From the NCBI RefSeq assembly GCF_016806835.2, contig NZ_CP086112.1, positions 452,001 through 516,000 of the forward strand: a stretch of 64,000 nt of DNA, in the 5' to 3' direction. A model generated the notes under the pieces. That model was not told the origin of the DNA. It saw only the letters and a program-made list of their open reading frames with translations, and did not search any database. The stretch comes from Skermanella rosea (GTDB taxonomy: Bacteria; Pseudomonadota; Alphaproteobacteria; Azospirillales; Azospirillaceae). The position numbers were made by a program, and so were the translations under genes. Positions 1-64,000 of the stretch are shown here, one piece after another (position 1 is the first letter of the stretch; every line of letters starts with the position of its first letter).

Positions 1-533
1 AGCCCGGTCCTGTAGGCGCAGTTGACGCCCTTCAGCACCTGGACCCGGCGCGGGCCGCCGCATCCCAGATGGTGGTTGCCGATCACGCGGCCCCACCACT
101 GGACCAGGCCGACCTTCTCGTGCAGGCCGCCCGGCTCGCCCAGTTCCCCCGGGATCAGGTCACGCCCGCCGACGCCGCCGACCTTCACCGATTCGGCGAA
201 GACGCGCTCGATCCGCTCCAGCCAGTCGGCATGGGGAACCGCGTCGTCGTCGGTGATCGCGACGACCTCGCCCCGGACATGGTCGAGGCCGGTCGCCATC
301 GCGTGGATCACGCCGGGCTGGTCGACCAGCACCAGGTCCGGCGGCGTGTTCGGGGCGAACAGCGGGGCGAAGCGCCGGACGGTATCGATGGTCTCGCCGT
401 CGCCGTCGCGGGCGACGACGACGATCTGGTCGGCCGGGCGGCGCTGCCGGGCGAGGCCGGCGAGGCACCGGGCAAGGTCCTGCGGGCGCCGGTAGGAGGG
501 AACCAGGACGCTGATCTTCATCATGGTCTTCAT
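1..533 (-). CDS. Family 2 glycosyltransferase, 3' end outside window
   Basis: The visible 177 codons begin MKTMMKISVLVPSYRRP, the first beta strand and nucleotide-binding start of a GT-A (family 2) glycosyltransferase. A DDD acidic motif (in AITDDDAVPHADW) follows near residue 95 and would bind the metal and nucleotide sugar. It should transfer a sugar from an NDP donor to a growing lipid-linked glycan at the inner face of the cytoplasmic membrane. Its ATG overlaps the stop of the upstream O-antigen-ligase-like gene by 4 bases (ATGA), so the two are probably translationally coupled. The gene runs off the left edge, so its C-terminus, donor and acceptor cannot be judged. Confidence 0.85.
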   Translation of the reverse strand, partial: MKTMMKISVLVPSYRRPQDLARCLAGLARQRRPADQIVVVARDGDGETIDTVRRFAPLFAPNTPPDLVLVDQPGVIHAMATGLDHVRGEVVAITDDDAVPHADWLERIERVFAESVKVGGVGGRDLIPGELGEPGGLHEKVGLVQWWGRVIGNHHLGCGGPRRVQVLKGVNCAYRTG

Positions 534-2026
534 GGTGCGGAGGCTCCGCGGCTGGAGGATCTGGCGGTGGAGGATTGGGAGGCCCAATGCCGCTCGGCCG
601 CGATCGAGAAGCCGATGAAGCTCCAGAACAGGGTGCCGATGAAGCCGGTCAGCATGTTCGTGAAGACCATCTGGACCAGGATCGACAGGGCCACCGATTC
701 CGCGACCGTGACGAAGCCGTCCTGCCGGCTCCAGCGTCGCTTGAAGGTGGCCGTGACCAGCAGCGCCACGCCGGACAGGTAAAGGGCGCCGCCCAGCCAG
801 CCGAGCACGAACGGCACTTCCAGCAGGCCGCTGTCGATCACGCCGAGCTCGCCCATCTTGCCGTTGTTGGAGATCTTGGTCGCGACGCCGGTGGCGCCGA
901 TCCCCTGGCCGACCGGGTTGGACAGGGCGTCCTCGACGAAGGTCTGGAAGAAGTGGATCCGGTCCTTGAAGCTCTGGTCGTCCTGCGCCTTGTCGCCGAT
1001 CATGCTCTCGATCCGGGTCGTCACCGTCTTGGACACCTCCTCGACCGACAGCAGCGGCAGCGACAGGACGACGGTCAGCACCACGGCCGCGATCAGCTTG
1101 GCCCGGCGGGACATGTCCATCTTGGCGAGCATGATGAACAGGCCGGCGCCGAAGCCGACCCAGGCGGCGCGCACCAGCGACAGCAGCAGCGCCACGATCG
1201 CGGGGATGCCGGCCAGGAAGGGCAGGCGCCCGCGGGCGCCCAGCACGATCAGCAGGCTGACCGCCAGCATGTTGGCGTAGGGACCGGGGGAGTTCAGCGT
1301 GCCGAAGATCCGGACCTCCAGGGGCGCCGGCCGGCCGATCGACTCCATCTGCACGACCTGCATCCAGAACGCGTCCCACGGCGCCAGGAAGAAGAACTGG
1401 TAGATGCCGTAGATGCCGAGCACGGCCGCTCCCATCAGGAACGCCTGCTCGGTCGAGACCTTCAGCTTTTCATAATTGCGCCAGCTGAAGGCGATGTGGA
1501 TGCCCATCACCACCGGCAGGACCCAGTTCAGCACGTCGAACGAGGCCGGGCTGAAGCCGGCGTTCATCACGCCGATCGGATAGGCCAGCGACAGCGCCAC
1601 CAGGATCGGCACGAAGGGGAACATGTCGCGCTGGCTGAGCCGGGGCAGGAACCGGATCACGGTGACCAGCATCAGCAGGCTGACCACGTAGGGCGCCAGC
1701 ATGATCGGGCTGAACTCGGTCCAGCCGGATTTGAAATCGACCACGCGGCGCACGAACGGCGTCAGGAACCAGATCCACCAGAGATGGACCAGATAGGCCG
1801 CCGGGAACCGCACGAACAGGAAGGCGCCGATCACGAAGGCGAGCGGCGTGTAGAAGAACCGGGTGGCCCCCGTCAGCCCCGCCGCGCAGGACAGCAGCAC
1901 GATGGCCCAGAAGCCGCCGACGAAGAACAGGCTGACCGGCACCGTCAGCTTGAGCTGCCGATCGCGCCGGGCCCTGGGCGAACCCGGGGGCGGACCCTGG
2001 GGAGGAACCATGCTGTACGCCGTCAT
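530..2026 (-). CDS. O-antigen ligase/Wzy polymerase-like membrane protein
   Basis: This 498-residue protein has about ten to twelve hydrophobic segments after a short Pro-rich cytosolic N-terminus. A large soluble loop (about residues 330-390, containing TTRIESMIGDKAQDDQSF and DRIHFFQTF) precedes a GQGIGATG segment, as in Wzy_C/O-antigen-ligase proteins. Such proteins polymerise undecaprenyl-linked repeat units or ligate finished chains on the periplasmic side of the membrane. The start is preceded by GGGAAGCGG. It is first of at least two minus-strand genes and overlaps the next glycosyltransferase by 4 bases. The context of surrounding glycosyltransferases, a flippase and a Wzc-like kinase favours a polymerase of a Wzx/Wzy exopolysaccharide pathway; a ligase remains possible. 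Confidence 0.8.
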   Translation of the reverse strand: MTAYSMVPPQGPPPGSPRARRDRQLKLTVPVSLFFVGGFWAIVLLSCAAGLTGATRFFYTPLAFVIGAFLFVRFPAAYLVHLWWIWFLTPFVRRVVDFKSGWTEFSPIMLAPYVVSLLMLVTVIRFLPRLSQRDMFPFVPILVALSLAYPIGVMNAGFSPASFDVLNWVLPVVMGIHIAFSWRNYEKLKVSTEQAFLMGAAVLGIYGIYQFFFLAPWDAFWMQVVQMESIGRPAPLEVRIFGTLNSPGPYANMLAVSLLIVLGARGRLPFLAGIPAIVALLLSLVRAAWVGFGAGLFIMLAKMDMSRRAKLIAAVVLTVVLSLPLLSVEEVSKTVTTRIESMIGDKAQDDQSFKDRIHFFQTFVEDALSNPVGQGIGATGVATKISNNGKMGELGVIDSGLLEVPFVLGWLGGALYLSGVALLVTATFKRRWSRQDGFVTVAESVALSILVQMVFTNMLTGFIGTLFWSFIGFSIAAERHWASQSSTARSSSRGASAP

Positions 2027-2431
2027 TCACCGCTTCCCGATTATTTGCAGGCCGATGCCATCGCCGGACCGGGCGACGGCACGGTCTCTCGAATATCACA
2101 GGCGGCGCGTCCGGACGGGCGAGGAAAGAAGGTTAGTCCGAAGAAGAAACCGGCCGGAACACCCGCAGAGTCTTCGGGATCATACGACAGGTCGGGGCGG
2201 AGACTTGGATGACCCGGATCATCCAAGGATAGGACTTCGTCGGAGCACACCGGAGAAAATAATCGGTTACTCCTTCGCTCCTCCTTTCGCTCCATCCATC
2301 GCTTCCCCGACAGCCCCGAAGGGTGGGCCGTGGCGTCCCGGAAGGCCCCTCCGATGAGGATCTGGCGGCATTTGAGTCGATTGCCCTAGCCTCCGACGTC
2401 AGCTTCCAGTCACGACCCGGGTGTTTCCTTC
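2027..2431. other. Intergenic region between divergent EPS genes
   Basis: This 405-base stretch separates the minus-strand polymerase-like gene from the plus-strand glycosyltransferase at 2432, so it should carry promoters for both directions. I could not pick convincing -35/-10 pairs. The short reading frames in it have no coding character. The most AT-rich part lies near 2255-2275. Confidence 0.4.
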
Positions 2432-3649
2432 ATGACCTTGTCGCATCCCGCCGTCGACGCGCCCGGCGGCCGTCAGCCGCTGTCGCTGGTTCCGCCCGCG
2501 CGCGTCACCTCCCTGCAGATCGGCATCGGCTGGTTCCCCGAGACGCCGGGCGGGCTCGACTGCGTCTATTACAATCTCGCCCGCCATCTGCCCGACCAGG
2601 GCGTCGACGTCGTCGGGCTGGTCGCCGGATCGGAAGGCGTCGCCCGCAGCAGCGGCGGCCGGGTCATCAGCTTCGCCCGCCACGACGACGACTGGAAGGT
2701 CAGGATGAAGGCGATCCGGGCCAGGGCCGGCGAGGTCCTGAAGTCCGGCGGAGCCGACCTGATCGCCAGCCATTTCGGCCTCTACAGCCTGCCCCTGTAC
2801 GACCATCTGCGCAAACATCCTTTCGTGATGCACTTCCACGGCCCCTGGGCGCTCGAATGCGCCGCCGAAGGGGGCGGGTTCCTGGCGCAGCACAGCCGCT
2901 GGCTGATCGAGACGGCGGTATACCGCACGGCCGACCGCTTCATCGTCCTGTCCGACGCCTTCGCCCGGCTGCTGGAGAACCATTACCGCGTTCCCGGCGA
3001 CAGGATCGACGTGGTCCCCGGCGGGGTCGCCGACAGTTTCTTCCAGGAGAACGCCACCCCGGCCGAGGCGCGCCGGCTGCTGGACCTGCCGTCGGACCGG
3101 CCGATCCTGCTGACCGTGCGCCGCCTGTGCCGGCGCATGGGGCTGGAGGACCTGATCGACGCCATCGGCGACCTGCGCGAGGCGGTTCCCGACGTGCTGC
3201 TGCTGATCGGCGGCAAAGGCCCGATCGAGGCCGAGCTGAAGCGCCGGATCGCGGAGCGCGGGCTGGACCGCCATGTCCGCATGCTGGGGTTCATTCCCGA
3301 TGCGGAACTGCCGCTCTACTACCGCGCCGCGGACCTGTCGGTCGTGCCGTCGGTGACGCTGGAAGGCTTCGGCCTGGTCGCGGCGGAATCGCTGGCCGCC
3401 GGATGCCCGGCGCTGGTGACCCCGGTGGGCGGGCTGCCCTCGGTCGTGGCCGACCTGTCGCCGGGACTGGTGCTGGAGGACGGCGGCCAGGCCGGGCTGG
3501 CGGACGGCCTTGCCGCCGTGCTGCTGGGCGTCATCAAGGTGCCCGGCCGGGTGGAATGCCGCCATTACGCGCTTGACCGGTTCCAGTGGTCGCTGGTGGC
3601 CGAGCGCACCTCCCGGGTCTATCGCAAGGTGCTGGGAGGCGGGCGTTGA
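2432..3649 (+). CDS. Family 4 glycosyltransferase
   Basis: This 405-residue GT-B enzyme opens its core with IGIGWFPETPGGLDCVYYNLARHL, the Gly-rich acceptor-domain start of GT4 enzymes. The donor-binding half contains ILLTVRRLCRRMGLEDLIDAI and ends with the E-x7-E signature (PSVTLEGFGLVAAESLAAG). It would retain donor configuration while adding a sugar to the lipid-linked repeat unit in the cytoplasm. The ATG at 2432 has only a weak ribosome binding site, so a slightly later start is possible. Its stop overlaps a TTG start of the beta-helix gene by 4 bases, and a good GGGAGG site lies inside its last codons. Donor sugar cannot be told from sequence. Confidence 0.88.
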   Translation: MTLSHPAVDAPGGRQPLSLVPPARVTSLQIGIGWFPETPGGLDCVYYNLARHLPDQGVDVVGLVAGSEGVARSSGGRVISFARHDDDWKVRMKAIRARAGEVLKSGGADLIASHFGLYSLPLYDHLRKHPFVMHFHGPWALECAAEGGGFLAQHSRWLIETAVYRTADRFIVLSDAFARLLENHYRVPGDRIDVVPGGVADSFFQENATPAEARRLLDLPSDRPILLTVRRLCRRMGLEDLIDAIGDLREAVPDVLLLIGGKGPIEAELKRRIAERGLDRHVRMLGFIPDAELPLYYRAADLSVVPSVTLEGFGLVAAESLAAGCPALVTPVGGLPSVVADLSPGLVLEDGGQAGLADGLAAVLLGVIKVPGRVECRHYALDRFQWSLVAERTSRVYRKVLGGGR

Positions 3650-5163
3650 GCGCCGCCCACGGGGCGCTTCCCGGAGCCCTGGCGGGGCCGTGGATGCTGG
3701 ACGGGCGGGACGCCATCTACGGCATGGTCGCCGGGGTGTCCAACGCGATCCCGGTCGGCGTGCTGCGCGGCACCGGCACCGTCTCGGTCGCCGACAAGGG
3801 GGCGATCGGCGACGGCGCCAGCCATCCCCTGTCGGAGGTGTTCCCGACCCTGGACGCCGCCCGCAAGATGTACCCGTTCGCCGCCACCCTGCGGATGGAG
3901 ATCGACGAGGCGGCGATCCGCCTCGCGATCCTGGAAGCCGAGGCGGCGCGGCCCAAGAAGGCGGTCTACCTGCCCGGCGGCCGGCGCTACCGCGTCGGCG
4001 GCACCCTGACGCTGGACCAGGTGTCGATGTTCTCCGACGCGATCGGGACGACCCTGGTCTGCGCCGACCTGGGACCCGGCAGGCCCTGCATCGAGCTGAC
4101 CGGCGATTCCAACCGGATGAACCTCCGGCCGTACCTGCGCGACCTGACCATCGAGGGGCCGGGGCGACCGGCCCGGGTGGGCGAGAGCCCGGCCGAATGC
4201 GACGGGGTCCGGATCGGCCGGCCGGGTACGAAGACCGCGCCGCAGCTGGAGCGGGTGTTCGTCAACGGGTTCCGCAACGGCATCGTCATCGACCAGGATG
4301 ACGGCCACATCATGATGTACAGCGTCGCCGCGACCGACAACTACTACGGCCTGCATCTGGTCAGGACCAACGGCGACACCAAGATGCTGAACTGCCAGTT
4401 CGGCGGCAACCGGTTCGCCGGCATCGGCTGCCGGCCCGACGCCGGGCTGGGCGGCGGCTTCACCTGCTATCAGACCACTTTCGGCTTCCAGCCCTACGGC
4501 ATCTACCAGGAGCCCGGGCCGGGCTGGAACAACCTGCTGACCGACGGAATCATCCATGGCCGGTTCGAGGCGCTGGGCAACGGGGCGATCGTCTCCGACG
4601 CGACGGCCGCGGGCGAGAACCCCATGGTGTCCGGGATCCGGATCGTCGGGACCGGCTTCAACTGGGACGATTCCTTCAGGATCGCGTCCCGGCCGCGGGA
4701 CTATTGCCTGAAGCTGCCCTTCGTCCAGGGCATCAACACGATCGAGATGGACAATTTCCCGTTCGCCCCGGGCGACAAGGGAATGATCCGCGCCGGCGAC
4801 GGGCAGGGACGGTTCCGGCTGATCTTCTCCGGCCGGGCCAAGCCCGAGCCCGACTGGAAGCTGGTGGCCGGCAACGACTACACCGAGGGCCTGACCCGCG
4901 TCAGCGTCCGCGATACCGTGAACACGGTGGAAGTGGCGGTTCCAGCCGGGGCGCGTTCCGCCTCCGTCCGGGTGCAGACCAACTGCTACGCCGCCTCGTC
5001 GCGCGGGATCAACCCGCAGGCAACGCCCATGGGCGATCCCGGCGGCTCCTGGTGGATCGCCACCGCGGAGCAGGGCGGCTTCACCGAACTGACCGTGCGG
5101 CTGTCGGCACCGGCCCCGTCGGGCGGTGTGCGGTTCCGCATCCTGGTCACCGACAAGGACTGA
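3646..5163 (+). CDS. Right-handed beta-helix (pectate-lyase-like) protein of the EPS locus
   Basis: I chose the TTG at 3646 because GGGAGG lies 3-12 bases before it and it overlaps the previous stop as TTGA; the product is then 505 residues. The N-terminal part (VSVADKGAIGDGASHPLSEVF, then an AVYLPGGRRYRVGG-like turn) matches the opening of the pectate-lyase-3/phage-tailspike beta-helix fold: a 'GAxGDG' motif followed by 'xxLPxGxYxV'. Asn-rich turns follow (NGFRNGIVI, NCQFGGNRFAGIG). About residues 390-505 look like a separate beta-sandwich. No signal peptide is obvious. It lies between two glycosyltransferase genes with 3-base spacing to the next. It may cleave or modify the polymer, or bind it; catalytic residues cannot be assigned. 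Confidence 0.72.
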   Translation: MSAAHGALPGALAGPWMLDGRDAIYGMVAGVSNAIPVGVLRGTGTVSVADKGAIGDGASHPLSEVFPTLDAARKMYPFAATLRMEIDEAAIRLAILEAEAARPKKAVYLPGGRRYRVGGTLTLDQVSMFSDAIGTTLVCADLGPGRPCIELTGDSNRMNLRPYLRDLTIEGPGRPARVGESPAECDGVRIGRPGTKTAPQLERVFVNGFRNGIVIDQDDGHIMMYSVAATDNYYGLHLVRTNGDTKMLNCQFGGNRFAGIGCRPDAGLGGGFTCYQTTFGFQPYGIYQEPGPGWNNLLTDGIIHGRFEALGNGAIVSDATAAGENPMVSGIRIVGTGFNWDDSFRIASRPRDYCLKLPFVQGINTIEMDNFPFAPGDKGMIRAGDGQGRFRLIFSGRAKPEPDWKLVAGNDYTEGLTRVSVRDTVNTVEVAVPAGARSASVRVQTNCYAASSRGINPQATPMGDPGGSWWIATAEQGGFTELTVRLSAPAPSGGVRFRILVTDKD

Positions 5164-5166
5164 TCC

Positions 5167-6456
5167 ATGACCCATGCCGAGCCCATGGTCTATGCCGAGC
5201 ATTGCGGCCTGAACATCGGGATGGTCAGCTTCGCCTTCCACCGCCAGAACGGCCAAGGTCTCGTGAACTGCGAGATCGCCGCCGCGGCGCTGGCCCGCGG
5301 CCATCGCGTCACCCTGTTCTGCGAGGAGGCCGACCCGGCCTTGGCGGCGCATCCCGGCGTCGAGGTGGTGCGCCTGAAGGCCTGGAAGCTGCCGACCCAG
5401 TTGCTGCGCGACCAGGCGCTGGCGCTCCAGGCCACGGCGGCGGTCGCGCGCCGGCGGCGGCGGCTGGACCTCGTCGTGACCAACGGCTTCTGCATGTGGG
5501 GCCGAAGCGACGTCAACGCGGTCCATTTCCTGCACCGCACCTGGACCCGGTCGCCCAACCATCCCTGGCGCCTGAAGCGCAGCCCCGACAGCGCCTACCG
5601 CTGGCTCTACAGCCAGGCGAACTGCCTGTTCGAGCGCCACGCCCTCGCCCGGTCCGGGCGGATCGTCGCGGTCTCCGACCCGCTGCGTGACGAGGTGATC
5701 GGGATGGGCTTCCCGCCCGACCGGGTCGTCACGATCCATAACGGCGTCGATCTCTCCCGCTTCCGCCCCGGTCCCGGCGACAGGGCGCGATTCGGGCTGC
5801 CGGAGGGGGTTCCGACGGGCATCTTCGTCGGTGACATCCAGACCAGCCGGAAGAACCTGGACAGCGTCCTGAAGGCGCTCGCGGTCACCCCCGGCGTCCA
5901 TCTCGCGGTCGTCGGCACGGCGGAGGGCAGCGCCTTCCCGGCCATGGCGGAGCGGCTGGGCGTCAGGGATCGCTGCCATTTCCTGGGCTTCATGAGTCCG
6001 GACGGCGTCGCGGCGGCGTTCCGCTCGGCCGACTTCTTCGTCTTCCCCTCGCGCTACGAAACCAGCGGCCTGGTCCTGCTGGAAGCGGCGGCGACCGGCC
6101 TGCCGGTGATCACCGCCGCCTCGGTCGGTGCCGCCGGGATCTTCGCGCCCGACGCGGCGCTGATCTCCCCCGATCCGGAGGACGTCGCCTGGCTCGCCCG
6201 GGCCATGGCCCGGTTGCGCGACGATCCCGGCCTGGCCCGCAGCCTGGGCCGCGCCGCCCTGGAAGTCGCCGGGCGCCAGACCTGGGACATGGCGACCAGG
6301 AATTACCTCGAGTTGTTCGAACGGATGACCCGACGCGAGTCTGGAGCTGTACCCGATGAGGTCGATCCGTGCGAGACAGTCGATCCGATGCGTTGCGCCA
6401 TGGGCGCAACCTACGATCGTCGTCTCGCATCACCTCCGCCCGGCATCGAGCCGTAG
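5167..6456 (+). CDS. Family 4 glycosyltransferase ending inside a hairpin repeat
   Basis: This 429-residue GT-B glycosyltransferase has a GT4 acceptor domain (GMVSFAFHRQNGQGLVNCEIA), a mid-domain VAVSDPLRDEVIGMGFPPDRVVTIHNGVD and the donor-site signature FVFPSRYETSGLVLLEAAATGLPV. It starts three bases after the beta-helix gene stop, so it belongs to that operon. The last roughly 25 residues (MRCAMGATYDRRLASPPPGIEP) are not glycosyltransferase-like. They are encoded by the left arm and loop of a 24-bp inverted repeat, and the TAG stop lies in the right arm. The catalytic core appears complete without this tail. The likely role is adding one sugar of the exopolysaccharide repeat unit. Confidence 0.87.
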   Translation: MTHAEPMVYAEHCGLNIGMVSFAFHRQNGQGLVNCEIAAAALARGHRVTLFCEEADPALAAHPGVEVVRLKAWKLPTQLLRDQALALQATAAVARRRRRLDLVVTNGFCMWGRSDVNAVHFLHRTWTRSPNHPWRLKRSPDSAYRWLYSQANCLFERHALARSGRIVAVSDPLRDEVIGMGFPPDRVVTIHNGVDLSRFRPGPGDRARFGLPEGVPTGIFVGDIQTSRKNLDSVLKALAVTPGVHLAVVGTAEGSAFPAMAERLGVRDRCHFLGFMSPDGVAAAFRSADFFVFPSRYETSGLVLLEAAATGLPVITAASVGAAGIFAPDAALISPDPEDVAWLARAMARLRDDPGLARSLGRAALEVAGRQTWDMATRNYLELFERMTRRESGAVPDEVDPCETVDPMRCAMGATYDRRLASPPPGIEP

Positions 6457-6475
6457 GTTGCGCCCATGGCGCAAC
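6392..6475. repeat. Perfect 24-bp inverted repeat (REP-like) spanning a gene end
   Basis: Arms at 6392-6415 and 6452-6475 are perfect reverse complements around a 36-base loop. Each arm is also nearly palindromic in itself (GTTGCGCC-atg-GGCGCAAC), so either a long stem or two small hairpins could form. The right arm carries the stop codon of the preceding glycosyltransferase. No T-run follows, so it is better called a repetitive extragenic palindrome than a classical terminator, though it may protect the mRNA 3' end. Confidence 0.8.
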
Positions 6476-6732
6476 ACAGGGCGGAGAGTGGAACGGCCGG
6501 CTGCGAGGACCGGAGCGGTTCAACCTGATCGGGGACCGCTCCAAGGGCGGAACCGCAACGGGCCTGGGGGTTCCCGAAGGCGCCTGAGGGCGCTTGCGGA
6601 TTATCCCGCACCGCGCCATCGCGCAGGGAGTCATGATCCTTTCGGTAGTAGTACAAATCCAGGACTGATCCGGCGTCCGGGATTTTGGTAAAAAAACTTA
6701 TAACGATTTTGTCACGGGATGCGCCGGGCCAG

Positions 6733-7944
6733 ATGGATCCTTCCATACTCTTCGTCGATCACGCCTCCGATGTGGGCGGAGCCGAGCTGTCGCTGCTCGA
6801 TACCGCGCTGCATTGGGCGGCGCCCTTGCACGTTGCGCTCATGCAGCCGGGGCCGTTCCGCGACCTGCTGCGCGACCAGGGCGTGCCATCGACCCTTGTC
6901 GAGGCGGGCGAGGCCGTCCTCGGCGTCCGCCGCGGCGGCGGCTGGGACCAGGGGCTGCGCGCCGCCGCGGGCATTCCCCGGCTGGCGCACCAGCTCGCCC
7001 GGCTCGCGAAGGGCTACGACGTCGTCTATGCCAACACCCAGAAGTCGCTGATCGTCGGCGGCCCCGCCGCCTGGATGGCCGGCCGGCCGCTGGTCTGGCA
7101 CCTGCACGACATCCTCTCGGCCGAGCACTTCTCGGCGATGAACCGGCGGCTGCCGGTCCTGGTCGCCAACCGCTTCTGCGCCCGCGTGATCGCCAATTCG
7201 GCCGCGACGGCCGAAGCCTTCGTCCGCGAGGGCGGCGATCCCGACCTGGTCGGCGTGGTGCCGAACGGCTTCTCCAAGGCTCCCTTCGAACGGGACTCCG
7301 AGGCGGAGGTCGCGGAACTCCGCCGCGCGCTCGGCCTGGACGGCAAGCCGCTGGCCGGGATGTTCGGCCGCCTCGCCCCGTGGAAGGGCCAGCACGTCTT
7401 CATCCGCGCCGTCGCCGCCGTCCCCGGCCTCCATGCCGTGATCGTCGGCGGCGCGCTGTTCGGCGAGCAGGTCTACGAAGAGGAGCTGAAGCTTCTCTGC
7501 GCCGAACTGGGTGTCCGGGACCGGGTCCATTTCCTGGGGTTCCGGCGGGACATCCCCCGGCTGATGCGCATGATGACCCTGATCGTCCACGCCTCCACCG
7601 CGGCCGAGCCGTTCGGCAGGGTGCTGGTCGAGGCGATGCTGGCCGGTTCCCCGCTGATCGCGTCCCGGGCCGGCGGCGCGCTGGAGATCGTCGAGGACGG
7701 CGTCACCGGCCGCCTGGTCGCACCCGGGAGCGTCGCCGAACTCCGGGCCGCCATGGCGCGCATCCTGGCCGAGCCCGGGGAGGCCGCCGCGATGGCGGAC
7801 CGGGCCCGGCGGGCGGCCGCCGCGAACTTCTCCACCGAGGTCATGATCGACGGCATCCGCCGCGAGATCGGCCGCGTCCTGCCCGCTCCGGAACCCGCCC
7901 CGCTTGCTGGCGGCCGCGGCGGTTCAACAGCCATTTCCGGCTGA
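6733..7944 (+). CDS. Family 4 glycosyltransferase
   Basis: The 403-residue product begins MDPSILFVDHASDVGGAELSLL, a standard GT4 acceptor-domain start with the GGAE/Q motif. It continues with WHLHDI, ARVIANSAATAEAFV and the donor motif STAAEPFGRVLVEAMLAGSPLI, containing the E-x7-E pair. An in-frame TTG at 6685 would add 16 residues of Lys-rich, AT-rich sequence unlike the rest, so I prefer the ATG at 6733, although no strong ribosome binding site precedes it. The roughly 276-base gap upstream contains the hairpin repeat and an AT-rich segment at 6640-6720 that could hold a new promoter. It probably adds a sugar to the exopolysaccharide unit. Confidence 0.87.
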   Translation: MDPSILFVDHASDVGGAELSLLDTALHWAAPLHVALMQPGPFRDLLRDQGVPSTLVEAGEAVLGVRRGGGWDQGLRAAAGIPRLAHQLARLAKGYDVVYANTQKSLIVGGPAAWMAGRPLVWHLHDILSAEHFSAMNRRLPVLVANRFCARVIANSAATAEAFVREGGDPDLVGVVPNGFSKAPFERDSEAEVAELRRALGLDGKPLAGMFGRLAPWKGQHVFIRAVAAVPGLHAVIVGGALFGEQVYEEELKLLCAELGVRDRVHFLGFRRDIPRLMRMMTLIVHASTAAEPFGRVLVEAMLAGSPLIASRAGGALEIVEDGVTGRLVAPGSVAELRAAMARILAEPGEAAAMADRARRAAAANFSTEVMIDGIRREIGRVLPAPEPAPLAGGRGGSTAISG

Positions 7945-7978
7945 ATTCAAAAACCATCAAACTTTGATTGAGGCGATA

Positions 7979-10273
7979 ATGAGCGTCGAGATGCTCTCCT
8001 CCCCCATCAGCGAGCCGGCACCCGCCCACGCCCGCCCGGCCAAGGGCGACGAAATCGACCTTGGCGCCATCATGGCCGCGATCAAGCGCCGCCGGGGAAC
8101 GATCCTGGGCCTGACGGTGGCCTGCACCGCGATCGGGATCGGCGCCAGCTACGCCGTCAAGCCGACCTACTGGGCCGAGGCGGTGATCTCCCTGAACGTG
8201 CGCGGCGCCGCCGTCACGGAAAGCGCCAGCGTGATCCCAGACCTGAAGGTCGACAACTCGATCATCCGCGGCGAGATCGACATCCTGACCTCGCGCACCG
8301 CCGCCGGCCGGGTGGTGGATTCGCTCAAGCTGACCCCGGAGCCGGTCTCCGAGGATGCCGGCGTGATCAAGGCGAGCCTCCAGCGCATGGGCCGCTCGAT
8401 CGCGGAGTCCGGCCTGTTCGAACAAGTCGCCGCCCTGGTCGGCCCGAGCGAGACGATCGACGGGCTCCGCGCGGCGCTGGCCCGGCAGGACGTCCAGGCC
8501 CAGCCGGTGTCGAGCGATCCGCGCGAGCAGATGATCAACATCCTGCTGGGCAATGTCAGCGCGGCCAACGACGGCCGGTCCTACAGCATCCGGGTGGGTT
8601 ATTCGGCGGCGTCGGCGGACCAGGCGGCGCTGATCGCCAACGCCTTCGCCGCCGAATATCTCCAGATGCAGCGGGACGAGAAGGTCCGCGAGACGGTCAA
8701 TGCCAACGAGTGGCTGAAGCGCCAGGTCCAGGTGCTGCGCGAGGACGTGCTGGCGGCCGAGACCCGGGTCCAGAAGCTCCAGGAGAACGCCGGACTGGCC
8801 GACCCCGCGCGCGGCGGTTCGGCGGTGAGCCAGCAGATGGCGCAGCTCAACGTCCAGCTCGTCGCCGCCCGCGCCGCGGTCACCCAGGCCGAGGCCAAGC
8901 TGCGCTCCGGCCAGGACATGCTGCGCACCCGCGGCAGCATCGACAGCGCCGCAGCCGTGCTGGAAAGCCCGATGCTCCAGCTGCTGGCGCGCGACCAGAC
9001 CGAGATCAAGCGCAAGATGGCCGACCTGTCGAGCCAGTACGGCGACCGCCACCCGACGATCATCGGTCTGCGCAGCGAACTGGCCTCGGTCGAGCAGCGG
9101 ATCCGCGACGAGATGCAGCGGACCGTCCAGGCCCTGAACAACGACGTCGCGGTCGCCCGCGCCAGCGAGCAGAGCCTTCAGAACCGCCTGCGCCAGCTCG
9201 AGGCGAGCTATGCCGACGGCGCCAAGGTCGAGATCCAGGTGCGCCAGTTCCAGCGCGAGGCCGACGCCGCCCGCGAGCTGTACCAGAGCTTCCTGCAGCG
9301 CATGAAGGAGACCGGCGCGCAGGCCGAGCTGGCCCGCCCCGACGCCCGGATCATCTCCGAAGCGGTCGAATCCCCGTTCCCGGCCTTCCCCAACCGCAAG
9401 CTGTTCGCCGTGATCGGCCTGGTGTTCGGCCTGTTCCTGGGCCTGTTCATCGCCTTCGTCGCCGAGAACCTGCAGCGCGGCTTCAACGACATAGACGACC
9501 TGGAAGGCGAGACCGGCATCCCCGGCTTCGGCAGCATCCCGCTGGTCCGGCGCGGCCGCAAGGGCAACCCGGTGGACTATCTGGTGGAGAAGCCGATTTC
9601 CGCCTATTCCGAGTCCCTGCGCACCGTCCAGAGCCTGATCCACAGCGTCAGCCAGAGCCGCACCGCCCGCGTCATCCTGGTCACCTCGGCGGTGGCGGGA
9701 GAGGGCAAGTCGACCTTCTGCGCCTCGCTGACCCGCCAGCTGGCGCTCGGCAACCAGAAGGTCCTGCTGATCGACGGCGACCTGCGCCGCTCCCGCCTGC
9801 TCGAGGTGCTGCCGGGCAAGCCCGTGGTGGACCAGGCCGACGCGCCCGCCGACCTGATCGAGGTGCTGGAAGGCAGGCGGGAATTCGGCGACGCGATCCG
9901 GGTGGACGAGGCGACCGGCCTCCATTACCTCGCGACCGCGCGCCACGAGCAGAACCCGCAGCGGCTGCTGATGGGCCGCCCGATGCAGGGCGTCATCACC
10001 CAGGCGCTGCGCCACTACGACCTGGTGGTGATCGACGCGCCGCCGGTGATGGCGGTGTCCGACGCCCTGGTGCTGGCCCGTTACGCCGACGCCAGCCTGC
10101 TGATGGTCCGCTGGTCCCGGACCTCGCGCAAGCTGGTGAACGACGCGGTCAAGCGGCTGCGGGTCAGCGGCGTCAAGGTCTCCGGCGCGGTCATGACCAT
10201 GGTCGACCTGAAGAAGCGCGCCAAGGGCGGCCACGAGGACTACAGCTACCGCAACCCCTACTACGCGGACTGA
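7979..10273 (+). CDS. Wzz/Wzc-type chain-length regulator and tyrosine autokinase
   Basis: This 764-residue polysaccharide co-polymerase joins a Wzz domain to a cytoplasmic BY-kinase. One membrane helix lies near residues 40-62 and a second near 470-495 (LFAVIGLVFGLFLGLFIAF), with a long coiled periplasmic region between. The kinase has Walker A (VAGEGKSTF, about 572), Walker A' (LLIDGDLRRSR, about 598) and Walker B (LVVIDAPPVM, about 683). A tyrosine cluster ends the protein (YSYRNPYYAD). Cycles of tail phosphorylation would control polymer length and export. The ATG at 7979 follows GAGG at a good distance. It lies within the EPS operon and is followed by a strong GC hairpin. Confidence 0.92.
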   Translation: MSVEMLSSPISEPAPAHARPAKGDEIDLGAIMAAIKRRRGTILGLTVACTAIGIGASYAVKPTYWAEAVISLNVRGAAVTESASVIPDLKVDNSIIRGEIDILTSRTAAGRVVDSLKLTPEPVSEDAGVIKASLQRMGRSIAESGLFEQVAALVGPSETIDGLRAALARQDVQAQPVSSDPREQMINILLGNVSAANDGRSYSIRVGYSAASADQAALIANAFAAEYLQMQRDEKVRETVNANEWLKRQVQVLREDVLAAETRVQKLQENAGLADPARGGSAVSQQMAQLNVQLVAARAAVTQAEAKLRSGQDMLRTRGSIDSAAAVLESPMLQLLARDQTEIKRKMADLSSQYGDRHPTIIGLRSELASVEQRIRDEMQRTVQALNNDVAVARASEQSLQNRLRQLEASYADGAKVEIQVRQFQREADAARELYQSFLQRMKETGAQAELARPDARIISEAVESPFPAFPNRKLFAVIGLVFGLFLGLFIAFVAENLQRGFNDIDDLEGETGIPGFGSIPLVRRGRKGNPVDYLVEKPISAYSESLRTVQSLIHSVSQSRTARVILVTSAVAGEGKSTFCASLTRQLALGNQKVLLIDGDLRRSRLLEVLPGKPVVDQADAPADLIEVLEGRREFGDAIRVDEATGLHYLATARHEQNPQRLLMGRPMQGVITQALRHYDLVVIDAPPVMAVSDALVLARYADASLLMVRWSRTSRKLVNDAVKRLRVSGVKVSGAVMTMVDLKKRAKGGHEDYSYRNPYYAD

Positions 10274-10283
10274 GCGCGGCCGG

Positions 10284-10311
10284 GCGGGGCGCCGCGCCGA
10301 CGGCGCCCCGC
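10284..10311. terminator. GC-rich hairpin after the tyrosine kinase gene
   Basis: A perfect 11-bp stem (arms 10284-10294 and 10301-10311) closes a 6-base loop eleven bases after the kinase stop. No U-tract follows. It could slow transcription or stabilise the upstream message, lowering expression of the next glycosyltransferase relative to the kinase. Confidence 0.55.
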
Positions 10312-10442
10312 AGGGGGTAAGGCATATCCGACAGAAATGGGTATGCGGAAGAGCGGCCCGGGACCTCTTCCTATTCGGCGACCGCGGTGCGCCGCAAAAT
10401 TATACTAAATCCGTGACAAACAGCCAGAGAGGCAAGCACGTC

Positions 10443-11690
10443 ATGCCGTTCGACAGTAGCGGTTTCCTGGTGGAAAAAGCGCGCGTGGCCGTGATCCACG
10501 ACTGGCTTTATACTTACGGCGGCGCCGAGCGGGTGCTGGAGCAGATCCTGGCGGTCTTCCCCAATGCCGACGTCTTCAGCCTGTTCGATACGCTTCCCGA
10601 CGACCAGCGGGGCTTCCTGGGCGGGCGCAAGGTCAGGACCTCGTTCATCCAGAAGCTGGTGCGCAGGAACGGCAACCACCGGTTCCTGCTGCCCCTGATG
10701 CCGCTGGCGATCGAGCAGTTCGACCTGTCGGACTACGACCTGGTGATCTCCAGCTCCTACGCCGTCGCCAAGGGGGTCATCACCGGCCCGCGGCAGTTCC
10801 ATGTCAGCTACGTCCACTCGCCGATGCGCTACGCCTGGGACCTGCAGCACGAATACCTGCGGAACTCGAAGCTGACCAGCGGCGCCAAGGCCTGGATGGC
10901 CAAGCTGCTCCTGCACAAGATGCGGCTGTGGGACATCCGGACCAGCAACAGCGTCGATTCCTACATCGCCAATTCCAACTTCGTCGCCCAGCGGGTCTGG
11001 AAACTGTACCGCCGCCCGGCGAAGGTGATCTCGCCGCCGGTCAACGTCGACCGCTTCCGGGCAGGCGAAAGCAAGGGCGACTTCTATTTCACCGCGTCGC
11101 GCCTGGTCCAGTACAAGCGCATCGACCTGATCGCCGAGGCCTTCTCCCGGACGCCGGAACGGCGGCTGGTGATCGCGGGCGAGGGGCCGGAGATGCGCCG
11201 CATCCAGGCGCTGGCCGGCCCGAACGTCGAGATCCTGGGGCATGTCGATTCCGACCGGCTGACCGCGCTGATGCAGCAGGCCCGGGCCTTCGTCTTCGCG
11301 GCGGAGGAGGATTTCGGCATCGTCCCGCTGGAGGCCCAGGCCTGCGGCACGCCGGTGATCGCCTATGGCCGCGGCGGCGCCCTGGAGACGGTCCGCGGGT
11401 TGCTGACCTCGGCGCAGCCGACCGGCATGTTCTTCAACCGCCAGACCAGCGACAGCCTCGTCGAGGCGGTCGACCTGTTCGAGCAGATGTCGTCCCGGAT
11501 CACCCCGCAGGCCTGCCGCGCCAACGCGCTCCGCTTCGGCGAACAGCGCTTCCGCGACGACCTGCTGACCTTCATCGGCCAGGAGTTCGATCGCCACGTC
11601 CAGCATTACGACGGCGTCCGCCCGGAACCGACGGCAGAGGCCGAGTGGGCCGAGAAGCGTCTCGTGTCCCAACCCGGCCATGCGGCGTGA
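10443..11690 (+). CDS. Family 4 glycosyltransferase (mannosyltransferase-like)
   Basis: This 415-residue GT4 enzyme opens VAVIHDWLYTYGGAERVLEQIL. It carries YVHSPMRYAWD, typical of the WbaZ/GumH-like branch, and the donor motif FVFAAEEDFGIVPLEAQACGTPV with E-x7-E. I place the start at the ATG at 10443 because AGAGAGG lies about ten bases upstream; the in-frame GTG at 10413 would add ten residues without a ribosome site. It is preceded by a 170-base gap with a hairpin, so it may have its own promoter. Members of this branch often transfer mannose, but the sugar here is not proven. Confidence 0.87.
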   Translation: MPFDSSGFLVEKARVAVIHDWLYTYGGAERVLEQILAVFPNADVFSLFDTLPDDQRGFLGGRKVRTSFIQKLVRRNGNHRFLLPLMPLAIEQFDLSDYDLVISSSYAVAKGVITGPRQFHVSYVHSPMRYAWDLQHEYLRNSKLTSGAKAWMAKLLLHKMRLWDIRTSNSVDSYIANSNFVAQRVWKLYRRPAKVISPPVNVDRFRAGESKGDFYFTASRLVQYKRIDLIAEAFSRTPERRLVIAGEGPEMRRIQALAGPNVEILGHVDSDRLTALMQQARAFVFAAEEDFGIVPLEAQACGTPVIAYGRGGALETVRGLLTSAQPTGMFFNRQTSDSLVEAVDLFEQMSSRITPQACRANALRFGEQRFRDDLLTFIGQEFDRHVQHYDGVRPEPTAEAEWAEKRLVSQPGHAA

Positions 11691-11758
11691 CCTCGCCGGC
11701 CGCGCAATCCCAAGAACAGCAAACGACAAAGAGTCTCTGTAGAGCGAAAGGCGCAATC

Positions 11759-13081
11759 ATGAGCGTGCCCGAGAGGATGATGATGAACCCTGTTCAAGCG
11801 GCCGACGGCGTCGTCAGTCTCGGTGCCGCGACGGGGGGATCCCATGCCGGCGATGCCACGGCCGACGGTTCATCCTTCGCGTCGATCCACAAGTTCAGGC
11901 TGTCCGACGTCAAGCAGACGTTCCGGTCGCGCCTGATCGAGCCGGTCGGACCCGTCCCGTTCAACCGGATCTTCCTTACGGGCGAGGAGCGGTCGAGCCT
12001 CAACGCCGCCTCGGGAGACGACAATGTCGCGACCGACGGCCGCGCGACCACCCGCTGCATCGAGTTCCTGAAGTCCCGGCTGGGGCTCCGCCACGTCCTC
12101 CTGACCCCGTCCTGCACGCTGGCGCTCGAGGCCATGCCGCGCGTCCTGGGGATCGGTCCGGGGGACGAGGTGATCATGCCGTCCTTCACCTTCTGCTCGA
12201 CCGCCAACGCCTTCCTGCTGGCGGGCGCCACGCCGGTCTTCGTGGACGTGCGGATCGACACCCTGACCATGGACGAGAACATCGTCGAGGCGGCGATCAC
12301 GCCCCGGACCAAGGCGATCTGCGTGGTCCACTATGCCGGCGTCAGCTCCGACCTGGACCGGATCGCGGCCGTGGCGGCGCGCCACGGCATCCCCATGGTG
12401 GAGGACGCGGCCCAGGGCGTCGGCGCGTCCTACAAGGACCGGGCGCTGGGCAGCATCGGCGAGATGGGTGCCTACAGCTTCCACCACACCAAGAACATCG
12501 TCTCCGGCGAGGGCGGCGCCCTCTGCATCAACAACCCCGCCCTGGACGATTCCGCCTGCAATTACCGGGACAAGGGTACCAACCGCCGCCAGTTCTTCCG
12601 CGGCGAGATCGACAAATACACCTGGGTCAGCCCCGGCTCGTCGCTCGCCATGAGCGAGATCGTGGCGGCCTTCCTGGTGTCGCAGCTCGAAGCCATGGAC
12701 CTGATCACCGCCCTGCGCGGAGCCGCGTACGGCTACTACCGCAAAGGCCTGCGCGGCCTGGAGCGCCGGGGCCTGCTGACGCTGCCGGTCATCCCCGGCT
12801 ATGCCCGCAGCAACTACCACATCTTCCACATCCTGCTGGAAAGCCAGGACACCCGCGACCGTCTGCTGGCCTTCCTGAAGAGCTGCGGCGTCCAGGCAAC
12901 GTCCCACTTCGTCCCGCTGCACTCGGCGCCCATGGGCGTCTCGCACTGCCGGACGGCGGGCCCCCTGCCGGTCACCGAGCACGCGGCGAGATGCATGGTG
13001 CGGCTGCCGCTGTTCGCGAACATCACGCGCAGCGAGCAGGACAAGGTGATCGAGGCGGTCCGCGCGTTCTTCCAAGGCTGA
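11759..13081 (+). CDS. wecE: DegT-family sugar aminotransferase, WecE-like
   Basis: This 440-residue PLP enzyme of the DegT/DnrJ/EryC1 family is closest in motif to dTDP-4-amino-4,6-dideoxygalactose transaminase. The PLP lysine lies in GAYSFHHTKNIVSGEGGAL, where WecE/RffA has SFHxTKN followed by GEGGA. MVEDAAQGVGASYK holds the aspartate and glutamine of the cofactor site. The ATG at 11759 gives an unusual roughly 60-residue leader before the catalytic domain (NRIFLTGEER), longer than in E. coli WecE. It would make an amino sugar for the repeat unit, but no dTDP-sugar synthesis genes are in the window. The exact substrate is inferred. Confidence 0.82.
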   Translation: MSVPERMMMNPVQAADGVVSLGAATGGSHAGDATADGSSFASIHKFRLSDVKQTFRSRLIEPVGPVPFNRIFLTGEERSSLNAASGDDNVATDGRATTRCIEFLKSRLGLRHVLLTPSCTLALEAMPRVLGIGPGDEVIMPSFTFCSTANAFLLAGATPVFVDVRIDTLTMDENIVEAAITPRTKAICVVHYAGVSSDLDRIAAVAARHGIPMVEDAAQGVGASYKDRALGSIGEMGAYSFHHTKNIVSGEGGALCINNPALDDSACNYRDKGTNRRQFFRGEIDKYTWVSPGSSLAMSEIVAAFLVSQLEAMDLITALRGAAYGYYRKGLRGLERRGLLTLPVIPGYARSNYHIFHILLESQDTRDRLLAFLKSCGVQATSHFVPLHSAPMGVSHCRTAGPLPVTEHAARCMVRLPLFANITRSEQDKVIEAVRAFFQG

Positions 13082-13090
13082 AACGGCCTG

Positions 13091-13118
13091 ACGCGGGCGC
13101 TCCTCGGGGCGCCCGCGT
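13091..13118. terminator. Hairpin between aminotransferase and flippase genes
   Basis: A perfect 10-bp stem (13091-13100 with 13109-13118) and 8-base loop follow the aminotransferase stop by nine bases. No U-tract follows. It resembles the hairpin at 10284 in position and form and may act as a partial terminator or message stabiliser inside the operon. Confidence 0.5.
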
Positions 13119-13143
13119 GCGTAATCCCCATGGGAAAGATTTG

Positions 13144-14451
13144 ATGAAGGCGTTGCGGTTCATCTTCGGCGGGGGCAGCACTGCCGCCGCCGTCCAGACA
13201 TTCGGCGCCCGGGTGATCATCCTGGGCATGAACCTGCTCACGGGGATCGTGACGGCCAACCTGCTGGGTCCGGAAGGCCGGGGAGAGCAGGGTGCCATGG
13301 CCTTGTGGCCGTCGGTCCTGATGCCGATCCTGGCGATCGGCCTGCCGATGTCCCTGGTCTACAACTGGCGGAAGTCGGAGCGGTTCGGGCCGGATTTCTT
13401 CTACGCGGCGATCGCCGTCTCGCTGGCCGTGGGAACCGTGGGCGGCGGCGCCGCGGCGCTGGCGATGCCCTGGCTCCTCAGTGGCTACGACCCGGAGGTC
13501 GTGGCGGGCGCCCAGGGGCTGGTGCTGCTGATGCCGTTCATGCTGTGCAATACCCTGGTCTACAGCGTCTACGAGGCGCTGGGCCGGTTCCGGTGGATCA
13601 ACATCGTCATGCTGGGGCAGACGCTGGCCACCCTGGTGCTGCTGGCCGTCCTGGGCTGGATGGGCGAGCTGACGGCGGTGCGAAGCGCCTACTGCTACGC
13701 CCTGCCGCCGCTGGTCTTCGCCCTGGTCTCCGGCCTGCGGGCGCTGCCGCGCCTGCCGGTGCGGCTGCGGCACCTGAGGGGAACGGTGAGGCGGCTCCAC
13801 GGCTACGGCTGGCGGTCCTACGGGATCGAGTTCATGGGCGTGATCTCCTCCTACATCGACCAGCTCCTGCTGGTGGCGCTGCTGGCCCCGGCCGAACTGG
13901 GCCTGTACGTCGTGGCCGCCAGCCTGGCGCGCATGCTGCACATGATCAGCGGTTCGGCCGCGGTCGTGCTGTTCCCCAAGGTGGCCGCCCAGCCGCTGGA
14001 CGACGTCATAACCTATGTCTCGCTGAGCTCGCGCGTCGCGACGACGGCGACCGGGCTGCTGGCCATCGGCATCGCCCTGGTGGCGCCGGTCATGCTGCCG
14101 TTCATCTACGGCGCCGATTTCGCGCCGGCGACCCGGATCTTCCCGATCCTGCTGGCCGAGGCGGTGCTGACCGGCAGCATCCGGATCATCGGACAGGGCT
14201 TCATGGGCGCCGGCCGGCCGGGGGTGATCGCCTGGGCCCAGGGCGTCGGCCTCGCCTGCGTGGTGCCTCTGCTGTGGGTCCTGGTCCCTGCCTACGGCGT
14301 CATGGGAGCGGCTGCGTCGATGCTGCTGGCGACCATCGTGCGCCTCTCCTTCATCGCCGTCGCCTACGAGCTGCTGCTGAGCAGGCGCATGCCGGGCCTG
14401 ATCATGCGGCGCAGCGACGTGAACTTCCTCTATCGGCGGTTCGTGAACTGA
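13144..14451 (+). CDS. Wzx-like polysaccharide flippase
   Basis: This 435-residue membrane protein has about twelve hydrophobic helices. It starts with TFGARVIILGMNLLTGIVTANLLGPEGRGEQG, the standard opening of polysaccharide-transport (MVF/MATE-like) flippases. A second ISSYIDQLLLVALLAPAELGLYVVA segment lies near residue 240. It should move undecaprenyl-pyrophosphate-linked repeat units across the inner membrane. The ATG at 13144 follows GGGAAAG. With the Wzy-like gene, the Wzc-like kinase and the initiating sugar transferase, it completes the inner-membrane part of a Wzx/Wzy pathway. An outer-membrane exporter is missing from the window. Confidence 0.87.
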   Translation: MKALRFIFGGGSTAAAVQTFGARVIILGMNLLTGIVTANLLGPEGRGEQGAMALWPSVLMPILAIGLPMSLVYNWRKSERFGPDFFYAAIAVSLAVGTVGGGAAALAMPWLLSGYDPEVVAGAQGLVLLMPFMLCNTLVYSVYEALGRFRWINIVMLGQTLATLVLLAVLGWMGELTAVRSAYCYALPPLVFALVSGLRALPRLPVRLRHLRGTVRRLHGYGWRSYGIEFMGVISSYIDQLLLVALLAPAELGLYVVAASLARMLHMISGSAAVVLFPKVAAQPLDDVITYVSLSSRVATTATGLLAIGIALVAPVMLPFIYGADFAPATRIFPILLAEAVLTGSIRIIGQGFMGAGRPGVIAWAQGVGLACVVPLLWVLVPAYGVMGAAASMLLATIVRLSFIAVAYELLLSRRMPGLIMRRSDVNFLYRRFVN

Positions 14452-14471
14452 ACCCGCGGAGTGGCATTCCA

Positions 14472-15461
14472 ATGAGTGACCTGATCAGCGTCTGCATACC
14501 GGCCTACGGCAAGCGGTTCCTGGCCGAGACCCTGGAATCGCTGACGAAGCAGGACTACCGCCCGTTCGAGATCGTGATCGGCGACGACCGCCCGGACGCG
14601 GTGGACGAGGCGCTGCTGAACGCGCTGCGGACGGACGAGGGGATCACCGTCCGCTACATCCCCAACCGTCCCCGGCTGGGCCAGGCGGGCAATGTCAACA
14701 TGCTGTTCCGGGAGGCGCGCGGGGCCTGGATCCTGATCATGCACGACGACGACCTGATGATGCCCGACGCCCTGTCGGCGCTCCATGCCGGCGCGGTCCG
14801 CCACCCCGGCGCCTCGGTCGTCTATGGCCGGGTCACCATGATCGACGCCGCCGGCACCATCGACCCGGCGGCGACGGCCCGGGGCAACCGCGACTTCGGC
14901 CGCACGCCGGACCGGGCCGGCGCGCAGTCCTCCTCCCTGGCGGCCGCGGTGGACGGGCGCATCCCGCACAACGGCTTCCTGGTGCGCGCCGACCTGGCCC
15001 GCGCCGTGCTGTACAGGTCGCGGGAGGAGGTCGGGGACGTCTGCGACTATGATTTCGGCATCCGGCTGGCGCTCGCGGCCCCGGACGCGCCCTTCGTCTT
15101 CGTGGACCACGACGCCTCGGCCTGCCGGCGCTGGGGCGGGCAGATCTCCGCCGCGTCGCGCAGCGGCATCTTCGCGCTGGACCTCCTGGACCGGCTGGAG
15201 CCGCGCGGCGCCGAGGAGAAGGCCGCCGTCGGCCGCGCGGTGGCCCGCCATGCCGCCATCGCCCTGTGCGAGCACGCCCGCGCCGGCAACCGCGCCGCCG
15301 CCCTGCGGCTGCTGTTCTCCGGAGCCTACCGGAGCACCGCCCGGCCCGCCGAGGCGGCGTACCACGCGCTCCTGATCCTCTCGCCGGAACTGGCCGGAAA
15401 ACTCATGGCCAAGTTGCGGCTCGGCCGGCGCGCGCGCCACGCCGACATGGCGATGGGGTGA
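14472..15461 (+). CDS. Family 2 glycosyltransferase
   Basis: This 329-residue GT-A enzyme begins MSDLISVCIPAYGKRFLAETLESL. The nucleotide-binding start is followed by IGDDRPD and the metal-binding HDDDLMMPDAL near residue 95. It starts 20 bases after the flippase stop with GGAG upstream, so it is in the same operon. The C-terminal third is Ala/Arg-rich and less typical. Its role is transfer of one sugar to the lipid-linked unit; donor unknown. It is the last plus-strand EPS gene before the interruption at 15.5 kb. Confidence 0.87.
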   Translation: MSDLISVCIPAYGKRFLAETLESLTKQDYRPFEIVIGDDRPDAVDEALLNALRTDEGITVRYIPNRPRLGQAGNVNMLFREARGAWILIMHDDDLMMPDALSALHAGAVRHPGASVVYGRVTMIDAAGTIDPAATARGNRDFGRTPDRAGAQSSSLAAAVDGRIPHNGFLVRADLARAVLYRSREEVGDVCDYDFGIRLALAAPDAPFVFVDHDASACRRWGGQISAASRSGIFALDLLDRLEPRGAEEKAAVGRAVARHAAIALCEHARAGNRAAALRLLFSGAYRSTARPAEAAYHALLILSPELAGKLMAKLRLGRRARHADMAMG

Positions 15462-15474
15462 GTCTGGAACTCGG

Positions 15475-15513
15475 AGGGTGCGCGTCCCGCGCACCAGGGC
15501 GGCGAGACGCCGC
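15475..15513. repeat. Double hairpin repeat at the end of the EPS operon
   Basis: Two adjacent perfect 8-bp hairpins occur here: 15475-15482 with 15486-15493, and 15495-15502 with 15506-15513, each with a 3-base loop. They sit between convergent genes. This paired-hairpin layout looks like a REP family and could also end transcription from both sides. Confidence 0.6.
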
Positions 15514-15600
15514 CCCTCCACAACCGCGATCCTTCGGGAAGCTGCCAAAATTACTGCGCAGAGGCGGTGAAGCGGCCTGCTGCTGTGCTCGACGGATGGC

Positions 15601-16482
15601 TCACTCGCGCGCTGGTTCCGGGACTTCCGGAAGCGGGGCCGTCAGGGGGTTTTCGCCGGGTCCGGCTGCGGGTCGGCCGGAATCTCGCGGGCCGGGATCT
15701 CCCGGTAGGTCCAGGCTCCCTTCACGACCCGGCGCATCGGGGGAGGTTCCGGTTTCTTGGGGAGCTTGCCGCTCTCCGACGCCTGGCGCGCGCGCAGCCT
15801 CAGGGCTTGTACCAAGCTCGCCGTGCGGTCCATAGGCGCCTCCATCCAGAGCATCCTTCACAGATATAGCAATGATCAGCGCCAATGCGAAGGACATTGC
15901 CACCATCAGCACGCTGAAGGCCCGCGCTCGGGCCCGGAGCCGCTTCGCGTTGTTCGCGCGGCTGACCACCGCGGCCTCGGCGAACTGGCGGGTCAGGATG
16001 CCGCGCAGGTCGTCGATCACCGCCTGCTCGACGAGGGCGGTGGGATCGGCCTCGCTCCCGGCGGGTCCGCCGCCTGCGTCCTGATCCTCCGCCTGCCGGT
16101 AATAGGCGGTCAGGTCGGCGGCGTGGCGGATCAGCTCCACCTCGCCCATCGCGTAGCTGAAGGTCCTGAGCCGGACCGCCTGGAACAGGAACCACAGCAG
16201 CAATGCCAGGCTGCCGATCAGGCCCGCCAGCAGCCCGTGCTCCAGCAGGGGCCAGAATGCCAGGGCGAACGGGGCGAGCGTGCCGTGGGCGAAGCCGATG
16301 AAAGTGATCAGGATGCCGACGGAGGTGGCGAAGAACGGCAGGCTTCGGACGACGTTCTCCTCCTGGTCCAGCTCGCGCCTGAAGCCCTCCGTCACCAGCC
16401 GTTCCAGGTATTCGGCGGCTTGGCCCGTGGCGCCGAGGGGGGCCGCGGAAGCGTTCGGAAGATCGTCGTCGTCGTGGTGCAT
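15601..16482 (-). CDS. Membrane protein of unknown function
   Basis: I do not recognise this 293-residue protein. It starts with an acidic MHHDDDDLP stretch. Two close hydrophobic helices follow near residues 48-105 (SVGILITFIGFAHGTLAPF and LAGLIGSLALLLWFLF), then a soluble region of about 90 residues, a third helix (VLMVAMSFALALIIAI, about 195-215) and a Pro/Gly-rich tail. The reading frame continues past this start, but the upstream part is antisense to the AraC gene and not coding. It diverges from that regulator with a 54-base gap, so the two may share control. It lies inside the EPS locus but has no clear EPS function. Confidence 0.72.
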   Translation of the reverse strand: MHHDDDDLPNASAAPLGATGQAAEYLERLVTEGFRRELDQEENVVRSLPFFATSVGILITFIGFAHGTLAPFALAFWPLLEHGLLAGLIGSLALLLWFLFQAVRLRTFSYAMGEVELIRHAADLTAYYRQAEDQDAGGGPAGSEADPTALVEQAVIDDLRGILTRQFAEAAVVSRANNAKRLRARARAFSVLMVAMSFALALIIAISVKDALDGGAYGPHGELGTSPEAARAPGVGERQAPQETGTSPDAPGREGSLDLPGDPGPRDSGRPAAGPGENPLTAPLPEVPEPARE

Positions 16483-16536
16483 GCTCTTGTCCCGGGTGCC
16501 GCCGGCCTTCGACAAAGTGTATGGTCGTCGCCGACC

Positions 16537-17430
16537 ATGACAGCAGCCACCGGACCAGTTTTCGCCGAACAGTTCCAGCGCGCGGAATCGCCGCTCCGCC
16601 GGCTGCCGTCCCTGCTCGGCGGGCGGGAGGGCGGCGTCGGCCGGGCGGAGGCCGGGGCGGTCGCGGTGGTTTCGGCCACGCTGCCGCAGCGGCTCCGGGC
16701 CGTGCCGCTGCTGAAGCACTGCCTGGTGGCGGTGATCGACGGCGTCAAGCACATCAGGGACGACGGGGACGGCGGGGCCGCCGTCGCCCCGGCCGGCTGG
16801 TTCGTGGCCCTGCGGGCGGGGGAACGGCCCAACATCGCCAACCTGCCCGATTCGGGAACCGGCCGCTACCGCGCCGTCGCCCTTACCTTCGACCGGGAGA
16901 CGCTGGCCGTGCCGGCGCTGCCGCGCCCGGCGTCCCGCCGGGTTCCGCCCGGCTACGCGGTGCTGCCGGACGATCCGGCGCTCGCCGAGTCGTTCGTCCA
17001 CGCCGTCGCCGGGCTGGCGTCGCCGGCCCTGTCGGGGGAACTGGCCCGTCACCGCCTGGCCGAGGTGCTGCTGGCCCTGGCCGAGCGGGGCGTCGGCTGG
17101 TCGCCGGCCGATGCCGAGGGGCCGATCCAGAAGGTCCGGCTGATGATCTCGGACCGTCCGCAGCTTCCCTGGTCGGCGGCGGACGCGGCGCGGCTGCTGG
17201 GGATCTCGGAAGCCACCCTGCGGCGGCGGCTGGCGGCGGAGGGCACCTGCTTCCGCGAGATCCTGGCGGAGAGCAGGCTGTCCCACGGGCTGGCCCTGCT
17301 CCAGACCACGCGGGCCGGCATCGCCGAGGTGGCGCTCGCCTGCGGGTATGATTCGCCGTCCCGCTTCTCCGGCCGGTTCCGGGAGCGGTTCGGCATGCCT
17401 CCGTCCGAGGTGCGCGGCCGGGAGGGGTGA
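16537..17430 (+). CDS. AraC-family transcriptional regulator
   Basis: This 297-residue protein has a C-terminal AraC/XylS double helix-turn-helix at about residues 205-295. The first helix pair is DAARLLGISEATLRRRLAAEG, and the second contains AEVALACGYDSPSRFSGRFRERFGMPPSEVR, the family signature. The N-terminal 190 residues would be the effector or dimerisation domain and are not assigned. It is divergent from the unknown membrane protein, a frequent arrangement for a local regulator and its target. The PEBP-like gene starts 94 bases downstream on the same strand. Confidence 0.88.
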   Translation: MTAATGPVFAEQFQRAESPLRRLPSLLGGREGGVGRAEAGAVAVVSATLPQRLRAVPLLKHCLVAVIDGVKHIRDDGDGGAAVAPAGWFVALRAGERPNIANLPDSGTGRYRAVALTFDRETLAVPALPRPASRRVPPGYAVLPDDPALAESFVHAVAGLASPALSGELARHRLAEVLLALAERGVGWSPADAEGPIQKVRLMISDRPQLPWSAADAARLLGISEATLRRRLAAEGTCFREILAESRLSHGLALLQTTRAGIAEVALACGYDSPSRFSGRFRERFGMPPSEVRGREG

Positions 17431-17523
17431 GCGAAGCGGGACAGGCCGTGAGCGGCAGCGGCGCGAAAGCCCGCGGGGGATCGGAGTAGCTTTCCGCCCA
17501 TCCATCCATTGGGAGAAAAGCGC

Positions 17524-18207
17524 ATGAAAGCCGCATTGCTGCCGCTGGCCCTGGCCGGAGCCCTGCTGGCCGGTCCGGCCCTCGCCGCGGAGGAGTTCCG
17601 CCTGTCCAGCCCCGACGTGGCGGAGGGCAAGACCCTCGCCGCCGCCCAGGTGCTGAACGGGTTCGGCTGCACCGGGGGCAACGTCTCGCCGGCACTGTCC
17701 TGGACGGGGGCGCCCGCCGACACCCGCAGCTTCGCCGTGACCGTCTACGATCCCGACGCGCCGACCGGAAGCGGCTGGTGGCACTGGGTCGTGTTCAATC
17801 TCCCGCCGTCGGTGACGAGCCTGCCGGCCGGGGCCGGCGACTCCGCCAAGCGCCTGCTGCCGGCCGGCGCCGTCGAGGGGCGCACCGATTTCGGCGGCCC
17901 GGGCTTCGGCGGCGCGTGCCCGCCGGCGGGCGACAAGCCGCACCGCTACGTCTTCTCGGTCCACGCCCTGAAGGTGGACAGCCTGCCGCTTGACAGCCAG
18001 GCGTCGGGGAAATCCTGTGCATCCGGTGGGAGGAGGTCGGCGGCCCGGCGATCGACGGCGTGCCCGCCCGCGAAGGCTTCGGCTCCGTGCTGTTGCGCCA
18101 GGTCGTGGAGTCGCAGCTGGGCGGAATACTCGAGATGGACTGGCCCGCGGAAGGCCTGTCGTCCCGGATCTGCCTGCCCGGCGATGCCTGGCAGGCGGTC
18201 GGCGTGA
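17524..18207 (+). pseudogene. PEBP/YbhB-family protein, C-terminus replaced at a junction
   Basis: From the ATG at 17524 (GGGAGAAAAG upstream) the frame encodes a clean signal peptide (MKAALLPLALAGALLAGPALA). The phosphatidylethanolamine-binding-protein fold follows: FGCTGGNVSPALSWTGAP, AVTVYDPDAPTGSGWWHWVVFNLP and HRYVFSVHALKVDSLPLDSQASG. At about 18003-18012 similarity stops. The family normally continues for about 25 more residues (a helix and final strand). Here the frame runs on as Cys/Arg/Ser-rich nonsense to 18207, while another frame takes up kinase sequence. This looks like a deletion or recombination joint, so the protein is probably non-functional or altered. Confidence 0.75.
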
Positions 18208-18641
18208 ACGAGATCGCGCAACCGGCCGGCGTGTCGGTCGCGTCCGGTCCGGCCACCCATGCCGGCCGCCGCGTCCTGGTGGTCGAGGACGAGGCCCTGA
18301 CGGCGATGGCGATCCAGATGCTGCTGGAGGATGCCGGCTACGCGGTGCTGGGTCCCGTCGGACGGGTCGAGGACGCGCTCGACCTGCTGCGGTCGGGTCC
18401 GCCCGATGCCGCCGTGCTGGACGTCAACCTGTTCGGCGCCACGGTCGACCCGGTGGCGGCCACCCTGGAGGACATGGGCGTGCCCTTCCTGTTCTGCACC
18501 GGCTACCACAACGGCGGTACCGCCGGCGAGCGCCATCCCAAGGCCCCGGTGCTGGGCAAGCCGGTCAATGCCAACAACCTGCTGGCGGCCGTCGGCGGCC
18601 TGATCTCGGGGGAGGCGCGGGCCGGCTCGGCCGCGGGGTGA
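18009..18641 (+). pseudogene. C-terminal remnant of HWE-type sensor kinase fused to receiver domain
   Basis: Starting at the junction, this frame reads ILCIRWEEVGGPAIDGVPAREGFGS, then LGGILEMDWPAEGLSSRICLP, the last part of the ATPase domain of HWE/HisKA_2 kinases. An apparently complete receiver domain follows: VVEDE near the start, phospho-acceptor D in AAVLDVNLFG, FCTGY and the conserved lysine in LGKPV. The sensor, histidine box and N-box are absent. A GTG at 18060 could start a 193-residue receiver-containing protein, so some product is possible. It ends nine bases before the convergent glycosyltransferase. It would have been a hybrid kinase with a C-terminal receiver. Confidence 0.75.
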
Positions 18642-18650
18642 AGACCCGCC

Positions 18651-19763
18651 TCAACCCAGCGGCGCCGCTCCCGCCGGGATCGCGCGCGGCTTCGGCACCA
18701 GCTCCTCGTAGACCCTGTCGACGTTCCGCACCATGTGCTCCAGCCGGAAGCGGTCCAGGTCCTTGACGGCGGCGCGCCTGAGCGACTCCGCGGTGTCCGG
18801 ATCGGTCAGCACCCGCAGCAGGGCGTCGCCCAGCGCCTTCGCGTCCGTCGGCGGCACCAGCAGTCCGGCCTTGCCGTGGTCGAGCAGTTCCGGCACGCCG
18901 CCCACCTGGGTTCCGATGATCGGCGCGCCCAGTTCGCGCGCCTCGATCAGGACCAGCGGGAAGCTGTCCAGCCGGGACGCCAGGACGAACACGGCGGCCT
19001 TCCGCATATAGGCCTGGAAGTCGCTGCGGAAGCCGGTGAAGTGGATGCGGGGCGCGCTTCCCAGCGTGGCGGCGTGGCGCTTGAACTCGGGCAGGTCCGG
19101 TCCGTCGCCCACCAGGTACAGGTTGGCGCCGGGGACCTTGTCCGCGATCGCCTCGAAGGCGGTCAGAAGCTCCGTGATGCCCTTGCGCTGGAACATGCCG
19201 GCGACGGTCACGATCGCGGGCTGGGACAGGTCGACGGGGTCACCCTCCGCACCGGGCGCGCCATAGGCGGAATAGCGCGGGCTGCCGATCACCGCGTTCT
19301 CGACGAAGCGCATCCGCCGCGCCGGCAGGCCGAGCCGGATGAACTCGTTGCCGACGTCCCGGCTGACCGCGATCGTGCGGTCGGCGATCCGCATCACCAG
19401 GGAGCTGCGCTGGTGCAGGCTGTGGAGATGGCCGACGACGGAGTAGGAGTGGAAGGGCTTCGACAGCGTCGCCAGCACCGTTCCCGTCATGTTGTGGCAG
19501 TGCACGATGTCGGGCTTCCGCGCCGCCACGATGCTGTTGAAGCGGTACAGCGCCTTCGGGACGTTCCCGGCCGTCCGCTTCTGGTCCAGCACCTGGTGGT
19601 CGATGCCGCGGCTGCGCAGCAGGGTCTCGTACTCGCCGCCGCCGGAGACGACCGTGACCTCGTGGCCCGCCATGGCCTGGCCGCAGGCCAGGTCGAGGGC
19701 GGCGTTGATGATGCCGTTGCCAAGGTTTCGGACATCGTTGAGAACGTGGATTATCCGGTACAT
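18651..19763 (-). CDS. Family 4 glycosyltransferase
   Basis: This 370-residue GT-B enzyme begins MYRIIHVLNDVRNLGNGIINAALDLA. It carries PDIVHCHNMTGT, IVTVAGMFQRKGITELLTAFEAI and the donor motif VLASRLDSFPLVLIEARELGAPII, in which the E-x7-E position holds a single clear glutamate before the ARELG stretch. It lies 22 bases downstream of the initiating sugar transferase on the minus strand, so both are likely one operon. AGGA lies eight bases before the ATG. It may add the second sugar after the initiating transferase, but this is only suggested by position. Confidence 0.87.
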   Translation of the reverse strand: MYRIIHVLNDVRNLGNGIINAALDLACGQAMAGHEVTVVSGGGEYETLLRSRGIDHQVLDQKRTAGNVPKALYRFNSIVAARKPDIVHCHNMTGTVLATLSKPFHSYSVVGHLHSLHQRSSLVMRIADRTIAVSRDVGNEFIRLGLPARRMRFVENAVIGSPRYSAYGAPGAEGDPVDLSQPAIVTVAGMFQRKGITELLTAFEAIADKVPGANLYLVGDGPDLPEFKRHAATLGSAPRIHFTGFRSDFQAYMRKAAVFVLASRLDSFPLVLIEARELGAPIIGTQVGGVPELLDHGKAGLLVPPTDAKALGDALLRVLTDPDTAESLRRAAVKDLDRFRLEHMVRNVDRVYEELVPKPRAIPAGAAPLG

Positions 19764-19785
19764 CGGTTCAGTCCTGATCTGTCGC

Positions 19786-21252
19786 TCAATAGGCGTTGCG
19801 GTCCCCGAAGACGCAGCCGACGGTCTTCAGGAGGATCTTGATGTCGAGGGCCAGCGACCAGCCGTCCATGTAGCGGAGGTCGTGGTCGACGCGCCCTCGG
19901 GCATGGTCGAGGGTGTCCACCTCGCCGCGGAAGCCGCTGATCTGGGCCAGCCCCGTGATGCCGGGCTTGACCCTGTGCCGGCGCGCGTAGTGGGGCACGG
20001 CCTCGTGGTAGAGCTGGTCGCCCACCTTCATGGCGGTCGCGTGGGGCCGCGGGCCGACCAGCGACATCGTCCCCATGAAGACGTTGAACAGCTGCGGGAT
20101 CTCGTCCAGGCTGGACTTGCGCAGGAAGCGGCCGACCCTGGTCACGCGGGGATCGCCCTTGGTCGTCCGCTGGGCTCCGGTCACGTCCTGCTTGTGGACA
20201 TACATCGAGCGGAACTTGAGGACGGTGATCTCCTCGTTCTGGAAGCCGAAGCGCCGCTGGCGGAAGAAGACGCCGCCCGGGCTCTCCAGCGCGATCGCCG
20301 CCGCGATCAGCCCGAACAGGGGCAGCAGCGCCAGGATCAGCGCGCCCGAGCCGAGGATGTCGAGCGCCCGCTTGGCCAGTTCGTCCCAGTTCCGGACCGG
20401 CTTGTCGCGCACCTGCACGGCCAGCCAGCCGCCGAACCGGCTGAGCGTCGCGTCCGCCCCGGCCGGCAGGTCGGCGCGGCCGAGCAGCCGGATGTCCGCC
20501 GCCAGACCGTCCAGCAGTCCCAGCACCCGTTCGGTGCCGGCGCCCGGCGAGTTCTCGATCAGGATGGTGCGGACCCGGTGCCGCACGCACCAGGAACGCA
20601 GGTTGCCGATGCCGCCGATGAACGGGGTTTCGCTCTCCCGGTCGATCTCCGACGCGGGATCGAAGGTGCCGACGACCTGGAACCCGCCCGTCGCCCGGGC
20701 GCCGAGATAGGCGCTCATCTCGCGCACGAAGCCGGGGGAGCCGACGAGCACCGTCCGGCGCCGCAGCAGGGGCTGGAAGCTGGCCTTGCCGGCGAACCAG
20801 AGCAGCAGGCACCGCCATCCGACGAACAGCCAGACCGCCAGGGCGAACCAGGACGCCAGGACCGGCACCGTCAGGTGCGCCGGCCATGAGATCGACCAGA
20901 CGAGGGCGAAGGTCAGGGCGATGCCCATGGCCAGCGCCGCGGCGGTGCGGCCGACCTGACGGACCAGGCTTCCCAGCCGGTGGGGCGCATGCGACCGGAG
21001 CATGCGGGCGCACAGCATGAAGACCAGCAGGTTGATCGCCAGGGTCGCTATCTCGGCCGAGACCAGGGACTCGCTTCCGTGAAGGAGGTGGCCCAGCGTG
21101 AAGACGGACGCGCCGGCGATGACGGTCGCCAGATAGTCGCAGACGGCGATCACCTCCGTGGTGAATGACGTGTGGTCGACACCGGAGGAGGGATGCTGCA
21201 CGGCGCTGAACTGTTCGGCTTCAGCCTTGCCGTGTGGGTAAAGGAGAGACAT
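19786..21252 (-). CDS. Undecaprenyl-phosphate sugar phosphotransferase (ExoY/WcaJ type)
   Basis: This 488-residue protein belongs to the polyprenyl glycosylphosphotransferase family that starts exopolysaccharide units by moving sugar-1-phosphate to undecaprenyl phosphate. Four membrane helices occupy about residues 35-150. A CoA-binding-like cytosolic domain follows ([17 protein letters not shown]). The C-terminal catalytic domain begins at [21 protein letters not shown] (about 290), with [34 protein letters not shown] and MSLVGPRP, all canonical. It is first in a two-gene minus-strand unit, and the 455 bases upstream should hold its promoter. Glucose or galactose is the usual sugar; which one applies is unknown. 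Confidence 0.92.
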
Positions 21253-21707
21253 GCATGCTCCGCATACGATAAAGGCGGCTTGCCTGCAGATTTAACGTAA
21301 GAAATGGGAAAAAAAACGAGTGCGAAGGGAGCGCCGGTTAATAGTGATCGTTGGACCGCCGGGTTAATACCGCCGAATTCCCAACGGCACGCCGCGCCGG
21401 CATCCGGAATAGGGAACCTCTCGAACATCATCCGAAAAAGATCCGGGCAGGCCAGCAACTTTCCTGTTCGGCGCGTTTCTTGCCGAGAAGGCGTGAACAC
21501 TACCGGGGCTCGGTCCCGGTGGAAGGTGTACCCCTCGCAGATGCAGCCCTGATCGGAGGGAATGGCCCTAATTCGCTAAAATTTAATATGTGCTGATACA
21601 AAGGCTCCGTGGCGAGTCCCGCCGATTGCGCCTAGGTTTGTGGAATATGTGTGACATAGCCGCTCCGCGGCGCGCCGGCAGGCGCATGATAACTTGGGAC
21701 ATCGGAC
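21253..21707. other. Intergenic region upstream of the initiating transferase
   Basis: This 455-base region lies between the divergent sugar transferase and the small membrane protein gene. It includes an A/T-rich patch near 21285-21320 that may contain the minus-strand promoter. I see no gene, strong hairpin or repeat in it. Confidence 0.4.
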
Positions 21708-22019
21708 ATGGGCAGCGCATCGATCACACTGCTTGCACTCACTTACCTGGCGGGCATCTTCTGGTTCGGCCTGGCGCAATGGATGGCGATCGAGCTGGAC
21801 GGAGAACGCCGGGTCCGCATCTCCATGCGGCTGATCCTGGCGCTCGTCTGGCCCCTGACGATCCTGATCGCCGCCGCGGCCGTCCTGGCCCGCCAAGCGT
21901 CGGAGCACCACGAGCCGGCCGAGAATCTCTCTGCCGGCGTCTCTCCCGAGGCCGCCCGGGCGCCCGCCGCCCCCGACGCCCTGGTCCGCATCTTCACCCC
22001 CCGCGACGCCGCCCGCTGA
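21708..22019 (+). CDS. Small two-helix membrane protein, unknown function
   Basis: This 103-residue product has helix 1 (ITLLALTYLAGIFWFGLAQW) and helix 2 (LILALVWPLTILIAAAAVL) joined by a short charged loop (ELDGERRVRISMR). A Pro/Ala-rich soluble tail follows. GGGACATCGGAC precedes the ATG. Codon usage is GC-rich at third positions, as in neighbouring genes, which supports a real gene. I do not recognise a family. A terminator-like hairpin with five Ts follows 60 bases after the stop. Confidence 0.6.
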   Translation: MGSASITLLALTYLAGIFWFGLAQWMAIELDGERRVRISMRLILALVWPLTILIAAAAVLARQASEHHEPAENLSAGVSPEAARAPAAPDALVRIFTPRDAAR

Positions 22020-22076
22020 AGTCCCCTCCAGTGGGTCGGTTGAAGTATTCAGGGCAGCGTTCCCGTTTTTCATCGT

Positions 22077-22115
22077 CGTGCCCGGACTTGATCCACGGCT
22101 GTCGGGCACGGTTTT
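22077..22115 (+). terminator. Hairpin with T-run downstream of small membrane protein gene
   Basis: An 8-bp stem (22077-22084 with 22103-22110) and 18-base loop are followed by g then five Ts. It fits a factor-independent terminator for the 21708 gene. It also contains the core cggacttgatcc shared with the next repeat, so it may derive from a mobile palindrome family. Confidence 0.55.
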
Positions 22116-22166
22116 TGCTCGCTGCTCCAAAGGCTGAGCAATGGGAATACACGGCCCCTTTTCGTC

Positions 22167-22189
22167 ATACCCGGACTTGATCCGGGTAT
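22167..22189. repeat. REP-like palindrome, ccggacttgatccgg type
   Basis: A perfect 9-bp stem (22167-22175 with 22181-22189) closes the loop cttga. The same core is seen at 22081-22093 and, in reverse orientation, at 22228-22246. This is a widespread extragenic palindrome type in alphaproteobacteria. Confidence 0.65.
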
Positions 22190-22227
22190 CTCCCCGCACT
22201 GCGGCGCTGACGGAGTCTGCAAGCGAC

Positions 22228-22246
22228 GACCGGGTCAAGCCCGGTC
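22228..22246. repeat. REP-like palindrome, gaccgggtcaagcccggtc
   Basis: A 7-bp perfect stem (22228-22234 with 22240-22246) closes the loop tcaag. It is the reverse-orientation relative of the palindrome at 22167. Together with the hairpin at 22077, the three elements fill the 298-base gap before the Tad operon end, where they could stop transcription from both sides. Confidence 0.65.
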
Positions 22247-22317
22247 ATGACGATGAGAAGAGGAACGCCCCACCAAAAACGCATCCTCTGGTTAAGCCAG
22301 CAATCATCGTGCCCCCC

Positions 22318-23742
22318 TCACTTGTCGAGCCGCAGGTTGCTCAGCTGCGATCCGATCTGCTGGAAGATCCCGCGCAGCTCTGCCGAGGTCGGCGAGTTGA
22401 AATAGTAGGTCGGCTGCGAGGCGCAGGACCGGTACAGGTTCTTTGTCGTCTCGCTGGTGACCATCAGCGTGATTGTGTAGATCGTTATCCTTTTCGCCTT
22501 CATCGCCATGCACAGGTCGGTCATCCGGCTGTTGATGCGCGACGTCGCCTGGCTCGCCGTGGTGGTGCCGAGCCGCCCTTCCGACAGCCGGCCATAGGCG
22601 GTGTAGTCGCCGGTCGGCGGCTTGGGGTGATCGTACCATTCGTTGCTGCCGTCGGTCAGCAGAACGACCGCCTTGTCCACGTCGGGCGTATCGTAGTCCA
22701 GCGGCAGGCCGGCCGGCGTCGGCCCGCCCCACAGCCCCCGCCACAGCGGCGACAGCGTGAACCAGCCGGCCTGGAGGCCGATGTTGGCCATGGTCCCGCC
22801 GCGGTTGACGCCCCTCAGCGCATCGATCCGGCCGAGGATCTCCGCCTTGTTGCCGGACAGCGGAAGCACCGGCGGGCCGCACCCGACGTTGGGGCCGGTC
22901 CGGTTGTTGTTGTCGGTGTAGGGCAACGGGTCGTTGATCGGCGGCCAGTCGTTGTCGCCGCCGCCGGCATGCTGCCCCAGGGTCGAGCGGTAAAGGAAAG
23001 CGGTGAAAGGCGCGGAAGAGGGCGGCAATTCGTCGGCATCGTGGCTCGGTCGCGCCTCGACGCAGCCGCGCCAGCTGCCGGGCTGGTAGTCGGCGGCCCT
23101 GGGCGAGGCGGCGCCCAGCCAACCCTGGCGGTCGGCACCCAGGTTGACCGTCGCGGTATAGGGCACCAGCGAGATCCACAGGGTCCGGGACGTCTCGTTG
23201 CTGCCGAACAGGATGTCGACCAGGTCCTTCGCCGAATCCCGGAGCTGGCCGATCTTGTTGCCGCTCCACATGGACCCGGTGACGTCGAGCACCAGCGCCA
23301 GCTCCATGCCGCGCACGGTGCGCCGGACCTGGTTGCTGACCGACACCGGGACATGGTCGATCCCGAGCACCTGGATGAAGGTGGTCGGCAGCGTGGCGCT
23401 GGCGCTCACCACCATGGTTTCGTTGTCGGCGGCCACCGTGATGGTCGGGGCGCCGACCGTGGCGCCCAGGAAGTCCGGCGGGATGTTGGCGTAATAATAC
23501 ATGCGCACGTCGGCCGCGACGTTGGCGGTGGTCAGCACCCGGCCGCCCGCCAGCGCCGCGGCGTCGATCGCCGTGGTCATCCTGTTGTGCAGCATGTAGG
23601 CGCGGCCGAGATCGACCGCCACGCCGACGGCCCCGATCGCCGGGACCGCCAGGAGCGCCGTCATGACGGCGATGTTGCCGCGCCGGCTCCGCCGGGCACG
23701 CCGGCCCAGCCGGGAAGACAGGGTGCGCAGGAATGCAGCCAT
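22318..23742 (-). CDS. tadG: TadG-like pilus protein with von Willebrand A domain
   Basis: This 474-residue protein has an N-terminal Arg-rich stretch and one membrane helix (GNIAVMTALLAVPAIGAVGVAVDL, about 22-46), typical of TadE/TadG 'Tad-like' anchors. A VWA domain starts at about residue 145 with the metal site DVTGSMWSG and later LLTDGSNEW. The C-terminus has two Cys (RSCASQ and an earlier RGCVEA). It is thought to act in the envelope in Flp pilus assembly or retention. It is the last gene of the Tad operon, 18 bases after the TadE-like gene at 23761, with GGAG before its ATG. Confidence 0.85.
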   Translation of the reverse strand: MAAFLRTLSSRLGRRARRSRRGNIAVMTALLAVPAIGAVGVAVDLGRAYMLHNRMTTAIDAAALAGGRVLTTANVAADVRMYYYANIPPDFLGATVGAPTITVAADNETMVVSASATLPTTFIQVLGIDHVPVSVSNQVRRTVRGMELALVLDVTGSMWSGNKIGQLRDSAKDLVDILFGSNETSRTLWISLVPYTATVNLGADRQGWLGAASPRAADYQPGSWRGCVEARPSHDADELPPSSAPFTAFLYRSTLGQHAGGGDNDWPPINDPLPYTDNNNRTGPNVGCGPPVLPLSGNKAEILGRIDALRGVNRGGTMANIGLQAGWFTLSPLWRGLWGGPTPAGLPLDYDTPDVDKAVVLLTDGSNEWYDHPKPPTGDYTAYGRLSEGRLGTTTASQATSRINSRMTDLCMAMKAKRITIYTITLMVTSETTKNLYRSCASQPTYYFNSPTSAELRGIFQQIGSQLSNLRLDK

Positions 23743-23760
23743 TTCGAGGGTCTCCGGGGG

Positions 23761-24363
23761 TCAGCGTTCCAGCTCGGTCAGGGTGCCGAAGCGCGGGCGG
23801 TAGACGGCCATCCGGTGCAGGTCGACCGCCTCGTCGGTGCCGGCCAGCCAGCCGACGCTGAACAGGTAGGGGTGCAGGGTGTAGTGGATCTCGACGAAGA
23901 GGACGCTCTCGCCATAGCGCAGGGTGAAGCCCGCGGGCAGGGTGGCGGCGGCGCCGCTGCCGATCCCGCTCGTCGCGGCCGCCCGGCCGGACCGGCGCTG
24001 CCACATCACCACCGGCCCGCCGCCCTGGTCGGCGACGCAGGTGATGATCACCGTGCCGCTGCCGGCGAGGTCGAGCGGCCGGGCGATCTGCTCAGCCGCC
24101 AGGAACAGCACGCCCACCTCGTTGCCCTGGACGACGGTCATTCCGTCGCGCAGGCGGTCGAACTGGGTGCCGACGTCGGCCGTGCCGGAGGCCGCCCGCT
24201 CCAGCCGCAGCGCGGCCAGGGCGTAGCGGGTCATGTCGACCATGCCGACCAGCAGCAGGATCAGCACGGGAGCGATCACCGCGAACTCCAGCGCGGCCAC
24301 TCCGCGCCGGCTGCCCAGGGCTCCCGGGAGGGCGCTTAGGATTGTCCTGGCTGCTCCGGTCAT
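23761..24363 (-). CDS. tadE: TadE-like pseudopilin
   Basis: This 200-residue protein has the TadE signature near residue 20: RRGVAALEFAVIAPVLILLLVGMVD. It combines a prepilin-peptidase-like site before a hydrophobic helix with the conserved glutamate of pseudopilins. The remaining soluble part is unassigned. TadE and TadF are processed by the TadV/CpaA peptidase and help build the Flp fibre. It lies ten bases after the other TadE-like gene (24373) in the operon. Which of the two is the TadE and which the TadF equivalent is not clear. Confidence 0.83.
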   Translation of the reverse strand: MTGAARTILSALPGALGSRRGVAALEFAVIAPVLILLLVGMVDMTRYALAALRLERAASGTADVGTQFDRLRDGMTVVQGNEVGVLFLAAEQIARPLDLAGSGTVIITCVADQGGGPVVMWQRRSGRAAATSGIGSGAAATLPAGFTLRYGESVLFVEIHYTLHPYLFSVGWLAGTDEAVDLHRMAVYRPRFGTLTELER

Positions 24364-24372
24364 GGCGGTGCC

Positions 24373-24951
24373 TCAGCTCCGGAAGGGTTCGTTGCGCACG
24401 ACCACCCGCGCGGAATAGGCCAGCGGCGCGCGGGCGACCAGCCCGGCGACCACCCCGGTCAGCGGCAGGCTCGTGTAGGTCAGCGTGTAGATCACCACCT
24501 GCCCGCCGACGCCGGCGCTGGCGGCGCCCTGGTCGGCGTCCCAGCGCCCGTTGCCGTTGACGTCGGTGAAGGCTTCGCCGGCATCGCAGGTCCCGTTGCC
24601 GTCGATGTCCCGGCAGGGCTCCGGGACGCCGATGCTGGCGAAGCCGTTATAGGCCGTCATCTCGATCGTCAGCCGCGCCGGGTCGATCAGGCCCAGGCCG
24701 GTCTCGACCACCAGGGTGCGCAGCATCTCCTCCCGCGTCACGCCGGCCGGCGGGGCGGAACCGGTCACGCCGGTGCGCGACGCCTTGCGGGCCGCCAGTT
24801 CCAGCAGGTTCTGCACGGTCAGGGCGTAGCTGAACTCGACGGTGGCGACGACCAGCAGCACCAGGAGGGGGGCCACCAGGGCGAACTCCAGGGCCGTGGT
24901 CCCCCGCCGCGACAGCGATCGTCCAAGCTTGTTCGGTTCCATGGCGGTCAT
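24373..24951 (-). CDS. TadE-like pseudopilin with EF-hand-like calcium loops
   Basis: This 192-residue protein starts with MTAMEPNKLGRSLSRRGTTALEFALVAPLLVLLVV, the TadE cleavage and helix signature. An in-frame ATG at 24942 is also possible. Between about residues 112 and 140 it has two Asp/Asn-Gly loops, DIDGNGTCDAGE and DVNGNGRWDAD. These follow the dockerin/EF-hand pattern DxDGNGxxDxxE, so calcium binding is plausible. Two Cys bracket the first loop (EPCRD and GTCD). The other TadE-like protein lacks this insert. It lies directly after tadD with a 13-base gap. Confidence 0.83.
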   Translation of the reverse strand: MTAMEPNKLGRSLSRRGTTALEFALVAPLLVLLVVATVEFSYALTVQNLLELAARKASRTGVTGSAPPAGVTREEMLRTLVVETGLGLIDPARLTIEMTAYNGFASIGVPEPCRDIDGNGTCDAGEAFTDVNGNGRWDADQGAASAGVGGQVVIYTLTYTSLPLTGVVAGLVARAPLAYSARVVVRNEPFRS

Positions 24952-24964
24952 CCTCCGGCGCGGC

Positions 24965-25774
24965 TCAGGGCGCGTCCGGGCCGAGGTGCCGGACGGCGTC
25001 GTAGAAAGCCAGGTTGCCGCGCACGTCCTGCTCGCCCAGGTCGGTCCTGCCGAGCTGGGCGGCGCGGGCCGCGTCCCCCTTCAGCCCCGCGACCAGGGCC
25101 AGGTTCTGCCGCATCCGCGCGGTGCTGGCCGGGCCGTCGACCAGCGGCAGCAGCAGGGCCTCGGCCTCGTCCAGCCGCCCGCTGAGCGCCAGGGACAGGG
25201 CCAGGTTGTTGATCGCCGTGCGGTTCCGCGGGTTGAGGTCGAGCGCGTTGCGGTACTGGACCTGCGCTTCCCCGTGGCGGCCCAGCGTGTCGAGCGCCAC
25301 GCCCAGCCCGACCCGGGCGCGCGGGTCGTTCGGCGCCTGGTCCGCCACGGCCCCGAACTGGACGACCGCCAGGTCCGGCTGGCGCAGCTGCATGGCGACC
25401 CGGCCCAGGCCCAGCCGGGCGTCGACGTTGAAGCGGTCGGCGGCGATGGCGTTTCGGTAGGCTTCCGCCGCCTCGTCGAACTCCTCCGCCCCGGTCAGCG
25501 AGTCGCCCAGCCCGACCTGGAGCGCCGCGTTGCCCGGCTGGCCCTCGGCCAGCGCGCGGTACAGCTTGGCGGCATAGCCGTAGTTGCCGGCGGCGCGGGC
25601 GCTGTCGGCGAGCTTGAGCTGAAGGCGTCCCTTGTCGTCCAGCACGGTGGCGGCCGGCGCCGTCGCGATCGTGGGGCGGGCGTCCATCCCGGTGCCGACG
25701 CAGGCCGAGGTCAGCAGGCAGCCGAGCATCAGGGCGAAGGCGGCGGTACGGCGGGGGGCGGAGGGGTGGCGCAT
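24965..25774 (-). CDS. tadD: TadD-like TPR lipoprotein
   Basis: This 269-residue protein has a lipoprotein signal (lipobox LTSAC near residue 25) followed by about five tetratricopeptide repeats. Examples are ALQVGLGDSLTGAEEFDEAAEAY, ARLGLGRVAMQLRQPDLAVVQF and ARVGLGVALDTLGRHGEAQVQY. The ATG at 25774 is set by GAAGGA nine bases upstream; the longer frame upstream is antisense to tadC. TadD proteins assist Flp pilus assembly at the outer membrane, probably as a secretin pilotin or scaffold. It is 26 bases downstream of tadC. Confidence 0.87.
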   Translation of the reverse strand: MRHPSAPRRTAAFALMLGCLLTSACVGTGMDARPTIATAPAATVLDDKGRLQLKLADSARAAGNYGYAAKLYRALAEGQPGNAALQVGLGDSLTGAEEFDEAAEAYRNAIAADRFNVDARLGLGRVAMQLRQPDLAVVQFGAVADQAPNDPRARVGLGVALDTLGRHGEAQVQYRNALDLNPRNRTAINNLALSLALSGRLDEAEALLLPLVDGPASTARMRQNLALVAGLKGDAARAAQLGRTDLGEQDVRGNLAFYDAVRHLGPDAP

Positions 25775-25800
25775 GTCGGGATGGTCCTTCGGGAAAGCGG

Positions 25801-26778
25801 TCAGCGGGCGGCCAGGGTGGCGAGCAGGTCCAGCGCCGCCGGCCCGGCGACGACGATGAAGACGCAGGGCAGGATGAATCCCACCATCGGCAGGGTGATC
25901 AGCACGGGCAGCTTGGCGGCGCGCTCCTCGAAGCGGACCAGGCGCTCGCGGCGCATCTCGTTGGCGAGCACGCGCAGCGCCTGGCCGAGCGGCGTGCCGT
26001 AGCGCATGGTCTGGCTCAGGGTCGCGACCAGGCTGCGCAGGGTCTCCAGCTTCAGCCGGTCGGCCATGTTGGCCAGCGCCGCGTAGCGGTCCGGCAGCAC
26101 GCGCATCTCGGCCGCGGTGATCGCCAGCTCCTTGCCCAGCTCCGGATGGGCCTGCTTCATCTCGCGGGCGACCCGCTCGAAGGCGATGTCCAGGCCCAGG
26201 CCGGCCTCGCCGCAGATCACCAGCAGGTCGAGCGCGTCGGGCAGGCCGCGCTCGATCGCCGCCCGCCGGTTGCGCACCAGCCGGGACAGCACGATGTCGG
26301 GCAGCCGCCAACCGGCCAGCGCGGTGCCGGCCAGGCCGCCGAACAGCATCAGCGCCTGCGGCGCGACGGGCCGGGTCTCCAGCCACAGCCAGCAGAGCAG
26401 CGCCGCCGTGCCGGCCAGGGCCGCCTTCAGGCCGACGAAGAAGGCCGGGGCGCCCGGCTGGCCGTAGCCTGCCGCCGCCAGGTGGCCGCGGATCAGCGCC
26501 ATCTCGGCCTGCCCGACCAGCGGGCCCTTGGCCAGTGCGGCGCCGATCCGGTGGAGCAGTCCGGGCTGTCCGGCCGCCGGGGCGCCGGAGGCGGCCAGGG
26601 CCGACTGGCGCACCCGGTCCAGCCTGTCGTTGAGGCGTTTCCTCGCGAACCCGACCTGGAGGGCCGCGGCGGCGACCACCATCACCAGGAATGCTGATCC
26701 CAGCAGCACGATGTCGAGCGGCTGCAGGGCCAGCGGCCCCAGCGTCAGCGCCGCGGGGGAGTCGGTGACGGCGTTCAC
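25801..26778 (-). CDS. tadC: TadC, inner-membrane platform protein of the Flp pilus
   Basis: This 325-residue protein of the type II secretion F family has a membrane helix at the start (DIVLLGSAFLVMVVAAAAL). The T2SF domain (LPDALDLLVICGEAGLGLDIAFERVA) is followed by a C-terminal helix pair (LPVLITLPMVGFILPCVFIVV). The start is the GTG at 26778, overlapping the tadB stop by four bases (GTGA), which implies coupled translation. With TadB it forms the membrane platform that works with the ATPase TadA. Confidence 0.9.
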   Translation of the reverse strand: MNAVTDSPAALTLGPLALQPLDIVLLGSAFLVMVVAAAALQVGFARKRLNDRLDRVRQSALAASGAPAAGQPGLLHRIGAALAKGPLVGQAEMALIRGHLAAAGYGQPGAPAFFVGLKAALAGTAALLCWLWLETRPVAPQALMLFGGLAGTALAGWRLPDIVLSRLVRNRRAAIERGLPDALDLLVICGEAGLGLDIAFERVAREMKQAHPELGKELAITAAEMRVLPDRYAALANMADRLKLETLRSLVATLSQTMRYGTPLGQALRVLANEMRRERLVRFEERAAKLPVLITLPMVGFILPCVFIVVAGPAALDLLATLAAR

Positions 26779-27761
26779 GACAGGGCCCTCCGGATCAGCA
26801 TCTTCATGGTGACCAGGCCCAGGGTCAGGCTGGTGGCGGCGGCGGCCAGCAGCAGCTTGCCCTGGGGGTCGGTGAACAGGCGCGTCAGGTAATCGGGATT
26901 GATGACGTAGAGGCCGGCGCCCGAGACGAAGGGCAGGGCCGCCAGCACGTAGGTGGAGGTCCGGGCTTCCGCCGACAGCGCGTGGGCGCGCTGCCGGACG
27001 GCGCGGCGCTTGCGGATAACGTCGGCGAGGTTGTCCAGGGTCTCGGTCAGGTTGCCGCCGGTCTCGCGCTGGAGCACGACGGTGACCACGAAGAACCGGT
27101 ATTCCGGCAGCCCGGTGCGGGCCGCCAGCGCCCACAGCGCGGTTTCCAGGTCGACGCCGACCGCCAGCTCGTCCACCACCCGCCTGAACTCCGGCCCGAC
27201 CGGGGCCGGCAGTTCGGCGCTGACGATGCGGATGCCCTCGGTCACCGGGACGCCGGCCCGGACCGCGCGAACGATCAGCCCGATCGCGTCGGGAAACTGG
27301 TCGAGCAGGCGGTCGTTCGCCGCGCGCCGGGCGCGGATGAAGACGAGGCGCGCGCCGATGACGCCGCCGCCGGCCGCGGTGCCCAGCACGGCCGCGGCCG
27401 GAAGCCCGCCGAAGGGTCCCGCCGCCCAGGCGCCGAACGCGGCGGCCGCGATGCCGGCCCCCGCGGCGCGCACCAGCAGCGGCCCACGGGCGCCCGGCAT
27501 CCGGGGGTCGTAGCCGAAGGTGCGGAACAGGGCCTGGCGGACCTGCGGCAGCCGGCCGTCCTGCTGGCCCAAGGTGATGCGGACCGGCTGGCCGGCGGCG
27601 GGACGGGCCGGCAGGCCGCGGCTCCCCGCGTCGTGCAGGTCGGCGATCCGGCGGTTCAGCCGCCGCCGGCGGGTCTGCGCCGCGACGAGCAGCGGCACCG
27701 TCGCGAGCAGGGCGGCGACGGTCCCCAGCAGAAGGTAATCGAGCAGTTCGAGATTGCCCAT
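26775..27761 (-). CDS. tadB: TadB, inner-membrane platform protein of the Flp pilus
   Basis: This 328-residue type II secretion F-domain protein has an N-terminal helix (DYLLLGTVAALLATVPLLV), a central hydrophobic segment, and the F domain FPDAIGLIVRAVRAGVPVTEGI with VLQRETGGNLTETLDNLADVIRKR. That pattern is typical of TadB/GspF. I use the ATG at 27761 (GGGGG upstream, 13 bases after the tadA stop) and not an earlier in-frame codon inside tadA. It is paralogous to TadC and couples to it by a 4-base overlap. Confidence 0.9.
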   Translation of the reverse strand: MGNLELLDYLLLGTVAALLATVPLLVAAQTRRRRLNRRIADLHDAGSRGLPARPAAGQPVRITLGQQDGRLPQVRQALFRTFGYDPRMPGARGPLLVRAAGAGIAAAAFGAWAAGPFGGLPAAAVLGTAAGGGVIGARLVFIRARRAANDRLLDQFPDAIGLIVRAVRAGVPVTEGIRIVSAELPAPVGPEFRRVVDELAVGVDLETALWALAARTGLPEYRFFVVTVVLQRETGGNLTETLDNLADVIRKRRAVRQRAHALSAEARTSTYVLAALPFVSGAGLYVINPDYLTRLFTDPQGKLLLAAAATSLTLGLVTMKMLIRRALS

Positions 27762-27774
27762 CGCGGTCGCCCCC

Positions 27775-29169
27775 TTACCCGCGGTCCTGGTCGATGGCGG
27801 CCATGTACGCGGTATCCAGTCCAAAGTATTCCAGACGATCCATGAAGGACGGCCTAACGCCGGCCGACCGGAAGGTTCCGCGGATGGTGCCGTCGCGGTT
27901 GTCGCCCTGGAATTCGAAGGTGAAGAGGTCCTGGGTCACCATGACGTCGCCCTCCAGTCCCGACAGCTCCGACACCTGGGTCACCCGGCGGACGCCGTCG
28001 CGCATGCGCTGGACCTGCACGATCAGGTGGACCGCGCTGGCGATCTGGTGGCGGACCGCGCGCGGCGGCAGGTTGACGCTGCCCATCATCACCATGTTCT
28101 CGATGCGGGCGAGCGCGTCGCGGGTGTTGTTGGCGTGGACGGTGGACATGGAGCCGTCATGGCCGGTGTTCATGGCCTGGAGCATGTCGAACGCCTCGGC
28201 GCCGCGGACCTCGCCGATGATGATGCGGTCCGGCCGCATCCGCAGCGCGTTCCGCACCAGGTCGCGCTGGGTGATCTGGCCGTGGCCCTCCAGGTTGGGC
28301 GGCCGGGTCTCCAGCCGGACCACGTGGGGCTGCTGGAGCTGGAGCTCGGCGGCGTCCTCGATCGTCACGACCCGCTCGCCGACGTCGATCATGCGCGACA
28401 TGGCGTTGAGCAGCGTCGTCTTGCCCGAGCCGGTGCCGCCGGAGATGATCACGTTCAGCCGGGCGCGCGCGCAGATCTCCAGCACCCGGGCCATCGGCTC
28501 CGACAGGCTGCGGTATCCGACCAGCGTCGCGAAATCGATGCGCCGGCGGGCGAACTTGCGGATCGAGATGCAGGTGCCGTCCAGCGCCAGCGGCGGCACC
28601 ACGATGTTGACCCGGCTGCCGTCGGGCAGGCGGGCGTCGACCATGGGGCTGGACTCGTCGATCCGGCGGCCGATGCCGCCGGCGATCCGCTGGGCGATGT
28701 TGAGCACGTGCTGCTGGTCGCGGAACCGCACGTTGGACAGCACCAGCTTGCCCTGCTGCTCGACGAACACCCGGTTCGGCCCGTTCACCATGATGTCGGT
28801 GATCCGGTCGTCCTCCAGCAGCGGCTCCAGCGGGCCGAAGCCCAGCATGTCGTGGACCAGCTCGGTGGCGAGCTGGACCTGTTCCCGGCTGTTGAGCTGG
28901 AAGCGATTCTCGGTCGCGATCTCGTCGATCAGGGATTCCAGCAGCGGGCGGAGGGCCGCCGGCTCCAGCCGCGACACGGCGGCCGGATCGATCCGGTTCA
29001 TCGCCTCGGTCCGGATGCCGTCGAGCGAGCGGGCGCGCGGCGACGCCGGGTCCGGCGCGACCGGCCCCTCGACCGGCGCCAATGCTGGGACCGGGACGGA
29101 GGCCGGCGCCGGCACCGGCTGGGGAGCCGCGGAAAGCGCCCCCGGCTTGCGGCCGAACAGGGCGTTCAT
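27775..29169 (-). CDS. cpaF: TadA/CpaF secretion ATPase of the Flp pilus
   Basis: This 464-residue traffic ATPase has a Pro/Ala-rich N-terminus, then an N-terminal domain (DMLGFGPLEPLLEDDRITDIMVNG) and the ATPase core. Walker A is GGTGSGKTT (about 244-252), the Asp box is TIEDAAELQL, Walker B is RIIIGEVRGAEAFD, and the His box is GHDGSMSTVHAN. It powers pilin assembly through the TadB/TadC platform at the inner membrane. Its ATG overlaps the tadZ stop as ATGA, and the much longer frame upstream is antisense sequence. All catalytic motifs are intact. Confidence 0.95.
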   Translation of the reverse strand: MNALFGRKPGALSAAPQPVPAPASVPVPALAPVEGPVAPDPASPRARSLDGIRTEAMNRIDPAAVSRLEPAALRPLLESLIDEIATENRFQLNSREQVQLATELVHDMLGFGPLEPLLEDDRITDIMVNGPNRVFVEQQGKLVLSNVRFRDQQHVLNIAQRIAGGIGRRIDESSPMVDARLPDGSRVNIVVPPLALDGTCISIRKFARRRIDFATLVGYRSLSEPMARVLEICARARLNVIISGGTGSGKTTLLNAMSRMIDVGERVVTIEDAAELQLQQPHVVRLETRPPNLEGHGQITQRDLVRNALRMRPDRIIIGEVRGAEAFDMLQAMNTGHDGSMSTVHANNTRDALARIENMVMMGSVNLPPRAVRHQIASAVHLIVQVQRMRDGVRRVTQVSELSGLEGDVMVTQDLFTFEFQGDNRDGTIRGTFRSAGVRPSFMDRLEYFGLDTAYMAAIDQDRG

Positions 29170-30404
29170 CGCGCGGCCTTCCCGGAGCGGAACAGCCGGG
29201 CCAGCAGGCCCGCGCCGCCGTTCGCGGACTGGCCGGACACCGCCCCGGCCAGCCGGGAGATGTCGGACTTGAACGGCGCGCAGCGGCGGATCGCCGGCTC
29301 GCCCAGGGTCGCCGCCTCGACCAGCGGCTTGGGCCGGCATTCGATCGCGCAGTCGGCGGTCGAGCCCAGCGCGCGGCCGAAGTCGGCCGGCGACAGCGCG
29401 CCGGGCGCGCCGCGGCGGTTGTGCACGGTCAGGGTCTGGCGGGCGGCGCCCGACGCCTCGAAGGCGCCGCGCAGCCGGAGCGCGTCGCGGGCGCCCGCCA
29501 GGTTGCCGTCGGCGACGATGATCCGCAGGGCCGCGTGGTCGAGCACGGCGCGGGCCGTCTCCGACAATCCGTGCGGCACGTCGACCACCACGTAGTGGTA
29601 CTGCCCCCTCAGGCAGTCCAGCAGGTCCAGGACGGCACGCGGGTTCTGGGCGACCGGCGGCACGATCGGCTCCTCGGTCGCCAGCACGTCCAGCCGGTCG
29701 GAGGCCGGCTGCATGGCGCGCTCCAGGAACAGGCCGTCGACCCGTTCCGGCGCCTCGATCGCCTCGCGCAGGCCGCGGCCCGGCTTCAGGTTCAGGTGCA
29801 GGGCGACCGTGCCGGTGTGGAGGTCGAGATCGACCAGCGCGATCCGGCGGCGGTCGATGTCGGCCAGGTAGGCCGCCAGGTTGACCGCGACCGTGGTGGT
29901 CCCGGCGCCGCCGCGGGCCCCCGTCACCGCGACCAGCTTGCCCTGTCTCCCGGTGTCCTCGCCGCGCCCGGCGGTCCCGGCCGCGCGGCCCAGCAGGGCC
30001 TCGACCTGGTCGGCGGGAAGCGGCTTGAACAGGTATTCGGCGACTCCCAGGCCGCGCAGGTTGCGGTAGAGCGCCACGTCGTTGCGGTCGCCGACCGCGA
30101 CGACCGTGACGCTGGGCTCGCACACCTGGGACAGCGCCTCCATGGCGCCGATCGGCAGCTCGATCCCGCTGAGATCGACGATCAGCAGGTCGGGCGAGCG
30201 CTGGCGGGCCAGGTCGCGGGCCGCGGTGCGGACGTCGCCGCGCCGGACCTCGAACTCGCTGACCAGGAGCTGGCCCGCCGCCTGCCGCAGCGCCGTCTCC
30301 GTCGCGGCGTCGGTGACGTAGGCCACGACCCTGCCGCCGCGCTCGGCGGCGGCGGAAGAGGCGGCGGGCAGGGACGACTGGATCGGTTGGGCCAGGGCGG
30401 TCAT
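29166..30404 (-). CDS. cpaE: TadZ/CpaE localisation ATPase
   Basis: This 412-residue protein has an N-terminal receiver-like domain (about 25-140, with LLIVDLSG and YLFKPL). A ParA/MinD-type ATPase follows. The deviant Walker A reads GARGGAGTTTVAVNLA, where the usual Lys of GKT is Thr, a known feature of many CpaE/TadZ proteins. ALVDLDLHTG supplies the second motif. It places the pilus machine at a pole and recruits other Tad proteins. The start is the ATG at 30404, five bases after the cpaD stop. Translation is likely coupled, since no strong ribosome site is seen. Confidence 0.9.
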   Translation of the reverse strand: MTALAQPIQSSLPAASSAAAERGGRVVAYVTDAATETALRQAAGQLLVSEFEVRRGDVRTAARDLARQRSPDLLIVDLSGIELPIGAMEALSQVCEPSVTVVAVGDRNDVALYRNLRGLGVAEYLFKPLPADQVEALLGRAAGTAGRGEDTGRQGKLVAVTGARGGAGTTTVAVNLAAYLADIDRRRIALVDLDLHTGTVALHLNLKPGRGLREAIEAPERVDGLFLERAMQPASDRLDVLATEEPIVPPVAQNPRAVLDLLDCLRGQYHYVVVDVPHGLSETARAVLDHAALRIIVADGNLAGARDALRLRGAFEASGAARQTLTVHNRRGAPGALSPADFGRALGSTADCAIECRPKPLVEAATLGEPAIRRCAPFKSDISRLAGAVSGQSANGGAGLLARLFRSGKAAR

Positions 30405-30409
30405 GGCGA

Positions 30410-31066
30410 TCACTGCTTCGAAAGGGTTGCGCCGCGCCCACCGGTCGCGGTGGTCGAGGTGAAGGGCTTGACCTTGTCGGCCTGGTACCGGGCGACGGCG
30501 CCCGCCTCGCGGGCGGCGTCCGCCGGGCCGAGGGTGCGGCCGATCACCAGGTCGCGCGGGTCCTCCACCATGAGCTGGAGATTGCGGTTGGTGACGCAGC
30601 CGAGCGGCAGCAGCGGCCCGTTCTCCACGTAGTTCTTCTGGATGTCGGGCCATCCGGCGCAGGTCGGCGGCGTCACCTCGAACCGCTGGAGCAGGATGCG
30701 GACGCTGCCGGAGGCCGGGGCCGAAGACGCGGGATCGTCGCCGAAGCTGACATGGCCCGGGGGCACGCCGGCGTCGGCGAGCAGCCGGACCAGCTCCGCC
30801 CGGGCCGCCGGGGGCGCCCCGGCGACGCGGGCCCGGGTCGTGGCCGGCGAGCCGAAGTCGGCCAGGGTCCGGAGGGCGGCGGCTCGGTCGGCGCCGTTGA
30901 TCCGGCCCTGGGCGTCGACCGGCAGGAGGAAGTTCCCGTCGATCGCGTCGACCACGCCGACATTGCCGATCCGGGCCTGTTCGAGGGGTTCGTCCGGGGT
31001 GGCGGCGCAGGCCGAGGCCAGCAGCAGGCCGGCGAGGACGGTGGCGAAGCGGGGAATGGGATGCAT
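30410..31066 (-). CDS. cpaD: CpaD pilus lipoprotein
   Basis: This 218-residue lipoprotein has a lipobox LASAC near residue 18 and the CpaD C-terminal features: PTCAGWPDIQKNYVENGPLLPLGCVTNRNLQLMVEDPRDLV, with a Cys pair and the 'GC.t..Nl..mv.dP.DLv' pattern. The ATG at 31066 follows AGGAGA by eight bases. CpaD proteins sit at the outer membrane with the CpaC secretin and help its assembly or stability. It lies 43 bases downstream of cpaC and five bases upstream of cpaE. Confidence 0.9.
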   Translation of the reverse strand: MHPIPRFATVLAGLLLASACAATPDEPLEQARIGNVGVVDAIDGNFLLPVDAQGRINGADRAAALRTLADFGSPATTRARVAGAPPAARAELVRLLADAGVPPGHVSFGDDPASSAPASGSVRILLQRFEVTPPTCAGWPDIQKNYVENGPLLPLGCVTNRNLQLMVEDPRDLVIGRTLGPADAAREAGAVARYQADKVKPFTSTTATGGRGATLSKQ

Positions 31067-31109
31067 GGGATGTCTCCTGTGACGCGCCGGGCCGCTGGGA
31101 TGGGATCGA

Positions 31110-32564
31110 TCAGTCGAGGATGAAGCCGACATCGCCGCGCAGCCGCACGCCGCCGGGGCCGAAGAGCAGGTTGCCGCCGTCGGACCGGCCGGGCTTGTTG
31201 ATCCTGCCGGCGAAGATCCGCTCCACGTCGGAGGCCGGGACGTAGTTGTCGGTCGGCGCCTGGATCGCTCCCGGCTGGGACACCGGGGTGACCATGTAGG
31301 GGGTCACGACGATCACCAGCTCGGTCTCGTTCCGCTGGAAGCGGGTCGAGCTGAACAGGCCGCCCAGCACCGGCACGTCGCCCAGGCCGGGCACCCGCTG
31401 GGCCACGGTGCGGCTGTTGTTCTGGAGCAGCCCGGCGACGGCGAAGCTCTGGCCGCTGCCCAGCTCGACCGTCGTCTCGGCGCGGCGCACGTTCAGCGCC
31501 GGGATCTTCAGGTCCTCGATGACGACGGCGCCCTCCTCGGTCAGCTCGCTGACCTCCGGCCGGACCTTCATGCTGATCCGCTCGCCCGACAGCACGGTCG
31601 GGGTGAAGTCGAGGCTGACGCCGAACTGCTTGAACTCGATGGTGATCTGGCCGTCGCGCTGGTTGACCGGGATCGGGAACTCGCCGCCGGCCAGGAAGCT
31701 CGCCGTCTCGCCCGACAGGGCCGTCAGGTTCGGCTCGGCCAGGATGGAGACCAGGCCGTCCTCCGCCAGGGCGTCGATCACCGTGTTGACGTCCACCCGG
31801 CCGTTGCTCGACCGGTAGCCGACCGGCAGGGTGGCGGCGCCGGTGACGGACCGCAGGATGGTGCCGCCGGCCGTCAGGGCGTCGCGGCCGGTGGCGATTC
31901 CGAAGGTGAAGGCGCCGACGTTGAACAGGCTCTCCCAGTTGAAGCCCAGCTCCTTGGTGACCGACCGCGAGACCTCGGCGATCCGGACCCGCAGGTTCAC
32001 CTGGGAGCCGGCGGTGACCCGCAGCCGGTTGACCACCTGCTGGTCCTTGCCGAGATACTGGCGGACCAGGTCTGCGGCCTGGGACGCCGCCGCCGGGCTG
32101 GGCGCCGTGCCGGACAGGATGATGCCGCCGGGGGTCGATTCCAGGTCCGCCTGCACGTCCGGCACCTGGGTCGCAAGTCGGCGCTTCAGGTCGCCCAGCG
32201 GCTGGGTGACCGCGACCGTGTAGGAGACCAGCGGCTTGCCGTCGTCGCCCAGCGCGAAGATGCTGGTCCGGCCGGCCGCCTTGCCGAAGACGAAGAAGGA
32301 GGCCCCGTTGGGCGGCGCCTGGACGTCGGCGATCTCCGGGTTGGCGACGAAGATGGTGGAGGCCGGGCGGGCCAGGGTGACCGTCTTGCCGGCGTTGACC
32401 TCGATCGTCACTTCCGTGTCGGCCCGGGCGGGGCCGGGGATCGTCAGGCAGGAAACGGCGAGCAGGGAAGCGAGCGGCAAGGAAACCGGCAGTGGAGAAA
32501 CGGTGGTGACGGCGATGCCGGCCAGCGCGACCCGGCCCAGTCGGCGGGCGATGGTCTGGAACAT
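31110..32564 (-). CDS. cpaC: CpaC/RcpA outer-membrane secretin of the Flp pilus
   Basis: This 484-residue secretin has a signal peptide, the N-terminal secretin domain (EVTIEVNAGKTVTLARPASTIFVANPEIADV), a BON domain (DLKRRLATQVPDVQADL...GGIILSGTA) and the secretin core ending VPGLGDVPVLGGLFSSTRFQRNETELVIVVTPYMV. I chose the ATG at 32564 because AAAGGAG lies nine bases upstream. An ATG at 32606, overlapping the cpaB stop by four bases, would add 14 residues before the signal peptide and is an alternative. It forms the outer-membrane pore for the pilus. Confidence 0.92.
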   Translation of the reverse strand: MFQTIARRLGRVALAGIAVTTVSPLPVSLPLASLLAVSCLTIPGPARADTEVTIEVNAGKTVTLARPASTIFVANPEIADVQAPPNGASFFVFGKAAGRTSIFALGDDGKPLVSYTVAVTQPLGDLKRRLATQVPDVQADLESTPGGIILSGTAPSPAAASQAADLVRQYLGKDQQVVNRLRVTAGSQVNLRVRIAEVSRSVTKELGFNWESLFNVGAFTFGIATGRDALTAGGTILRSVTGAATLPVGYRSSNGRVDVNTVIDALAEDGLVSILAEPNLTALSGETASFLAGGEFPIPVNQRDGQITIEFKQFGVSLDFTPTVLSGERISMKVRPEVSELTEEGAVVIEDLKIPALNVRRAETTVELGSGQSFAVAGLLQNNSRTVAQRVPGLGDVPVLGGLFSSTRFQRNETELVIVVTPYMVTPVSQPGAIQAPTDNYVPASDVERIFAGRINKPGRSDGGNLLFGPGGVRLRGDVGFILD

Positions 32565-32602
32565 GACCTGTGGCTCCTTTCGGGCGGCGTTGGGGGCGGG
32601 GT

Positions 32603-33472
32603 TCATTGGCCGTTGCGGGACGAGCCGCGCAGGATCTGGACGCCGGCCGGGGCGGACGCGGCGGGCGCCGCGGCGGGGGCCGGGGGTTTCTGCAAGGCGA
32701 GCGCCGGGGAAACGTCGGCCGCCCAGGTCGGAGTGACCTTGCCGGCGTCGGCCGTCCCGGGCTCGCCCTCGGTGGCGACGCTGCGCAGCGCCAGGGCCAG
32801 CCGGCCGAGCCCGGAAGCCACCGCGATCATCTCCGCCTGGCGGGAGGTCGCCTCCAGCGTCACGGTGCGCGGCACCCGCAGCTCGGAGGCGGCGGAAGCG
32901 TCGCTGGACGCCTCGTTCAGGTGCTGGTCGATCGCCAGGACCCGCAGGTCGCTCAGCACGGTCTCGCCGACCGCCTTGCGGGTTGGCTTGGTGTCCTCCT
33001 GCTCGAAGGTCTGGGTCAGGATCAGGTCCACCCGGTCGCCCGGCCAGATCAGCCCACTGGCGGCGCTGACCGCGTCGACCGCGACCGCCACGGCGCGGTT
33101 GCCGGGCGTCATCACGGCGGCCAGGAAGCCGCGGTCGCCGGGGCTGACCAGCTGGCCGCGGACCAGCGGCTCGTCGGCCACCAGGTTGCGCCGGGCGACC
33201 GAGCCGAAGACGGTCTCGGCGGAGGTCTCCATCCGGTTGATGTAGCCGGCCGGGACGTCGCCGGAGGTCCAGTCCTGCCAGCGCACGTCGTCAGCCCGCA
33301 GCATGGAGCCCGCGGCGACCGGGCGGGCGGCGACCAGGATGGCGCGCCCCAGCACCGGGGCGGGGGCCGCGACGGCGGTGCCGGCATCCTTGGGCAGGGA
33401 CCGCATCACGACCAGTCCGACGATGCCGACGGACAGGCTGACGAGAACGACGAGCAGAATTCGCATGAGCAT
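32603..33472 (-). CDS. cpaB: CpaB/RcpC pilus assembly protein
   Basis: This 289-residue protein has a single N-terminal membrane helix (ILLVVLVSLSVGIVGLVVM). A SAF domain follows (ILVAARPVAAGSMLRADDVRW), then the CpaB core (PGNRAVAVAVDAVSAASGLIWPGDRVDLILT). The C-terminus is Ala/Pro-rich. It is a periplasmic Tad component that may contact peptidoglycan or the secretin. The ATG at 33472 or the in-frame one at 33466 may be used. It lies 13 bases downstream of the prepilin peptidase gene. Confidence 0.9.
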   Translation of the reverse strand: MLMRILLVVLVSLSVGIVGLVVMRSLPKDAGTAVAAPAPVLGRAILVAARPVAAGSMLRADDVRWQDWTSGDVPAGYINRMETSAETVFGSVARRNLVADEPLVRGQLVSPGDRGFLAAVMTPGNRAVAVAVDAVSAASGLIWPGDRVDLILTQTFEQEDTKPTRKAVGETVLSDLRVLAIDQHLNEASSDASAASELRVPRTVTLEATSRQAEMIAVASGLGRLALALRSVATEGEPGTADAGKVTPTWAADVSPALALQKPPAPAAAPAASAPAGVQILRGSSRNGQ

Positions 33473-33485
33473 GACGGCACCCTGT

Positions 33486-34022
33486 TCAGAGGAGGCCGCC
33501 GAGCGTCATCAGGGCGCCGGCGGCGATGGCTACGCCGTAGGGAATGGATTGCTTCCGGGCGATCCGCCGGTGTTCGGCCGCCAGCACCAGGCCGAAGCGG
33601 TGGCGCGCCGCCCGCCGGCCGGGGCCGGAAGGGGCGGGGACCGCATGGGGCAGGCCGGACAGCAGCAGGTGGCCGACCAGGTAGGCCAGGGCCAGGATGC
33701 CGCCGGCCAGGGCGGTGGCGGTCAGGAAGTCCGCCAGCCGGTCGAAACCGAGGAAGAAGGTGCTGGAGCCGATCAGCTTCGCGTCGCCGCCGCCGAGAAG
33801 GCCGGCCGCGCACAGCATGACCAGGGCCGTGAACACTCCGAAAGAGACGGCGGCGTCGATGAGGGCCGAGGCGCCGCCGTCAGTCAGCGTCAGTCGGAGG
33901 AGCGCGAGGAACAGAAGCGCTACGGAACAGGTGTTCGGGATCGTCCTCGCCGCGATGTCGTGCGCCGCGGCAAGAGCGTAGATCAGGCAGGCCGCCAGGA
34001 GGATCGGTTCGACGGTGGTCAT
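33486..34022 (-). CDS. cpaA: CpaA/TadV prepilin peptidase
   Basis: This 178-residue A24 aspartic peptidase has about five membrane helices. The two active-site aspartates appear as AAHDIAARTIPN (about residue 22) and GGGDAKLIG (about 78). It lacks the N-terminal methylase domain of PilD, as usual for TadV. It should cut the leader of the Flp pilin at 34063 and of the TadE-like proteins. It lies 40 bases downstream of the pilin gene. The C-terminal third is basic (GPGRRAARHRFG) before a last helix. Confidence 0.9.
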   Translation of the reverse strand: MTTVEPILLAACLIYALAAAHDIAARTIPNTCSVALLFLALLRLTLTDGGASALIDAAVSFGVFTALVMLCAAGLLGGGDAKLIGSSTFFLGFDRLADFLTATALAGGILALAYLVGHLLLSGLPHAVPAPSGPGRRAARHRFGLVLAAEHRRIARKQSIPYGVAIAAGALMTLGGLL

Positions 34023-34062
34023 GGCGTTTCCTCCGGCGGCGGGCTGATGGCGGGCTGGCGGA

Positions 34063-34287
34063 TTACTTCGTCGCGACGCCGCCGATCGTCGTCGAAAGAT
34101 CGGTGAACATCTTGTCGAGGCTGGTGCCGAGGGCTCCGACGCCGCCCATGATGACGACGGCGATCAGGCAGGCGATCAGGCCGTATTCCAGGGCGGTGAC
34201 GCCACGGCGGCTGGACAGGGCCGGCGCGATGCGGCTGACGACGGGCAGGTTGGAGACGAAAGCGAGAGCGAGTTTGACGTTGTCCAT
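34063..34287 (-). CDS. flp: Flp/Fap-family major pilin
   Basis: This 74-residue prepilin has a 27-residue leader ending RRG, then VTALEYGLIACLIAVVIMGGVGALG. It shows the Flp signature: cleavage after Gly, the conserved Glu-Tyr pair at +5/+6 and a long hydrophobic helix. The leader is longer than in many Flp pilins. It is the first gene of the operon. The AT-rich region upstream should contain the main promoter. After processing by CpaA it would polymerise into the Flp fibre used for adhesion and biofilm. Confidence 0.93.
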   Translation of the reverse strand: MDNVKLALAFVSNLPVVSRIAPALSSRRGVTALEYGLIACLIAVVIMGGVGALGTSLDKMFTDLSTTIGGVATK

Positions 34288-34439
34288 GGTACTGGCTCCT
34301 GTGGCAAAGCAAGGTTCGATGGGGAGGGGGAGGCGACAGTCCGAGGGGTTCCTCGCCGCGAACCGGGAGAGCCGGTTGCCGGCGGAAACTTCCTTTGATT
34401 GAAACTGTCTAAATAATAGAAGGTTTGAAATGCGGGCTT

Positions 34440-34453
34440 GATTTTTAAAAATC
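34440..34453. promoter_or_regulatory. Perfect 14-bp palindrome GATTTTTAAAAATC
   Basis: This is a fully self-complementary 14-mer 153 bases upstream of the flp start, within the AT-rich region. A dimeric regulator could bind it. No known binding consensus is assigned. Confidence 0.4.
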
Positions 34454-34636
34454 GGTAGTCTAGTTGAAGATTTGGCTGCTTTAGTCTTTTTGTTGGTCGT
34501 CTATCTATGATCTCGTTTGCGGTTCGTTTGTGGTCCGGGTCGCTCCGTGCTTGATGAACTCAATGTGCTTAAAGTTCGAAGCAATCTCAAACTATCGATA
34601 GGCATAGTTTTCCTACTACGAACGATTTAGCATCTT

Positions 34637-34654
34637 GTTAACCAACGTGGTAAC
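34637..34654. promoter_or_regulatory. Inverted repeat GTTAACCA-acg-TGGTAAC
   Basis: The half-sites GTTA(A)CCA and TGGTAAC are reverse complements except for one extra base. It is a candidate operator about 185 bases before the J-domain gene and 350 bases before flp. Confidence 0.35.
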
Positions 34655-34838
34655 CGACTGAAAACGAAAGGATTTTAGATAAAATGCTGGATTGTTCCGC
34701 GATTTTGGGGTGCCGAAGGTTTAACAAAATCTTAAGTATTATACATTTGGATGAGCATCCATCTCCTTCGCATATGCGGAAACGCTGCCCTTCCGCCGCT
34801 CTGCCGCACCCTCCCTGCGCCTGCCGGGAGTCCCGCGC

Positions 34839-35552
34839 GTGACGCGGGCCTCCCGGCGGCGGCGCTGGTCCGGACGCGTCCGCGGCGGCGCCCTCGGCGA
34901 GTTCGGGACGCTGCTGCGCCTTGTCTTCGGATCGGCGGCGGCGACCGTCGCGGCGTATCTCGACAGGCGGGATCCGGGGACGGGGGCAGGCGCCCTCGCC
35001 GCCCGGTGCCGCCGCGAGCTGGCGGGGAAGAAGGCCGAGTGCGCCCGCCTGGCCGACGAGATCCGGCGCTACGACAAGGCGCGCGACATCCTGACGGGGC
35101 AGGTGGCGGCGGAGACCGATCCGGACCGGCTAGCCGCTCTGCGCCAGTCGCTCGATGCGCTGGAGGACCGTCTGACCGGCTGGCTGGACGAGCACGACGC
35201 CCTGCTGGAAACGATCGCCAGGCTGGAAGCCGACCTGGCGTTCTACGACGCCGCCGGCGCCGCCCGGGAGGAGGCCGACCAGGATGAAGTCGGCCAGGAT
35301 GAAGTCGGCCAGGATGAAGTCGGGGGGACGGGACCCAACCCGGCGGACCCGCCGCCGGCCCACGACGCGGCGACCGCGCGCCACCTCGCGGCCCTCGGCC
35401 TGGCCGCCATGCCGGCGACCCTGGACGACCTGAAGTCCGCCTACCGCGCCCGGCTGAAGGCGGTCCACCCCGATGTCAGCGGGCGACCGTCCTCCGACGA
35501 CGCGGCGCGGGCGACCGTCGCCTTCGCCGAACTGCGGCGGCGGTTCGGGTAG
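34839..35552 (+). CDS. Coiled-coil protein with C-terminal J domain
   Basis: This 237-residue protein starts at the GTG at 34839, eight bases after GGGAG. It has a basic N-terminus, a weak hydrophobic stretch (LLRLVFGSAAATVAAYL), a long charged coiled coil (about 50-145), an acidic linker with three tandem QDEVG units, and a C-terminal J domain. The J domain reads DLKSAYRARLKAVHPDVSG, with the HPD motif that triggers Hsp70 ATPase activity. It lacks the Gly/Phe and zinc regions of DnaJ, so it is a type III J protein, likely targeting DnaK to a specific client. It is divergent from the pilus operon; a link to pili is only positional. Confidence 0.78.
   Translation: MTRASRRRRWSGRVRGGALGEFGTLLRLVFGSAAATVAAYLDRRDPGTGAGALAARCRRELAGKKAECARLADEIRRYDKARDILTGQVAAETDPDRLAALRQSLDALEDRLTGWLDEHDALLETIARLEADLAFYDAAGAAREEADQDEVGQDEVGQDEVGGTGPNPADPPPAHDAATARHLAALGLAAMPATLDDLKSAYRARLKAVHPDVSGRPSSDDAARATVAFAELRRRFG
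35280..35324 (+). repeat. Three 15-bp tandem repeats in the J-domain gene
   Basis: The units are 35280-35294, 35295-35309 and 35310-35324 (CAGGATGAAGTCGGC, the last base differing in the third). They encode QDEVG three times. Unit number can change without breaking the frame, so linker length may vary between strains. Confidence 0.85.
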
Positions 35553-35658
35553 GGCGGGGCGCTTCACCCGGCCTTAACCACTCGGCGGCTATACCGCGCA
35601 GCGATCCCGCACCGCTGCCGCGAACCGTCGGCAGGGTCATTCCTGAGGGTTGGGCATT

Positions 35659-36135
35659 ATGATCCTTTTCCGTTTGGTATTGGCCGCCCTGATGCTGGTG
35701 GCCACGGCGCTTGTCTCCCCCTCCATCGGCAATTCGGCCCAGCAGGCGGACGGCAAGAATGCGCCGCCCGCCTGCGGCGCCGTCTCGTTCCGCCCCCTGC
35801 CGCCCGGCATGGCCGACGGGGAACAGCAGTCCGGCCTGTACCGCTCGCGCTTCGGCTCGGTCGTCGTGATGGCCAAGGTCCAGGGCGGCCAGCCGACCGA
35901 CTATTACATGCAGCTGAACGGCAAGACGCCCGAGCCCTTCACCGCCGCCGTCCCGAAGTCGGCCGACGGCTGCCTGAAGTCCAAGAGCGTCAAGCTGCCG
36001 GTCGCCAAGGCCGAGGGCGCCTGCGTCGGCTCCCGGTTCCGCGTCGTCCTGGACCGCAGCACCCAGCAGCCGCTCGCCATGCTGTTCGCCCTCCAGGGCG
36101 GCGACTGGAAGCTGTGCAGCGCCGCCAAGGCATAA
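35659..36135 (+). CDS. Small secreted protein, unknown function
   Basis: This 158-residue protein has a signal peptide (MILFRLVLAALMLVATALVSPSIG). The mature part has four Cys (PACGAVSF, DGCLKS, GACVGS, KLCSAAKA), which could form two disulfides in the periplasm. I do not recognise the family. The ATG at 35659 follows GAGGG; a TTG nine bases earlier is also in frame. A clear factor-independent terminator follows, so it is probably transcribed alone. Confidence 0.7.
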   Translation: MILFRLVLAALMLVATALVSPSIGNSAQQADGKNAPPACGAVSFRPLPPGMADGEQQSGLYRSRFGSVVVMAKVQGGQPTDYYMQLNGKTPEPFTAAVPKSADGCLKSKSVKLPVAKAEGACVGSRFRVVLDRSTQQPLAMLFALQGGDWKLCSAAKA

Positions 36136-36156
36136 AAACCTTCGCTCCTTCCTGCG

Positions 36157-36190
36157 GCCCTTCCGTCCCGCCCGGGCGGAAGGGCTTTTT
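36157..36190 (+). terminator. Factor-independent terminator
   Basis: A perfect 9-bp stem (36157-36165 with 36177-36185) and 11-base loop are followed directly by five Ts. It ends the small secreted protein gene and insulates the lut operon. Confidence 0.85.
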
Positions 36191-36201
36191 CGCTCCTCTC
36201 C

Positions 36202-36250
36202 TGGTCAAGACAGATTGGCTCATTGACACCAATGGTCAAATAACTTACCC
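36202..36250 (+). promoter_or_regulatory. Candidate lut promoter/operator region
   Basis: TGGTCAA occurs twice, at 36202 and 36233, exactly 31 bases (three helical turns) apart. A TTGAC-N7-GTCAA inverted repeat lies at 36223-36239. TTGACA at 36223 could be a -35 element, but no good -10 follows. The segment TGGTCAAATAACTTACC (36233-36249) resembles motifs at 54241 and 54990 near the second lactate locus. A GntR/FCD regulator is the likely binder. Confidence 0.4.
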
Positions 36251-36290
36251 ATCATTCCAAAGAAGGTAAATTGATGATGGGGGAACGCAC

Positions 36291-37079
36291 TTGAGCGCCA
36301 TGTCCACACCGTCGGCCGCCGTTCCCCCGGAACGGCCGGAAACGGTCTATTTCTTCGGCACCTGCCTGGTCGATCTGTTCTATCCGCAGGCCGGGCTCGC
36401 CGGCATGGAGCTGCTCAAGCGCCAGGGCCTCCGGGTGGTGTTTCCCCAGGACCAGACCTGCTGCGGCCAGCCGGCCCGCAACTGCGGCTTCTTCGAGGAG
36501 GCGCGCGCCGTCGCCCGCGCCCAGTTCGACGCCTTCCCCGAACCCTGGCCAATCGTCGTCCCGTCGGGGAGCTGCGCCGGGATGATGCGCGTCCACTATC
36601 CCCAGCTGTTCGCCGACCAGCCCGACCGGGAGCGGGCCGAGGCGTTCGCCGCGCGGATCTACGAGCTGAGCTGGTTCCTCGTCCATGTGCTGGACTGCAA
36701 GCTGGCGGACCACGGCGAGCCGGTGACGGTGACCTGGCACGCCTCCTGCCACTCCATGCGCGAGATGGGCGTGACCGACGAGCCGAAGCGGCTGCTCCGC
36801 TCGCTGGAGAACGTGACCCTGGTCGAGAACCCGCGCGAACGGGAATGCTGCGGCTTCGGCGGCACCTTCTCGGTCCGCCAGCCGGAGGTTTCCGCCGCCA
36901 TGGTCGCGGACAAGATCGACGCCCTGCGCTCCACCGGCGCCACCGAGATGGTCACCGGCGACTGCGGCTGCCTGATGAACATCACGGGCGCCTTGGACAG
37001 GATGGGCGGCAAGGCCGGCCCTCCGCTGCGCGGCCGGCATCTCGCCGAATTCCTGCTGGAGCGCAGCGATGACCGCTGA
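36291..37079 (+). CDS. lutA: LutA, L-lactate oxidation iron-sulfur subunit
   Basis: This 262-residue protein has two CCG (cysteine-rich) domains with the motifs TCCGQPARNCGF and ECCGFGGTF. They are the same type as in glycolate oxidase GlcF and heterodisulfide reductase and probably hold Fe-S clusters. LutABC together oxidise L-lactate to pyruvate. I use the TTG at 36291 because GGGGG lies seven bases upstream; the in-frame ATG at 36300 is the other choice. Its 3' end overlaps lutB by 11 bases. Confidence 0.92.
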   Translation: MSAMSTPSAAVPPERPETVYFFGTCLVDLFYPQAGLAGMELLKRQGLRVVFPQDQTCCGQPARNCGFFEEARAVARAQFDAFPEPWPIVVPSGSCAGMMRVHYPQLFADQPDRERAEAFAARIYELSWFLVHVLDCKLADHGEPVTVTWHASCHSMREMGVTDEPKRLLRSLENVTLVENPRERECCGFGGTFSVRQPEVSAAMVADKIDALRSTGATEMVTGDCGCLMNITGALDRMGGKAGPPLRGRHLAEFLLERSDDR

Positions 37080-38526
37080 CGTTCAGACCGGCGCCGGGGC
37101 GCCGAAGGCCGGCAGCTTCGCGGAGCGCGCGCACCTGGCCCTGGACGACAAGCCGCTGCGGGCCAATTTCCGCCGCGCCATGGACGGCCTGATGGCCAAG
37201 CGGGCGGCGCAGTTCCCCGACGCCGCCGACCTGGCCGCGCTGCGCGCACGGGGTGCCGCGATCAAGGAGCGGGCGCTGGCCCGGCTGCCCGACCTGCTGG
37301 AGCAGCTGGAGGCGCGCTGCACCGGGAACGGCATCAAGGTCCACTGGGCCGAGACCACCGACGAGGCCAACCGCATCGTTCTCGGCATCTTCCGGGAGCA
37401 CGGCGTGAAGACCGTGGTCAAGGGCAAGTCGATGGTGTCGGAGGAGATGCACCTGAACGCCTTCCTGGGCGAGCACGGCATCCAGGCGATCGAGTCCGAC
37501 CTGGGCGAATACATCATCCAGCTCGCCGGCGAGATGCCCAGCCACATCGTCATGCCTTGCATCCACAAGAACAAGGGCCAGATCGGCGCCCTGTTCGCGG
37601 AGCATATCGAGGGCCAGCGTTATACCGAGGACGTGGACGAGCTGACCGCCGCGGCCCGGCGCGTGCTGCGCGACCGCTTCGCGGAGGCGGACGCCGGCAT
37701 CTCCGGCGTCAATTTCGCGGTCGCGGAGACCGGCACCCTGGTGCTGGTCGAGAACGAGGGGAACGGCCGCCTCTCGACGACCCTGCCGCCGCTCCACGTC
37801 GCGGTGATGGGAATCGAGAAGCTGGTCGAGACCCTGGACGACATCCCGCCGCTGCTGGCGCTGCTGCCGCGCTCGGCGACCGGCCAGCCGATCACCACCT
37901 ATGTCAACATGATCACCTCGCCCCGCCGGGAGGGCGAGAAGGACGGCCCGCGCGAGGTCCATCTCGTGCTGCTCGACAACGGCCGGACCCGCGTCTACGC
38001 CGACCCGGAGCTGCGCGAGACGCTGCGCTGCATCCGCTGCGGCGCCTGCATGAACCACTGTCCGGTCTATGCCCGCGTCGGCGGGCACACCTACGACGCG
38101 GTGTATCCCGGCCCCATCGGCAAGATCCTGACGCCGCAGATCGCCGGGCTCGACGCGGCGGGCGACCTGCCCCACGCGTCCAGCCTGTGCAACGCCTGCG
38201 TCGAGGTCTGCCCGGTCAAGATCCCGATCGCCGATATCCTGGTCCGGCTGCGCCGGGAGGCCGTGAGGCCATCCGCTTCCAACGCGGTGAAGGGCGCCGG
38301 CGGCGGCTGGACCCTATCGGAAAGCTCCGCCTGGGCCGGTTGGAAATGGCTCCACGCCAATCCCGTCCTGTACCGCCTGGGCTCCCGCGCCCTGGCCCTG
38401 GCCGGCAACCTGATCCCGGCGGGCCTGCCGCCGCTGAAGGCCTGGACCAGCGTCCGCTCCAAGCCGAAATTCGCGCCCAGGACCCTTCACCAACTCGCCC
38501 GCGACAAGGGTTTCGACGATGCATGA
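37069..38526 (+). CDS. lutB: LutB, L-lactate oxidation iron-sulfur/LUD subunit
   Basis: This 485-residue protein has an N-terminal LUD domain (VVKGKSMVSEEMHLN, VAETGTLVLVENEGNGR). A ferredoxin-type region with two 4Fe-4S motifs follows: CIRCGACMNHCP (about 322) and CNACVEVCP (about 380). The C-terminal tail is the usual LutB extension. It is the central electron-transfer subunit of the cytoplasmic lactate oxidising complex. The gene overlaps lutA by 11 bases and lutC by 8 bases, so the three are translated together. Confidence 0.94.
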   Translation: MTADVQTGAGAPKAGSFAERAHLALDDKPLRANFRRAMDGLMAKRAAQFPDAADLAALRARGAAIKERALARLPDLLEQLEARCTGNGIKVHWAETTDEANRIVLGIFREHGVKTVVKGKSMVSEEMHLNAFLGEHGIQAIESDLGEYIIQLAGEMPSHIVMPCIHKNKGQIGALFAEHIEGQRYTEDVDELTAAARRVLRDRFAEADAGISGVNFAVAETGTLVLVENEGNGRLSTTLPPLHVAVMGIEKLVETLDDIPPLLALLPRSATGQPITTYVNMITSPRREGEKDGPREVHLVLLDNGRTRVYADPELRETLRCIRCGACMNHCPVYARVGGHTYDAVYPGPIGKILTPQIAGLDAAGDLPHASSLCNACVEVCPVKIPIADILVRLRREAVRPSASNAVKGAGGGWTLSESSAWAGWKWLHANPVLYRLGSRALALAGNLIPAGLPPLKAWTSVRSKPKFAPRTLHQLARDKGFDDA

Positions 38527-39208
38527 CTCCTCCGGCGCCCGCGCCCGCATCCTGTCCCGCCTGCGCGCCGCCCCGCCGGCCCCGGCGCCCGCGCTGCCGG
38601 ACTGGCGGGCTCCCCGGTTCGACGCGCCGGCCCGGCTCGACCGGTTCCGCACCATGCTCGAAGCCATGAAGGCGGAGGTCCACGAGGTCGACGCGGCGGA
38701 CTGGCCGCGCCGCCTGCGCACCCTGCTGGACAACCGCGGCGTCCGGGCCGTGGTCCATGGCGACGGCTCCGACGCGGCGCGGCAGCTGGCCGAAGCCTGG
38801 AGCGCCGATCCCCAGGCGCCGCGGCTGGTCGCCTATGATCGGGCGATCGAGCAGTGGAAAGGCGAGCTGGTCCACGGGGTGGATGCCGGCGTCACCGCCG
38901 CGGTCGGCGGCATCGCCGAGACCGGCACGCTGATCCTGTGGCCGACCGCTGCGGAGCCCCGCCTGATGTCGCTGCTGCCGCCGATCCACGTGGCGCTGGT
39001 GGAGGAGGACACCATCCGCGACAGCTTCGCCGAGGTGATCCTGGAGCAGGGCTGGGCCGGGCGGATGCCGACCAACGTCGTCCTGGTCTCCGGCCCGTCG
39101 AAGACCGCCGACATCGAGCAGACGCTGGCCTTCGGCGTCCACGGCCCGAAGGAGCTGATCGTCCTGGTGCTCAAGCGGTCCGGAGGGGTCCGGCCGATCC
39201 CTGGATAA
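38519..39208 (+). CDS. lutC: LutC, L-lactate oxidation subunit
   Basis: This 229-residue LUD-domain protein has the conserved stretch GGIAETGTLILW and SLLPPIHVALVEEDTI, followed by SGPSKTADIEQTLAFGVHGPKEL, the LutC/YkgG signature. It forms part of the lactate-oxidising complex with LutA and LutB. The ATG lies inside the lutB 3' end (8-base overlap). The regulator gene follows 96 bases later on the same strand. Confidence 0.93.
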   Translation: MHDSSGARARILSRLRAAPPAPAPALPDWRAPRFDAPARLDRFRTMLEAMKAEVHEVDAADWPRRLRTLLDNRGVRAVVHGDGSDAARQLAEAWSADPQAPRLVAYDRAIEQWKGELVHGVDAGVTAAVGGIAETGTLILWPTAAEPRLMSLLPPIHVALVEEDTIRDSFAEVILEQGWAGRMPTNVVLVSGPSKTADIEQTLAFGVHGPKELIVLVLKRSGGVRPIPG

Positions 39209-39304
39209 AAGCTTTCACCAAGATGCTTGCCGTTGCAAAGGCGCTTTGCCAGATTGAGGGGGAGGCCATTTTCGCTTCCGTAACCTCAGGGCCAGAGCAT
39301 CGCC

Positions 39305-40084
39305 ATGACCGAGCCGATCCGCCCCGCCAAGCTCGCGGACGCCATCGCCGACCGCCTGGAAAGGCTGATCCTCGAAGGATCGCTGCGGCCCGGCGAGCGC
39401 CTTCTGCCGGAACGGGAGCTGGCCCAGCGGTTCGACGTCTCCCGCCCGAGCCTCCGCGAGGCGCTGGACAAGCTGGAGCGGCGCGGCCTCCTGGTCAGCG
39501 AGCGCGGCGGCGCCACGCGGGTGGCGCCGTTGCTCGACGAGAGCTTCACGGCCCCGCTCGCCGATGTGGTCAACAGCAATCCCGAAGCGACCTACGATTA
39601 CCTCGAGTTCCGCGGCATCGCCGAAAGCTCGGCGGCCTATCTGGCGGCCCTGCGCGGCACCAGCGTGGACCGGGAGCTGATCCAGGAATGCTTCGCCGCC
39701 ATGGAGGCCGCCCACCAGAAGGAAGACCCGACCGACGAGGCGAACGCCGACGCCGACTTCCACCTGGCGATCTACGAGGCGTCCCATAACCTCTTCATGC
39801 TGCATGTCATGCGCTCGCTGTCGGAGATGCTGCGCAACGACGTGTTCTACAACCGCGCCACCCTCTATCTGAGGCGCAACGTGCGGGAACTGCTGCTGGC
39901 CCAGCACCGGGCGATCCACGACGGCATTATCGCCGGCGATCCCGAGACCGCCCGGCAGGCCGCGCGCGACCACATGGCCTTCACCTCCGGCGCCCTGAAG
40001 GAGATCGCCAAGGCCGACGCCCGCCTGGAAGTCAGCCTCAACCGCATCGCCCGCGCAGACGTCCTGGCCGGGCCGCCGCGCTGA
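39305..40084 (+). CDS. FadR-type (GntR) regulator of lactate use, LldR-like
   Basis: This 259-residue regulator has an N-terminal winged helix (about 8-75; LERLILEGSLRPGERLLPERELAQRF, VSRPSLREALDKLERRGLL). An FCD ligand domain follows (about 90-245), with metal-site histidines in FHLAIYEASHN, LLAQHRAIHD and ARDHMAF. FadR-subfamily proteins beside lut or lld genes respond to lactate and usually repress them. It is downstream of lutABC and may be co-transcribed. Its FCD domain is strikingly close to that of the HTH-less protein at 54333. Confidence 0.9.
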   Translation: MTEPIRPAKLADAIADRLERLILEGSLRPGERLLPERELAQRFDVSRPSLREALDKLERRGLLVSERGGATRVAPLLDESFTAPLADVVNSNPEATYDYLEFRGIAESSAAYLAALRGTSVDRELIQECFAAMEAAHQKEDPTDEANADADFHLAIYEASHNLFMLHVMRSLSEMLRNDVFYNRATLYLRRNVRELLLAQHRAIHDGIIAGDPETARQAARDHMAFTSGALKEIAKADARLEVSLNRIARADVLAGPPR

Positions 40085-40106
40085 GCATCGCTGGCTAAAA
40101 CCCATA

Positions 40107-40183
40107 TAGGTCGGCTAGAGCGAAGCGGCAGCCGATATCACAGCGTCGGCTTTGCCGGATGCCGCTTCGCTCTACCCGACCTA
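40107..40183. repeat. 24-bp inverted repeat (REP) between convergent genes
   Basis: Arms 40107-40130 and 40160-40183 match at 23 of 24 positions (taggtcgg[c/g]tagagcgaagcggca). The type with 'gtagagcgaagcgg' is a very common proteobacterial palindrome. It lies between the regulator and the convergent dehydratase gene and probably ends both transcripts. Confidence 0.8.
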
Positions 40184-40216
40184 CGTTTTCTGCAACTTAA
40201 CCGAGCAGCCAACCCC

Positions 40217-41113
40217 TCACCGCGGCGGCGCCAGCTCCGCCATGATGCCGGGGATCTCGGCCAGCAGCTCGCGGGCGAGGAAGCCCATCGGGCCGCGGCT
40301 CCGCGCCAGGCGGTTGCCGGCCTGGCCGTGCAGGTAGACGGCCCAGATCGTCGCCTGCGCCGGTTCGGCGCCCCGTGCCACCAGGCCGGCCACGACCCCG
40401 GCCAGCGTGTCGCCCGATCCGGACGTGGCCAGCCCGACATTGCCGCTCTCGTAGAACCAGGCGTTGCCGTCCGGGTCCACGATGTGCGTGCAGCCGCCCT
40501 TCAGCGCCACCACCATCTTGAACTCGGTGGCGACCCGGCGGGCGGTGGCGAGCGGGTCGGCCTCCACGGCGTCGCGGTCGATCTCCAGCAGGCTCGCCAT
40601 CTCGCCCGCGTGGGGCGTGATGATGGTCCGTCCCTCGCGCCGGCACAGCGGCTCGCGCAGGGTGTCCAGGCAGACCAGCGCCTCGGCGTCGATCACCAGC
40701 GCGGGGCCTTCCAGGCTGTTCACCATCCCGGTTGTCAGGGCGGCGACCGCCTCCTTGTCCATCATGCCGGGGCCGAGCAGCACCGCGTCGTTCCGCTTGC
40801 TCCGCTCGCACAGCAGGTCGGCCGATTCGGGGGAGATTCCGCCGGAAGGCGTCTCGGGCAGGCCCAGCACCAGCGCCTCGGGGACGGCCAGCCCCAGGTG
40901 AAGGGCCACGCTGGAGCAGGTGGCGATCTGGAGCTTGCCGGCGCCGGCCCGCAGCGCGGCGGTGCCCGCCAGCAGGGCGGCGCCGGGCACCTCGACGCTG
41001 CCGGCCACGACCAGCACGCTTCCCCTGGCCTTCTTGTCGACGGAACCGGACGGCTCCGGCAGCCGCATGCCGCGCAGCAGTTCCGGCGTGATCTTGGTCG
41101 CTTCGGTCATCAT
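40217..41113 (-). CDS. nnrD: ADP/ATP-dependent NAD(P)H-hydrate dehydratase
   Basis: This 298-residue enzyme of the ribokinase-like fold repairs hydrated NAD(P)H. The motifs are GSVLVVAGSVEVPGAALL, LLGPGMM, TPHAGEMASLL, VVALKGGCTHI and the catalytic loop ATSGSGDTLAGVVAGL with the GSGD aspartate. It is the stand-alone dehydratase; the epimerase domain (NnrE) often fused to it is absent here. It lies 13 bases downstream of the histidine phosphatase gene and is probably co-transcribed. Confidence 0.9.
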   Translation of the reverse strand: MMTEATKITPELLRGMRLPEPSGSVDKKARGSVLVVAGSVEVPGAALLAGTAALRAGAGKLQIATCSSVALHLGLAVPEALVLGLPETPSGGISPESADLLCERSKRNDAVLLGPGMMDKEAVAALTTGMVNSLEGPALVIDAEALVCLDTLREPLCRREGRTIITPHAGEMASLLEIDRDAVEADPLATARRVATEFKMVVALKGGCTHIVDPDGNAWFYESGNVGLATSGSGDTLAGVVAGLVARGAEPAQATIWAVYLHGQAGNRLARSRGPMGFLARELLAEIPGIMAELAPPR

Positions 41114-41126
41114 CGCTCCGTCGGGG

Positions 41127-41891
41127 TCAGCGGGAGGCCACGTTCTCGTCGGGGTCGGCGGTGACCGGCGCGCCGGCCTCGCGCAGCGGCGCCACGAAGT
41201 TGTACCGCCGCAGCTCCATGCCGCCGATCTTCCCGATATCGGGGTTGTAGGCGTATTCGGTGACCGAGCAGTTGGCCACGTCGGCCTCCCGGTCGATCGC
41301 CAGGATCTGTTCCTCGGTCATGTTTTCCAGCAGGTAGCGCAGGCACAGCACGACGACCTGGTGGCTGACGATCATCACCCGGCGACCGCAATGGTGGAGG
41401 CTGACCGTGTCGAGCGCGCTGCGCAGGCGCAGGATGACGTCGCACCAGCTCTCCCCTGCGGGCGGCCGGTGATAGAACTTGCCCAGCAGGCGGCGGAACT
41501 CCGCCTGGTCGGGGAACTCCTCCTGGATGCCGCGCCGGGTCAGCCGGTCGAGCACGCCGAACTCCTTCTCGCGCAGCCGTTCGTCGATCACGAAATCGGC
41601 GACGTCGATGTCCAGCCTGCCGAACTCCCGCACGATCTCGGCGGTGCGGCGGGCCCGGACATAGGGCGACGTCAGCACCACGTCGGGGCGCTCCTCCGCC
41701 GGCATCCGGGCGAACCACTCGCCGAGCGCCTGGGCCTGTTCCTCGCCCCGGGCGCTCAACGGCACGTCGACGTCGCGTTCCGCGATGTCGATCCGGCCGA
41801 GCCCGGCGGCGTCGGCGGCCTCGCGGGCCACGTTGCCGGAGCTTTCGCCATGGCGGACGATCCGGAGATTACTGGGCCAACGTTGCTGCAT
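41127..41891 (-). CDS. Histidine phosphatase family protein
   Basis: This 254-residue protein of the phosphoglycerate-mutase-like fold has the phospho-acceptor motif IVRHGESSGNVARE near residue 12. It also has VLTSPYVRARRTAEIV, RLREKEFGVLDRL (acid catalyst region) and VSHQVVVLCL, where the second His is followed by Gln and not the common Gly. It would hydrolyse a phosphomonoester or act as a mutase; substrate unknown. It is first in a two-gene unit with nnrD. Confidence 0.87.
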   Translation of the reverse strand: MQQRWPSNLRIVRHGESSGNVAREAADAAGLGRIDIAERDVDVPLSARGEEQAQALGEWFARMPAEERPDVVLTSPYVRARRTAEIVREFGRLDIDVADFVIDERLREKEFGVLDRLTRRGIQEEFPDQAEFRRLLGKFYHRPPAGESWCDVILRLRSALDTVSLHHCGRRVMIVSHQVVVLCLRYLLENMTEEQILAIDREADVANCSVTEYAYNPDIGKIGGMELRRYNFVAPLREAGAPVTADPDENVASR

Positions 41892-42048
41892 GGTATCGAC
41901 CGCTCCCCACGTTGCTTGCCCCGCTTCAACCCGCGGGACCCGTGATCGTTTCAGGCATCCGGCACCGCGCGGCGGGCCGGCCAGGAACCCTGCGGCGGCA
42001 AACGCGGTTTCCCCAGCGGAACGTCAACCCGGAGAGGAGCCCCCCGCC

Positions 42049-42498
42049 ATGATCCTGGACACGATGCTGACAGACCATCAGGCCGGCCGCGATTTCTTCG
42101 CGCTGGCCGGCAACTCCGTGTTCGAGGGCTACGCCGAGCGGTCCGGCCTGTTCTCCCGGTTCGCCGATCTGTGGACGGCCCACGCCGACATGATGGATGA
42201 GGCGGTCTTCCCCGTCCTGGCGGAGGACGCGCACCGGTCGGAAGCCCTGGCGCGGCTCCGGGACGGCCAGCGCCGGCTGCGCGGGGCGATCGCCGACCTC
42301 GCCCGGCGGGCGGCCGACGAGACGGTCGCCAACGACCACTGGTTCGCCGATTTCCACCGATTGAAGCAGGAGTACGAGCAGCAGACCGAACTGGAGCAGA
42401 CCCTGGTCGTCCGCATGATCCAGGAGGACCTGTCGCCCGACCAGATCGCCCGCATGACCCATGCCGGCGACCGCATCCGGACCGGGCGCGGCATTTGA
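42049..42498 (+). CDS. Hemerythrin-like protein with incomplete metal ligands
   Basis: This 149-residue helical protein starts at an ATG with a strong GGAGAGGAG site. MILDTMLTDHQ (His10) and LWTAHADMMDEAVFPVL (His45, Glu51) follow the first half of the hemerythrin HHE cation-binding pattern. In the second half the expected His residues appear as Gln (RDGQRRL and YEQQTELEQ). It may keep the four-helix fold without a full di-iron site. Function is not known. It is convergent with the receiver gene at 42517. Confidence 0.7.
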   Translation: MILDTMLTDHQAGRDFFALAGNSVFEGYAERSGLFSRFADLWTAHADMMDEAVFPVLAEDAHRSEALARLRDGQRRLRGAIADLARRAADETVANDHWFADFHRLKQEYEQQTELEQTLVVRMIQEDLSPDQIARMTHAGDRIRTGRGI

Positions 42499-42516
42499 CG
42501 CCGGGCGGCCGACCGC

Positions 42517-42891
42517 TCAGCCGTCCCGGAGGGACTCGATCGCGCCGATCAGGTGGTGGGGCAGGATCGGCTTCATCAGGACGCCGTCGGGGCCCACGGC
42601 GCTGATCCGCAGGCGGGTCGCCACCTCGTTCGATCCGGTCAGGAAGATCACCTTGCAGGGGTGCTCCCTGCGGATTCGCTCGGCGGCCTCGATCCCGTCC
42701 ATTCCGGTGCCGAGGCGCACGTCCATCAGGACGACGGCGGGGCGCTGCCGCAGGGCCATGTCGACCGCGGCCGGGCCGCTCCGCGCGACGCACAGGTTGC
42801 AGAATCCCGCATCCTCCAGGGTCATCCGGATGCCGAGGCGGACGAGGTTATCGTCGTCCACGATCAGGATGGGGTCGTCGCTTTTCAGCAT
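42517..42891 (-). CDS. Single-domain response regulator
   Basis: This 124-residue receiver domain has an acidic pocket (ILIVDDDNLVRLG), phospho-acceptor aspartate in VVLMDVRLGTGMDG, FLTGS and the conserved lysine in VLMKPILP. There is no output domain, so it may pass phosphate onward or act by binding. It overlaps the sensor kinase gene by seven bases and is clearly its partner. Confidence 0.92.
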   Translation of the reverse strand: MLKSDDPILIVDDDNLVRLGIRMTLEDAGFCNLCVARSGPAAVDMALRQRPAVVLMDVRLGTGMDGIEAAERIRREHPCKVIFLTGSNEVATRLRISAVGPDGVLMKPILPHHLIGAIESLRDG

Positions 42892-44114
42892 GACAGCCCC
42901 TCCGGACAGGGAAAACTCACCGAGACGATGGTGCCGTGGTCCTGCTCGACCGCGATCTCGCCCCCCAGCTGGTCGACCAGCTCCGCGATGATCTGCTGTC
43001 CGATCTTGGCCGGGGGCGCTCCGGGGAGCATGGCCGGGGGCAGGCCGACGCCGTCGTCGGCGACGACCAGCCGGGCCGTGCCGTTACCCCTGCCGGTCAG
43101 CGAGACGTCGACGTGGCCCCTGCGGCCGGCCGGGAACGCGTGCCGGAAGGCGTTGGTGACCAGTTCGTTGACCAGCAGTCCCAGGGAGATCGCGAAATCG
43201 ATCGTGATGGCGCTGTTCCGCGGCTCGACCTTGACGCTCATCGTCACGTCGGGCCGGCCCACGGCATAGGGGGCGGCCAGCGACTGGCACAGGTCGCGCA
43301 GGAACTCGCCCTGGTCGATGGTCTCCAGGTCTTCCGACTGCATGAGCTTCTGGTGGACCAGGCCCAGGCAATAGACCCGGTGGCGCAGGTCGCCCAGGCT
43401 TTCGGAAATGGCGGGGGTCTGGCGCCCCTGGAGCGCCAGCAGGGTGTCGACGACCTGCAGGTTGTTCTTGACCCGGTGATAGACCTCCCGCAACAGGGTC
43501 TCCTTCTCGTTCAGCAGCCGCTGCAGCCGTTGCTCCGCCTGCTGCTGCTCGTCGATCTTCTGCCGCAGGGCCAGGGTGGCCGACCGGGCCTCGATCTCGG
43601 TCATGACCAGGTCGGCGAAATCCTTCAGGATCTCCCGCTGCGCGTCGCTGAACTCGGGATGCGGCGCGCGGTCGATCACGCACAGGGTGCCGAGCACGTA
43701 GCCCTCGGGCGTGACCAGCGGAGCGCCCGCGTAGAACCTGATGCTGGGATGCTCGACCACCAGCGGATTGGCGGCGAAGCGGTCGTCCGCCGCGGCGTCC
43801 GGAACGACAAGCGGTTCCTTGGCGAGGATCGCGTGCGAGCAGAAGGCCATTTCCCGCCGGGTCCACTGGGCGTCGAAACCGTGGCGGGATTTGAACCACT
43901 GCCGGGTCTCGTCGATCAGGGAAATCAGGGAGACCGGCATGCCCAGCACGGTCGCGGCCAGCCGGGTGATGCGGTCGAAGGCCTGTTCCGGCACCGTGTC
44001 GAGCAGATCGTAGCGTTTCAGCGCGACGAGCCGCTGCTGTTCGTCCTGCGGTATCGGAACCGTGCCAACGCTCCCCTCCGAGGCTTTCAGGGACCCAGAC
44101 CCTCGTTCGCCCAT
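42885..44114 (-). CDS. GAF-domain sensor histidine kinase (HisKA_2 type)
   Basis: This 409-residue soluble kinase has an N-terminal GAF domain (about 25-180: YDLLDTVPEQAFDRITRLAATVLG, ISLIDETRQWFKSRHG). A short coiled linker, a HisKA_2 box (LLREVYHRVKNNLQVVDTLL, phospho-His near residue 222) and an ATPase domain (LGLLVNELVTNAFRHAFP, VADDGVGLP) follow. The GAF type is often seen in light or redox sensing, but no chromophore cysteine is evident. It overlaps the receiver gene. The start at 44114 is preceded by a 490-base gap. Confidence 0.9.
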   Translation of the reverse strand: MGERGSGSLKASEGSVGTVPIPQDEQQRLVALKRYDLLDTVPEQAFDRITRLAATVLGMPVSLISLIDETRQWFKSRHGFDAQWTRREMAFCSHAILAKEPLVVPDAAADDRFAANPLVVEHPSIRFYAGAPLVTPEGYVLGTLCVIDRAPHPEFSDAQREILKDFADLVMTEIEARSATLALRQKIDEQQQAEQRLQRLLNEKETLLREVYHRVKNNLQVVDTLLALQGRQTPAISESLGDLRHRVYCLGLVHQKLMQSEDLETIDQGEFLRDLCQSLAAPYAVGRPDVTMSVKVEPRNSAITIDFAISLGLLVNELVTNAFRHAFPAGRRGHVDVSLTGRGNGTARLVVADDGVGLPPAMLPGAPPAKIGQQIIAELVDQLGGEIAVEQDHGTIVSVSFPCPEGLSC

Positions 44115-44604
44115 CTGCCCTTCCGTGCCCTATGGTTGCATCCGTCCGGAATACCATCCGGTACTGCCTTGGCGAGCGGCAGATGCTTGTCGGCTGGCCG
44201 CGCCGAACGCGGCGTGTGATCCCCGGACCGGAAATCTCCGGATCGTCCTCCGGCACCAATGGGAAAGCCCACCAGACCTATACGTATTACTAAATCACGG
44301 CGACTTCATCGTAATCTCAGCGGTACATCTCTCTCCAGTACAGGGCAAATCCTGAATGGATTCCGGAAAGTTCTATCCCTCTGCCGAAAGAGTCCGAAGA
44401 AATTAAAAATGCATGCTTGGAAACAAGTGTACTGCCGATCTAAAACCTTTGGAGCGAAGATAAGTTCAACCAGAAACTTTCAATCTCGCGGAGGAGAAAA
44501 GAGACGCTTTTGCCGTGCCGGACCCGGCTTGGAATGGTTACAAGGGAAACTTACTGACCTTGTTTCCGGGTTTGAAACCGGCGACTGAGCGTCGAGGACG
44601 GACT
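44115..44604. other. Intergenic region between divergent signalling genes
   Basis: This 490-base region contains an A/T-richer half (44275-44510). It separates the GAF kinase from a small gene and the second kinase. A frame at 44259-44588 is open, but its Lys/Ser-rich product and AT-rich codons look non-coding. The region probably holds promoters for both sides; no clear elements were found. Confidence 0.4.
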
Positions 44605-44814
44605 ATGCGCCACATGATACCTGAACCCTCCGTCGACGACCTTCTCGACGACCCGATCCTGCATATCCTGCTGGCCCGGGATGGTCTGGCGGTCGAAGAC
44701 GTCAGAAACTTCCTTGAAGAAATGAGACGGAAGCTCGGACTCCGCCGCTCCGGCGAGGAAATCTCCTCCGATTCCCGGAACAGCGCGCACGCGCCGCCTT
44801 CCGGAAGATCCTGA
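44605..44814 (+). CDS. Small acidic protein, unknown function
   Basis: This 69-residue product is MRHMIPEPSVDDLLDDPILHILLARDGL, followed by VEDVRNFLEEMRRKLGL and a Ser-rich tail. GAGGAC precedes the ATG. The helical 'DDPIL..LLARDG...V..FL' pattern reads like a compact helical protein. It ends 57 bases before the PAS kinase on the same strand and might be co-transcribed. No function can be given. Confidence 0.55.
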   Translation: MRHMIPEPSVDDLLDDPILHILLARDGLAVEDVRNFLEEMRRKLGLRRSGEEISSDSRNSAHAPPSGRS

Positions 44815-44871
44815 TCATCATCATACAAGGCAAACCTAGTTGACCTCCCGCGCTGAAACAGGTGCAGGCAC

Positions 44872-46452
44872 GTGCCGGGCCCGGACGCTCCCGGCATCGT
44901 GGCCGCGCTCGCCCCGGACCTCGCCGGGAATGTGGTTCTCCGTCCGGTGGGGGCGTTGCCGATGACGGTCCGGCCAGGAGGGAGCTTCCCGATCCTCGCC
45001 CTGGGTACGGTCAGGTATCCCCTGCTGGTGGTCGACCGCGACGGCCGGGTGGAGGCGGCGAGCCGCGCCGCGGGCGATCTGCTCGATGTGCCGGCGGAGG
45101 CCGTTCAGGGGCTGTACCTCCGCGAGATCGACGGACCGGCCGCGCTCCTGCACGACGCCGTGGCGTCCGCGACCGGGTCGGGGCGGCCGGCCGAGCTGGA
45201 GATCCGGGCACGGGGCCGGCGTTTCGACATCGTGGTAGAACCCTTGCGCGCGGACGCCGGCGCCGTTTCCGGGGCCGTGATCCACGCCAGCGAGACTCCC
45301 GGCGTTTCCCCGGACGGCGACATGCTGTCCCTGGTGCTCGACCAGCTGCCCTGCGCCGTCTACTGGAAGGACAGCCGTTCCAGGTATCTCGGCGGCAACC
45401 GGCTGTTCGCCGAAGTCGTCGGCCTCGGTTCGTCACGCGCCGTTCCCGGCATCACCGACGACGACATCATGGCGTCCGTGGACGCGGAGACCGTCCGCCG
45501 GGAAGACGAGCAGGTGATGCGGACCGGCGAGAGCCTCGTCAGCATCGAGCAGGAGCTCGCGCTGGCCGTGGGCGGCAGGAGCATCGAGAAGCTCAAGGTG
45601 CCGCTCCGCGGCGCGGACGGCGGGATCATCGGCATCCTGTGCATCGCCCAGGACGTCACCCAGCGGAAAAGGGCCGAGGAGAAGCTGATCACCGACAAGC
45701 TCGCCGCCGAGCAGGCGAGCCGGGCGAAGACGAGCTTCCTCGCCGCCGCGAGCCATGACCTGCGCCAGCCGATCCAGGCGCTCGCCCTGTTCGCCAAGCT
45801 GCTGGAAAAACGGGTCAGCGAACCGGCATCCAGGAATCTCGTCGGGCTGATCCAGCAATCGGCGAGGTCGCTCTCCGACCTTCTGGAGGCGGTCATCCAC
45901 CTGTCGAAGCTGGAGGCGGGGGAGGTCGAACCCAACATCGGCCCGACCCTGGTGGGCGAGCTGATCGGCCGGCTGGTCGGGGAGTTCAGCCACCAGGCGG
46001 TCGGGAAGGGCCTGGATTTCCGCGCCGTCAACACGGACATGGAGGTGCAGAGCGATCCGCTTCTGCTGGAAAGGATCCTCCGCAACCTGATCTCCAACGC
46101 CATCCGCTACACGGAACGCGGGCGCGTCCTGGTCGGGTGCCGGCGCCGGGGCGACAGGGTCAGCATCGAGGTCTGGGACACCGGAATCGGCATCCCCAAG
46201 GACCAGTTCGGCGAGATCTTCCGCGAGTTCCACCGCAGCCGGAACAAGAATCACAAGGCGGTGGACGGCTTCGGCATCGGCCTGGCGGTCGTGGACCGGC
46301 TGACCAACCTGCTGGGGCACAGCATCGAGGTCTCGTCGATCCCGGGAAAGGGGTCGGTCTTCCGGATCCAGGCCGAAGCGGCACCGTCGTGCCTTTTTCA
46401 TAAAAGCCCTGTTGAGGTCTTGCCAATTCAGGGGAAACACACCGATGCGTAA
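44872..46452 (+). CDS. PAS-domain sensor histidine kinase
   Basis: This 526-residue kinase has two PAS-like domains (about 40-130: [25 protein letters not shown]; about 155-265: [23 protein letters not shown] ending [16 protein letters not shown]). The H box is [19 protein letters not shown] (His near 300), and the ATPase domain contains [17 protein letters not shown] and VWDTGIGIP. No membrane helix is seen, so it is cytosolic. The [10 protein letters not shown] box is typical of kinases usually linked to receivers, but none is fused here. The GTG start at 44872 follows AGGTG. It overlaps rlpA by eight bases. Confidence 0.88.
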
Positions 46453-46867
46453 GCTCATGCTGCCCATCGCGGCGATCCTGCTCGGGACCCAGCCGCTCGC
46501 CGCCCAGGAGCCCTCCAAGGTCGTCCGGCAGGAGGGACAGGCGTCATACTTCCAGGCCGGCGAAGGCGGGAACACGCTGACCAGGAGCGGCGAACCCGTG
46601 AACCCGCAGGGCTACACCGCGGCGTCGCGGGACCTGCCGCTCGGCACCGTCGTGACGGTGACCAACCGGGAGAACGGCAAGTCGGTCGATGTCCGGATCA
46701 ACGACCGGGGGCCGACCCGTCCGGACCGCATCATCGACGTGTCCGAGCAAGCCGCCCGCGACCTGGGCATGGAGGAGGCGGGCGTGGCTCCCGTCACCGT
46801 CGAGGCGGACCCGGGCAGGCAGGACGACCCGGAAATCCGCAGCCAGCTCCAATCGGCGGTCCGGTAG
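46445..46867 (+). CDS. rlpA: RlpA-like double-psi beta-barrel protein
   Basis: This 140-residue exported protein has a signal peptide ([21 protein letters not shown]) and an RlpA domain: [59 protein letters not shown]. RlpA proteins bind or cut naked glycan strands of peptidoglycan. The conserved glutamate (SGE) and aspartate (RINDRGP) are present. The His of the usual TAAH segment is Ser here, so lytic activity is uncertain. There is no SPOR domain. The gene overlaps the kinase by eight bases. Confidence 0.83.
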
Positions 46868-46893
46868 GCCGGCGGCGGAACTCGGCCGGGCAC

Positions 46894-47400
46894 ATGGGCC
46901 TCTTCGCCATCCTGCGCCAGGTCGCGTTGGCCGCGGGCGTCGCGGCGGCGGCGGTGCCGTCGTCCGCCGCGGCCCGGCAGGACCACCGCTACGCCGCATA
47001 CCGGGAGCCTGAGTCCGGCACCGTCCTGACCTATCCCGCGTCCGTCTTCACGAGGGCGGATGACGGGACCGGCCGGTTCGCGAAGTTCGTTTCCGCCGAC
47101 CGCCGGTCCACCTTCTACGTCGTCGGCCGGGAGAACGATCCGGGGCAAGGCATCGCCGAGCTGTCCGCGGCGGCGGAGGCGGCGCTCGCGGAAGAGAAGG
47201 CCCTGATCACCTATCGGCGCCGCAAGGAGGACTGGTTCGTCCTGTCCGGCTTCATCGGCGACAACATCTTCTATCGCAAGACCGTGCTGGCCCGCCGGGG
47301 GCGGACGGTGGGCACCTTCCAGATCAATTTTCCAAGCGACCAGAAGCCCTTCTATTACGGGATCGTAGAACGCATGTCGTGGTCGTTCGAGCCGCGGTGA
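46894..47400 (+). CDS. Exported protein of unknown function
   Basis: This 168-residue product has a signal peptide (LRQVALAAGVAAAAVPSSAAA). Its mature domain contains YREPESGTVLTYPASVF, FVSADRRSTFYVVGREN and FVLSGFIGDNIFYRKTVL, ending in NFPSDQKPFYYGIVERMSWSF. The pattern resembles periplasmic proteins found beside serine/threonine or RlpA-like genes, but I cannot name the family with certainty. It lies 26 bases after rlpA on the same strand and converges with pncB ten bases later. Confidence 0.72.
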   Translation: MGLFAILRQVALAAGVAAAAVPSSAAARQDHRYAAYREPESGTVLTYPASVFTRADDGTGRFAKFVSADRRSTFYVVGRENDPGQGIAELSAAAEAALAEEKALITYRRRKEDWFVLSGFIGDNIFYRKTVLARRGRTVGTFQINFPSDQKPFYYGIVERMSWSFEPR

Positions 47401-47409
47401 CGCCGCCGG

Positions 47410-48738
47410 TCAGACGACCAGCGGCGCGTTCTCCACGCCGGCGGTGCCGAACACGGCGCGGTAGCGGGCGATCTCCTCCGTCGGCCCCGACGCCTTCAGG
47501 TAGTTGTCGCTCAGCTTGACGGCCGGCCGGCCGTTGGCAGCGGTGATCTTGCAGACCAGGGAGATCGGGTCCAGGTCGTCCCGTCCCGACGGGTGGCAGC
47601 CTCGGAAGTCGTTGGTCAGCAGGGTGCCCCAGCCGTAGCCGTCGCGGACCTTGCCCCGGAACCGCTCGTGCAACGCCAGGATCTGGCCGACGTCGAGCCC
47701 GTCCGAGAACAGGATGCGCTTGTCGCAGGGATCGCAGCCATGGTCCGTCCACCAGGCGATCGCCTCCTCGGCGGCGACGAAGGGATCCTTGCTGTCGATC
47801 CGGATGCCGGTCCATTTCTTGGCCCAGTCCGGCGCGTCCCGCAGGAACTGCGTGGAGCCGTAGGTGTCCGGCAGCATCACCAGCAGCGCCCCGGCATAGG
47901 TCTGCTGCCAGCGCTCCAGCACCGTGTACTGCGACTGCTTCAGCTCGGCGTCGTCCCGGGCCAGGGTGGCCAGCACCATCGGCAGTTCGTGGGCGTTGGT
48001 GCCGATCGCCTCGAAGCCGTGCTTGTGGGCGAAGAAGGCGTTCGACGTGCCGGTGAAGGCGGCACCCAGCTCCTCCGCCGCTGCCAGGATCGCCCATTCC
48101 TGCCAGAGATGGCTGTGGCGCCGCCGGGTCCCGAAATCGGAGATCCTCAGCCCGTCCGCGCCGCGCAGCCGTTCCAGCTTGGCCCACAGCTTCGTCTTGG
48201 CATGGGCGTAGAGCTTGTCCAGCTCGTACTTGCTCAGCCGGTTCAGCCCCGTTCGGGCGCCGCGGTCCCGCGACCGGCGCCCGCGGTTGCGCAGCTCGTT
48301 GACGATCGTCAGGGCGTAGATCTCCCACAGGGTCACGTCCACCCACGGGCCGGAGAAGGTCAGCTCGTACTGGCCGTCCTTCGTCTCGAACTGGTATTCC
48401 GGCAGCCGGTAGCCGCGCAGGAACTCGATGAAGTCGGGTTCGAACAGGTCGCGCCGGCCGTACAGCTTGTTGCCGGCCAGCCAGACCGTCTCGCTTTCGG
48501 TGAAGCGTAGCGACCGGGCATGGTCCAGCTGGTCGCGCAGTTCGGCCTCGTCGATGATGTCGGCCAGCCGGACGTCGCGCGACCGGTTGATCAGGGAGAA
48601 GGTCACCGGGATCCGCGGGTACCATTTCCAGACGAACTGGAGCATCAGCAGCTTGTAGACGTCAGTGTCCAGCAGCGACCGGATGACGGGGTCGATGTTG
48701 AAGCTCTGATTGTATGCCCTCGCGGCGAAATCGATCAT
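47410..48738 (-). CDS. pncB: Nicotinate phosphoribosyltransferase
   Basis: This 442-residue enzyme converts nicotinate and PRPP to nicotinate mononucleotide in NAD salvage. It has the family opening SLLDTDVYKLLMLQFVW, then RRRHSHLWQEWAIL, FTGTSNAFFAHKHGFEAIGTNAHELPMV (with the substrate-site His) and SDGLDVGQILALHERF. The ATG at 48738 overlaps the transporter stop by four bases (ATGA), so the pair is co-translated. The longer frame upstream is antisense to the transporter. Confidence 0.93.
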   Translation of the reverse strand: MIDFAARAYNQSFNIDPVIRSLLDTDVYKLLMLQFVWKWYPRIPVTFSLINRSRDVRLADIIDEAELRDQLDHARSLRFTESETVWLAGNKLYGRRDLFEPDFIEFLRGYRLPEYQFETKDGQYELTFSGPWVDVTLWEIYALTIVNELRNRGRRSRDRGARTGLNRLSKYELDKLYAHAKTKLWAKLERLRGADGLRISDFGTRRRHSHLWQEWAILAAAEELGAAFTGTSNAFFAHKHGFEAIGTNAHELPMVLATLARDDAELKQSQYTVLERWQQTYAGALLVMLPDTYGSTQFLRDAPDWAKKWTGIRIDSKDPFVAAEEAIAWWTDHGCDPCDKRILFSDGLDVGQILALHERFRGKVRDGYGWGTLLTNDFRGCHPSGRDDLDPISLVCKITAANGRPAVKLSDNYLKASGPTEEIARYRAVFGTAGVENAPLVV

Positions 48739-50063
48739 GTCGATGCTCCCGGTTCCAGCGGCCGTCCCCTCGTTTCCAGGTCGATCCGGCCGACCGCCAC
48801 CGCCGCCACCAGCAGCAGCACCGCGAACAGCCCGATCGCCGCCTCGAAGCCGGCGCCGACGACCAAGGCGACCGCGGAGGGGGCCAGCAGGCCGCCGAAC
48901 CGGGCCATGGCGCCGGCCATGCCCATGCCGGTCGCCCGCAGTTCGGTCGGATAGAGCTCCGGCGTGTAGGCGTAGAGGGCACCCCAGGTGCCCAGCAGCG
49001 CGAAGCTCATGGCGAGCAGCGCCGCCGCGATCAGCAGCGGATGGCCGGCGACGATGAAGGTCAGGCAGCCGGCGGCGCTGGCCACCAGGAACAGGATCAG
49101 CGTGAGCCGGCGGCCGATCGTCTCCAGCCCGACCGCCGCCAGGGCGTATCCCGGCACCTGGGCCAGGGCCAGCAGCACCAGGAAGCCGTAGCCGCGCACG
49201 AAGCCGTAGCCCTCCGTCACCAGCCGGCTCGGCAGCCAGACGAAGACCCCGTAATAGGCGGCCGAGACGAACAGCCACGTCGCCAGGATCAGCAGGCTGC
49301 GCCGCCGCAACGCCCCCGAGAACAGCTCCGACATGCGGGAATGCCGCCGTTCCACCGCGGTCAGGCCGCCCCGGACCGGCTCCGCGCCGTTGGCGCGCGC
49401 GATCCGGTCCAGCACGGCGCGGGCCGGCTCCGGCCCATCCCGCCGCAGCAGGTAATGCGGGGATTCCGGCAGCCACAGCCTGAGCCAGAAACCGATCGCG
49501 GCGGGCAGGGCGGTCAGGACGAACAGCCAGCGCCACGCGTCCGGCCCGGCCCACAGGCTGGCGCCCCAGGCCGCCAGGGCCACCAGGATGGTGCCGATCG
49601 CCCAGAAGCCCTCGAGTGCGACCAGCCAGCGGCCGCGCCGCTCGGGCGGCAGGAACTCCGCCATCATGGCGTAGTCGACCGGCAGCGTGCCGCCGACGCC
49701 GATCCCGGTCAGCAGGCGCAGGACCAGCAGCATCTCGAAGCTGGTGGAGAAGGCGGATGCCAGCCCGAACACCGCGTCGATCAGGACCGTGACGATCAGC
49801 ACGTTCCGCCGCCCGATCCGGTCGGCCAGCCGGCCGAACCCCCAGGCCCCGATCAGCATGCCCAGGAACAGGGCCGTCCCGGCCTGCACCGCTTCCGGAA
49901 TGGAAAGCCCGAAGCCCGCCGCGAGGGACGGGGCGGCGAAACCGATCGCCAGGACCTGCATGGCGTCCGCCGCCCAGACCAGGCCGAAGATCGCCAGCAG
50001 GCGGTGGTGGAAAGGCCCGGTGCCTATCCGGCTCAACGCTTCATCGACCGTAACGGCGGTCAT
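48735..50063 (-). CDS. niaP: MFS transporter, probable nicotinate importer
   Basis: This 442-residue major facilitator protein has twelve predicted helices. Motif A is GRLADRIGRRNVLI and a second loop is RRLTLILF. PESPHYLL and ELYPTELRATGMGMAGA are typical of the sugar-porter/aromatic acid/NiaP group. The ATG at 50063 follows AAAGGAG; a start 15 codons earlier lacks such a site. The 4-base overlap with pncB strongly suggests that it imports nicotinate (or nicotinamide) for NAD salvage. The name is inferred from this coupling. Confidence 0.75.
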   Translation of the reverse strand: MTAVTVDEALSRIGTGPFHHRLLAIFGLVWAADAMQVLAIGFAAPSLAAGFGLSIPEAVQAGTALFLGMLIGAWGFGRLADRIGRRNVLIVTVLIDAVFGLASAFSTSFEMLLVLRLLTGIGVGGTLPVDYAMMAEFLPPERRGRWLVALEGFWAIGTILVALAAWGASLWAGPDAWRWLFVLTALPAAIGFWLRLWLPESPHYLLRRDGPEPARAVLDRIARANGAEPVRGGLTAVERRHSRMSELFSGALRRRSLLILATWLFVSAAYYGVFVWLPSRLVTEGYGFVRGYGFLVLLALAQVPGYALAAVGLETIGRRLTLILFLVASAAGCLTFIVAGHPLLIAAALLAMSFALLGTWGALYAYTPELYPTELRATGMGMAGAMARFGGLLAPSAVALVVGAGFEAAIGLFAVLLLVAAVAVGRIDLETRGRPLEPGAST

Positions 50064-50277
50064 CGCACTCCTTTCGCGGATTCCCGTTTGGCAACAGGGA
50101 TGGAGCATCCATGTTCCTGATCCAAAAGGCGATGTTTATCCTGTATATGATCGGCGATGCGTGAGCATCGGGCCCGTCCGCGGCCCCGGTCCGAAACCGA
50201 TCGGCTCGAACCGTGTTGGATGCGGGAGCCAGATACTCTGCTGGCGGCTTCGTCGCGGATTTACGGGAGTTTCAAGG

Positions 50278-51327
50278 TTGAGCACAGGATTGATCGCACT
50301 CATCGACGACGTCGTCGGGCTGGCGAAGGTCGCCGCCGCGTCGTTGGACGATGCCGCCGCGCAGGCCACGCGGGCGGGTGCCAAGGCCGCCGGCGTGGTG
50401 GTGGACGATGCTGCGGTCACGCCCCGCTACGTGGTCGGACTGGCCGCGGAGCGGGAACTGCCGATCGTCGGCCGAATCGCGATGGGCTCCTTGAAGAACA
50501 AGCTGCTCTACCTGCTGCCGGCGGCGCTGTTCCTCAGCCTGGTGGCGCCGTGGGCGATCACCCCGCTGCTGATGCTGGGGGGAGCCTTCCTGTGCTACGA
50601 GGGCGCCGAGAAGCTTTACGAGGCCCTGTGGCCCCATGGCTCGGGTCACGGCCACGGCCACGGCGGGGACGGCGTGGTGCCGGCCGGAACCCCGGCCGAG
50701 GTGGAAGAGCAGAGGGTCCGCGGCGCCATCCAGACCGACCTGATCCTGTCGGCGGAGATCATGGCGATCACCCTGTCCACGGTCGCGGCGGCCACCTCCT
50801 CGTTCTGGACCCAGGCTCTCGTCCTGGCGATCGTCGGCACCGGCATCACCCTGGTCGTCTACGGGGCCGTGGCGCTGATCGTCAAGGCGGACGACGCCGG
50901 CGTGTCCCTGGCCCACAACGACAGCCCCGTCTCCAGCATCCTGGGGCTGCGCGGCGGCAGCAACCCGCCGGGCGGCGCCGACCGCGCGCTCCGTCCCGTG
51001 ACCAAGGCGATCGGGCGCGGCCTCGTCATCGGCATGCCGTATTTCCTCAAGGCGCTCAGCATCATCGGGACCGCGGCCATGCTCTGGGTCGGCGGCGGCA
51101 TCATCATCCACGGGCTGGAGGAGTTCGGGTTCACGGCGATCGGGCACGCGGTCCACGATTTCGCGGCGGCGGTCGGCCATGCGGTTCCCGCGATCTCCGC
51201 GGTGCTCGAATGGCTCGTGGCCGCCGCCGCGGCGGGCCTGCTCGGGGTCGCCGTGGGCGCGGTGCTGATCCCCCTGGTCCACAACGTCGCCATGCCGGTG
51301 GTCGCCAAGCTGAGGGGGCGAAGCTGA
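50278..51327 (+). CDS. DUF808 (YedI-like) inner-membrane protein
   Basis: This 349-residue protein of the DUF808 family starts at the TTG at 50278, eight bases after GGGAG, reading MSTGLIALIDDVVGLAKVAAASLDDAAAQAT, the family's typical opening. About six membrane helices follow (LYLLPAALFLSLVAPWAI and others). A His-rich loop, WPHGSGHGHGHGGDG (about 120-135), could bind metal. No biochemical role is established for the family. It is convergent with the LLM oxidoreductase gene, only four bases apart. Confidence 0.85.
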   Translation: MSTGLIALIDDVVGLAKVAAASLDDAAAQATRAGAKAAGVVVDDAAVTPRYVVGLAAERELPIVGRIAMGSLKNKLLYLLPAALFLSLVAPWAITPLLMLGGAFLCYEGAEKLYEALWPHGSGHGHGHGGDGVVPAGTPAEVEEQRVRGAIQTDLILSAEIMAITLSTVAAATSSFWTQALVLAIVGTGITLVVYGAVALIVKADDAGVSLAHNDSPVSSILGLRGGSNPPGGADRALRPVTKAIGRGLVIGMPYFLKALSIIGTAAMLWVGGGIIIHGLEEFGFTAIGHAVHDFAAAVGHAVPAISAVLEWLVAAAAAGLLGVAVGAVLIPLVHNVAMPVVAKLRGRS

Positions 51328-51331
51328 GGGG

Positions 51332-52297
51332 CTAGCCGAACTGGGGCAGGACCCGCTCGCCGAAGGCGTCGATGAAGGCTTCCTGGTCCGTCCCGACATT
51401 GTGCAGGTCGATGCCGGCGAAGCCGATCTCGGCGTATTCGGCGAGCCACCCGGCCAGCCGGCCCAGGTCGGAGGAGACGTGGATGGCGTCCCGGCAATCC
51501 TCCGGCCGGACGAAGCGGGCGGCGGCCTCGAACTCCTCCGGTGTCCTCAGGTCCCAATTGACGCTGCCGCCCAGGATGTTGAAGCGCCACTGCTCGTGGG
51601 CCTGGCGCAGGGCCTCCTCCTCGCTCCGCGCCCAGCAGAGATCCATCTTGAAATAGATCGGCTTGCCGTCGCCGCCGCCGCGCCGGAACGCCTCGACCAC
51701 CTTGCGCACGGAATCGGGTCCGTGCCCCACGGTCAGCAGGCCGTCGGCCCAGCCGCCCAGCCATTCGGCCGTGGCCTCGCTGACCGCGGCGCCGACCAGC
51801 CTGGTCTGCTGCCGGGGGAGGGAGTAGAGCTTCGCCTCCGAGACCGTGATCCGCCCGCGGCGCGTCACCTCCTCGCCGCGCAGCAGCGCCCGCATCACCT
51901 CGGCGCCTTCCCTCAGCCGCTCGTTGCGCTCGGGCTTCTCGGGCCACTCCCCGCCGGTGATGTGCTCGTTCACCAACTCGCCGCTGCCGACCGCGATCCA
52001 GGGCAGGCGGTCGGGGAACATCTCCCCCAGCGTCGCGACGGCCTGGGCCAGCACGGCGGGATGGTAGCGCCAGCCGCCGGGCACGGTGATCAGCCCGAAG
52101 GGCAGGGACGTCGCCTGCATCGCGGCGCCCAGCCAGGACCAGACGAACCCGGAATGCCCCTGCGAGGGTGCCCAGGGGTGATAGTGGTCCGATGAGAAGA
52201 CGCCGCCGAAGCCGGCGGCCTCGGCCCGGCGGACGAGATCCACCAGGCGGCTCGGGGGGAACTGCTCGTGGGAGGCGTGGTAGGTCAGCAAGGGCAT
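51332..52297 (-). CDS. LLM-class flavin-dependent oxidoreductase
   Basis: This 321-residue TIM-barrel protein of the luciferase-like superfamily contains SSDHYHPWAPSQGHSGFVWSWLGA, LPFGLITVPGGWRYHPAVLAQAVATL and IAVGSGELVNEHITGG. It is close to F420-dependent glucose-6-phosphate dehydrogenase-like proteins. Whether this organism makes F420 cannot be seen, so FMN or another flavin is equally possible. I use the ATG at 52297, where the MPLLTYHASHEQF start matches family N-termini. The substrate is unknown. Confidence 0.85.
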   Translation of the reverse strand: MPLLTYHASHEQFPPSRLVDLVRRAEAAGFGGVFSSDHYHPWAPSQGHSGFVWSWLGAAMQATSLPFGLITVPGGWRYHPAVLAQAVATLGEMFPDRLPWIAVGSGELVNEHITGGEWPEKPERNERLREGAEVMRALLRGEEVTRRGRITVSEAKLYSLPRQQTRLVGAAVSEATAEWLGGWADGLLTVGHGPDSVRKVVEAFRRGGGDGKPIYFKMDLCWARSEEEALRQAHEQWRFNILGGSVNWDLRTPEEFEAAARFVRPEDCRDAIHVSSDLGRLAGWLAEYAEIGFAGIDLHNVGTDQEAFIDAFGERVLPQFG

Positions 52298-52397
52298 GGT
52301 TCGACTTCTTCCGGCCATTCGATCCGTCGGGTTGACCGGATCCGCCCCTGCCCAACACTCCCCACGCCCCGATGTCACCGAACCGGGCGGAACGGCG

Positions 52398-52437
52398 GGC
52401 GGGGAGGCCGCGCGCCGTCAGGCGCGGCCTCCCCGCC
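52398..52437. terminator. Strong 16-bp GC hairpin after the lactate permease gene
   Basis: Arms 52398-52413 and 52422-52437 are perfectly complementary with an 8-base loop, beginning 16 bases beyond the permease stop on the minus strand. No U-tract follows. It probably separates permease transcription from the LLM oxidoreductase gene. Confidence 0.65.
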
Positions 52438-52452
52438 TCCGATGCCGTGCCG

Positions 52453-54153
52453 TCAGGGGATCATCCAGGTGAAGACATAGGCCTGGAGGACGGTGATCAC
52501 GCCGATGATCGCGACGAAGAACAGGCTGTGCTTGAGCGTGAAGCGGAACAGGTCCGATTCCCGGCCGACCAGCCCGACCGCGGCGCACGCCACGGCGATC
52601 GACTGCGGCGAGATCATCTTGCCGGTGACGCCGCCGGTGGTGTTGGCGGTGACCATCAGGATCTCGGACAGCCCGAGCTGCTGGGCCGTGGTCGCCTGGA
52701 GCGCCCCGAACAGGGCGTTGGACGAGGTGTCCGACCCGGTCAGGAACACGCCCAGCCAGCCCAGCACCGGCGAGAAGAACGGGAAGGCCTTGCCGGTTCC
52801 GGCCAGCAGCAGGGCCAGCGTCGAGGACAGGCCCGAGTAATTGGCGATGAAGGCGAACGCCAGCACCATGCCGATCGAGTAGATCGGGCGGCGCAGCTCC
52901 ATCAGCGTCTCGCCGAAGGTGGCGACGGCCGCCGCCGGCCGCATGCGCAGGAACACGATGGAGATCAGCGCGGTCAGCAGGATCGCGGTGCCGGTCGCGG
53001 AGACCAGGTCCAGCTTGTAGACGGCGTCGTAGGGCTTGGGCGAGGTGACGATCGGGGCGACCTTGGTGACCAGCTTGTCCAGCCCCTCGATCGGGAAATA
53101 GAACACGGTGGAGGCGAAGGCGCCGGCCTTGGCGAAGGCCGCCTTGAACGGGGCCAGGCTCCAGATCGTCACGATCACGGTCAGCACGAGGAAGGGCGAC
53201 CACGCCTTGATCACCTGCCCGGTGGTGTAGGTGGCGCCGGCGCCATAGCCGGCGTAGTCCGCGGTGGGCGTGACCGCGGCCCCGACCGCCCGCGGCACGG
53301 GGGCGCCGGCTTCCCGGTCGGAGAAGCGGAAGATGCGCTTCGGCTTCCACACCTTCAGGAACAGGGTCAGGCTGACCAGGCTGATCAGGGCGGAGGTGAT
53401 GTCCGGCAGCTCCGGCCCGATGAAGTTGGAGGTGAAATAGACGCCGAAGGCGAAGGTCGAGCCGGCGACCAGCACGGCCGGCCACGTCTCGCGCACGCCG
53501 CGGACGCCGTCCATGATGAAGACGATCCAGAACGGGACGAAGACGGCGAGCAGCGGCAGCTGGCGGCCGGCCATCTGGCCGATCTTGAAGGCTTCCAGCC
53601 CCGTCACCTGGCCGGCGACGATCATCGGGATGCCCATGGCGCCGAAGGCGACGGGGGCGGTGTTGGCGATCAGGCACAGGCCGGCGGCGTAGAGCGGGTT
53701 GAAGCCCAGACCGACCAGCAGCGCCGCGGTGATCGCGACCGGTGCTCCGAAGCCCGCGGCCCCTTCCAGGAAGGCGCCGAAGGAGAAGCCGACCAGCAGC
53801 ATCTGGAGGCGCTGGTCCTCGGTGATCGACACGACCGACGCGCGGATGATGTCGAACTGCCCGGTCTTCACCGTCACCTTGTACAGGAAGACGGCGGTCA
53901 GGATGATCCAGGCGATCGGCCACAGGCCGTAGACGAAGCCGTACCCGGCGCTGGCCAGCGCCTGGCCCACCGGCATGCGGTAGAACAGGATCGCGACGGC
54001 CAGGGCGATGGCGACGGTGATGGTGGCCGCGACATGGCCCTTCATCCGCAGGACGGCCAGCGCCACGAAAAAGAACACGATCGGAAGCGCCGCGACCAGC
54101 GCGGAAACCCACAGGTTGCCTGCGGGATCATAGATTTGCATCCAGGGCTGCAT
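52453..54153 (-). CDS. lldP: L-lactate permease
   Basis: This 566-residue LctP-family transporter has about twelve to fourteen helices. Its signature segments are [64 protein letters not shown] and [24 protein letters not shown]. It imports lactate (and often glycolate) with protons. It is divergent from the FCD-domain gene, and a GGT...ACC motif lies about 90 bases upstream of its start. Together with the Dld gene it forms the second lactate locus of the window. Confidence 0.95.
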
Positions 54154-54332
54154 ATTGTTTCCACTCTAGAATGCCGCACCCGGGCCTGTCGGGGCGCGTC
54201 GCGGCGGATTGCGGTTTATTTTCTGCCAGCCTGATCTTGTTTGGTAAAATTAATATACCGGCTGTCAGTATGGTGGATAAATCAGATGCCGGCCGCTTGT
54301 ACATGGAAAAATGCGTTGCCGAGGTGTCGCGG
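54154..54332. other. Divergent promoter region of the lldP/FCD locus
   Basis: This stretch lies between the permease start and the FCD-domain gene. It is locally AT-rich (54210-54300) and contains the GGTAAAATTAATATACC motif. An open frame extends from 54171 into the FCD gene, but its product here is not regulator-like and includes no helix-turn-helix. Confidence 0.45.
54241..54261. promoter_or_regulatory. Candidate lactate-regulator operator
   Basis: TTGGTAAAATTAATATACCGG contains GGTA-N9-TACC dyad symmetry. A close relative, TTGGCAAAAACATTTTACCGC, lies at 54990, before the Dld gene. FadR-subfamily GntR regulators favour TGGT...ACCA-type sites, so the regulator at 39305 is the best candidate binder. 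Confidence 0.45.
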
Positions 54333-54965
54333 ATGTCGCAGGCGTTGAAGTGCCGCAGGGCTGTTCGGTATCATTGGCCCATGACCGACACATCCGACGC
54401 GACCGATCCGGGGGATGCCGTAGGCGAGGCCGATCCGCTGACCCGCCTGCTCCAGTGCCATCCGGAGACCGCCTTCGACTATCTGGAGTTCCGCCGGATG
54501 ATGGCGGGGCCGTCGGCCGCCTTCGCGGCGGAGCGGGCCACGCCGGAGGATATCGAGCGGCTGCGGGCCTGCCTGACCGCCATGGAGGAGGCCCATGGCC
54601 TGGATGATCCCTCGCGCGAGGCGGCGGCCGACGCGGAGTTCCACCTCGCCATCTACGAGGCCGCGCACAATCAGGTGATGATCGGGATCATGCGGCAGTT
54701 CATCCGCATGATGAGCGAGAACGTGTTCTACGACCGCACCAGCCTGTATTTGCGCCGCGGCGTCCGGGACAGCTTCCTGCGCCAGCACCAGGCGATCTTC
54801 CACGCCATCGCCGCCGGCAACCCGGAGGCGGCGCGCGCCACCGCCGACGCCCATATCGCCTCGACCACCGAGGCCCTGCGCGAAGCCCAGCGGGCGGACG
54901 CGCGGCTAGAGGTCGCACTTCGCCGCCAGCAGGGCGTCAACCTCGTGACGAGCAAAGGAAAATAG
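54333..54965 (+). CDS. FCD-domain protein without DNA-binding domain
   Basis: From the ATG at 54333 (GAGG eight bases before; an ATG at 54381 is an alternative) this gives 210 residues. Almost all is an FCD ligand domain: FDYLEFRRMMAGPSAAFAAE, EFHLAIYEAAHNQVMIGIM, RQHQAIFHAIAAGNPEAARATADAHI. It is very similar to the FCD domain of the regulator at 39305, including the metal/ligand histidines. The winged helix normally found before it is absent, and no remnant is visible in any frame upstream. It may form mixed dimers with the full regulator or be a decayed gene. It sits between lldP (divergent) and the Dld gene. Confidence 0.8.
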   Translation: MSQALKCRRAVRYHWPMTDTSDATDPGDAVGEADPLTRLLQCHPETAFDYLEFRRMMAGPSAAFAAERATPEDIERLRACLTAMEEAHGLDDPSREAAADAEFHLAIYEAAHNQVMIGIMRQFIRMMSENVFYDRTSLYLRRGVRDSFLRQHQAIFHAIAAGNPEAARATADAHIASTTEALREAQRADARLEVALRRQQGVNLVTSKGK

Positions 54966-54989
54966 CCGTCTCCGGACGATGCCCGGGTT

Positions 54990-55010
54990 TTGGCAAAAAC
55001 ATTTTACCGC
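54990..55010. promoter_or_regulatory. Candidate operator upstream of the D-lactate dehydrogenase gene
   Basis: TTGGCAAAAACATTTTACCGC shares the GGYA...TACCG layout with the motif at 54241. It lies 25 bases after the FCD gene stop and about 210 bases before the Dld start, where a promoter would be expected. Confidence 0.42.
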
Positions 55011-55220
55011 TTTACGGCATCGGTAAGTTCGAGTATCCGTGATCGGAGCGGCCCGGAGGAGACGGCCGCATGACGGAGGAACGCCGGAAACCGCCGGGCC
55101 GCGCGCATGTCTGCCGGGCCGGGCGCCGCCGCCCCGCCATGCCGTCCGCCTCCCGAAGGCTCCCCCTGTTTCTCGACAGCCGACCGGCGCCATCCCGCCG
55201 GCGACAGGAAGGCGTGCGGA

Positions 55221-58130
55221 ATGCCAGACGGAACCTCCCTCTCCGGACCCTCGCGGGCGGCCGACGCCGCCGATGCTTTCGGCCCCGCGATCGCCGAATT
55301 TACCGCCCTGCTCGGCCCGGAGCGGGTGATCCGCGACCCGCTGCGGCTGCTGGCCTACGGCACCGACGCCAGCTTCTACCGGCTGGTCCCCCGGGTGGTG
55401 GTCAAGGTGGAGAGCGAGGAGGAGGTGGCCGCCATCCTCGCCGCCTGCCGCCGCGACCGGCTGCCGGTCACCTTCCGCGCGGCCGGCACCAGCCTGTCCG
55501 GGCAGGCGGTGACCGATGGGGTCCTGGTCGTCCTGGGCGACCGCTGGAACCGGATCGTGGTGGAGCAGGGCGGCAGGCTGGTCCGCCTCCAGCCGGGCGT
55601 GCTCGGGGCGGACGCCAACCGGCGCCTCGCGGCCCATGCCCGCAAGATCGGCCCGGACCCGGCCTCCATCGACAGCGCCAAGATCGGCGGCATCGCCGCC
55701 AACAACTCGTCGGGCATGTGCTGCGGCACCTCGGACAACAGCTACAAGACGCTGGTCGCCATGCGGCTGCTGCTGGCCGACGGCACCCTGGTCGATACGG
55801 GAGACGCCGCCAGCCTGGCCCGGTTCCGGCAGAGCCACGGCGGGTTGCTGGACCGGCTGGCCGGGCTGGGCGCCGCGACCCGGGCCGATGCGGACCTCGC
55901 GGCCCGCATCCGCGCCAAGTTCGCGATCAAGAACACCACCGGCTACAGCATCAACGCCCTGGTCGATTTCGAGGACCCGGTCGAGATCCTCCAGCACCTG
56001 ATGATCGGGTCGGAAGGCACGCTGGGCTTCATCGCCGAGGTGACCTACCGCACCGTACCCGACCATGCCCACAAGGCGAGCGCGCTGCTGCTGTTCCCCG
56101 ACATCGGCGAGGCCTGCCGCGCCGTGGCGCTGCTGAAGCCGGCCCCCGTTTCCGCCGTCGAGCTGATGGACCGGGCGGCGCTCCGCTCGGTCGAGGACAA
56201 GCCCGGCATGCCGGCGGAGATCCGCGGGCTGGCCGACGGCGTCACCGCCCTGCTGGTGGAGACCCGCGCCGAGGACGCCGCCGGCCTGGACGCCAACATC
56301 CGCGACATCGCCTCCGTCCTGGCCGGCGTCGCGACCCTGGGGCCGGCCGCCTTCACCTCGGCGGCGGACGAGTACGGCAAGCTGTGGAAGATCCGCAAGG
56401 GCCTGTTCCCCGCCGTCGGCGCCGTGCGCCGGGCCGGCACCACGGTGATCATCGAGGACGTGGCCTTTCCCATCAAGGACCTGGCCGCCGCCACCCTGGA
56501 CCTCCAGGCGCTGTTCGCCAAGCACGACTACCACGAGGCGATCATCTTCGGCCACGCCCTGGATGGCAACCTGCACTTCGTCTTCACCCAGGACTTCGCG
56601 ATCGATTCCGAGGTCGAGCGCTACGCCGCCTTCATGGACGACGTCTGCAAGCTGGTCGTCGGGACCTATGACGGCTCGCTCAAGGCGGAGCACGGCACCG
56701 GCCGCAACATGGCGCCCTTCGTCGAGATGGAGTGGGGCCGCGACGCCTATCTGCTGATGCGCGAGATCAAGGCCCTGCTGGACCCGCTCGGCATCCTGAA
56801 CCCCGGCGTCATCCTGAACGACGATCCGAAGGCGCACCTGCGCGACCTGAAGCCGATGCCCAAGGCGGACCCGCTGGTCGATACCTGCATCGAGTGCGGG
56901 TTCTGCGAGCGCATGTGCCCCTCGGCCGGGCTGACCCTGACGCCGCGCCAGCGCATCGTCGGCTGGCGCGAGATTTCCAGCCTCGCCGATACCGGGTCGG
57001 ACCCGGCGCGCGAGGCCGACCTGCGCAGCCTCTACGACTACCAGGGGTTGGACACCTGCGCCGCCTGCGGCCTGTGCGCCACCGCCTGCCCGGTCGGGAT
57101 CGAGACCGGCCTGCTGACCAAGGCGCTGCGCGGCCGCGCCCAGTCGCCGCTGCGCCGCCGGATCGGCAGCCTCGCCGCCCGGCATTTCGGCGGCGCCCTG
57201 GCCGCGGCCCGCCTGGGGCTGGGCGCCGCGGCCCTGTCGCGCCGGGTGCTCGGGCGGAACGCGACCGTCTCCCTGGCCGGATCGGCGCGGCGGCTGTCCG
57301 GAGGACGCATCCCGAAGGTCGGACCGTCGCTGCCCGGCCCCGGGGCCATCCCGTCCGCCGGGGGCGATCCGGCCGGCACGCCGGTCGTCTATGTCCCGAG
57401 CTGCGCCACCCGGACCTTCGGCGCCTCGCCCGACGCGCCGGAGCGGGACGGCCTGCCCGAACGGTTCACGGCCCTGCTCGGCAAGGCCGGCTTCCGGGTC
57501 GTCTTCCCCGAGGGCCTCGGCGGCCTGTGCTGCGGCCAGGCGTTCGAGAGCAAGGGGCTCGCGGAGACGGCGGACGCCATGACCGAGACGATGGCCGCCG
57601 CCCTCGCCAAGGCCAGCGACGGCGGCCGCCTGCCCATCGTGATGGACGCCTCCGCCTGCACCCTCCGGCTGAAGCGCACCCTGGCCGGCCGGCTGACCGT
57701 GCTGGACAGCATCGAGTTCCTGCACGACCACGTGATGCCCCGCCTTGAGGTCGTCGCGAAGGAGGCGGCCCCCGTGCTGGTCCATGTCAACTGCTCGGCC
57801 CAGCGGCTGGGCCTCGGCGACAGGATCACGGCGCTGGCCGGGGCCTGCGCGGAGACGGTCGTCGTCCCCGAGGGGGTCGGCTGCTGCGGCTTCGCCGGCG
57901 ACAAGGGTTTCGGCACCCCGGAACTCAACGACCACGCGCTCCGCCGCCTGCCGGAGTCGGTCCCCTGGGACTGCGAGGGCGGCTATTCCTCCAACCGGAC
58001 CTGCGAGATCGGCCTGTCGGAACATGCCGGCGTGCCCTACCGCTCGATCGTCTATCTGGTGGACAGGGTCACCCGGCGGCGCTGCCCCTCTCTCCCCGAT
58101 TTCTCCACGCCGGCGGACGGGCGGGTGTAG
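55221..58130 (+). CDS. dld: FAD/Fe-S D-lactate dehydrogenase (Dld-II type)
   Basis: The product is 969 residues. An N-terminal FAD-binding PCMH domain (VTFRAAGTSLSGQAV, GGIAANNSSGMCCGT) leads to a FAD-oxidase C domain (GHALDGNLHFVFTQDF, KAEHGTGRNMAPFVE). Two 4Fe-4S motifs (CIECGFCERMCP near 555, CAACGLCATACP near 612) and CCG domains (GLCCGQAFESKG, GCCGFAGDKG) follow. This is the architecture of Dld-II enzymes that oxidise D-lactate to pyruvate and pass electrons to the quinone pool or a cytochrome. The ATG at 55221 has AGGAAGG upstream; longer starts are less likely. It complements LutABC. Confidence 0.9.
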   Translation: MPDGTSLSGPSRAADAADAFGPAIAEFTALLGPERVIRDPLRLLAYGTDASFYRLVPRVVVKVESEEEVAAILAACRRDRLPVTFRAAGTSLSGQAVTDGVLVVLGDRWNRIVVEQGGRLVRLQPGVLGADANRRLAAHARKIGPDPASIDSAKIGGIAANNSSGMCCGTSDNSYKTLVAMRLLLADGTLVDTGDAASLARFRQSHGGLLDRLAGLGAATRADADLAARIRAKFAIKNTTGYSINALVDFEDPVEILQHLMIGSEGTLGFIAEVTYRTVPDHAHKASALLLFPDIGEACRAVALLKPAPVSAVELMDRAALRSVEDKPGMPAEIRGLADGVTALLVETRAEDAAGLDANIRDIASVLAGVATLGPAAFTSAADEYGKLWKIRKGLFPAVGAVRRAGTTVIIEDVAFPIKDLAAATLDLQALFAKHDYHEAIIFGHALDGNLHFVFTQDFAIDSEVERYAAFMDDVCKLVVGTYDGSLKAEHGTGRNMAPFVEMEWGRDAYLLMREIKALLDPLGILNPGVILNDDPKAHLRDLKPMPKADPLVDTCIECGFCERMCPSAGLTLTPRQRIVGWREISSLADTGSDPAREADLRSLYDYQGLDTCAACGLCATACPVGIETGLLTKALRGRAQSPLRRRIGSLAARHFGGALAAARLGLGAAALSRRVLGRNATVSLAGSARRLSGGRIPKVGPSLPGPGAIPSAGGDPAGTPVVYVPSCATRTFGASPDAPERDGLPERFTALLGKAGFRVVFPEGLGGLCCGQAFESKGLAETADAMTETMAAALAKASDGGRLPIVMDASACTLRLKRTLAGRLTVLDSIEFLHDHVMPRLEVVAKEAAPVLVHVNCSAQRLGLGDRITALAGACAETVVVPEGVGCCGFAGDKGFGTPELNDHALRRLPESVPWDCEGGYSSNRTCEIGLSEHAGVPYRSIVYLVDRVTRRRCPSLPDFSTPADGRV

Positions 58131-58183
58131 GATTTCCGCCCGGCCGATCGTCCTGTGGCCGTGTCAAACGAGAGGAGGCATTC

Positions 58184-58537
58184 ATGCCCTATGTCGACGG
58201 ATTCGTGCTCGCGGTTCCCAGGCAGAACATCGAGGCTTACCAGGCCATGGCCCGCCACGCCGGCAAGATCTGGAAGGAGCACGGCGCGCTGTCGTTCGTC
58301 GAATGCATCGGCGACGACACGCCTTATGGCGAGCTGACGTCGTTCCCGCGCGCCGTGCAGGCGACGGACGACGAGGTGGTCGTGTTTTCCTGGATCACCT
58401 ACGAGTCCCGCGAACAGCGCGACGCGGTCAATGCCAAGGTAATGGCCGACCCGCGCCTGAAGGACAGCATGGAGAACATGCCGTTCGACGGGAAACGCAT
58501 GATCTACGGCGGGTTCAAGAGCTTCCTGGAGCTGTGA
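58184..58537 (+). CDS. DUF1428 family protein
   Basis: This 117-residue protein begins MPYVDGFVLAVPRQNIEAYQAMARHAGKIWKEHGAL. It contains VVVFSWITYESREQRDAVNAKVMADPRL and ends RMIYGGFKSFLEL, which is the DUF1428 (YbaA-like) pattern with an alpha+beta dimeric ferredoxin-like fold. The function is unknown. A strong GAGGAGG site lies before the ATG. It is 53 bases downstream of the Dld gene on the same strand and could be co-transcribed. Confidence 0.9.
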   Translation: MPYVDGFVLAVPRQNIEAYQAMARHAGKIWKEHGALSFVECIGDDTPYGELTSFPRAVQATDDEVVVFSWITYESREQRDAVNAKVMADPRLKDSMENMPFDGKRMIYGGFKSFLEL

Positions 58538-58656
58538 TCCCGAACCCGTAGCCGACGGGCTCGACCCGGCTGCGGCCGAAGACCGTGCCGGGCCCCTTTC
58601 CCTATCATGCCCCGCGAAGTGTTCTGGGGATCGTGATGAATGAGGAGGGGCCGGGC

Positions 58657-59550
58657 ATGGGTTTCATCAGGCTGGTTTGGAAGATACTTTACGATGCGGC
58701 CATGGGCTGGATCGACGACGAGGCCATGACGCGGGGAGCGGCTATCGCCTTCTACACCATCTTCGCGCTCGCCCCGTTCGTGATCCTGGTCACCGCCGTC
58801 GCCGGGCTGGTCATCGGCCGGGAAGCCGCGCAGGGCGCGCTGATGGACGAGATCGGCCGGCTGATCGGGGAGGACGCCGTCACGACGCTGCAAGGGCTGG
58901 CCGCCCGGGCCGACGATGCCCAGGCCGGGACCCTGGCCGGCATCATCGGCATCGCGACGATCCTGGTGGGCGCGACCACCGTCTTCGCCGAGCTTCAGAC
59001 CTCGCTCAACCGCATCTGGAAAGCCGAGCCGCCCGGGAACTCCACCATCACCTGGCTGGTCAAGGTGCGGCTGAAGGGACTTGCCCTGATCGGCATGATC
59101 GGCTTCCTGCTGATCGTGTCGCTGATCGTCAGCGCGGTCCTGGCGGCCTTCGGCCGGTGGTACGAGAGCCTGATGCCGGATGCCTTCGCGCTGGTCTGGA
59201 CCGCCAACCTGATCAGTTCCCTGATCGTCTTCACGGTCCTGTTCGCGCTGGTCTACCGGGCGCTCCCGGACACCAGGATACCCTGGAAGGATCTCTGGCT
59301 GGGAGCCGCCGTCACGGCCGTCCTGTTCACCATCGGCAAGTCCCTGATCGCCTTGTATCTCGGCACCAGCGGCGTCACCTCGGCCTACGGTGCCGCCGGG
59401 TCCTTCGTGGTGATCCTGCTCTGGGTCTATTACTCCGCCACCATCTTCCTGTTCGGGGCGGAAATCACGCGGTCCTACTCCGAACATGTCGGGAGCCGCA
59501 GCCCCGCCCGCAGGAAGCTTCAGGGCGGCGAAGCGGCGCCCGGTCGGTGA
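58657..59550 (+). CDS. YihY/BrkB family membrane protein
   Basis: This 297-residue inner-membrane protein has about six helices. The family motifs are DDEAMTRGAAIAFYTIFALAPFVILVTAVAG, FAELQTSLNRIWKAEP, and FTIGKSLIALYLGTSGVTSAYGAAGSFVVILLWVYYSATIFLFGAEITR. It was once called ribonuclease BN, but its role is not known; some members affect envelope processes. I choose the ATG at 58657 because GAGGAGGGG lies just upstream; ATG at 58636 is also in frame. Confidence 0.87.
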   Translation: MGFIRLVWKILYDAAMGWIDDEAMTRGAAIAFYTIFALAPFVILVTAVAGLVIGREAAQGALMDEIGRLIGEDAVTTLQGLAARADDAQAGTLAGIIGIATILVGATTVFAELQTSLNRIWKAEPPGNSTITWLVKVRLKGLALIGMIGFLLIVSLIVSAVLAAFGRWYESLMPDAFALVWTANLISSLIVFTVLFALVYRALPDTRIPWKDLWLGAAVTAVLFTIGKSLIALYLGTSGVTSAYGAAGSFVVILLWVYYSATIFLFGAEITRSYSEHVGSRSPARRKLQGGEAAPGR

Positions 59551-59572
59551 CGGATCGTGAAATTCAGCAGGG

Positions 59573-59618
59573 CTACTAGTAGATTTTTCTACTATCTACT
59601 AGCAGATTTTTCCGCTAT
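59573..59618 (+). repeat. Two 23-bp tandem repeats before the DUF4143 ATPase gene
   Basis: The units 59573-59595 and 59596-59618 match at 20 of 23 positions (ctactag[t/c]agatttttc...ctat). Each unit begins with a CTACTAG-[T/C]AG dyad, perfect in the first unit, and both contain a T5 run. They lie 60 bases before the ATPase start and stand out in AT content. An operator or a promoter duplication is possible. Confidence 0.75.
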
Positions 59619-59677
59619 CTCCCTCTGGAGAACGGCCCGGCCAACCATGGGCGTCGGGATCATTCCAGGAGGCGGCG

Positions 59678-60991
59678 ATGGTGCGACGGAACGGGGGTAG
59701 GGCCGGGGTCATCGATCGCCACCTTGCCCCGCAGGTGATCGCCGCCTTGGACACCAGCCGCATCGTCAACGTCGTCGGTCCCCGGCAAGCGGGCAAGAGC
59801 ACCCTCATCCGGGAACTCGTGCCCATCGCCGACTATGTCACCCTGGACGACGACCTCGCCCGCGAGTCGATCCGGGCGGATCCCTACGGACTGCTGAGAA
59901 GCCTCGCGGACCGGCACAAGGGAACAGGGCTGCCGATCGCCCTGGACGAGGTCCAGCGCGTGCCGGAGATGACGCTGGCGCTGAAGCGCATCGTGGACGA
60001 CGACAATGTCAGGGGCCAGTTCATCCTGACCGGGTCGGCCGACGTCTTCGGGCTGCGGGAGGCCGGGGACTCACTGGCCGGAAGGGTCCGAACGCTCACC
60101 CTGCGCCCTTTGAGCGCGGCGGAAATCCAGGGTGCCGGGCCATGCCTTCTGCTCGACGCGGTCGAAGCCGGACCCGCCGCCGTCCTGCCGATGCTGCCGC
60201 AACCCCTCCCTTTCCAGCGGAGCGACGCGATCGACCTGATGCTGAGAGGCGGCTTCCCCGAGATCCGCACGCTGGACGACCGCAGCCGCCGGAGCCGCTA
60301 CGACAGCTACATGGACAGCATCATCGTCAGCGACGTTCCCGTGGTCGCCCCCGTACGCAAACCCCAACTGCTGCGCAGCCTCGTCAACCAGCTGGCCGCC
60401 CGCACCGCGCAGGAACTCAACATGGCGAAGCTGTGCGAGGCGGTCGGAGCCCGGCGCGAAACCCTCGCCGGCTGGATCGACATCCTGGAACGGGTCGGCC
60501 TCGTCAGCCGCCTTCCTTCCTGGTCCCCGTCCGCGACCCGGCGCGACCTGAGCGTCCACTGGCCGAAGCTCCACCTGCTCGACATGGGCTGTGCCTCGGC
60601 GATCCGCGGCGAGACGCCGGCCAGCTTCGAATTGGGCGCCGATCCCACCGCCCTGGGCGCCATCCTGGAAAGCTATGTCTATACGGAGCTGGAAAAGACG
60701 CGCGAACTGACGCGGAGCGCCTGGAACTTCTTCCATTGGCGCTCGAAGGACCGGGAGATCGACATCATCGCCGAAGGACCGGGCCGCCGCCTCGCCCTTT
60801 TCGAGATGAAGGCGTCCGCATCCGTCAGCCCCTCCGACTTCAAGCATATCGACTGGTTCCTGAGCGACGGCCCGGGACAGGGATACGCCGCCGGATCGGT
60901 CGGCTTCGTAGTATATCTCGGCGACAAGCTGATGCCGATGGGGGCGGGGAGGGTGTGCCTGCCGCTGTCGATGCTGTGGTCGTTCCGCTGA
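59678..60991 (+). CDS. AAA-type ATPase with C-terminal DUF4143
   Basis: This 437-residue protein has Walker A (VVGPRQAGKSTLIREL, about 33-47), Walker B (LPIALDEVQRVPEM, about 83-95) and a sensor segment (FILTGSADVFGL). A winged-helix-like region (AKLCEAVGARRETLAGWIDILERVGLV) and the DUF4143 domain follow. The C-terminal stretch DREIDIIAE...LALFEMKAS has the spacing of a PD-(D/E)xK nuclease-like site. Members are common, often horizontally exchanged, and poorly understood. AGGAGG precedes the ATG. It is flanked by a tandem repeat upstream and a broken lipoprotein gene downstream, at the edge of an accessory region. Confidence 0.85.
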   Translation: MVRRNGGRAGVIDRHLAPQVIAALDTSRIVNVVGPRQAGKSTLIRELVPIADYVTLDDDLARESIRADPYGLLRSLADRHKGTGLPIALDEVQRVPEMTLALKRIVDDDNVRGQFILTGSADVFGLREAGDSLAGRVRTLTLRPLSAAEIQGAGPCLLLDAVEAGPAAVLPMLPQPLPFQRSDAIDLMLRGGFPEIRTLDDRSRRSRYDSYMDSIIVSDVPVVAPVRKPQLLRSLVNQLAARTAQELNMAKLCEAVGARRETLAGWIDILERVGLVSRLPSWSPSATRRDLSVHWPKLHLLDMGCASAIRGETPASFELGADPTALGAILESYVYTELEKTRELTRSAWNFFHWRSKDREIDIIAEGPGRRLALFEMKASASVSPSDFKHIDWFLSDGPGQGYAAGSVGFVVYLGDKLMPMGAGRVCLPLSMLWSFR

Positions 60992-61154
60992 GCCATCCGG
61001 TCCCCTCGGGCGCGGCACTGCGGCAATCGGCGCCCCCCTCCGGAACCACGTAAACCGGAAATACCCTAACCTTCGAGGTATATTCCCGTCCCGATATGTG
61101 CCGGCTGTCGGCCGCCCGCCTTTCCGCGGAGCCTCGAAAAAGGGAAGTCGATAA

Positions 61155-61607
61155 ATGAAAGCACGCTTTGCCGCCCTGCTGCTGTCGGCGGTGGCGGTTT
61201 CCGGCTGTTCGAGCATCACGGAGGGCACCTCCCAGGTGATCTCCGTCAGCACCAACCCGGCCGGCGCCGACTAGGCCCTTGTCCGGCAGGGCATCGTCAT
61301 CGGCCGGGTCAACCCCACGCCGGGCCAGGTCAAGATCGACAAGACCAAGCATGACATCAACGTCGAATGCACGAAGGACGGCTTCGAGAAGGCGAGCTAC
61401 TTCAACAAGTCCGACGTGGCGGGCATGACCGCCGGCAACCTGATCCTCGGCGGCGCCATCGGATGGGCGATCGACAGCGCGACCGGTGCCGACAACAAGT
61501 ATGACGGCTCCGTCCACCTGGAGTTCAAGCCCGCCGCCGACAAGAGCCTCCAGCCTCCGGCCACCCCTCCGCAGGATGGCAAGGCGCCGGCGGTGCCGAC
61601 CTCCTGA
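61155..61607 (+). pseudogene. Small lipoprotein gene interrupted by an in-frame TAG
   Basis: The ATG at 61155 (GGGAAGTCG upstream) begins MKARFAALLLSAVAVSGCSS, a lipoprotein signal with lipobox VSGC. Then comes TEGTSQVISVSTNPAGAD and the stop TAG at 61272-61274. The same frame continues past it as ALVRQGIVIGRVNPTPGQVKIDKTKHDINVECTKDGF and a GNLILGGAIGWAIDSATGADNKYD segment, to a TGA at 61605. Related lipoproteins carry a Cys-containing 'NPxGAxC' turn at that place. A nonsense change most likely inactivated the gene. The rest of the frame shows no decay, so the change is recent or a sequencing error. Confidence 0.8.
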
Positions 61608-61744
61608 CCGACACGCGCGGCCGCCCGGACGAGGGGCGGCCTCTGAAGTCCAGCCGAAGCGATCATCCGGAGGAAGGAGGGAGATCGAAAGCTGAAATCA
61701 CTCTGACCCCTTTTTTTTCGCTAATCCAAATCGCGCGGCTCCGA

Positions 61745-61877
61745 TCAGTCGCGCCCCCTGAGCGGCACGTCGATCGGATCGCGCTCTTCCACATCCGGGG
61801 GCTTGGGCAGCGCGCGGAGGGCGGCCACCGCATCCTTCGCGTTCCCGCGCGCCGGATAAATGGCATCCGAGCCAACG
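61745..61877 (-). pseudogene. C-terminal gene fragment, unknown
   Basis: One frame reads GSDAIYPARGNAKDAVAALRALPKPPDVEERDPIDVPLRGRD and ends at TGA 61745-61747. The balanced composition looks like the C-terminus of a real protein, perhaps an antitoxin-sized one, but I cannot name it. No start is visible upstream, because the frame soon meets AT-rich non-coding sequence near 61890. Confidence 0.4.
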
Positions 61878-61880
61878 CAT

Positions 61881-62395
61881 CTAAGCTCCCCGGCTTCTTC
61901 CCCGACTCAGTTTCGGATTGATGCGGCGGCGACACTCCCGTGGCTTCCGCGAGTCCTCGCACCATGAGGCCCCTTGGATCCGCTTTACCAGCGAGGCGAG
62001 CAGCTTGGTGGGTTGCTGGCCCAGCACCGAGATCAAGCCGGGATGCAGTGCGAAATCGAAGACGATATCCTCGATATGCCCGGCATCGCTTTCGGCAAGG
62101 CAGGATGACAGGCGGGCGAAGACGCCCATTTCGACCATCTGTCTCTGAAGTCGGTCCCGCTCGACGGTTGCCGGCAGTTGCGCGGAGATTTCGGCCCAGG
62201 CGGCGCTGACGATGGGAATCGAGGGAGCCGTTTCGGCGAGCATCCGATACAGTTCCGATGCCTTCGCATGCCCTTCTTCCCGTGCGAACCGCAATGCTCC
62301 TTCCAGGTCGGCATCTTCGGGCAGGGGCAACCCGAACAGCCGGCAGACCGCGAAGTCCCGAGCGGCCCCGCCGGAAAGCTCCGCTTCGGCGACGG
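61881..62395 (-). pseudogene. Helical protein fragment, unknown
   Basis: The frame carries ISVAEAELSGGAARDFAVCRLFGLPLPEDADLEGALRF, then KASELYRMLAETAPSIPIVSAAWAEISAQLPATVERDRLQRQ and GHIEDIVFDFALHPGLISVLGQQ, before turning Arg/Cys-rich near its end. The first possible start codon is TTG at 62330, in the middle of coding-like sequence, so the N-terminus seems lost. The fold looks all-helical; family unknown. Confidence 0.4.
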
Positions 62396-62414
62396 AGATG
62401 GCCCGGCCCCCGCG

Positions 62415-62551
62415 CCGCCGAGCGCGACGGCATGCTCAAGGCCGTCGCCGTGCCGCTCGCCCCGGAGCCGGACAGCACCATCGCCCAAGACCGCCCGGTG
62501 CTGATCGCGGTCGCGTGGCCGGACCCGCGGCGGACCGACCAGCACCTGTAA
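62415..62551 (+). pseudogene. C-terminal gene fragment, unknown
   Basis: The plus-strand frame AAERDGMLKAVAVPLAPEPDSTIAQDRPVLIAVAWPDPRRTDQHL ends at TAA 62549-62551. Third positions are strongly GC-rich, as in real genes here. Upstream the frame becomes Arg/Pro-rich antisense sequence, so only the last 45 or so codons of a gene remain. It is not recognised. Confidence 0.35.
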
Positions 62552-62702
62552 CATTCATGCCTCTTTGACTGCCCCCGGCGGTGTCCCGGTTCGCCTTGCA
62601 CATCGCTGGGAAGGCCCTCGCCATCTCGGACAGGCTTTCCCCCGATAAGCCGCACGCCTGCATGAGACTGCATACGGCTTGCCTCTTCGCGACCCTGACG
62701 GT

Positions 62703-63701
62703 CTAGTTGTCCGGATGCGATACGTCCTTGGCGCTGTAGACGGTCAGCTGGGCGGCGATTTTGGTTCTGGTGCGGTCGCATGGGCTGGGTATCTGGTAGG
62801 CCGGATTGGCGAGCTCAGGTTTTTCCCCGAGACGGGTCTGGACGACCTGGTCGGGTGACTGGCCGTTGAGGACGCGTTGTCGTCGTGCGTTGTAGGCAAG
62901 GTTGTAGCCGTGGAGCAGGCGTTCGAGGGCGTCGTGGGTGCCGATGCACATGACCAGCACCTCCTGCCCGATGCGGCCGTTGAAGCGCTCGACCATGCCG
63001 TTGGTCTGGGGCGTGTACGGTTTGGTTTTTCGGTGGTCGATGCCCAGTTTGCGGCAGGCCGCCTCGAAGCCGTCAGCGGTGAAGCAGCTGCCGCGATCGG
63101 TCAGCACATGGGTCACCTTGAAGGGGAAGGCGGCGGCCGCTTCTCTCAGAAAGGCCGTGGCGCAGGCTTCGGTCTCCTCGTCCTTGACGGCGAGGTGAAC
63201 CATGCGCGAGGCGCGGTCGATCGCGACGTAGAGGTAGCGCTTGCGCGGTCCGGAGCCGATCACGTGCAGCTTGGGCAGATGTTTGATGTCCATATGCACG
63301 AAGCCGAGGTCGTACTCCTTGAACTGCTTGGTGACTTTCCGGGGGATGGAGGGAACCGGCAGCCGGCCCAGACCTTCGGCTTTGAGGATGCGGTAGATGC
63401 TGTCGCGGTTGAGGTGGGGCAGGAAGTGCCGCAGCGTGAAGGTCAGGTCGTCGAGCGCGAAGCCGGTCATGCGGCGCAGATGGCAGACGATAGCGCGCTC
63501 TTCGTCGGTGGCCCGCCAGCGCAGGTGCGTGGGCCGCGAGGAACGGTCCCGGCAATCCTCAGCGCCGCGCTTGCGCCACTTGCGGATGGTCTCGGTGCTG
63601 ACGCCGTAGCGTTTGGCCAGCTCGCCGGAGGGCTCGGTCGAACGAGCGATTTCGGCACGCACGGCCGGTGTGGTTCTGGCATTGGGATGGATCTGAAACA
63701 T
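62703..63701 (-). CDS. IS481-family transposase
   Basis: This 332-residue DDE transposase has an N-terminal helix-turn-helix (ELAKRYGVSTETIRKWRKRG). Its integrase core has the catalytic acids in GFVHMDIKHLPKL, HVLTDRGSCFTADGF and PYTPQTNGMVERFNGRIGQEV (D, D, E with the usual 35-residue spacing to the last). The C-terminus LAYNARRQRVLNGQSPDQVV is typical of the family. It appears full-length and intact. The ATG at 63701 has GGAGG seven bases upstream. Its presence explains the broken genes next to it. Confidence 0.92.
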   Translation of the reverse strand: MFQIHPNARTTPAVRAEIARSTEPSGELAKRYGVSTETIRKWRKRGAEDCRDRSSRPTHLRWRATDEERAIVCHLRRMTGFALDDLTFTLRHFLPHLNRDSIYRILKAEGLGRLPVPSIPRKVTKQFKEYDLGFVHMDIKHLPKLHVIGSGPRKRYLYVAIDRASRMVHLAVKDEETEACATAFLREAAAAFPFKVTHVLTDRGSCFTADGFEAACRKLGIDHRKTKPYTPQTNGMVERFNGRIGQEVLVMCIGTHDALERLLHGYNLAYNARRQRVLNGQSPDQVVQTRLGEKPELANPAYQIPSPCDRTRTKIAAQLTVYSAKDVSHPDN

Positions 63702-63754
63702 GGGCAGGCCTCCATGGATCGTTCGACATCCGCCGCTTACCGATGATCAGGGTG

Positions 63755-63846
63755 TTCCGAACGGCGGTGGGCCCTCAAGCCTGGCCCTGCGGGCCCCCGC
63801 CGCTAGCGCGGCGGCTGCGGGCTTGACCGCCCACCGCCGTTCGGAA
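63755..63846. repeat. 18-bp perfect inverted repeat upstream of the transposase gene
   Basis: Arms 63755-63772 and 63829-63846 are exact reverse complements. A smaller hairpin (ccgccgc/gcggcgg) sits between them, so a long GC-rich structure can form in the roughly 300 bases before the transposase. It may reduce read-through transcription into the transposase gene. Nothing gene-like is seen from 63847 to the window end. Confidence 0.65.
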
Positions 63847-64000
63847 GATCTGGCTCTTCATCGGCTGCGACGGACCGGACTGGCTGGTGCTCCCGGGCGC
63901 CCAGCGGGCCGGCGAAGTGCCAGGCATAAGCCTCTATCGCCCAACAGACCGGATCCCAACAACGTTCCGCAACTACACATCTAGTACTACAGCCGGGATT

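Follow-up and report, generated by a model that had tools for sequence, protein, structure and literature searches.

A conserved FCD protein without a winged helix in lactate gene clusters of Skermanella and its relatives, a candidate partner of a full-length GntR regulator

Background

FCD regulators form a large class of metabolite sensors, and they are usually viewed as dimers of complete winged-helix proteins. In Skermanella rosea, a gene placed next to the lactate permease gene encodes an FCD domain with no DNA-binding domain in front of it, and a complete regulator of the GntR/FadR type is encoded in the same stretch of 64,000 nucleotides (hereafter the window; positions 452001-516000 of its contig, in a genome of 7.76 Mb). 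The question raised by this locus is what a sensor domain could do without its winged helix. An earlier note on this DNA offered two answers: the protein could form mixed dimers with the complete regulator and block or modulate it, or the gene could be losing its function. In this work the gene, here called the solo, was followed through its relatives, and its domain composition, residues, phylogeny and control region were analyzed.

Results

The solo gene encodes an FCD domain alone

The solo gene occupies positions 54381..54965 of the forward strand (stop codon included), and its product has 194 aa. In this 194-aa form Pfam recognizes FCD (PF07729) alone, with an E value of 1.2e-26 and 93.9 bits where the cut-off is 24.3; the GntR winged helix (PF00392) is absent from the Pfam result. 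The earlier note had described the protein as nearly all FCD with no winged helix in the upstream frames, and both parts of this description were confirmed: a hidden Markov model derived from 50 winged-helix (wHTH) domains of full regulators, which scores 4e-42 on the complete regulator at 39305 used as control, gave no match (E up to 10) in the six frames of the 700 bp that precede the FCD core of the solo. Throughout the genome, 34 of the 35 FCD matches are preceded, at a distance of no more than 400 bp, by a GntR domain encoded in the same direction, and the solo is the sole exception. Among 32 rows searched with Pfam, including 30 solos from this and other genomes, FCD was found in all and GntR only in the full-length control. 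A hidden or degraded upstream helix was also considered, and rejected: under other settings tblastn extended the match of the window solo in frame, giving 163 bits as compared with 161 without the extension, and the extended part overlaps the promoter and operator region described below. In other genomes, the wHTH matches at the solos G466-G469, G124:C15 and G475:C207 belong, by their position, to the adjoining full regulator gene, and the traces detected at G513 (7.6 bits), G063 (1.3) and G508 (0.8) are not significant.

The start of the gene had been placed at 54333, just before a promoter-like pair of hexamers. The most likely start is instead the ATG at 54381, given that in S. mucosa the annotated gene (an 'FCD domain-containing protein') begins with the equivalent ATG and that the promoter-like pair lies between 54333 and 54381.

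A full-length regulator and the lactate genes share the window

The neighbors of the solo are those named in the earlier note. The L-lactate permease gene, lldP, is divergent from it (52453..54153, reverse strand), and on the forward strand a dld-type gene (55221..58130, its start placed as in the annotated gene of S. mucosa) encodes an FAD-binding/Fe-S dehydrogenase that is a D-lactate dehydrogenase candidate. The lactate-oxidation genes lutA, lutB and lutC (36291..39208, forward strand) lie upstream of the presumed partner, a full-length GntR/FadR-type regulator (39305..40084, forward strand); Pfam finds in it both GntR and FCD. The likeness of the solo to the C-terminal domain of this regulator also held, with 83 of 164 residues identical (51%) in an ungapped BLASTP alignment. 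Neither protein reaches the NCBIfam equivalog cut-off for LldR (311 bits; solo 121.3, full regulator 215) or for PdhR (330 bits; solo 123.6, full regulator 255.3). By score, the full regulator is nearest to PdhR, yet it stays under both cut-offs.

Intact solos were seen only in genomes that carry the full regulator

Relatives were searched with the full regulator as query, and a match that begins near residue 58-84 was taken as a solo. Conservation between lldP and dld, which the earlier note had proposed to look for, was found in the genus, where a solo orthologue adjoins both genes in four of five genomes, the window genome included; S. mucosa, S. stibiiresistens and S. aerolata are carriers. 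In these four genomes the order is lldP / solo-dld; lutABC and the full regulator are found elsewhere on the contig or plasmid that carries the solo, at a distance of 4 to 56 kb. The fifth genome has neither the solo nor a close full regulator. In the wider family of the window genome (82 genomes) the full regulator is present in 58, and an intact solo is rare among these (5/58): the four of the genus and that of G037, which lies between dld and lldP.

In a sample of the class (385 genomes, E up to 1e-38, no more than 6 candidates scored per genome) one new solo genome appeared, G124. In its family, f44 (55 genomes), a solo accompanies the full regulator in 31 of 34 genomes, the exceptions being G464, G478 and G493, and is found in none of the 21 genomes that lack the regulator; the Fisher p value of 2e-12 for this co-occurrence is indicative only, since related genomes are treated as independent. 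A search of the order (317 genomes, no more than 8 candidates scored in each) added the arrangement lldP / solo-lutABC-dld in G645, of a third family (f165), and a possible solo match at a contig edge in G610. In the phylum sample, 104 of 398 genomes had a match, and among the matches listed the open frames measure at least 253 aa except in the window genome and G124, with no further obvious solo; the length of the frame says little about solo status, however, because the window solo itself sits within an open frame of 314 codons. When five plasmid matches were opened, a solo was present on pSM-2 of S. mucosa only, and three of the others are genes of 771-786 bp. Two pairs of loci came from the same genomes, so L048 and L045 were omitted as duplicates of L080 and L079.

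The full regulator is present in every counted genome with an intact solo, that is, the window genome, 35 others and G645, and no intact solo without a full regulator was detected among the genomes searched; this co-occurrence may partly reflect membership of one pathway. The reverse does not hold: as the solo is absent from 53 of the 58 genomes of the first family and 3 of the 34 of f44 that have the full regulator, the latter can manage without it.

A few loci carry genes that look broken. The plasmid pMPOP01 of Methylorubrum populi has a 495-bp FCD gene (L087 5983-6477) adjoining an IS6-like transposase gene, a probable true truncation. In G063, a C-terminal FCD fragment that starts around residue 132 of the full regulator (L074 9795-10145) is situated about 1.5 kb from an intact full gene and looks like the remnant of a second copy. 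The full regulator is apparently disrupted by a frame change in G651 (L143 5545-6281), and its match contains an in-frame TGA in G035 (L075 1654-2408) and G496 (L139 5035-5811), which perhaps represent sequencing errors or real losses.

Most solos are placed with lactate genes

The most frequent arrangement, observed for 19 solos, is divergent from lldP and ahead of the lut genes, with dld further on in 17; for the other two (G507, G486) the stretch ends inside the lut genes. Eight solos are located between the full regulator and lutABC. Two more follow the full regulator, and the sequence retrieved around them shows no lut genes; in each of these genomes a further solo is located at lut. None of the lactate genes sought was present within the fetched stretch around three solos. 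In G508, lut and dld are near the solo and lldP was not detected in the stretch, and the solo G475:C128 is cut by the end of its contig.

The ligand residues are invariant and the predicted fold resembles an isolated dimerization domain

The ligand histidines were said to be all kept, and this is the case well beyond the window: all 37 solos compared have D84, H88, H136 and H158, which correspond in the alignment to the metal site of FCD regulators. In PMC4746285 and PMC7674646, a three-His metal site is described for TM0439, LldR of Corynebacterium glutamicum (with Zn) and PS5454, and the residues D146/H150/H195 for DgoR. In the solo, the four residues would bind metal and lactate. Both the neighboring genes and the D/H/H/H set favor lactate or a similar hydroxy acid as the ligand; given that the full regulator scores nearest to PdhR and under both cut-offs, the ligand may also be pyruvate or another acid.

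Other positions separate the solos from the full regulators. Position 42 is A in 36 of 37 solos and G in one, whereas it is E or D in all 53 full regulators compared; position 27 is H in 37 of 37 solos, whereas the full regulators have mostly R or N, and H in 7 of 53. D118 is likewise a near-invariant difference. In the distant FCD domains of the window genome, 30 of 35 of which could be placed in a rough alignment, position 42 is sometimes non-acidic. A charge-complementary heterodimer interface at R134 was considered and finds no support in the genus, where the partner residue is A or G, not acidic.

The AlphaFold2 model of the solo, from an alignment of seven rows, is all-helical (mean pLDDT 83.5, pTM 0.76, residues 1-16 low). 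Its top structural match is 5tpm, the isolated C-terminal dimerization domain of PdhR from Escherichia coli (TM 0.69 by query and 0.87 by target), followed by DhdR. An FCD domain can thus exist apart from a winged helix.

These features bear on the idea that the solo acts without the full regulator, as a homodimer that, with metal and lactate or pyruvate bound, either serves as a buffer or acts on an enzyme or the permease. An FCD that folds and dimerizes by itself, as in 5tpm, is compatible with such a role; the near-invariant H27, A42 and D118 mark an evolutionary course apart from that of the full regulators, and the differences A42, D118 and R134 might even mean that the solo dimerizes only with itself. 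In the genus, moreover, the solo stays with lldP and dld in four genomes in spite of the distance to the full regulator. Against this, no intact solo was seen without a full regulator among the genomes searched; we consider this role rather doubtful.

Nearly all solos form one clade, and the gene is under purifying selection

A tree of FCD domains was built with 90 rows, 37 solos and 53 full regulators, the latter being a selection; the G063 fragment and the G475:C128 solo were left out as too short, and G645, found later, is absent. In this tree 36 of the 37 solos form one clade (support 97/88). The solo of G037 is placed beside the full regulators of its own family, and a single origin of all solos is not rejected (p-AU 0.30). 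It carries H27 and A42 as well, which points to either one origin or convergence after the loss of the winged helix. The helix may thus have been lost once (or twice) in the solo lineage. Within the genus, dN/dS ranges from 0.06 to 0.19 for the solos and from 0.03 to 0.15 for the FCD of their full regulators; for six solos of the second family it is 0.10-0.34. The distances among solos and among full regulators correlate (r 0.87, 23 genomes with both genes at hand), a value equally expected from shared vertical inheritance with or without interaction.

On this evidence, a regulator gene drifting after the loss of its helix-turn-helix is extremely improbable. That reading could account for the blank upstream frames, and the fragment in G063 does look like such a remnant. 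It is at odds with a clade of 36 solos plus a further one in a third family, with the synteny, with ligand residues kept in 37 of 37 solos and with a promoter pattern and start that are conserved (see below); the random decay of the domain that would mark a pseudogene is the opposite of the purifying selection found. The suggestion of a gene losing function is accordingly rejected.

Promoter-like and operator-like sequences precede many of the solos

Upstream of the solo, a sigma70-type promoter-like pair, TTGAAG-18-TATCAT, is present at 54345..54374 (forward strand), with its -10 box 6 nt before ATG 54381, so a leaderless start is predicted. A -10-like hexamer precedes the ATG in 22 of 39 solo rows, at 6 nt in 18 genes and at 7 nt in four, and leaderless transcripts are predicted for these too. 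The other 17 rows, where this hexamer was not found, include ten solos behind the full regulator and three without a nearby lactate gene; the remaining four comprise the solos of G037 and G508, the fragment in G063 and one solo that runs into a contig end. A consensus scan also returned a second pair, CTGCCA-16-TAAAAT (54223-54250, forward strand), which overlaps the operator candidate described next and, if real, would place the solo gene under operator control.

The operator candidate, TGGTAAAATTAATATACCG (TGGT-N11-ACCR), is located between lldP and the solo at 54242..54260. A second candidate with one mismatch, TGGCAAAAACATTTTACCG, lies between the solo and dld (54991..55009). A possible lldP promoter, TGTACA-17-TTATCC (54275..54303, reverse strand), was read by eye as conserved in the aligned intergenic regions and was missed by the consensus scan; the operator at 54242..54260 would fall just downstream of the putative lldP transcription start. 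All 22 genes with the promoter pattern have TGGT-N11-ACCR 125-140 bp before the ATG, G509 on the other strand only. In the window, a scan allowing up to one mismatch gave three matches against 0.21 expected, a number reached in 1 of 100 shuffles; the third match is at 28772, in another part of the window.

Of 51 full regulators, 22 have the motif in the 300 bp upstream of the gene, a few of these matches being GC-rich and possibly due to chance, as compared with 169 of 4000 random 300-bp windows; the other 29, that of the window included, lack it in the 300 bp upstream. Since full regulators preceded by the motif include some from genomes in which the search gave no solo, TGGT-N11-ACCR is probably the site of the full regulator. 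Upstream of lutA, an N10 near-match read by eye, TGGTCAAATAACTTACCC (36233-36250), may be a variant operator of lutABC. In G037, the region that separates dld from the solo holds a palindromic operator-like sequence, TGGTAAAATCAATTGACCA (L073 7017-7035), some 65 bp ahead of the solo ATG.

The half-sites of TGGT-N11-ACCR are 15 bp apart from center to center, 8 bp wider than the GT-N3-AC spacing that PMC4494728 gives for LldR and PdhR, and the canonical PdhR/LldR box, AWTTGGTNNNACCAAWT, was not found in the window with up to three mismatches. The exact sequence TTGGTNNNACCAA occurs in 1 of 139 loci. The wide spacing would suit a mixed dimer that stays at the operators, perhaps within a larger assembly that spans the distant half-sites, and there shifts the sensitivity to the ligand or strengthens repression. 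The eight genomes in which the solo directly follows the full regulator and precedes lutABC, an order that would fix the ratio of the two proteins, are also in line with this kind of co-repressor. Against it, the N11 spacing is equally present upstream of full regulators where no solo was found (e.g. G064, G065, G068, G069), which led us to reject the solo as the cause of the wide spacing, and co-repression appears unlikely.

Discussion

The solo keeps the parts for sensing and pairing, lacks the one for binding DNA and was seen only together with a full regulator; on these grounds, and supported by precedents in this and other families, a trans-acting partner of the full regulator is its most likely role. 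Mixed dimers would be the best-supported mechanism, considering the co-occurrence, the dimerization of the FCD domain (5tpm) and the FadR-family precedents; the pairing, the ligand, the sign of the effect and the feedback are what we infer from the comparisons above.

In the model that we propose, the solo would be a separate protein that corresponds to the effector-binding and dimerization half of an LldR/PdhR-like GntR regulator and is probably expressed from its own promoter. Its FCD domain would pair with that of the full regulator (39305), and the resulting heterodimer, with a single winged helix, would have a weak hold on the palindromic operators before lldP and dld, an effect that would depend on lactate or pyruvate. 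Since the solo gene belongs to the lactate cluster, and in relatives comes first in the lut operon, induction would increase the amount of the solo and help to keep the pathway on. An anti-repressor working through mixed dimers in this way has, in our judgment, slightly better than even prospects of being correct.

If so, the lactate switch would possess positive feedback and possibly memory, and a conserved partner without a helix-turn-helix, encoded inside the operon that it would help to control, would represent a regulatory layer hidden by the annotation 'FCD domain-containing protein'. The model predicts mixed dimers at the lactate operators, a prediction that involves two proteins and a 19-bp site, and the solo would be a natural part for the design of lactate sensors. 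Among eukaryotes, the Id proteins are the counterpart of a partner that lacks DNA binding. The more general proposal, that the solo FCDs in three families of one class are vertically kept, ligand-gated anti-repressors of lactate operons, held by selection as the GntR counterpart of TrlR and Id, is tentative, and we give it somewhat less than an even chance.

A transcription-factor homologue without a DNA-binding domain is in itself an already known kind of protein. No description of solo FCD proteins from lactate operons was encountered in the literature searched, which misses most subscription journals. The fold, the Asp/His residues of metal type and the lactate gene neighborhood relate the solo to LldR and PdhR, of the FadR subfamily of GntR regulators; unlike them, it has no winged helix and scores under both NCBIfam cut-offs. 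Each of ExuR and UxuR is a complete regulator. According to PMC9369180, heterodimers of ExuR and UxuR are proposed to derepress, and PMC12288454 describes DNA-binding-defective DgoR as dominant negative through mixed dimers. The likeness is that a FadR-family protein pairs, or is proposed to pair, with a second one, be it a paralogue or a defective copy, and repression changes as a result; the DgoR cases are plasmid-expressed variants, whereas the solo is a conserved gene.

A closer functional parallel is offered by TrlR of Agrobacterium, CerN of Cereibacter and FleT, which, as reported in PMC11655674, have no DNA-binding domain and act on a full-length homologue by controlling it. Like these proteins, the solo keeps the sensing and pairing part without the DNA-binding domain, and the genomes with an intact solo counted here also encode a full-length homologue; the class is one of function and not of homology. 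TrlR and CerN are LuxR-type proteins that respond to acyl-homoserine lactones, whereas the solo is an FCD of the GntR/FadR type, spread over several families, for which inhibition is a proposed effect. Read as a ligand-sensing, trans-acting partner of the full regulator, the solo would be comparable in logic to the TrlR/TraR pair.
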